Source: Antennarius striatus (lineage: Eukaryota > Chordata > Actinopteri > Lophiiformes > Antennariidae). Taken from it: a stretch of 64,000 nucleotides of DNA. The translations under genes were made by a program, and so were the position numbers. Below the pieces are notes generated by a model. It did not search any database, was not told the origin of the DNA, and worked only from the letters and a program-made list of their open reading frames with translations. Positions 1 to 64,000 of the stretch are shown in pieces (the stretch's first letter is position 1; every line of letters starts with the position of its first letter). The DNA is taken from the NCBI RefSeq assembly GCF_040054535.1, contig NC_090781.1, positions 9,861,982 through 9,925,981 of the forward strand. Direction: 5' to 3'.

Positions 1-1243
1 ATGCCATTTAAGTCTTCTTAGCCTTACCAAATTAACAAACAGGCACGGCAGGGTTGAAGACTGACAGCCTGACACATTCTGCTTTTTAAGTGCCAGGGAT
101 GTGCCATGTTTTTGACGGCTCATAGGACAGAGTATAGGGAAGCTCTAATAGCCCAGGGTCTGTTGAGACATTAAAGCTCGACCCAAAGCTCAGTGACACT
201 GTGTGGTGCGGACATTCCTCGTCTGGATTTTCGGGGGGCTGTTACTCTGCTGACAGTCCAGTTCACCTTTGTTAGAGAGCCTCTTTAAGTAGCAATGCAT
301 TATGATCTGTTCATCACTCTGCATCTTCTCACCGAGGTGTAGCATCAACCAAACCTATAAACATCTAAGGATGGGTTGATTTCTACAAACAATGCAGAGA
401 ATGTGCGGTTGTTAGAGATATGGCACAACCATACTTATGTGGTGTTCTGACTGAGACCACAACAAATCTTGTCATAACAAATTAAAAGGGTTTTCTGCCC
501 CCTAGTGACAAATACGACGGGGCATTTTTAGAACCAGGGACAGTCTCTCTCTGCTCATCAGCTGATCTTCATCAGCAGCTCTCACCCTGACATCTGCAAC
601 AATTTGACTGATATGGTCCAATAAAATCTGATGTCCTGTTCCCAAATTGTCAATAAACACAGATTAGTGCAAAAATAAATCCCTTGTAAAAATGAGCATG
701 TCCAAAATAACGATTAAAAGTGTCTGTAGCAGCGTGGTTAATGGAATTTCTCCACAATAACAAGCATAATGAAGAAATTACGCATGGATTTCAGCCTGCC
801 TGCAATGAATAACAGCATTATTCCAAAGCAATGCACGTTTCACAGAGTATTTCCCTCCATGTGGTACTGAAAGAGGAAAGCACCAATGGATACATTTAAA
901 AGAAAATGATCACTTACCCTTTTCTAAACTGAGATTTCTGCAAACTTCAAGTTCTGCCATTTGGTACTGGAGTAGTATAGTTCTCACAAGGTCCCTCCAT
1001 TCGTGTTGGACAACATTGTTATATCTTAGTTATAACACGCTGACATACAACTAAAAGATCCCTGATCTTGACCGTTTCTCTGTGATCACTTGACGTTCAC
1101 CTGACGCGCCACTGCGTCCAAGAGTCACTTTTTTTTGTTCTCACACAACGAGCCCACGAACAGCCTGCTCTTCAGCATCTCCTTGTCTGTGTGGTCTGTG
1201 GCGTGGATCCAGTAATCAAGACACTGGCTGTTACTGCGCCCAC
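1..1243. other. no gene seen; possible promoter-like CpG patch at its right end
   Basis: I see no exon with matching splice sites or a recognisable protein here. The sequence is AT-rich and ordinary up to about 1080. From 1080 to 1240 it becomes richer in CpG, and this continues past the pentamer array to about 1640. Such a patch could be the promoter or 5' exon of a gene, but nothing in it decides the strand. Confidence 0.4.
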
Positions 1244-1387
1244 CACCTCTCCTCTCCTCTCCTCTCCTCTCCTCTCCTCTCCTCTCCTCTCCTCTCCTCT
1301 CCTCTCCTCTCCTCTCCTCTCCTCTCCTCTCCTCTCCTCTCCTCTCCTCTCCTCTCCTCTCCTCTCCTCTCCTCTCCTCTCCTCTGC
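1244..1387. repeat. (CTCCT)n pentanucleotide microsatellite
   Basis: About 28 nearly perfect copies of the 5-base unit CTCCT run without interruption. One strand is pure pyrimidine and the other pure purine, so the tract could form triplex (H-DNA). Because 5 is not a multiple of 3, all frames stay open and give artefact reading frames on both strands, which should not be annotated as genes. Confidence 0.97.
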
Positions 1388-1802
1388 GCTACACAGAAGC
1401 AACGCGTTTAGCTGATTTGTCGCACACTCGGTGGTTTGACGGAGTGTTTGGTGCTCAAGTGAGTGGTAGATCACTCGCACGACGGCCAGAGTTATTCATG
1501 TGGACATTCCACCGGAGGTGCTCTTCCGACTGGTTACGCGTTTTGGTGACACTTTGAATCCTGCAGCAAACTCAACTACCCCACATCCGTTTGTTTTTGG
1601 TTAACAGTTCTTCGATATCCGTGGGACAAGGAAAACACTGACGTTCCTGTGCAACGCTCTCTATTCATCTATAATGTGTCTCAGTTCCAGAGGATTCCTC
1701 AGTCACAAGAAAGAAGAGCCAGGCTTCTTAAAATATTGGGATGCTCCACGTTTCATGTGCGCGTCTTTGATAACCTTAATCCCAAATTAGCTATTAAGAT
1801 TT

Positions 1803-1807
1803 TGTGT

Positions 1808-1898
<91 letters not shown>

Positions 1899-1910
1899 GG
1901 TGTGCGTGCA

Positions 1911-1954
<44 letters not shown>

Positions 1955-1957
1955 TGT
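1803..1957. repeat. compound (TG)n-(TGCG)n microsatellite
   Basis: A TG dinucleotide array to about 1896 is followed by a short variant spacer and then a TGCG tetranucleotide array to about 1957. The TGCG part is alternating purine-pyrimidine and rich in CpG, a strong Z-DNA former. Reading frames across it are repeat artefacts. Confidence 0.96.
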
Positions 1958-3323
1958 GAATCCCCTACTGAAAGTTTGGAGCTCCCAGATTAGTCACATT
2001 CACTGGTCCACATTAAAACTGTTTAATTTATGCGTGCAGGAGTTAAATAACACATGTGCGTCCAGACACCGACTGAGAAGCAAAGGCGCAGGTTACCCAG
2101 TCGTTTAAGGCTGTCTGGAGGAATTCAAAGACGTCTGAAAACCAGTGTCACCGCTGTCCACATCCACTGATTTATGAGCCTTGACCAAATAAACCAAATA
2201 AAGACCATCACACATTAACAGAAAACTGAAAACAAGGAGGACGGAAGCAAAGTCAGATAGAAAATAGGTGTGAAAAGTATAAACAGGATTGTGTTCACAA
2301 GATGGTTCTGACTGTCAAGGAAGGGGTCATGTGTGAAGGGAGAGATCAACAGGATAAAACATTCAAAGGGGACAAAATGTCTTCCCATACAAAGTGTTGT
2401 TTCTCTTCCTCTTGTTCTAATAATCTGTCCTGTTTGTCTTCCTTTTATTCCTAAGATTAAATGTAATGATGATTTAAACGTTTTAAACCTGAATATTACC
2501 TTGTAAGAAATAGATTGGCAGGAGAGTTGGGGCAGTACTGAATTTTCCGGACCATAAGTCACACTTTTTTTATAGGTTGGCTGGTCCTGTGACTAACACT
2601 CAGGTGCGACCTATTTCACGTTTGCTATTTTTCACACTGACAGCCCTGAGAGGGTGCAAGTATCTGTCGTTCCTATTACTCCTGAATCACTAAAAATTGA
2701 AACATCAACTTGTAAGACAAATGAGGAAAAACTGAACACAATTGGCCACAAAAACAAAATCATATTCTTCAAATTACAACCTGCAGAGTTGCTCAGAACT
2801 GACACAAATGATGAAGAATTCAATGGATTTAGTGATTTGGGGAGAGATCGGGAGTTTGTTAAACTTATGTTGTTTATGCTATAGTCATCTGACTAACTGT
2901 GAATAACACTTGTGGTCTTACGAGTGACTGCTGGTGCAACTTGCTGTTGCTGCTCCCCAATCAACTACTTACGTTTTTGACCTCCTAAACTATTTTATGG
3001 TTTTACGACAAAATCATACCCTGCAATTGCTTTCGCTGGGGTGTCTTTACGATCTGCCGGAACTCACTAACTAAAATACTTTTTGATCTGCTGGCAGTAC
3101 AGCGTGCCAAGGCCTAAACCAGCACAAGCTTGCCCGTCCTATCCCGGCCTGAGCCTGAGCCTCACCTGGCTTTTCTGTGGGCATTAATGTTGCCTGAGTC
3201 CTCATCCACAGTGTGAGCCGACTGGCTGTATAGTCGATACAGGATCTGTTTGTTTTTCTCATTTTAGGAGTTGGTAGGCTCAAGGAGGACCGCTATATAT
3301 GTAGAGACCAGAAGAACATAATA
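1958..3323. other. non-coding stretch, one repeat fragment
   Basis: No splice-flanked coding exon is visible. Open frames at 2215-2562 (minus) and 2654-2884 (plus) have no recognisable sequence, no repeated motif and no convincing splice sites. An interspersed repeat fragment occupies about 2538-2630. Confidence 0.4.
2538..2630 (+). repeat. fragment of a fish interspersed repeat
   Basis: The stretch starts with TTTTCCGGACCATAAGTC, runs into a T-rich block, and ends with a partly mirrored CTCAGGTGCGACCTATTT. I recall this arrangement (an ACTATAAGTCGCAC-like start and a GTGCGACTTAT-like end) as a high-copy repeat of fish genomes. The class is not certain and no target duplication is visible. 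Confidence 0.4.
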
Positions 3324-3705
3324 CAGTAATCCCTCACTTATTCGCGCTTCAAGATGCACAGCTTCAGTACATCACAGATTTTTATACGTAGCCAATGCGA
3401 TACCGTACGCGCATGCTATCGGTTGACAGCATTCGGAAGTGCACTGCATTCCAAGGCTCTGGAAACACAACGCACTTAAAGAAACACCTTTCTTAATACA
3501 AAAGTGTTTTAAACAGTCTATAAGAGTGTGGGAAAAGGTAATAAAGATACTGTATACGGTGGTTTAATATAAGTATGGGGAGGGTTCATAAATGTTTAAA
3601 TTACCGTAAATAATAAAAACAAATAGTTTGTTGCCGTATCGCAGAATTTCGTTTTTCACGGGTGGTCCCGGAACCCATTAAGCGCGAGTAACGAGGGAAT
3701 ATTGT
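3324..3705 (+). mobile_element. Tigger-like non-autonomous DNA transposon (MITE), copy 1
   Basis: The element starts with CAGTAATCCCTC after a TA dinucleotide and ends with the roughly complementary GAGTAACGAGGGAATATTG, so it has terminal inverted repeats of the pogo/Tigger (TcMar) type. There is no transposase frame. Its right part, around 3560-3700, is clearly similar to 54707-54866, and its inverted form resembles 32660-33029, which makes three copies of one family in the window. The terminal divergence suggests an old insertion. Confidence 0.75.
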
Positions 3706-4546
3706 GTTTTTCTTAATTTCATGCGTGTTCACCTGATTATTTTCAGATTAACTACAAAAATCTGACACAATTTCTGTAAGAAGAGACTTGTGCTTTTCTT
3801 CAGGAAATATATTTACAGTACAATGAAATTCTCATAAAGGTGATAAAGGAACCCTACTCTTTTATAACAGAGACTTGTTCGAGTCAATAATCCACAGCAA
3901 ATGTCTCAAGCAGCGTAGTCAGACAAAATATACACTATGAGTGTATTTCACTTGGTGTGAAGGTGGTGGATGTGGATACTGGCTACAGTCAGGAAAGCGG
4001 ATGCTTTACAATGTGTGTGTCTGCCAAAAGTATGGCAGGCATGGAGGTCAAACTGAGCTCATAGATTTGTCTGGACAATTGGTCACACTCACTGCCATGA
4101 AACTCATAAATCATGATCAAACCGATAGCTGCCTTTGTCTGGATTATATCTTTGAGGGAAATGATAGGGTGGAAATGTACAATGTGCCCTGGTTGTATTA
4201 TCGTATACATATACACATATTCTGGCATTTATAGGATGTAAACATACTGTATGTGTGCTAGGGTGCTTTAGTTGATGTTTTTTCACAGACACAAAATTGA
4301 CTGTTTGTCATTCTTGTCACATAATTCAGAGCCTTGTAGCAGGTGTTGTATTCCAGTACAATAATGTCTTGTCACAAGACTGCTGTGTAGTCTTTTTTTT
4401 TTTTTTAATGTAAAAAAAGAGGCACAACAGTGGAGACAAGTCTCCCTCTACTGTTCATTCCAATGATCTACATTTATCAGAAAGAACATACCAATCATTG
4501 TCTGTTCATTGTAGTATGCTTTTGTGGGAGTATTTCTGGTATTTAC

Positions 4547-4669
4547 CATGAAAGATACTGTTGTCTGTGAGGAAATGCCGGCGGTACTGTGGTTCTCCTT
4601 TTCTGTTCACCACCCTGGAGCTCATGGTGAGAGGAGGAGGGAGACAGCTGGATTGACTCACTGGATGAC
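4547..4669 (-). CDS. putative first coding exon of an unrecognised gene running off the left edge
   Basis: On the minus strand an acceptor (CCCTGCACAG) precedes a short leader, then an ATG at 4625 opens a frame starting MSSRVVNRKGEPQYRRHF and ending FHG at a donor (CATG, then GTAAATACC). The result is 26 codons plus one base. The basic, splice-bounded frame with a leader looks like a real initiator exon rather than chance. The remaining exons would lie at lower coordinates or left of the window, and none is recognisable here. I do not know the protein. A chance arrangement remains possible. Confidence 0.35.
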
Positions 4670-5145
4670 CTGTGCAGGGAAAGAGAACTTCACTGTGAGG
4701 TGAAAACATTTTACTGGAATTAAAATAACCAGAAAAATTAAAGAATATTTAACTTAACTGCTGTGTCTTGTACTAGTCTTTAAAAAAAAACAGCATGAAA
4801 TGCAGTTTAAAGAAGAAGATTGTTTAGTGGGAGGAATTAGAGTGTACAGAACCAGTCCCTCCAGTACATTGTGTGGGGACACAGACAAAATAGATCTGAC
4901 AGGGAGAGTTATTTATTTAAACATTATGTATTTTGTCATGGCATTAACAAAATCCTAGTGAGAAATGTGCCCTGGTTGGAAAACTATGAAAAAAATTCTT
5001 AACTAATGTGGTATTACCTTAATTGAACAGAAGAACAAATGGCGTCACTATGACTACACACAAATTCAGTTACATATCTTGTTTAATAAAGTTATGAAAA
5101 TAAATATTTTACAAATTGCATAAGAAAATGCAATTTGTAAAAATT

Positions 5146-5225
<80 letters not shown>

Positions 5226-7066
5226 ACCTTTTGCCCCTTTGAATTCTTTCTTCTTTTCCTCTCTGCATGTGTTCTCACTTCTCTCTGTTTCTCCTTAACA
5301 TTATTACCGGATCCCCAAATTTCCACCACATCCACTTGAACACTTTCCATTCCTACCTCTCCTGCCGACAATCTCACTGCTAAATGTCTCCCCACCTGTT
5401 GCTGCTCTGTCTTTCTGTGAGTTACTGCCTCCCACTACAAACACAAACTTTATCTCTTGCAGACACAGGAGATGCATTAATCTGGAATGGCTCAGAGCCT
5501 CTGGACATTTATTATGAATGGTGCCTAGTGGCCTGAAAAGTGAGTGTCTGGTCAAAAAAAAGAGAGGGCAGGGGTCAGCTGTCATAGAGGTGACAGTGCT
5601 TTACTGTGACCCTGCCTTCTTCTTCTTCTAAATGACAAATGCGTGTAATGCAACAGATCACATGGCAACAATGTCAACCCGACTAACTCTATAAGCATAC
5701 TACAGAAAAAACACAATACAACAAATTTCTGCTTATTCAATGAATTTTTATTTCATATTTCTTTGAAATGTAAAATACAGCCAAGAACATTTTATTTTTC
5801 TTAAATTTGTATTAAGTTGTATTGTATAAATGGTTGCTGGTGCAGAAAGTTTCAAAAGACATAAAGCAAAACATTCAGACCAAAATGCTAACCTATACTC
5901 TGAATATTAAAGAAAAATACAAAGGAGAATGTGCTTCAAGGAAAACATTTTCAAATTTGACAGCACATAGTCCTGCTCATGCTACATTCTCAGCTCTCTG
6001 GTGCAAAGTAAACATTTGTTTTAATGTCTAATTCACATAAGATTTTAAAACCTTGTCTTGCTTTTAAATTATAATCTCAGAAAGCCATCTGGGGCTTTCC
6101 TACAAATTCATTAAACTATGCTTCACCATGTGCTGAATCAGCTCGTAGCTCCTCTGAAGTCATAGCGGAGTACGGCCCCTCGTGGCTTGCTGTTTAATTA
6201 TAGAGTGATGTTTCTCATTTACTGCTTGTTTTCATAACAGAGTTCAAATTAGAGATAGGAGCTGAGCAGAGGGATATGACTAGAGACATTGTTTGAGCAG
6301 CTTTGATGACAGATCACCATGCACCTAAATTATACGAACCCATTGAGGTTATATGCCAAAAATTGTCAATTGTCAAGTTAATTCACTTTATGTAGGCTTT
6401 TCAGTCACAATGCTGGTTTAGGTAAATGTAATATCTCATGCATATCAGATATTTGTTGGTAGCTTGTATCTAAGCTTCTCTGGCTTTAAAATAATTTGGG
6501 CTGAAACAAATACACAATTACACAAAACATAGTGTAAAGTATGTTTTACATATTTTACTTGAACATTCTCCATGTTATTTAGGTAATTAAAAACAAACAT
6601 GATTTTTAGACCTACTCAAACCAGTATGTCTCATAACAACATGTTATGAATTGGAAGTTGACTCTCCTATTCTGATTACTAGCAAAACTAGTCGTTTTCT
6701 CATCTATAGGATATCCCAAACATCAAGGGAGTACAGACTATGTTCTTTCTTGCCTATCAGGCATAACAATTGTTTCAATTCCAGGAACTCAGGTCCTAAA
6801 ATGAAGCAGGTTGAGGTTGCCCTGGAGACAAAAGTGTTGTTAAGATCAAACAGCAGTAATACAATATGAAATGTGTGACAAATCATTTTAGTTCTTCTGC
6901 TTCCACTGCTTGACATGTACAATACAAATTTAGGAGAGAGATGGATCCTTGTTTCACACTAGCTGAGGAACCTCATGCTAGCGCAGGAAACCAACTGAAT
7001 GAACATATTGCACTCTAACATTAGGGTCTCTTTATAGAACAAGCAATCCAATACTGTCCTCTAGCA
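4670..7066. other. non-coding stretch with a hairpin and an (AT)n array
   Basis: No exon is supported. An 11-base perfect inverted repeat (ACAAATTGCAT at 5111-5121, its complement at 5128-5138) sits 11 bases before a 73-base AT array. The rest, to 7066, is AT-rich unique-looking sequence. About 6130-6330 is less AT-rich but carries no coding signal. Confidence 0.5.
5149..5221. repeat. (AT)n microsatellite
   Basis: About 36 uninterrupted AT units. The tract is self-complementary and can extrude a cruciform. Both strands read as an Ile-Tyr repeat, which explains the spurious open frames here. Confidence 0.97.
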
Positions 7067-7400
7067 CAGTATTCCTTCCCAACCTTTTCTTGCGCCATGG
7101 ATCAGTTTCACGTCGGACAATATTTTCACAGACCAACCTTTGAGGTGTGGTGTATAAATAAAACAAAATAAAATGATACGACCATCATAAAAACTGGTAT
7201 TTTAAAGTTTTCTATTTCTTTGAAGTTGTAGTTTCTTTTTTTTTCTCCTCATTGGCTCACTGGCAGACAGAATCTCATAATTTCCACAATAAAATATAAG
7301 TATTAGATTAATGATGTAAATTATGTAAATTTTTGTGCATCCGGTCCCAATGGACCCATGGACAGGTACCGCTCTGCGGCCCAGGGGTTGTAGACCACTG
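7067..7400. mobile_element. non-autonomous hAT-like DNA transposon
   Basis: The left end reads CAGTATTCCTTCCCAACC and the right end GGTTGTAGACCACTG, which gives imperfect inverted termini of the CAGTGNTC...ACCACTG kind. The flanking 8-mers, CTCTAGCA and GTATAGTA, agree at five of eight positions and could be a decayed 8-base target duplication typical of hAT elements. The interior carries only noncoding AT-rich sequence. The superfamily is inferred from the ends alone. Confidence 0.55.
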
Positions 7401-8318
7401 GTATAGTATATGCAACCATAAGAACCAGAGGTAACCATTGCAAACTAACCCTAAAAGGTCAGAGCACAGCGCTGCCCACCTTCAGTCACTTGTATATTAT
7501 AATACACCTACACTCCATTTATTAACACTTTTATATCTACATTAAAAGAGAATTTATGCTCCTGGTTAAAACTCTGCAATATTCATCTCTGCTGGTTTTT
7601 CTTTTGGTGACTACTGCTTTTCTCGGCCTGAGCTGATGTCATTAATGTCTCTCACTTCAGTATTATATCTGTTACGAAATTATGAACATCAGATGAAATA
7701 AACCATAGTTCTCCTGCAAGGGGTGTATTAGTTTGGCATGGTGATGTGACACCACTAACTCTTTGTATATGCATGTATTTATGGGACATTAGACACAAAG
7801 AGAACCGCATCTCTCATCAGAACCTTCCAAGAGCACGCAACTTAGACAGGAGATATATAGTGGTTGTTCTAGTTCGTGTGACCCATTGCTATGAATGCTG
7901 AGTGACTGCTAATTGTGATTAGAATTTTAGGCACAATAATCGACTGTCTCAGGGTTTTGGGTGGTCTTCAGTCATGGTGCCTCACACATATCTCCATCCC
8001 CTGCTGAGGATCCCCGTAAAACTTCTGGTTGTACAAGTGAGTCAATGAGTAGCTTGGAATTGTTTGATTAGCAGTCACCAGAACGGAGAGTAAACTTCCT
8101 GATGATAGACTGATGGTTTCAATGGGTAACCTGGAGGATCCTTAACTCACACATTCATCAATCCATGAAGGTATGCAAATGTAGAATGTGAAATTCTGTT
8201 AAAAAAAAAACAACCAAAAACTTTTCAATTCATGTCCATGAATCCATTAATGTATGCATTTTAATTCCTTGTGAAATGATCTCCAGTGATTAAAATGTAT
8301 GTGTCTTGTGTTTGTGTT

Positions 8319-8321
<3 letters not shown>

Positions 8322-8357
<36 letters not shown>

Positions 8358-8372
8358 CATGCGTGCGTGCGT
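8322..8372. repeat. (TG)n with TGCG variants
   Basis: About 16 TG units are followed by GCGTGCAT-type variants. This is a smaller version of the compound array at 1803-1957. Confidence 0.93.
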
Positions 8373-9249
8373 GTGCGTACGAGCGTGTGTGTATAAATCT
8401 CATCTTGCAGGGGTAATTTAACATCATAGCTTGTGGTGTATCACCTTTGTTTGCATAACTGCTAGCAGTCAGTGAGAATAGTTTGTTTTTTTCATTCTCC
8501 ATTTGTATCCTGTTTTTAAGATTGAATTTACAGAATTTCAAACTTCCAAATTTAATTTTGGATTTATTTAAATAAAATATCATTTATCAGGGGTTAGTAT
8601 TTATGGCTGAAACCTATCTAAACATATTTTCATTTGATAAAAAATATTGAAATTGTGAAAATTTGGCATCCCAAATCAAATGATGGACCACTCTGCTAAT
8701 TATTTCAGGCGTGTTAATAACATTTATAACATGTTTTTAAATAGGCTGGGGGGAAAGAGTATGAAGTTGTATGCTCTTTGTCTTTGAAAATTTGCTCTGA
8801 TAAGGAGATAAATAAAACCTTAAGACAGAGAGTTCACTTAAGGGTCAAAGGTGAGTTGCAGTGTAGAGGGCAGTGTAGCTGTTTTACTATCATGAAGGAA
8901 TCATAAAGTTAAAAAAAGAATGGTGACCACCAATGAATCTGTATTGCAAAAAAACTGACACATGCTACAGATGTAAAAATATTGTCTAATTTATCATGAT
9001 ACTATGCATTTTACCTTTTGTTAACATTTGTCAGTTCTAGGAGGAAAATGCATCTCCAGAGTCAAACCATCAAGTATACAACATGTTAATTTTCATGTGT
9101 GCTTCTGGGTGCTTGTGTGTGATAGCACATACTCCTGCGTTGTCCTTTTTTACATGGGGAATATAGTGGTGGGTCATAAGTCCAACATCCAGATCTATTT
9201 CAAGCACACGCCTTCCTACTCATATTCTTTACTTTCACTGTCATTTTAT

Positions 9250-9600
9250 ATCCTGCTTCCAAGCAGTGATGTATTGCAATTGTCAGCGTTTGTGTGTTTG
9301 TCCGTTAGTCCGTCTGTCCATCCGTTAGTCCACCAAATACCTTCGCAACCATTGCAGACAGAAAGATGAAACAAAAAGGACATTACTCGGGCGGCAAAGG
9401 GGATGAAAATGAGATGATGTCCTTGACCTTGAGAAAACTAGGTCAAGTTCAAATTTTAATTTTTGTACACTCAGGAACTGGATAAGATAGAAAGACGGAG
9501 AAGGCCGGTGTGAATAAGACCGTAGATCAAAGCTACTGCTCTGAGCTATAAAAGTAGGTAAGAGTACTAGCTTTGAACTTTGACCTATGCAAGTAAGTCA
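9250..9600 (+). repeat. probable interspersed repeat (class unknown)
   Basis: The block starts near a GTCCGTTAGTCCGTCTGTCC run and contains CTTCGCAACCATTGCAGACA and CATTACTCGGGCGGCAAAGG. I recall this composition from dispersed fish repeats. A weak relative of the opening part may lie near 16400-16440. No terminal repeats or frames are visible, so boundaries and class are guesses. Confidence 0.35.
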
Positions 9601-9742
9601 GGATTAAATTTTGAATTTGAGGTGTCGAGGGATGTTGCAGTCTCTAACTGCATTGATTCTAGTTTGGACTTGCAAGGATTGTCTATCATTTCTTCTTTGA
9701 TTAGAGCAACTTGTTCATCTGCATGTAATCTTGTACCAATAC

Positions 9743-9796
9743 AGATTACAATATTACAATATTACAATATTACAATATTACAATATTACAGATTAC
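9743..9796. repeat. 8-base tandem repeat, unit ACAATATT
   Basis: Five to six copies of ACAATATT follow one another and end in an altered copy with GATTACAATACAATAT. This is an ordinary short minisatellite. Confidence 0.9.
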
Positions 9797-10072
9797 AATA
9801 CAATATCATTTCCGCACATGTAGATAGTATGGATGGTGTCTAAAACATCATGTTATGTTATGTGCTTTTATATTTCTAAAAAGTTCACCACCAGTCGCTC
9901 TTTCCTTCCCTTTCATTCCACCAACAAACTTCAATTATTCATGAGGGATCACCCACAAAGACTCGTGTTTCCACTCCTACAGCCCTACACCAGCAAGCTG
10001 ATACACGGTTCACATTGCTTCAAGTCACCAAACAACAAGAGAGTCACTTTACGGTTGATGCATTCCATTACA

Positions 10073-10223
<151 letters not shown>

Positions 10224-13200
10224 ATACAGCCTGTGCAGTGTGTGTGATGGAATATCTCATCTGTGTTACAGTTGTGAACAGGTGAATATTTTTTGTGACA
10301 GCAGGTGAATGCAAGTCTCATGATGGAGAGAAAGTCAATGAAACAGCCAAATCCATACATCCAGAGTGACTGAATTTGAACCTGAAGCTCTCATGCACAT
10401 ATCAGTTTACACACAAGCCTCATTAACTGTGCCTGACAAAGACACTCCTTGTTTGAGATGTTGACAATACATCCTAAAGTTTATCAGACAGTAGCAGAGA
10501 TGTAGAGTTAAACTGTGTTTACACAAACTTCCTGTCTCTTTAAATCTTTTTACGCTTTACAGCCCAGCTAACTACAGTCAAATCAAATCAAAAAAATCCC
10601 CAAGGACTCGGCTCTAGGATGGGGGAGTGTCCCGTCTCTTTCTCTCTGGGATGGCTACCGGCTGAGTGTAATAAAGGCCTTTGTTAAACTGCTCTATTGC
10701 AAATCTCTGTTCAAGCACAATGGAAAGGAGTTCCAAAATGTGAAACGCACATGGCAAAAACGTGTCAACAGTTACACAGATTAATAATTCACTGTTATAA
10801 CAAAAATCAAAGCACATGACAACTATCACCTAGGTGATCACATGAACTCAAGCAATTTGTGGTTGTTCAGAAACAACAATTAAAAATGTGTTCTGAGTGC
10901 AGGAGCCTGAGCTGGAGTGGTACAATAAAGATAAGGACTGAAAGGTCTTTGGTTTCTGTTTTAAAGAGCATCTGTTCACATACACAAGTTAAACTGGTGC
11001 ACATCAGAAACAGTTTTCCACCAACACCACATTCAAAGTAATAGTAAATGAGCATAATTCAAAAGTCAAAAAACTGAACAGTTACAATATAAGAAAAAAA
11101 GCATTTAAAAGTTTGTAAAAATGCACTCTATGCACTGTAATGTCATGGTGATTTAAAAAAATACAAAAATGTCAGTCTGTCACAACTCTTCACAGACTCA
11201 CTTACTTCTGTCACTTTAGTTTCTGATTTTTGAAACTACCTGGTCAGCTTCCTTAGAAAATCTTTCCTCTTTCACCTGAACAGTAGTCCACGAGGCAGCA
11301 GGCATCCATGGCAAATGGCAGAAATGTAATACAAGCGATCGTCCCAGCAGAGAGAATGTGTCTACAGTTTCACTGGTGTGGGCAAGCACCCACCACTACA
11401 TCAAGCATACTGCCTTTTCAAATGACTACTACTGGTCTGGGACCAGTGGGTTTGGGAAAAGCTGGACTGGATTTCAGTGTGGACTACTTTTCCACAAGAG
11501 ATGCAAGGAAATGGTTCACTCATGTATTTATACTTTAAACTTTCGTTCAAAATAAGGAACCTTAGAGACAACAACCTAAATTTTATTATTGTGTACGAAC
11601 AGCAGTTTTACTGAGTAAACGTCTGTAAGATGATCTCCTTTTTGCCACTTGACATTTGTGACCTTATTTTAATGCTTTATATTTTTTCACATACCTGTAA
11701 TTGGATGAATATTACTTTCATTTTATCTGAGTTAGTTAATGATCATGTTCCTTCAAACATTATAAAAGGTGATGGTCAAGAAAGTGGTCTAAAATCCTCT
11801 AAAGATATTAGGACAAATATTGTATTAAATTTACACAATTAAAACATTGATATTGAATTAAAATGGACCAAAAGCTAAATCATCTCAAATAGAGAGTGTA
11901 GTGTATTGTAAATACTGCACATCTTCGGTCAAATATTGATCACAGATTGAACAAAGATTGTACCCTGATAATTGAGAATAAAGGTACAGTTGCCTCAAAG
12001 GTTTACAAAAACATCCTAAATATTTAAACCTCTTTAGAGAACAGCATTTGCTTTCCACCTACAGAAACTTCTCTCCTCCATGGTTTCCCTCCCACTCCTG
12101 CCATAGTGACAGTTCAAAGTCTGGCAGCAACAGCCATCAGAATGAAATGCACCTTACAAATCAAACCGGTCCACCAATCAGGAGTGTCTTGAGCCATAGC
12201 AGTCGCTTTTAGCATTTGCACAACAAAAGAGAGGATAGCTGAATCATCCCCCCTTCCCTTCCTACCCGCTCCTTCACTCCCAAGCCCTTCCACCATGACT
12301 CCTCCTCTGCTGCCATTGTGCTCAGAGCCAAAATCCCCTTTGACCCTCCTCCCTTTTGCACTAATCTCCTTGTGCTCATTGGATTGAGTACTTCAGTACT
12401 ACCGCTAACTGCAACGATGAGACCCCCTCAGCATGCACCCCATGGGACACACAACACAATTTGGCCTCATTTGCCAGTCCTGCTCCTCTTCCCCCTTCTG
12501 CCTTACATGGAAGCATCTGCGTCAGCGAACTGAGGCGCAAGATGTAACAGTGGGAGTGGAATTTCTGTAATTAGCAATCTCTGCAACAGAATCAACACAT
12601 AAAAATGTTTTAATCTCTAGTGTATTTTTCATTCGTGTCAGCAAGACTACCTTATAATTAGGGAAAAGCATAGGCAGTGTATGGCCTCAGTCTCTTTCGA
12701 TAATATTACAGTACAATGCAAAATACTCAAATGTCATGGTCGTATTGTGGCTACAAGGGCTCTCTTAATTGTGCAGTAAGAACCCCACACATACACACAT
12801 GTAAGGCTCCCATGGGGTTTGAGGGCAGCCAATATAGGGTTTAGCCTTTGCTTTCCTTTGTATTTCACATTTGGTGTTTCTATAGCAACAGTGGTCTCAG
12901 GAAAGGACAAGTGGACCACTCTCTCCATTTTAAAGACCATTAACATACCCTGCCCCCCTTTTAGGGTTTATCGGGGTGTCCCACACACACACGCCAAAAA
13001 GACATGGCTGCACTTAATGAGGTGTGTGAAAGATTAAAGACTAGAGCCAGGGAGATTCAAACATTTTTATTGATCTACAAAGAACACCATAAACCTGTGT
13101 AACAGGTGTAACAAGGAATGCAATGAGAGTACAACTTTTTATTTTTTAACTTATCTGTCAGAAATGATAGACAAGCGATGGATTGGAATTGTTTTAGTCT

Positions 13201-13264
13201 GTTATGAGATATTCAATATAAATAGAATCAATTGTGTTGTGTTGGATTGTTCAAAAAGCTTCCA

Positions 13265-16200
13265 TCAACTCCTCTTAAATATCCTCTTCATTAGTCTGAA
13301 TAAAGCAGTGTCTCTGACAGCCTTGGAGACCCTCTCCCATTGGGTGTCCTGCTTCCACAGTCCCTGCCCCTTTCTCTCAGCTCTGACCTCTGCCCTGTGG
13401 AGCCGTTTATGGAGACGCCAGTAGAAGCGATGGTCAGGAAGCAATCCAACAACAGGCGCTGTGCGAGCCAGACCAAGCCTGAGGACTTCTTCATTTATAC
13501 AGTAGCTCCACATCCACCTCTGCTGGAGACGAGAGGGAAGACAAGGAAATGACATTATGAAATACACACCTATTAGTCTAACATCAAGTAAACTAAGCTA
13601 CAACTCCCCCGCTTTGTCACCACTAATAGACACCTCACCCTATTTTGAAACACCAAACAGTGTAGCATGTCATCTTCTCTGCTAATAAGTTTTATCCACA
13701 CTGTTTGGGCAGGAAACAGGTTCTTCTGGAGCCATAGACTTCCCTCTGATGTCAACTCCACCCCAGCAAGATGCACCAGCATGAAGGAAGAGTTTGCACC
13801 TAAAGAGGGGGGGGCATGGGCCATTTAGATCACAACAGTACATTAAAGGTAACAACTGACTTGTGCAGTTATTGTTTAAGCACATTTTGTAGAATAGGGA
13901 TAATGGTTTTGTTTGTTTTTTTAATTTTATATACTGATTATAATCCCCGCAGGGAAATTAGTGGCACACTCTAGTTAGTTCAAATCATGCATATACAGCA
14001 TATGTACGCATGCAGAGGAGGTACAGTGGTGGGCAGCTCCTTTGTGGTGCGTCCCATATGAGCAACTTGTAAGGGGGACGGTGCCTTGCTCAAGGGCGCC
14101 TCGCTCAAGGGCGCCTCGCTCAAGGGCGCCTCGGCAGTGCTCCAGAGGAGAGCTGACACCTCCCACTGTCAGCTCACCTTTGGGTGTACTTTTGGGCAGG
14201 AGCTGGAATTGAACCGCCGATCTTTGAAACATTGGACGACCCGCTCTACTGCGCGCTCTACCACTGAGCCACTGCCGCCCCAGATTATGATATAAGACAT
14301 ACAGTACATGGGCTTGGATTTTGGTAGCAAATTTAAAGCATTAAATCACATTGAGAATTCATTTTTGTTTTGTTTTTTATATGATCACTGGTTTCATTGC
14401 TACAATAATAAAAGCATTTAAATTCAACACTGGGCCTTCACTACTGATGACTATAAATAGTTGACCACCTATGTGAAATAAATGCCTGGAAATGATCTTT
14501 GTAAAGTAGCCATTGAACCAAAATGTAAGATCTTACAGGTTTTAACATCTAGGAGGTCAAGAGGAACAATGGCATTATAAATTGCTGCTCCTTTGAGTTC
14601 TTCCAGCTTGAGTTGCTGATATACTACTATATAAACAGTAAGATGTTTTAAATTGTCTGTAACAGAAGTAATAAGCTTACCTGATGCTCTCAACAATGAA
14701 AAGTGATTGAAAGCAACAAGAGTCTGATGTTACTAAATACAAATGTCACACTGACTTTTTTTTTTAGCACTATAAGATTCAGACTGCTAACAAGCTATTC
14801 TTGTGTAGGGAGGAATGCATCTGCTTTTCAACATTTCTGTTCTATAAGTGCATGTCTTCAGGATTTCACTCAGTTGACCAGCAAACATTACATTTATATT
14901 TTGAAAGCAATGAAGAGAGGAGTGGCAGGTGAATCGGGACATGTTCCACTTCAAGTCCTCGTTCTTTGACAGCACGAACTTTTCCACAAAGTCTGACGTT
15001 CCTCTCAATAAAATAAGCAGGGATCTCAGATGCTGCTTGAAATTTGGTGAGCTGAGGAGGCAGAACAAGACACTTGAGTTTAATGACTCCTCGGGCAAAT
15101 GATCTTAGAAAATTCAGTTGAAGCACACCTTATACAGTAAGTCTAAAGCCACATTCAGATAGCGTTTTCATTCCAGGCCTGTTGCACTTTATTCTGACAT
15201 CTGTTTGAATGTGATGAAAGCATAATGGAGCATCAGTTTATTCCACCTCTGTGATGCCAGTTTGAACAAACACCATTTAGCCAGCTGAAACTGGACCAAC
15301 TCTAGACATCACAAGACTACGCTGGTGTATGGGATCACGTGTCAGTGTTCTGCAATGTTAAAACGCATGACATACTGTACGTCTCAACAGCAACTGTAAA
15401 AGCTGACATACTCTACTATATCTCCAAGCCAGGGTGATTTTCTGTGTTCTTCAAATAACAGACTTCCTATTTGTACCACATGATTAAATCTCTGAAGTCA
15501 ATTGTACACAAGAACACGTCACTACGACATCACACACATACAGAAGCCGGTGTTATTTCCTCTGAAAGCATCACAAAAGTAGAACACTATTCATATTTCC
15601 ACTGTGTAGTATCAACGCCCTAGCGTAATATTCAACACGACACATCTTTTGTCCACCTCTGATCTTATCAGTTGTTTAGGATTGAAACATCTCAACCTCC
15701 TCAATAAGCTGTTGCAATTTTTTTTTAAAAAAGGTTATATTCTCTAAAGCAAATTTGCTGCTTAAGTGCAGTCTTCATTGATTTATACTATACAGGAATC
15801 GACCAATCAGTGGTTCATTGCATTCAAACAGAACCTTCAAGTGGGAAAATGTGCATTAACCATGAATAAAAATGATATCTGAAAAGGCTTTAGATTATTG
15901 GACATTACACCTGGACTGAACTGGCTAGCCAAAGGAGCTCTTGCTTATGAACAAGTCTGCAATATTCATCCAGCTTTCGCTTTAAAAATAATTTCCCTAA
16001 AGGAGATTAATTAAGGATGGTTAATATTTTTGTTATTATTACTGTGTTTACTGAGGAGAATAGGCACTGCTGGTATTTTAGTGGATATATTTGTCAAAGT
16101 GTTGAATTTAAGTGGTTAATTAAATTAAATTTCCACTTTTTTTCCCCACTCCATATTTATATTCATACCACAACATATTTCAAAGGGATAAATTGTCCTG

Positions 16201-17818
16201 ACTCCACAAAATTTATTTCAATGCATTTAATGAAACCCCGATTTTAAAAAGTTGACATGCTGTGTATAATGTATATTTTTTAAAAAGGTGATAATTTACT
16301 TTTGTTTTCCACCAACCAAGCTGAAAATAGTGCAAACACAATATATTTACTGTTTCAGTTCATTGAATTCATTATTATCTTCAAATATAAAATTTGTGAG
16401 GGTATTTGGCCATCAGTACATTCGTTTGTCCATTCTTCCGTCAAACTCTTTAGTTATTATGTGTCCAGAGCAAGGTTTCTGTTGCAAACATTCAGCTTCA
16501 CTAAACCATATGGCTACATTTTGCCCTGAAAAATGGTGGGTTGGCACAATGCAAACCCGTGCCAAATTTATTTTGAAAAAGGGAATATGTGTAACTAACA
16601 AGATTTAACTAACAACACTTTTGCATACATGGCGTACAATTCAGCAAATGTACCTTGTTTGACACCTTGTGCCACTGAACTAACAGCCAGTGGAAACATT
16701 TCTGGCGTTACTATCCAGTGATCCTATGATGTGATGCAAATGAGTCTTTTATACTGAAGATTTATTTATTTTTATTCAGAATGCCTTTCATAAAGTAGTT
16801 TTTAAACATGCTTTTCTTCATTAAAATAAACATGTGGCCTGTTTGACTCTGTCAGAACTACTGTAGAATTCATTGCTTATATCTAAAACAATGTTGGAGC
16901 ACATAACAGGGAAATACCAATTAAATTTGTAGAGTGGATCTCTGTAAAGCAGCAGATTATGGTGTTTTTTCTGCTTTCTCTAACAATATGAGGCAGGTCC
17001 CTTCCACCATTTCCATAATTACAAATAAACTGTCCAGCATATTTTGATGAATCTTGACAGAATGTTTGGCATGTGTCAAGTAAGACAATGTTCATTTTTG
17101 CTGTGGTTCCAGATAAAGGGATGAAATCCAAATTATTTTTTTTTAAATTTGGCTGTTTTGAGCATTGTACAGAATTTTTGGATGTTTTTTGTGCTCAATT
17201 TCACTTAAACTACCTGATGGTTTAACATGTAATCATATGAAAGAATGAAATATGTGCCATAGAAGAAATCAAATAATCAGTTAGAGGGAAAGTATATCAT
17301 TAGTGTCGCAATAAAGCCTGAAACAAAGGACAGCTGCTATTTCATTTGGGAAATTTATAACAGAAATGAAATGTGATATGTGCAGCTGTGTCCTTTAGTC
17401 TCTTACCAGTTTGATACTCCTTGATATTAGAACAACACCAACAACTGCCAGCCCGGTGCTAATGTTCTATGTGAGAGAAGAGAAAGCAGTTAAGGTTTTG
17501 GAGTTGACATGAAGACATTTATACAACCAGCAGCTCTACTTAACATGTGCAGGACCTGCACAATGAGACTTGGACAGATACAGTGGTGCCAAGATCAAAC
17601 TGGGGACGACTGATCTGAAGAAGTGTGGGGCTAAGAAGTCACCATGCTGCACATTCACTCCTTATAAAAGAGGCTCCTACCCGTACAAGTGTTAAATTAT
17701 CATCTGCGAACTGAGATATTAAAGATACGATGTTGTTAGATGGCTGAGTTCCTTCATCTCTTTGCTGTCTGTCACTCCTTCCCGCAGCGCTTTCTTTTTC
17801 TCGCAGAGATTCCGGCAT
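13265..17818 (-). CDS. c3orf33: C3orf33 homologue (membrane-anchored SNase-like protein)
   Basis: Five coding exons on the minus strand join in phase: 17818-17681, 17466-17407, 15051-14892, 13799-13639 and 13522-13265 (777 nt, 258 residues; human about 294). The ATG at 17818 has A at -3 and gives MPESLREKE. Exon 1 ends with ISQFADDNLTLVR; exon 2 is a single hydrophobic segment (NISTGLAVVGVVLISRSIKL, about residues 47-66), probably a membrane anchor. Exons 3-5 carry YFIERNVRLCGKV, LEVEHVPIHLPLL, VHLAGVEL and CINEEVLRLGLA, matching the human protein in order; this part resembles the staphylococcal-nuclease-like fold, without obvious catalytic residues. In human it has been reported to dampen AP-1 signalling; its role is otherwise unclear. 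Uncertain points: the exon 3 donor (14892) and a NAGNAG acceptor at exon 5 (Gln kept or lost). Confidence 0.9.
13985..14284 (-). mobile_element. tRNA-derived SINE in a c3orf33 intron
   Basis: Read on the minus strand, the element begins with GGGGCGGCAGTGGCTCAGTG, whose TGGCTCAGTGGTAGAGC is a polymerase III A box. About 55 bases later GGTTCAATTCC is a B box, so the head is tRNA-like. The body continues through CCTGCCCAAAAGTACACCC to the tail near 13985. It lies in the intron between c3orf33 exons 3 and 4, in the same orientation as the gene. A 12-base CGCGCAGTAGAG-type duplication interrupts the A-box to B-box interval. The exact family and 3' end are not determined. Confidence 0.8.
14088..14132. 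repeat. three perfect 15-base tandem copies inside the SINE
   Basis: The unit GCTCAAGGGCGCCTC occurs three times head to tail with no mismatch at 14088-14102, 14103-14117 and 14118-14132. The frame is preserved, giving a Leu-Lys-Gly-Ala-Ser repeat, which explains a short open frame; it is not a gene. Confidence 0.93.
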
Positions 17819-19255
17819 GTTGTTGACATGTCTCGATGCGTCTGACGCCAGGCCTGTGTGGGCGGGGCCAACGAGGGCACCGTTCGTACCGAGACTCCGC
17901 CCCGTGGCCTGACGTGAAATGACAGGGAGGCGTTTGGGTACGCTTGAAATTTGATGCATCTTATAAAATCCACAAATTGCATGAAGATTCTGCTAGGACA
18001 ATCAAAGTAAATAATAACCACATTCTGTTTTAACACAGTCCTGAAGTTGCAGAATAGTTTTTTTGTGCATAGTGCAGCTGAGATTCGTATGATCTAATCG
18101 CGCAATAATAACAGCTGGGATCATCATCTTTGTCTGCAAAACTTGACCTAGATAAGTTCATATATGCAGTAAAAGTCAATGCACATTGCAAAACCATGAG
18201 TGAGAGAATAACTCTTTTATTAAATCATGCTCAAAACAAACACATACAAAATAAATATGGAGGGTTTCCCGTTTTCTTGACACAGTCCGCTAATTTTGAA
18301 ATATATTTAGCGACAACCAACACAGTGGAGTGACTACTGACTGTATGACAGATGCACCGGAGCTCTCATCTTGTGAGCTGTGAAGTCATAGAGCTACTTG
18401 AAGACGGATGACGCCCCCATTACCACAAATTGGCCAATAGGAGTTGAGAGGCAGAGTTGTCCTCCTGGCCGCCATTAAAGAATTCAATCCATGAACTGAA
18501 ATAATGGAAATCTGCAGGACCCATGGATCAGACAGAGGAAAGTAGCAGATGAGTAGACGCACTTATTTAGCATTTCATCTCTTTAAGGAGTAGTTTTACT
18601 ATGACGGACCACTGTGATGGTTTTAGTAAAAAGGAGGGTGGTGTAGATATTTGTTTTATTTAGCTAACAAGCTAGCGTTGGAGCTCTGGTATGTTAGCTT
18701 TTGTGCTAGCAGGCTAGGAGAGATCAGGGGGAGGGGAGAGTTCCTTTGCTTTGAAATTGTTTCAGATCGGCTAGCTGCCATTAGCATTAGCCGACCAGGG
18801 ACTGGAGCTTTTTGAGGTGAAGTTTTTTTTAGTCTTCAGGCTCGTATGCTCTATTGCGCAGATAACTTTTCTGGTGTTTGGTTTAACGGCAGTTCGGGGT
18901 CATATTACATCGGCTAATCGTAATTGGTGTTAAAGGTAATGTAGCAACAAGCTTGTGGCTAACCAGATCAGACAATACATTTCAGACAGGATTGATGAGT
19001 CGAATAGCTAGAAGCCTGCATTTGACGCTATTTGGCTGCTTGTCTAACGTTAGCTCGGGGACCGTGCTGGTGGCTGCTAGCGCCGGGTAGAAGTTAAATG
19101 TTTAACTAGCAGGAGCTAGCTGTGTTTAGCAAGTTGGTCAGCGCTTTAACGGGATCATTACTGCCGAACGTCGCTTCGCCAGCGAGTTAGATCAGCTTTG
19201 TCACCGAAGGTGATTGAGACGATGGACTTTAACGTTACAACCATACAGTGAAAGG
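17819..19255. promoter_or_regulatory. divergent promoter interval between c3orf33 and med13
   Basis: The two initiator codons point away from each other 1437 bases apart. The interval includes both 5' untranslated regions. At 18429-18438 ATTGGCCAAT is a perfect palindrome made of two opposed CCAAT boxes, a dual NF-Y site. At 18467-18475 GGCCGCCAT matches the YY1 core (complement ATGGCGGCC). From 18680 to 19250 the strand is rich in GCTAGC and TTAGC words, typical of fish 5' regions. No TATA box is obvious. Transcription start sites cannot be placed from sequence alone. Confidence 0.6.
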
Positions 19256-36567
<17,312 letters not shown>

Positions 36568-37440
36568 ACTTGAACTGGGTCAAACTGAGATCTGTTTGGA
36601 TGGATAGCTAGGTCAAATCATGGACTTCCTGCCACAAAGGATCCCTGACATTCAAAAAGGACCTCACACTCCGTCAGGGCAAATGTCCTCTTCCTCCTCT
36701 TCCTCCTTCCTAGTTTATCTTACACAACAGTGACTGGCTGGAGTTTTTCAATCAATCGGATGCCAAGAATCCACTTTAGCATTTTGGAAGATCAAGGGAC
36801 ATTTCATAAAGGAGAATAAATTGTCTTTTTAATGACTGTAGATTGCAATCTATGAAATTTTATCTTAATGAAATGCCTGCATATATTATTTATTGTAAGT
36901 TTTTAAATGTGGAATTTTTAATGCTTAATATCTTTTATATATTACAAATCCTAGAGGGTGTGTACATCTCACTGTAAAGGAATTGGTTTAAAAAGTGTAA
37001 TTTTCTCAATTACAACATGGAAAAACCTGTTCAAGTGAATTTGCTGTAGATTGCTTTTAGAATATTATTTTTTCAAAGGGTACAAACCTTTTTATTGCCA
37101 TGCTATGAAAATGAAGTAAAAGCTGGCTTGGGCATTTGTGTCCCACCCAATGAGCGGATGAGACTTACCTCTGTCTGCTTTGGCTCCAGAGTCTCTTGCA
37201 CAGTAACTCAATGAGCTCTGAAGAGGAATTAAAAGGTACATTGTCAGATTATATATTTTATATAACAGATTTAGGTAATTGTGTGTGTATATGTGTACAT
37301 ATAATTGTGTGCCGCTACTGATGGTGCAGCTTCTGTTTTAGGAATAAAGTGCGTCTACCTTAACCTCTGTTCTGATTGGCTTGTTTTTGACAGGTTTGAA
37401 CAGTTTTGGGTAAATAAATATTTCTCTTCCAAATAAAATG
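36568..37440 (+). terminator. med13: med13 3' untranslated region with polyadenylation signals
   Basis: After the TGA at 36565-36567 the sequence is AT-rich with no further coding. AATAAA hexamers at 37343-37348, 37413-37418 and 37432-37437 are candidate cleavage signals, followed by GT-rich stretches. The last two are close together and could be used alternatively. Confidence 0.65.
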
Positions 37441-38695
37441 TAGTCCCGTCTTTCATTTTTGTACATTCATAAAGACTGAACACAAAGAATAAATGAAATA
37501 AACTGGACAAACTTGATCTTGCCTGGATTCAGGGCAAAAAAGGTTGGCTAGCCCCTCAACAGGATCCCTACTCATACACTTTTATTTATATGCTACATCT
37601 GTATTTAGACTTGTCGCTATGAGACCCTGCACCTAAAAGTGATCCCTGTTATTGTCGAACAATCTGCTTTAAATGGTCTAATGAGTCATGACACAGAGGA
37701 AAATTGTGATGGATGGTGGCTGGATGTAGACGGACCCCTGATGGAATGGCTGCTTTCACCACACCTGTTCTAACAGGATCGGAATGGCTAGCGAGAGTGG
37801 AATTAGCTAATCAAGGGCAACATGTCATCCCAAAGCCTCATCCAATCACCATCTTCTGTCCCGTTTAATGGGATCCAGTTAAATTGGTCTGGGGCCTTCT
37901 GGAGCAAGGAGTTCAAGCCAGATCGCCCAGTTCAGAGAACACTGTTTAATATATAGAAGGATTTCAACAGCGAACCCAAACAAAGACGAGACGTTGGGAT
38001 TTCCAGCTCCAGCGCGACCTCAGGTGCCTCAAATGTCAGCTTCCTTCTCGTCCAACAGAACTGCTGCGACAAGGGGTTCACCAAGTAGTTGCTATTCATT
38101 ATAGGTGCACTTCTTCATCAACAACAGTACACAATACTCATAGACCTTAATCCACTGTCCATTTAGAAACACTGAATGGAAAAGAAAATGTTAAATTATA
38201 TTAAATATATTTCAACTTTAAATAACTTTAGTTATACTACTTCCCTCAGCATGCTAATATTAAGATGGTTTTAAGCATGTATAAAAAAATGTTTTTTCCA
38301 TTTTTTGATAGACAGAAATAATAACATTATTAATACCAATAATAACAAAAGTTAGCAGGTGGTAACAGTTTTGTTGTTTTTTTTAAACTTTAAAATTAGG
38401 AATTGTGTGATTAATTATGTGTAAACTACTTGAAGGATTGCTGTATGGAGTAGATCTACTCTCATATAAGAAGACAGATGGGACCACATTTAACTCAGTA
38501 AATTCGCTGGTTGCAGGAGGTACATATCATACATAAAATTACTAAAATAAAATACATAAAAATTTGCACAATACAAGATAAATGTTTTATACTAATGCAG
38601 AAAATCACTGTCTTTAGGATTTTGCCACAGATGCTACATGTGCTATAAAGTACACATCATTGTACATTGATGACCCTGGTGCTTATTTCTTTAAT

Positions 38696-38737
<42 letters not shown>

Positions 38738-41405
38738 TGTCTCCTCAGCCTCTACTTGAACAGCATTCCCGCTGCCACATAAGATGTTAGTCTCTAAACT
38801 GGAGGGATGATGGGATTAGTTTAAGTCATTAGGAGAAGTTAATGGTCTTTCCTGGTGTTGGTAAGTAACACTGACAAACTGAGCAGAGCTACCAAGCAGT
38901 TGACACTGGCGTACGGAAAACAATGTTCTCCTGACAGCTGACTGATTCATCAGTTAGGGTGCTCTTATTCAGATACAGAAAAGGACATATTTAAAGTCTT
39001 TGTTTTTACTCTGGTGTCTGATAAACAGGCTGGAGGAGCCGGATGCTACGCCAGGTACTGGATAACATACCTCAAACATCAAGACGCTGAGATTTCGCAT
39101 TGACTTTAGGTAAGAAGCATACAGGAAATGTGTTACTGTATTGTGTTTCATCAGAACATAGACTGTCAAATAATGTGATGAATGGAAACAAATTCTGTAT
39201 GTTATAGATTGATGCATTTAGATGCTGAAGAGGTTTAATTTTTAATGTAATTTTTTTTTTTTTACATTCAATGTATTTTTGAACATCTGTTTCTCATTTC
39301 TTAGTTACACTAAATATTCAACAATTGATCAACTCAGGACTATCTATGCTAGTATTAAATGTTGTCATAATTAAAAATTTTCCAGAAACAGTTATTAGAA
39401 TTACTGCAGGCTTATTTTCCGGTGAATGAATTACTGCAGCTTTAACTTTCTGTGGGAACCCTGAGGTGAAATCATTTGTGAGTCTATTGATTTCTGATAC
39501 CTGAGGACAGCTGGGATGCAAAAAAAAAGTGTTAGTCGATGTGAGGTGACGGTTTCTTAATTCCCTCAGATGACACCACTCGTCTCTGTCACCTCATTCA
39601 CTCCGTTTGAGCTCCAAACAACTGGCTCCTTTATGAGATTAAGAGATTTCTGCGACACGCTGACATGGAAGAAATTTAGAGAACATGGCATCTGCAATCT
39701 CCACCTAATCTTGTCTTTATGAGAAAGGAGAGATTAAGCAATGAGATTACTCAGGGTTAAAGGGGTACTGGCACAAACGGGATCGTAGAAATCCTTCGTG
39801 GAAACGTTTGCTGTGTCACAGAGAGAAATCAGCCCTGTTGTTTAAATTCAAGTATCACTTACAGTGTTATAGGTACAAAACCCAGGATAATTTCTCAAAT
39901 AATTTAAATCTAAATATTAAGTAATTATCACTGATTGTAATATGAAACATTTTATGATATTTTCACCCTGAGAATGTCTAAGTCGATTTAGGCTTCAGTA
40001 AATATCTTAATTTCTGTGATTTAATACGCAACACAGTGAGTCACAGTAGCAGCCTCTCCTCTCTGTACTTTATATTCTAGGCAGACCGCGCGTCTCAGTG
40101 CTGCCCATTCACTAACATCATCACTAATCAAGTGTCCTTGAAGTGGACAGATCCTAAATGAACTGAATGGATTGGCGCACTGAATACCTCAATTGGATTA
40201 TCGTCTGTAATTCATTCTAACAAGATATTTTCATTTGCATGTGATTTGAAAGGCAAATTGCCCAAGAAGAATTAACATGCATTACAATTTACCTTCATGC
40301 TGCTCAGATGTTTCTATAAATCCTCACAGATGCTGAAATTGTTTCTTCCATTTATTTCATTCCACCGTCTTCAGGATTCCACACATCCTCAGGGAAAACT
40401 CCAAAACACTCACAACAAAAACACCCTCAATTATCTGATGTCACTGTTCTGACACACGTTAGACTGAGGGACACGTGTGGCTGTTAAGTGTTCTGTTTGT
40501 GGTCCTGAACACAACTGAAAGAGAGTATCAAACACAAGCTGAAAGACTGACTTTTACAACAGCCTTCAGTCACTGCCACCAGAAACGCTGGACGTAACAC
40601 ACAAACAGGGATGCAGCCCAAATATGGAAGCATCACTGTGTGACATCATGGCTTTAAAAGGCCGGATGAACCCCAACAATCAGATACAGCCGTAACAATC
40701 CACTGAACCTGATCATCTAGATCATCTGGATTAATGTAAAAGGACATTTTATATTTTAAATACATTAAATACAACAGTTTTTTACTGATCCACATATCAG
40801 TAAGAAAACTGATTTAGAAAACTGATTCAGAAACTGATTTAAAGCACCATTATTCTACCAAACACACAAACATATGTTTGGCAAATTAAAACAAATCTAA
40901 AGACTTGTGCATGTCTTCGTAAGCCATTGGTGACACACAAAAAAAGACAACAAAAAAAAAGACATGCCATCAATATTTAAGTTGAGAAAAAGCTTTTTTC
41001 AAATTGTGCCAAAACACAAGATTTGTGACATCATTGAATTTTATGGGCTTTAATCTAACTCTGGAAAGATTTATGTGACTTCAAGATGTTAGTTTAATTA
41101 CCCTCTAAGTCAGTTACCTGCTTTAGGAAATATATTATTGGGTTTGCCTGTATAACAATTGCTAGATTAGCATCATATTTGCAATTTACCAAGTTTGAAA
41201 TAATTTACTAATTTACTAAATGATGTCAAAAGCTGCTAGCAGTGAGAACAGGCTTGAAGTTCTAACCCATAGTAAGTGACGCCATGACAACAGTCACCTC
41301 CTGGTACTGAGGACGCTCCCAGTACTCACTGCACAAATCCTGTAGCAGAACACACCATCCTACCTGCTGAGGAAATTAAAGCACATTTCCTCTTCTCCGT
41401 TTCAG
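37441..41405. other. intergenic or upstream intron of the unknown gene; nothing identified
   Basis: No exon could be recognised. If the gene at 41406-43192 has more 5' exons and a promoter, they should lie here. A 66-codon open frame without ATG (37948-38145, plus) and less AT-rich sequence at 37620-38100 are the only candidates, and neither has matched splice sites that I trust. Confidence 0.4.
38699..38734. repeat. (TG)n microsatellite
   Basis: About 17 uninterrupted TG units, ordinary. Confidence 0.95.
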
Positions 41406-43192
41406 ACGCCAACTTCATATTTTCACCGTCTGCTTCATCCACTTCGACAAATGCATCAGCACGCTGTCCAGCATGGCTTCACTCCCACCCTACACCAATC
41501 CCTCACCATCCTGCCTGCAGCTTTGACACAAATCCAGCACAGTTCAGTAAGGAGATGTGTCAAAACACTGTATTTTTCAATAACATTTTTTGAAATGTCT
41601 GTTTGAACTGAAAACGATTTATTTTTCAGCGTGTAGAACAATGTTTCTGCCTAACACTCCCAAAGCTAAATCATTAACTTTTACTGTAGTTCAACACACA
41701 TCTTCCCAGGGGAACAGCCAGACCCTCCTTCGGTCCTGTTCATGCCTTTCCAAGGACAACGCAGAAGTCTTTCAGGCCGATGGTGAGTCCAAGATGCATC
41801 ACTCAAAATAATCATCAATGTACAACAATGAACGTATGAAGACTCATGACTTCAGTGTAAAATGTTTGTACTTGAAGAAACGGGGGCGATGGGGTGCGCT
41901 TCATGTCTGCATTGCGTGGAAAATTTACGACAATGAACTAATGAAGGTAATTACTGAATAAACCTAATGTTTCAGACTTTATTGATGTATTTAGTCGTCC
42001 TTCAAAATGAGCGATATTCCGTGGCAGTTAGTTAAACTGGAGTTAAGGATTTTATGTGTTAGTAAAAACATCATCCTATAAAAAGATTGAGCCAGAACTA
42101 CAAATGTTTTAATGTCAGGCTTGCCTGTCATGTTTTTCAGGTGTGATCAAATTGATTATGTGAGATATAGGACAAAACATTACAAATGGTTGCATACATA
42201 GTTCTTTAAATCTTTTTTGTCTGATTCTAAAATTGTGTTGAATGCATTATTTATTAGAGAAGGCTGCAAAGACCCAACAGTCTCCATCCAACACTGACAC
42301 CTGAGTATCCTGTGACCAGTCAACACAAGGAATTTCAGCGGCTCTCCTGCAGACACGCACATTTTGGTGAGTTAAGGGACACAAGTAGAGAATATTCAAA
42401 GAAACAAGATCATGATTTTCTTAAAGCCCTGCTGATGCCACCTTTTTAGATCGTTCAAGTGAACACTCAGGAGAAGCGGCAGAAAACACAGAACACTTCC
42501 ACAGATGTTACCCTTCATCTCCATCCTGTTGTCCGATCAAGAAGGAGAAATTTGACTGGGAGCAACCAGAACAGACCCCAAACCAGCACAGGAAAGATAA
42601 AATCACCGAGAAGAAAGAGCCTGATGGCCAACAAAGTGAGTCCGAAAATAATGACAAGCCTGATGTCAGAGTCATCGGTTCCTTTGACAGGAAAAGGCAG
42701 CATGAGAGTGAAAGTTCCCCCAAAGTGAAGAGGGTGAAGCAGGAAGTTGTCCTGGATTATTCAAAGGATTGGCACACTCTTTTGTTTCAAACACATCTGT
42801 CTGCACACAGTGTTCCAGAACAACGTAGGTTCACCACCAGAAATCGTGAAGATCTCATTTGTTATCTGGGAAATAAGAGGAATCCTTACCAACCTGTTTC
42901 CTGGAAGCCACTGTGGAACGTTCACAAGAGATTGGAGGACCACGCCCGACACGACTGTTCAGTTACTGCATGCAAATCAAACAGGATACCTTTAGGGGCA
43001 CGAAGTCAGAAGAAGTCATTTCCTAGTTTCTTTGCACCACCTCTTCATTTCCCTGTTGGATCGACACAGGAGGCGGTTTACCACAGAGGTATAGAGCTTC
43101 TAGCCTATGACAACTATCATCTCCCCCACGCCAGACATCAACTCCCCCATCCTAACTTTCTGCCACACCCTGAGTCTCTGGGGTTTGTTTGA
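41406..43192 (+). CDS. unrecognised protein, 3' exons (partial gene)
   Basis: Three plus-strand exons are compatible in phase: 41406-41546 (acceptor GTTTCAG, donor GTAAGG), 41630-41782 (TTTTTCAG, GTGAGT) and 42450-43192 (CTTTTTAG, then stop TGA). Each ends with one codon base and the next supplies two. Together they give about 344 residues; 5' exons are missing. The last exon is a long open frame of 246 residues: a polar, Lys/Glu-rich first half with PIKKEKFDWE and RVKQEVVLDY (both fit the SUMO consensus), then KDWHTLLFQTHL, a Trp/His-rich block (PVSWKPLWNVHKRLEDHARH) and a Pro/His-rich tail ending PESLGFV. The composition suggests a nuclear regulator. I cannot name a family. The 41406 exon is the least certain. 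AATAAA follows at 43518. Confidence 0.65.
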
Positions 43193-43517
43193 CAGAAATG
43201 GAGATACTATGACTCCCAACTACAGCTACATTAAGTCCAGCATGTCTGTTCAGTTTACTGGTTGTTTCCATCTGTGCTTTCAAGCTCAACAGCATCCTGC
43301 ACAACGTTGAAAAGGATGAACGTTGTGAGCTTGTTTCAGGTCTGAGGTAGTAAAAAAGATACTCCATTAGCTAGAACTGATTTAATTAGGAGAATTATAA
43401 TAAAACGTGTTTATTTCATGAAAGTTCAGATTGAAGTCATCAAACCACATCTCATCAACATTGATTGAAAGTGTTTGACTCTTAAATGTATAACATAAAT
43501 CTATGAAGTGTCTGGTA

Positions 43518-43523
43518 AATAAA
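43518..43523 (+). terminator. candidate polyadenylation signal of the unknown gene
   Basis: The first canonical AATAAA after the stop at 43192, 326 bases downstream. The opposing hinfp gene has TTTATT (AATAAA on minus) at about 43646, so the two convergent transcripts probably end within 150 bases of each other. Confidence 0.5.
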
Positions 43524-43977
43524 AGGTATTACATAAAAGTAGCTGTTTCAACATTTACCTCTGAAACGAGGACGAAATGTACAGTTGATTCAACAAAGTC
43601 AAAGCTTCAGGAAACAAGTATGACCAAAATAACGAAGAAAAGAAGTTTATTTCTAGATCAGTATTTTATTTAAAATTGTTCCTCCTCTGAATTTCTTCAT
43701 CAGATGTCAAGAATGAAATGTCACAAAACTAAATAAAATTTTTGTCCAAACAAAAAGTTCTTTTAAGTCTTTTAAGTCTTTCACATAGGATTTGTCAAGA
43801 ACACAAACTAATTTTCTGGCAATCTATATAACAGGATACACAAAGCTATATGTAAAGACTTAGAACAGCTATATATAATGAAAGTATTATTACATTATCA
43901 AATTTTGAAAAAAATAAGAATCAAACATGTCTAAAAGTACAGGAGCAACTGGAGAGCCTCAGGGCAGACTGCTGAAA

Positions 43978-46900
43978 TCACACCACATCCATGCCCAAGC
44001 CCCTGGCGACCTCTGTCAGGGCCTGGACGGCGCCAGATGTGCGACCACCATCATAGTCGTCTCGGGTTAATCCGCCAGGCTCCACCTCGATCTGAGGTAT
44101 GGTGCTCATAACGCAGTAGATAGGAGAGTCACTGTCCATGGGGCTGGGCTGAGACGAAACATCTTCACCTCCGGAAAGCTCCGATGAGTACGAGGAGGAG
44201 GAGTTGGAGGAGGGCGAAGAGGATCCTGCGGGAGAACTTTGGCTGTTCTCTGACACGACCACAGCGCTCTTGTTCTGACTACTGATCCTTTGACTTTTCC
44301 GAAGGATCTGAGGCTTCTTGGCCATGTTCTTCATGATCTCCTTTGTCACTTCCACAGTCTCAAATCGGACCATGTTCACTTTTAGGAAGCCATCTACATC
44401 CTTCCTGTACCTGTGATGATAGAAGTCACACATTAAATATATCTTTTAGTCTTTTCTTATCCGCTGAATTGTGTTAAATGAATCTGATGGGCCCGGCAGG
44501 CTGAGTGAATCCAAGAAGCACTTGTTTCAGTGGTGATTTCATGTTGTGACAAACCTAAAGCGGGAATGTCCAGAGGGCCACTTCAAATCATGCTTCTTGC
44601 GAAGGTGAAGTGTGAGAGTGTAACACCAGGAGAAGACCTTATCGCAGATATGGCATTTATATTTGGACACCTCTCCCGCCTAAAATTTCATGCAATGACA
44701 TTAACAAGAAAGCATCACAGTGACTTGCAACACACTTAGTGCAGGTTGTACTGATGATCTAAAAAGGTAACATTCTTTGCTTTGGATGACATCTGGTTGA
44801 TAACAAACCTCATGTGCCCTCTTGAAGTGGTGGCTCATGGTTTGGAATGTGTGGCAAGAATAATAACAACCCTCCACTGTGCAGCGATACACGGTGCCTT
44901 CATTGTGAACCTCTGTGTGCTTTTGTAGATCTCGCTGGTTCTTAAATCTGTGACAGAAAAATACATGTTCAATGACATGAACGCTAGATTCAACATAGAT
45001 GCAATGCATGAAATATAGAAATAAATGACAAACTGATTCAAATTATAATTACTACAAATATTTACAATTTTTTATTTACAATTTTGCAATGCAAATTATT
45101 AAAACAAATTCTACATAAATATACCGTCCAGCACATTAATACCAATGCTGGAAGACTTGTTCAAATAATTTATTTCAGTAAATGAACCAATGCCATTGTG
45201 TACACAGTAAACACACAGCCACAAGTTCAAGCACTGCACTCAAATTTACTAAAATGAACAGTACGTCATTTCCACCACTAGGGGGCACTTGATTAAAAAA
45301 ATATGTTACGAGGTTATAAAGAAGCATGGCATCCTGGGAATCATCCAAGTCTTTATTAAATAACCTTTTTCGTTTTGGTTTTGATATCACATTGGAGGTT
45401 TTTATGTTTGGAGGTCGGATGAAAAGGGTTTGATGAGCAGGTTTTGGTAGTTTTAAGAGTAAGCTCATATTTGTTTCCTTTTTTCCCCCACATGAACAGA
45501 TATTCTGGGTTCATTTGGGAAAAAACTGTTCAGTGAAAGCACCCATAAACATTTAAACACTATAAAATGTTTTCCCTCCTAAACTGGACTTTAAAATTCC
45601 TTAAAAACTGCTAGTCAATAACTAACACAAAATCTACGAGACCATCAATAGGATTTCAAGATAAATTAGTTTTATTGATAAAAGTTTATTTTATATTTGT
45701 TTTCAAATGTATGCAAAGACCCATTATGACAGGGGCTGTACAAAATATTTGAGAACATACAGAGCGTTGATTTTGCCCTAAAGTACAGTAGTTGTGAATG
45801 AAACATTTAACCTGTTGTTCCAAATGTCTACCTTTTGTCACAGAAGTCACATGGAAAGGGCCGCTCATCACAATGGCGAAACCTGATGTGAATCTTCAGA
45901 GCTGCCAGCGTGGTACAGGTCATGTCACAGAATGGACACTTCACCTGATTTACTTGGGGGAAAACGAATGTGAATCGCAATTAATAATTAAATATACCTG
46001 AAAAGGCTGGTAAATGACTCAATGAGATACCAGGGACTTGAAAATTAAATATAAACAGCGTAAAGACAAAAATATGAAAAAAAATCTTTACCATGCTGAC
46101 GAACGTGATCCCTCAGAAGCCTCTCACTTGAAAATGCTTTGCCGCAATGCTCACACACTAGTGAATCTGGTCCAAACAGAATAAATGTACACGAGTCAAC
46201 ATAAAAATCTAATCTAGCACAGAAATGACTTCAATCAAAGCATCTTTCTTACCGATTGGCTCAGCCTGCCTGTGCAGGTGGTCAAACAGCTTTGTGTTGC
46301 TGGAGAACATGCTGCCACATGTAGGACAGGCTACAAGTCTCTCCTGAGTGTGGCTCCGCATGTGTTCTCTCAAACGGTACCTGATCTTGAAGAAAGCATC
46401 ACAGCCTGAAATAGATATATATATATCAAGATCAATAACAGTGTGCCAGAACAAACGACATGCATGCAGCATCTCTCTTAACCTCTTCTTTACTCAGTCA
46501 TACCTGCCCAGTGACAAAAGAGTGCCTGCTGTTGTTGAGCTACTGACTCTGGTTCAGCACTTTCTACATGATTGTCCACGTGTCGGTAGAACCACTCAGG
46601 ATTGTTAAATGTACTCTGTACAAAGACAGATAAGTTACATAATAAAAGTTCCTCCATTCCTTTGAAAGATCCATTAATAACAGAACCTGAGAATACCTAC
46701 ATCGCAGTGCTCCCACTGACAAATGTATCCACCTGATCCTTCAGGAACAAGGTTGTTGCTGTGCACTCCTTGGTTGCAGCTGGGCAGATCAGGCCGTGAT
46801 CTCAGCAGCTGTGATCCAATGAACTTAAGCTTCCCATGGTAGTTGTGGAAGTAAGCATGCACCTCCAAATCCGCAGGGCTACCCATAGATATAAATTCAC

Positions 46901-47709
46901 ATCCATTCCAGAGACAAGCATACTCATCTGAGCAAAGACAGGCAAAGAAAGGACAGCTATGACAGAATGCACAATACATAAAGCTGGGCTATTAATTGAA
47001 CACTAACCAAAAAAGATACAGACTGCAGTACTATCACAAATTATCATAACTATTATTATTCTAATTTTTATTTTTTGATGGAGGTATTGCTGTTGTACTG
47101 TCAACTATAAAATGCAGTGAAGTCCAAAAAGATAAGCATTAAAATAACCATAAAAACATACAAAAAATGTTTTGAAAAAAAGATGAGGATATAAAAACAT
47201 TGAGCACCTCAAACAGGTCATTCCACAGCTGAAAAGTTCTCACCTCAAATGTCATGCTAGTCTTTATATGTAATGTTGGTGCTTCCAGAGATGATCAATT
47301 GGATTTTACATTGACAGAATTTCAGATATATATTTAAAGGCCAGGTTGTGTATGGAACTGCACGGTACTCCACCCCTGAGATCTTCTCTATCCCTCATCA
47401 AAGCCTGATTGTTTCCAAGGTGGATCAAGTAGGTGTGTCTTGTTGCTACTGTCAGTATGTAGATATACTGTAGATGATGGCTGAAATCATTCCAACTTTG
47501 CTTTATCCATACCAAACTGGGAATTCAGGAAGCTTGCCTCGTGCACCTCTTAACTCACCCAGCTCCTCTAAAGCATCGTTGTCTCCCAGGTAGTCCTTCA
47601 GATGCAGTGACATGTGATCACTCAGCTCCTCCATGCTGTGGCCTTTGAAGTTGCATGAAGCCCACTCACACACCACCTCAAAATTGTCCAGTTTTTTAGC
47701 TGCCATCAT
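43978..47709 (-). CDS. hinfp: Histone H4 transcription factor HINFP (MIZF)
   Basis: Nine coding exons on minus: 47709-47559, 46927-46701, 46615-46504, 46405-46253, 46166-46092, 45952-45832, 44947-44809, 44679-44555 and 44410-43978 (1536 nt, 511 residues; human 517). HINFP binds the cell-cycle element of histone H4 promoters and drives their S-phase transcription with NPAT. Ten C2H2-type fingers can be read, starting with [28 protein letters not shown] and CHWAGCDAFF; the fifth (CPTCGSMF) lacks a canonical second histidine, as in human. The tail has the family motif [12 protein letters not shown] and VRFETVEVT, then a Ser-rich acidic region. The start is the first of two ATGs ([10 protein letters not shown]); a 5' non-coding exon is implied by the acceptor at about 47743. 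Exon 6 uses AG at 45953, needed for phase, rather than the AG eight bases downstream. Confidence 0.95.
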
Positions 47710-47897
47710 AATGGTGGACAGCTGCAGGTGCACACACGATCCTGATCAGCTAAATGGAAAAAATAAAACAAATCGGCAACAGCCATTATAACACACACAG
47801 AATAGACTCTAGACTAAGACTTCATATCAAATCCACATCAAATTTTCTGGCTAGCAAATAAAGCTAACTAACCATGGCTTGACATACAAAAGCGTTA

Positions 47898-47899
<2 letters not shown>

Positions 47900-47968
<69 letters not shown>

Positions 47969-47998
47969 TATATATATATATATTATACATATAATTTT
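47900..47998. repeat. (CA)n-(TA)n compound microsatellite upstream of the hinfp coding region
   Basis: About 33 CA units pass into a short TA run. It lies just upstream of the start codon exon, inside the inferred first intron or 5' region of hinfp. Confidence 0.93.
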
Positions 47999-48339
47999 GT
48001 TTATTATTTATTTTGATCGTTGTTAGCTCAAGTTAGCATATCGCCTTAAACTAGCTCTACGTTCTGGCTTGTGTGCACTGGCTGTCTTTAGCCTTGCAAT
48101 TGCATCAACAACTGTCTTGTTGTCCATTTGAAACTTAGCATGACGTGTTCTTCTTATCGCTTACCTTCTCACAGGTTTGCTTTCTGGTGAATTTATTCCA
48201 AACAACAAAGTTTAACCATCTCTTAAAATGTCGATATCTTCGCCAAAAAATAATTTCTAAAATGAAAAAGACATGTTCTTGACTCGTGGAATAGACGACC
48301 CTCAGTAAACTCTTCTAACATGTACTAATGCCACTTGCC

Positions 48340-48425
48340 GCAACAGCTATGTCTTCTTTCCCTCCTCTGAGCTTGTCTGACATTGTTTATTTCCGGTCGA
48401 CACGAGCCACAAAGCGGAAGTCCTT
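48340..48425 (-). promoter_or_regulatory. hinfp: probable hinfp promoter / 5' exon region
   Basis: Read on minus, the segment holds ACCGGAAAT (CCGGAA at 48391-48396), an ETS-type core common in TATA-less housekeeping promoters, within a small CpG-containing patch. The inferred 5' untranslated exon of hinfp would start here and splice to the acceptor near 47743. Start site and donor are not determined. Confidence 0.4.
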
Positions 48426-48429
48426 CTTC

Positions 48430-50340
48430 TTCTGTTTTTTTTAAGGTGGTATTAAGGAAACAAACTGCTCACTAATGCTCCGTGTGTAGTTTCTGAATGG
48501 TTGTCTTGCAGTGGTGTTTATAGTATGGCAATGAGGAACTTTATGCGATTGTCTGCATTTATGTGTCTGTGCAACATCTCAAGATTAAATTTTTAAGATT
48601 TAATTTTTAACTGGAATTATTCCTGAAGAGTGAACATATTTTACCAAGACAAAAACAAAAAAGAATACATCAACAAAAAACTGCTAAGGTTTTACTGAAA
48701 ATGGCTGTGACTGATGTATGCATTCCTAGACTGTTTCCCAAATAAACATTGGGAAATCCTATGGCCTATAGGTTTATTAAAAATTTTACTACCTGCAGGA
48801 TGTTAGACCTACTCATCTTTACACTTCATTGTTTTTATACTGAACAAGTAAAATAAACATAAGGAAAACACAAAAAGGAAGCAAACATTATGGATGATTT
48901 ACCTTTATAGACTGTAGCAAATTCCAAATTTTCCCAACCCAGACTTAAGACTACACTTTTTTTTGGAAAAGTATTAGGCTGCGGGTCATGGTACTATTCA
49001 AAGCATGATTTATTAAGAAGCGTGTCTAGTGTTATATGTGTGTTTCATCTGATCCAAGACAAGAAGTGTGATTCACAGAGCCCTGGGCTCAGGTAAAAGC
49101 CTGAGTTAAAGCGGAAGCAAGTCATCCCGAACTATCAGGCCCTGAGTATATGCAATGTTGCAAGCCCTATTGTTCACTGAAATGCATTAGTTTAAGTCCT
49201 CTTTTATAAAACAGATGCTTTATGCACCAAATACTGTACATCATTATTACTGTGGTTTTCGCTAATAATTAATGATACTGAAGGAGAACAACTGAATATG
49301 GTAACTGGCTATATTGAGATGTCAGGGCATCAGCAGAGGTGAAAACCAAGCAAAAAGTGATGTTGAAAGATAAAGAGACTGACAAAGATGACAAAATTGG
49401 ACAACCAAATAATGTAGTATACAGTATTTTACTCCTCGTCCAAATGTATGAAGCCTTATCTGTACACTTTTAACGCAATATAATAAACTATGGAGCTGAG
49501 ACAGAAACCAGTCAGACTTGTCTTTTAGAAGGGGACTAAGCTTGGGAAGCTCCAATGCCATTGCTGATCTGTGATTCAATATTTCATGCTGCTCTGCAAA
49601 CAAGGGCCCATACCAACTGAATTATTCATGCACATTTATGTCAGGATGACTGATTCACAGGAAAATGACCATAAGCACCAGAAAGTAAAGCCAATGACTC
49701 AACTTAAGAAATTATTTATATGGAATAAAGACATTTGGCTAAAATGTTTTGTTTTGAGACAAAATTGTTTCAGTGCAAGTAAATTGGTGAGAAATATGTA
49801 GTGATAACATGTAGTACTAGGAAAAATACAGATTGAATCTCAAAATATGAGCTGAGTTGTTAGAATTGAAACATCTGCATGGCAATACATGCAGATTTTT
49901 AAAAAAAACACAAAACAAAACAACAAACAAAACAAAACCTCTTTGCCTATTGGTATTTTGAATTATAAGGCCTCTAGGTCCGCTCTGCAGAAAGAATCCG
50001 AGCAAAGACAATTATTTTTTGTGTATGGAATGATGGTTGGTTCTGTTTTGTCTGTTGCAAATTGTGACACAAAAATTCACAAGATAAATTGAACAAAACC
50101 ATGAGTATATAAAGATGTATGTGTGACCATGCAAATATTGTTTTGTTATTATTTTTGTAGTAAAATATTTCATTCTTATGCCTCAGAGCAATAATAAAAA
50201 AAATCATGCTATGGGTAGACAGACAGTTACTTAAGTTTGTCAATGTGATTTTATGATTCCAAACAGCAATGAGGACTGGATCCTGGAATCAAGTCTGAGA
50301 GTGTGTGTTTCATTGTTGGCATGTCAGTGGACTAATTATA
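48430..50340. other. intergenic, nothing identified
   Basis: AT-rich sequence without splice-flanked coding. Open frames here (for example 49322-49603 minus) have no recognisable content. Confidence 0.45.
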
Positions 50341-50342
50341 TA

Positions 50343-51883
50343 CAGTTATGTTCATAATAATAGCAGTGTGGGTAAACCTGAAAATTCTTCAAATAATTTT
50401 TATTTTAATGCACACAAATGCATTAGGGACACTTTAAATTCTGTATCAAGGCAAGAAAAATGAAAAAGTCATTGAATATGATAATATTTTACAGGAAGTC
50501 AAAAAACATAATGTTAAAAAAATACGCCAGTTTCGTTATAACCCAATAATGTACTTCATAAAACTAAGATATGCTTGAAGATTCAGCTTTCTTGAGAATC
50601 TTAAATTAATATTTAGTTGTATAACCACAGTTTCTGATAACTATTTTACATCTGTGGTGCACGGAGTCGACCAACTTCTGGCACCGGTCAACAGGCATTC
50701 CAGCCCACGACAGTTGTACTAGGTTCCATAATTCCTCTGCATTTCTTGGTTTTGCATCGTGAACAGCATTTTTTATGTCAGCCCACAAGTTTTCTATGGG
50801 ATTTTCTGGCAGCTCCATTAGTTGGATGCTGCTTGTCTGGATCCATAATTTTGCTCGCTGGCGGGTGTGTTCGGGGTCATTGTCTTGTTGAAACACACAT
50901 TTCAAAGGCATATCCTCTTCAGCATACGTCATCATGGCTACTTCCAGTATTTTGATGGACTCAAACTGATCCATGATCCCTGGTATTTCATAAATAAGAC
51001 CAATGCAACAGTATGAGAAACATTCCCATATCATAATGCTTGCATCATCAGGCTTCACCATCTTCACTTTGTACTGTGGCTTCATTTCAGTGTTTGGGGG
51101 TCGCCTGAGAAATTGTCTGTGGCCCTTAGACTCAAAAAGAGCGTTCTGACTTTCATCAGTCTACAAAATTTTATGCCATTTCTTCAAAGCCCAGTGAATG
51201 TGGTCTTTGGCAAATTGTAACTGCTTCAGCACATGTCTGTTTTTTAACAATGTGTCTTTGCGAGGACTTCTGACTCATAGCTTGGCTTCACACAGACGTC
51301 ATGTGATTGTTACAGTACTTGGAGACCACCTTAGATTTTCTCTGATCCTCCTGGAGATGATCTTTGGCTGAGCCGTTGCCTTTTTGGTTATTCTTGAATC
51401 CATTTGAGTATTTTTTCTTTCTTCCTCAACTTTCTGGATTTAGTTGCCATTCTAAAGCATTTGATATCATTTTAGTTGAAGACCTATAATTTTTTGCACT
51501 TCTTTATAGGTTTTCCCCTCTTTTATTAACTGAAAAAACAGTGACTTCTGAACAATGCGTTAAACAACCCATTTTACTGGCACAGCCACCATCTACAGCA
51601 CCAGTTGCCTCGATCCTTAACCATGGGCTGTCCTGTTTGACACCTTTTTTTCTTCTTCACAAAATCACTAACTGAACTGAGCACTGTTATTTTTTTGAAC
51701 ATTATTTTTATTGACTTTCTATAAAATATCATCATATTCAATGACTTTTACCACTTTTCTAGCTTTGAAATAGAGTCAGAAGTGTCCCCAATGCATTTGT
51801 GTGCAATAAAAAAAATTTTTTTTAAAGAATTTTGAGGTTTACTCACAATTTTAGACACACTGCTATAATTATGAACATAACTG
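50343..51883 (-). mobile_element. Tc1-type DNA transposon, decayed, with both terminal inverted repeats
   Basis: A 28-base left terminus (50343-50370, starting CAGTTATGTTCATAATAATA) is the inverse complement of 51856-51883 with a single mismatch. TA precedes the left end; after the right end TT stands where TA is expected, consistent with one substitution in the TA target duplication. At 1541 bases with an internal minus-strand transposase relic, the size and organisation are those of Tc1/mariner. It sits between hinfp and map6 and belongs to neither. Confidence 0.9.
50606..51450 (-). pseudogene. Tc1 transposase pseudogene
   Basis: The original start is probably the ATG at 51450 (MATKSRKLRKKEK, the usual Tc1 opening). 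It is stopped after about 16 codons and shifted further on. A TAG stands just before TDES, where Trp is usual. The longest intact part (51085-50606, 159 residues) keeps FQQDNDPEHT, with the second catalytic Asp, and PIENLWADIK, with the third acidic residue of the DD34E triad, then a usual C-terminus ending GYTTKY. Several disablements make it inactive. Confidence 0.92.
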
Positions 51884-53595
51884 TTCATATGTTCAATTTG
51901 GAACAATACAGAGAATATAAAGAATAAAGTCAAAATAAATAAGTTCTAATGTTGCACAACAAAAATTATGTTGTCAAAAAATGTGAATGATGCCCATGTT
52001 TTGCAAAATGAGCATCATTCAGTTTTGGTTTTTTTTAACTATTAAAGCGAAATACTGATTCAGTTTGCTGAATACATTTAAAGCCAATATATATGTATAA
52101 AGGATAAAATAAGGCACAACTCAAGATTCGGCATCAGCATTTTAATCAGAGTTCATCCAGAGAAAGCTGAGAATACAAGAACAATATCACAATACGTCTG
52201 CAGCAGACGGATATTGTCAGATCATTTCAATCTGGTTTGAGAACACAGGCAGTCCAAACCAGAGGAGAGATATAGCACCAGGGTGTTTGTTCATTGGAGT
52301 GCATAGCGGCACATCTAATGGTTGTGTCAGACTTGCTAACTAGCAGGCAGCAGGCTATAGAGACAGCAAAAACTTGCTCACTCACTGTCATACACACACA
52401 GAAGCTAACACTGGGGGCAGACGTGCTTGACTCTGTGCTCACACACTGCAGCCATGATGGCTGCTAAAGGTAAAATGGAAGATGTCAATGTTTAATAGCA
52501 GAGAGGGTATGATGACCTTATAAAAAAAATGTTTCGTGCTTTCGATGAATAGATGTGATTATTAACAGCAGCATGTAAAAGAGCTGAACTACAAGTCCTG
52601 GCTTATTCCTTGTCCACCTGGAGAGATCAGCCTACTCAGAATTCTGATTATTGAGCAAATCCAATTGCGTCTCCTTTTTTAAGCCAATTTGCAGCTTTAG
52701 TTGTCTTATTTCATCCAGCTTCTTTATCACAGCTCATAAGAGAGGATATGCTACAATGTTTGAGAACACTGAGTCATACCAGTATTCTCATTAAATCTAC
52801 TGAATGGATCTCCTCTTAAGAGTGAAAAACATTTATATGGGTTAATCCATATTTCTAGTTATTTTACTAGAGTATGACTTTACTTACTGTATGCACTTTC
52901 ATTTTTTTGATGTCAGCAGAATTTATCACTACACATGCATTAAATTTAAAAGTGTTGTGTACATTCATTTTAAATTGCTTAATATACAAGCTCAAAGTGA
53001 CTGTGAAAATATTGTCTGCTGAAATACTGCTACTCAACCAAAAAAGGGGTCTTACATGCAAGTTGTAGCACTCACATCACAGTTAATTTAGTTTAACTGG
53101 TGAAATCAGATCATCCTGAACAATGAAATTAAAACCAGGACCTTATAGCAGAGTAACTAGGAAACCCAACCATGAAACCAATTTTCTACTTTCACAAAAT
53201 CTCCTTGAGATTTTCTACAATCATGTTAGTGTTGTTTGGTGTTGTCTTTCATCCACACAAAAACAAAAGTGGCTTTTCATACAGAAACATGTTCAGATGG
53301 CTCCTTTTACAGCTTGATCTCAAACAGAACTCTAGAAATACATTAATGTGCTCCGTCAAATACAGAAAGCAGTTTTGTGCAACCAAAGCACAAGGAATCG
53401 CATACATTTGCACATTTACAAACACGCACACACAGTCACGCAATCAGTTAACAGTGAAAGTATTTGCATTATTCTAAAAGCACAATGTGGTGTACCATAG
53501 ATGACAGGATAGCAAAAACGACAGGTTAGGAAATAAACCAGGAGTTTGTCTAAATCAAGTAGCTTTGGATCATGGATGTCAGACTGCAGCTTCTT
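51884..53595. other. intergenic; probable map6 3' untranslated region near its right end
   Basis: No exon is visible on either strand. Sequence immediately left of 53596 should be the map6 3' untranslated region. A further map6 exon encoding a C-terminal extension was looked for here and not found. Confidence 0.4.
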
Positions 53596-59303
<5,708 letters not shown>

Positions 59304-61315
59304 GATGAACACTGGCAAGAAAAGACAAATATACAGACCCAACTCTGAATCCGGGGATAGATATCTTAATGTCTTACTCACGGATTCGAAGACTTGCAAA
59401 GTGAGCGGCCCCTCACCACGTGTCCTCCTTCTGGTAGCTTTTATGTAATTCAGTGGAGTTTATCTCACCAATCTTTGCTGGGACTAAGGAAGTGCAGCTG
59501 CCACGCCTCCTTTCTCTCCACCAGAAGATTATTTCTATTTACTGGAAGTTAAATCTCTTTTAGGATTTGCTGTGGCGTGCACGTTGCTGTCTGGTTACGC
59601 ATCGTTGGTACCCCACCCACATTTGTGTGATGCTTGGAGATGCTTGGTAATGCTTGGAGAACCGGGTCTGCGCCGTCAGTCTGCACAGTGAACTGTCACC
59701 TGAGATCGTCACCGTCTGGCCAGCAGACGGTCACATGGTTTAACCCACGTTCTGCGAAATTCTCCACAAGATCCATAATTTTTTTTTTAAAAAGAAAGAA
59801 AGACATACATAGTTCCTCAAATTTTGATGCTGCAGCTGAAATTCTTTGGTGAAATCAGATTTCTTATCGTTTTACATATTTTAAAGTAAAATAATTCTCA
59901 GGCAGCACCATGTTTGACCCATATAAAAAAATATTATCAAAATGCTGCGTGTAAATACTTTTTAAAAATGTTTTATAGCAAACTTTTTTTTAAAAACTAA
60001 AATTTATGCAAAATTTAACTAGTTAATATTCTGGATGCTAGCAAAAGGAGAATCACACAGTCATGACTCATGACTAATTAGCAATGACACACAAAAACTA
60101 ACAACGTCCATATTAGCAGACAGCTAATGCAGAGATTGGCCCCAGGTCAGGGGGTCAGACCCTAGGGCTTCATTTCCTGGTGCAATGCAAACGCCTTTCT
60201 GTCCCTATTCCATCCGATTTCATAAAATGTTCAGCAAAACAACACCAATCAGCAAACATATGAAGAATGGCTTTTACTTTCTTAACTAAAGGAAATGTTA
60301 TGAATACTCACATCTACCATACTGACCCAGGGGTGGGCAAATCTTTTTTGACTGGTGGCCCAACAGAGTTCTAAATTCTGACAGGTGGACGAGCTGAGGA
60401 ACAGATGGAATGTTTATTTGTACTTATGTAAATAACATGTAAAAAAAAACATCACATAAAAGATTTTGGATTTTGATAAGCAGTAAAGCATATTTACGGA
60501 GGCCTTATTGTAAAAATTATTTTACAACTGATTTTATTTCATAAAATTGTATTGTTTAAAGGAGTTTGGTGGGACGTATTACAAAGCCTAACGGGCTATA
60601 CATGGCCCACGAGCCGTAGCTGCTTATGCCTGTAAGAACCTCTTAAACTGTTAAAAACAAGTCAATTGCAGTAGAAATGTTTTATTCAAGAGAAAACAGA
60701 ACAAAGATTAATTTCCTGTTGGATAGTATAACTGCTCCCTCTTGTGCTATTTCTCCATCACTGACAGTGAAAAGCAATCAAGGAATCCTGGACCAACAGC
60801 CTTCATTAAAGAAGTGAGTAAATGAAAAGTTAATGACTTTTTAAAAAAAACAAATAAAACAAAACTTTGTACTAAATTAAGTGACTAAAATAAATGAGAA
60901 AACACAGATAAAAAATACTTTGACCTGATAAAGCCTTGTGATTTCAAATATTTACAAATCATCCCCATCGACTTATATTTCAAGACATTTTTGTGGTGTT
61001 GCAGCTCCTATACTCCTCTTCACTCAGATCAATATTTTCTCCATGCCTCTTTTTCAAAATCTCAAATCAAACTTAAATTGCAATGTGTTTGAATACATCA
61101 ATTTTAACACCTACATTGACAATACAAAGAATACAGGTTTCTTTTCCCCTTGGTAACCCCAGCAAATTGTAAAAATGGCATCCATCACATTAAGGTACAC
61201 ATTCCTTTGCAGGTCTACAGAACAAAACCATAACTAGTGCTTAAAAGAATCTAAGCTAATAGCGAACAGCATCTGTTTCACTCTGTGAACAGCAAAGCTA
61301 TTTGTGTCCATAACA
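59304..61315. other. map6 upstream region and thap12 3' untranslated region
   Basis: To about 59600 the sequence is probably map6 promoter and leader. No gene is visible after that. On minus, AATAAA (TTTATT at 60681-60686) is a candidate polyadenylation signal for thap12, 630 bases past its stop. A hAT-like remnant lies between, at 60328-60632. Confidence 0.45.
60328..60632. mobile_element. hAT-like non-autonomous element, decayed
   Basis: The left end CAGGGGTGGGCAAATC with CTGGTGGCCCA, and the right end TGGCCCACGAGCCGTAGC with ATGCCTG, fit the CAGGGGTGGGCAAAC...GTTTGCCCACCCCTG type of hAT termini after substitution. No frame remains and no clear 8-base duplication is seen. Confidence 0.6.
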
Positions 61316-64000
61316 TCATTTCATCACATCTTCCTCAGCCACTTCCTCAGACTCTGCCTCAGCTTCGGGATCATCCTCCGGATAAAGTCTACAATATTTG
61401 TCAACCATGACATCCAAATCATGTTTTACATGACTGTTAATGTTAAGTATCACAAGACTTTTGTTCCACTGCTTCATCGGCATGCTGTCGAGATAAGCCT
61501 GGAGTTGTTTGCTGGATGTGTCACTTTTGCTATCCTCTAATTTCAGCACTGGCAGCGTGGAGAGCACCTTGAGGAAGGTGTTGACGTTGGGAAAGAACTT
61601 CACATCTGGCAGCTGAAGTGTTTCGTGGATGGTGGTGGGCAAACGCACCTCTTTGCCCCTGTGCTTCCATTTGATTCTCCAGCAGTGAAGCTCCGCAGGA
61701 AGTGTGTCTGGGTTGGGAAGGTCATTGCGGTAAGCATCTGCATAGTTCTCCTCAGTGGTGTTGAATTTCATCTGTCCCATTACGGCCGGGACCAGTGAAA
61801 GGCACTTAAGAGCTTTCAGGTTGGTCTCTGAGAACATTTCCTCGACCTCTTGCATGATGCCATTGATAACAGGGACAGTCACATACTCCTTGAAGTACGA
61901 CTCTGGTTGAATGTCACCCATATTGGCTGCGTGCTGTTTCCGAAGAAACACCCTAGGGATCTTCACAGGAATCTCCATGACATTGGCCACACTCATAGCC
62001 TCTTCATACCAGAACTCATGGTAGACATCAATGTTATCGTTCACTTCATTCAAGGAATGCAGGACAGCCGTTAGACTGTTCGCAGCAAAAAAGACATCAA
62101 GGGTTTCCCCTTGCAGATTCCTCCCAAAGGCTCGGCTGAATGTGAGAACATTTTTTAAGATGACAATGGTGACAATAATCTCAAATTCAACTAGAGTTTC
62201 CGAGATTGAACTTGCATCCTCTCTGGCAGCATCAGAAAACTTCCCTTCATCATTATCCCAAATGTTGTCCATGCATAGGAGCAGCGGTGGCAAAATATCT
62301 AGCAGCACGTCAAAGACGTTGTGCTGCTTTGTCCATCCTGAACCACAGGCCTCTAGGAGCACATTCCCTCTATCTTCATTTTTTTGATAGTGAGTAGAGA
62401 TAGCTTTTCTTAGCTCATCCTGAGTAAATTGGGTTCTAAAGAAAGCCTCAATCCTCCTCAGAGTCTCCATGACGACCTGGACATTGGGAAATGGCAGACT
62501 ATTTGCCAAGTGGATGTTCAGTGCCATGTGAGAATAAGGCATGTGCAAAGCCAGGGGATACTTCTCCATTAGCAACATTGCCACAGCTTTCATCTTGGTG
62601 GTGGACGTGCCAGTAGCTTTGTGGGCCTGACCACGGCAGTCTTCCATGCTTAGCCCCCAACGGTCCGTCAGCTGGGCCTCGAGCCTCTCTGCCAATGCAC
62701 ACTCATCACCATCAAATGACACAAAGTCTAAAAACTCCTCTCGGAGGGCATTCTGCTGATTCACAAAGCGTAAAAATAAAGGCAGGTATTTCTCTTGGGC
62801 AAATTCAACAAGGTCATCCGTCACCAGAGAGAAGAAGCGACTCTCTCTCACCTCCATTAGCATCTCCTCCCTCACTGTGTTCTCACAGACATCCAGGAGC
62901 TGGCTCAATTGGGTTGCAGAGAGGTACTCTGCATTCACAGCTGTTGTCTTGAATCGTTTTTTTAAAGCTTCATCTCCAGCATTCATGCGAAAATCTATAA
63001 GAGCCTGGAAGTTGTTGGACAGGCCGTCAGACTCAGACGCTTGTTCAGTCACTAATGGGATACTCTGTTTTGCAACCATGACCAAAATCTCAAACAAGGA
63101 TCTTAGAGGTTCACGAAACGCTTTCTCCTCCGTGGACAATTGAGGCTCATTCTCATTGGTGCTGGTGCCATCTTCAGCGGTGGCATCTTTTTTGGAATTG
63201 AGCTGTTCCACAGAAGATGCCACTGAGGAGGAAGTAGAGAGAGAAAGAAACAGTCATCATTTAAAATACACAGATACTGAATACACTTAAAATGAAAATA
63301 CAAACATATTGTATTTACATACATCTCCTTTCTTTGATTTTCCTTATATCTTCTTCCGTCTGAGAAAAAAAGTAAAAGATAATTTACAAAAACAGTTAAT
63401 AACTAAACATAATACTAACTATTATAGAAATAATTAAAAAATATTGAACAAAATATTAAGAGATGCAACCAGAAGAACCTTTAAAGATACAAGATACTTA
63501 CAAGTTCTTTAATCTGCTTGCGATGTCTTGTATGAGGATTGTTTAAATGACTTGTCAAATCAAATATAGTTGGAATGGCTGTATCCTTCAATACAGTCCT
63601 GTAGGGGCTCTGAAACACAACCATCTCAGATCAGACATTTTTTAGGAGACTTTTCAGGAAAGAAAAGGTTGCAAAGCGGCTAATGGCAGTAACTAGGACA
63701 GATACTTACTGTTTTGCAGACCATAGCTGGATCGAAATGTTTGGCACATAATCTGTAATGTTTGTTCAGCTGGTCTGATGTTTTGGCCTCTAGATCTGCC
63801 CTGCGGCAGTTCTCCACCCAGATTCGACATCTGAAAAGAAATACATGCCCAAGGTTTACGGTACTATTTGAAAAGCAGTAATGACATTAGCCAACACACA
63901 TTAGACGTACAGTACGAGTGGATACGGTTTGCATATTGTAATGTAATCTGGTCAAAAGTTTGAATTTACAGGACATGGAGCCTGAAATAAACTTTACCGC
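61316..64000 (-). CDS. thap12: THAP12 (PRKRIR, p52rIPK), 5' end beyond the window
   Basis: Coding exons on minus: 63830-63710, 63609-63502, 63359-63323 and 63222-61316, all in phase. GCG followed by GTAAAG at 63998 may be the end of the preceding exon, whose CG would complete an Arg codon. The first visible exon holds most of the THAP zinc finger (CRIWVENCRRADL, HYRLCAKHF, with the third Cys and the His of the C2CH set); AIPTIFDL is the AVPTIF box. The large last exon (635 residues) is a domesticated hAT-type transposase body: EFIVTIVVLKNV-like core, NLQGETLDVFFAANSLTAVL, a C-terminal dimerisation region (LHCWRIKWKHRGKE, LPDVKFFPNVN), and an acidic tail ending EEDVMK. The human protein regulates the p58IPK-PKR axis. 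The large exon has no ATG at its start; it begins in mid-codon. Confidence 0.95.

Follow-up and report, generated by a model that had tools for sequence, protein, structure and literature searches.

Genes without relatives beyond the teleosts make up a small set. In one zebrafish survey (PMC3599513), 135 teleost-specific and 66 orphan genes stand against 25,894 conserved ones, and their mean proteins measure 168 and 131 amino acids, respectively. By those counts ~0.8% of zebrafish genes are without relatives outside the teleosts and, at such a base rate, an annotated but uncharacterised gene is therefore likelier than a new one. Here we consider a locus of Antennarius striatus with this class in mind. 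We tentatively favour, at somewhat less than even confidence, a single-copy, spliced gene on the plus strand that ends in an exon of 246 codons and would most likely encode a nuclear transcriptional or chromatin co-regulator.

Our search space was a 548-Mb genome of 42 contigs, within which the window, i.e. the whole 64,000-nucleotide stretch analysed, occupies positions 9861982-9925981 of contig C6 and has a GC content of 40.4%. The features discussed below, in coordinates of the window, are the following:

38842..38860, plus strand: speculative start exon of phase 1; in a model of five exons it would make the third frame of A open
41406..41546, plus strand: candidate exon A, with two of its three frames open and, in one of those two, an ATG at 41451
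41710..41782, plus strand: candidate exon B, without a stop in any frame
42258..42366, plus strand: candidate exon C, with three closely spaced AGs that allow a start at 42258, 42260 or 42263; it reads open into D
42450..43192, plus strand: exon D, the last coding exon, in which two bases from a split codon are followed by 246 whole codons and a TGA stop
42536..42547, plus strand: SUMO consensus IKKE, residues 29-32 of D
42734..42745, plus strand: SUMO consensus VKQE, residues 95-98 of D, directly 3' of a basic stretch
43518..43523, plus strand: AATAAA pattern from a pattern scan, 326 bases 3' of the exon D stop

To the left lies med13, whose piece 34099-34584 matches the Pfam family Med13_C (3e-22) and, among PDB sequences, chains named Mediator subunit 13 (2.2e-44); reading from the sequence, the apparent end of its last coding exon is near 36567. 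On the right, the minus strand carries a C2H2 zinc-finger gene (stop at 43978), which from its sequence is presumably hinfp, in agreement with the preliminary description of this DNA, itself made from sequence. One piece of this hinfp-like gene was compared with PDB, without a match at E up to 0.01. Poly(A)-signal patterns are found on both strands between its stop and that of exon D, including a second AATAAA at 43399 in the pattern scan, and the repeats in 36600-44000 belong to short, imperfect or TG-rich families, with no large ones among them. Literature searches returned nothing on med13-hinfp synteny or on med13b with hinfp, nothing related on at least three of hinfp, thap12, map6 and med13 together (judged by title), and nothing relevant on zebrafish hinfp among the matches listed (judged by titles and the starts of abstracts). 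Further along the minus strand, a single frame of 645 codons (61316-63253) presumably represents THAP12/PRKRIR and has a DUF4371 match below threshold (E 1.2e-4), a 301-codon frame (58554-59459), for which Pfam gave nothing at E up to 0.01, resembles MAP6, and a transposase fragment (50606-51160) that we take to be of Tc1 type matches Pfam DDE_3 at E 0.0065, under the family cut-off. A CpG-rich stretch at 41801-42100, falling mostly within the presumed B-D intron, has an observed/expected ratio of 0.99 at 35% GC, compared with 0.44 for the whole window; an alternative promoter at this position is conceivable.

Exon D is almost certainly protein-coding. Its stop-to-stop frame (42425-43192, 255 codons) is the sole plus-strand frame of more than 200 codons in the window that we do not read as med13. 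Not one of 4000 dinucleotide shuffles of D stayed open, whether in D's own reading frame or in the other two on the plus strand, and across 60 simulated 64-kb sequences (order-3 Markov, trained on the window's presumed non-coding DNA) the longest ORF averaged 163.5 codons and reached a maximum of 246, against the 255 of the D frame. In 701 overlapping non-coding windows of 738 bases, the period-3 score never rose above 4.16 and the position chi-square never above 24.1; D exceeds both, with 4.70 and 26.6, respectively. Among 67 coding windows, however, the 10th percentile of the chi-square is 37.1, and D falls short of it. The preliminary description had claimed a real gene here, and for exon D the shuffles, the periodicity and the ORF length all bear this out.

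The codon and composition scores (30 loci read, 17 ORFs passing the length filter) are more divided. Amino-acid composition places the D frame best of three (17.7 versus 12.3 and -19.6 bits), synonymous codon use runs contrary to it (-11.5 versus +7.2 for another plus-strand frame), and the D frame leads the six-frame codon score solely through an 8-bit charge per stop. The GC3 of D is 0.46, and 16 of 17 coding pieces of the neighbouring genes have higher values (0.51-0.71). D codes, yet it looks like part of a gene with weak codon bias. Its 246 residues (42452-43189) contain no Met at all, which is unusual for coding and non-coding DNA alike; if translated from Met, D must therefore be spliced to an upstream start.

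What kind of protein would this be? With a GRAVY of -1.13 the D-encoded residues are hydrophilic, and Ser (9.3%), Pro (8.9%), His (7.3%), Glu and Lys are abundant among them. AlphaFold, run without an alignment, returned a mean pLDDT of 38.6 and no confident fold, and a PDB fold search with this low-confidence model gave one match at E 5.8. From motifs and composition, our guess is that the C-terminal 246 residues are probably mostly disordered. The two SUMO sites of the preliminary description, IKKE and VKQE, both lie in D and conform to the PsiKxE consensus, and at least two [VIL]KxE sites arose in 1.6% of 5000 shuffles of the D residues; the Trp/His-rich block and the Pro/His-rich C-terminus, also listed there, can likewise be read in the sequence. 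The basic stretch ahead of VKQE presumably fits a bipartite nuclear import signal, as judged by eye. The nuclear co-regulator proposed in the preliminary description is plausible from the two SUMO sites and the basic stretch, at the level of these motifs only; nuclear site and function alike would be guesses from motifs and composition. We posit that D is the last exon of a gene that would follow med13 and stand tail-to-tail to the hinfp-like gene, and that it probably encodes the end of a nuclear protein that changes fast. Most likely this protein would be a co-regulator of transcription or chromatin, acting in the nucleus through 246 hydrophilic and probably mostly disordered residues in which the two SUMO sites may flank a charged linker, and the Trp/His-rich part (approximately residues 100-170 of D) would be the likeliest binding module.

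Considering relatives, D matched a single place in the 548-Mb genome at the protein level at E<=0.001, namely itself, and elsewhere in the window the best tblastn E was 0.17, the adjacent med13 and hinfp-like genes included. Relaxing the limit to E 10 added one genome match, L002 on contig C14 (34% identity, E 6.2), which we take as chance. It adjoins a frame, L002:1884-2507, that reads to us like retrotransposon gag and was encountered through this chance match. An origin of D in a transposon or repeat was rejected at the protein level, given its one genome match at E<=0.001; neither many protein-level copies nor a transposase, gag or pol domain were found. The preliminary description recognised no family, and every search made here agrees with this: D matched no family or structure in Pfam, NCBIfam, PHROGs or PDB sequences, libraries poor in animal proteins, and alone it had no relative in IMG/VR or the GTDB contigs, where single-protein scans reach close relatives only. 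The ORF containing B matched Pfam DUF1970 (0.085) and that containing C had one NCBIfam match (0.062).

These results bear on the alternative that we consider rather probable, namely that D belongs to a fast-evolving orthologue of a gene annotated in other vertebrates, either named or listed as an "uncharacterized LOC", which is compatible with our preferred reading of a nuclear co-regulator. The zebrafish counts (135 + 66 versus 25,894; PMC3599513) put the prior on the side of relatives outside the teleosts, and D alone is longer than the mean orphan or teleost-specific protein of that survey. Against this orthologue, a Pfam search at E up to 10 gave no family for D or for two joined models (303 and 359 residues), nor for A and C, each searched in a single frame.

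The structure of the gene ahead of D is a separate matter. The three exons of the preliminary description, which we reconstruct as A-B-D, are present and join in an open frame of 957 bases and 318 open codons, 303 of them from the first ATG at 41451. Their agreeing phases had been called not easily chance. D does exceed chance, with its 0 open shuffles in 4000, but as an argument for A and B the agreement is not supported: of 4000 dinucleotide shuffles of A + B, 44% read open into D, and shuffled exon C was open in 35%. Random local non-coding pieces of the lengths of A and B were open into D in 1.9% of 20000, a difference that we attribute to these pieces being more AT-rich than A and B (GC 51% and 56%, respectively). 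We infer that A and B are exons from the quality of their splice sites, scored with general consensus frequencies and ranked among AG or GT sites: the A acceptor falls in the top 0.1% and its donor in the top 8.8%, the B acceptor in the top 3.75% and its donor in the top 0.31%, and the D acceptor in the top 7.25%. Exon C, missing from the preliminary model, has a strong donor (top 0.85%).

D can be entered in frame by at least four exon chains, and each of seven tried combinations of A, B and C leaves at least 25 open residues ahead of it. Perhaps the true chain is other than A-B-D, which we put at a little short of an even chance and which, concerning structure, is compatible with our preferred reading. 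It could be A-C-D (315 amino acids from the ATG at 41451), B-C-D or A-B-C-D (284 amino acids, with the last codon of B as the ATG), or a chain of five exons comprising 38842-38860, A, B, C from 42263, and D (359 amino acids); alternative splicing of C could also switch the N-terminal frame. All of these chains enter D in frame, and those with C gain from its strong donor but must use a weak acceptor, the best being 42258 (-2.1 bits, top 27%), ahead of 42263 (-4.2 bits, top 42%) and 42260 (top 58%). A-B-C-D with C from 42258 is the sole combination with a stop in A, and it keeps the ATG at the end of B. The N-terminus of the five-exon chain would be Pro/His-rich, as the C-terminus is, and by composition its frames score above those of the preliminary model (1.6 versus -2.8 bits for A, 4.2 versus 0.9 for B). 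On the other hand, it needs the C acceptor at 42263, synonymous scores slightly prefer the earlier frames (1.2 versus -3.3 bits for A, 4.9 versus 0.4 for B), and its start exon, with a donor in the top 1.15%, is speculative. In exon A, the frame containing a stop has the highest synonymous score (10.1), above both candidate frames. A and B are too short for codon scores to decide their frames: at 24-47 codons, frame-finding accuracy was 70-79% with synonymous codons only and 71-94% with composition added, as scored on the training genes themselves. A home-made exon-chain search set the intron cost too low, gave over-fragmented chains and was set aside. Further upstream, 10 of the 13 plus-strand ORFs of at least 50 amino acids starting in 37050-40543 were compared with Pfam at E up to 1, with a single match, to DUF4859 (E 0.076).

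A gene restricted to teleosts, or to a narrower group, that arose by divergence or de novo is in our view unlikely. Weak codon bias, low GC3 and a period-3 signal low for a coding exon would suit such a gene, as would the lack of a paralogue at E<=0.001 in its own genome and of a known family in the libraries searched, but this absence was seen solely in libraries poor in animal sequences, and the base rate in the zebrafish survey lies below 1% (PMC3599513). More improbable still is an undescribed, teleost-restricted nuclear family with a Trp/His-rich binding module, whose N-terminal frame may be switched by exon C. Finally, the open frame of D could be due to chance or decay (D being non-coding, a pseudogene or what is left of a transposon), which its low codon bias, its want of Met and the failure to find a homologue would fit, but the shuffle, ORF-length and periodicity tests, together with its one protein-level genome match at E<=0.001, which is not that of a repeat family, make this very improbable.

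To conclude, we return to our preferred reading of a spliced, single-copy gene for a nuclear co-regulator, and to how it compares with known systems. With SUMO-modified nuclear co-regulators as a general class, D shares PsiKxE sites, a basic stretch and a hydrophilic composition; no common Pfam domain was found, and the likeness lies at the level of motifs. Should the gene prove to be an orthologue that has been overlooked, it fills a gap in the annotation between two conserved landmarks. If, on the other hand, it is truly a teleost-only nuclear gene, it would join the small set of 135 + 66 genes tied to fish-specific biology in the zebrafish survey (PMC3599513). Either way, this is an ordinary uncharacterised gene until its orthologues or a phenotype are known. 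With the teleost lineage-specific genes of that survey (PMC3599513), it has in common few exons and no relative in the libraries searched; it differs from them in size, as the 246 codons of exon D alone exceed the zebrafish lineage-specific means of 131 and 168 amino acids.
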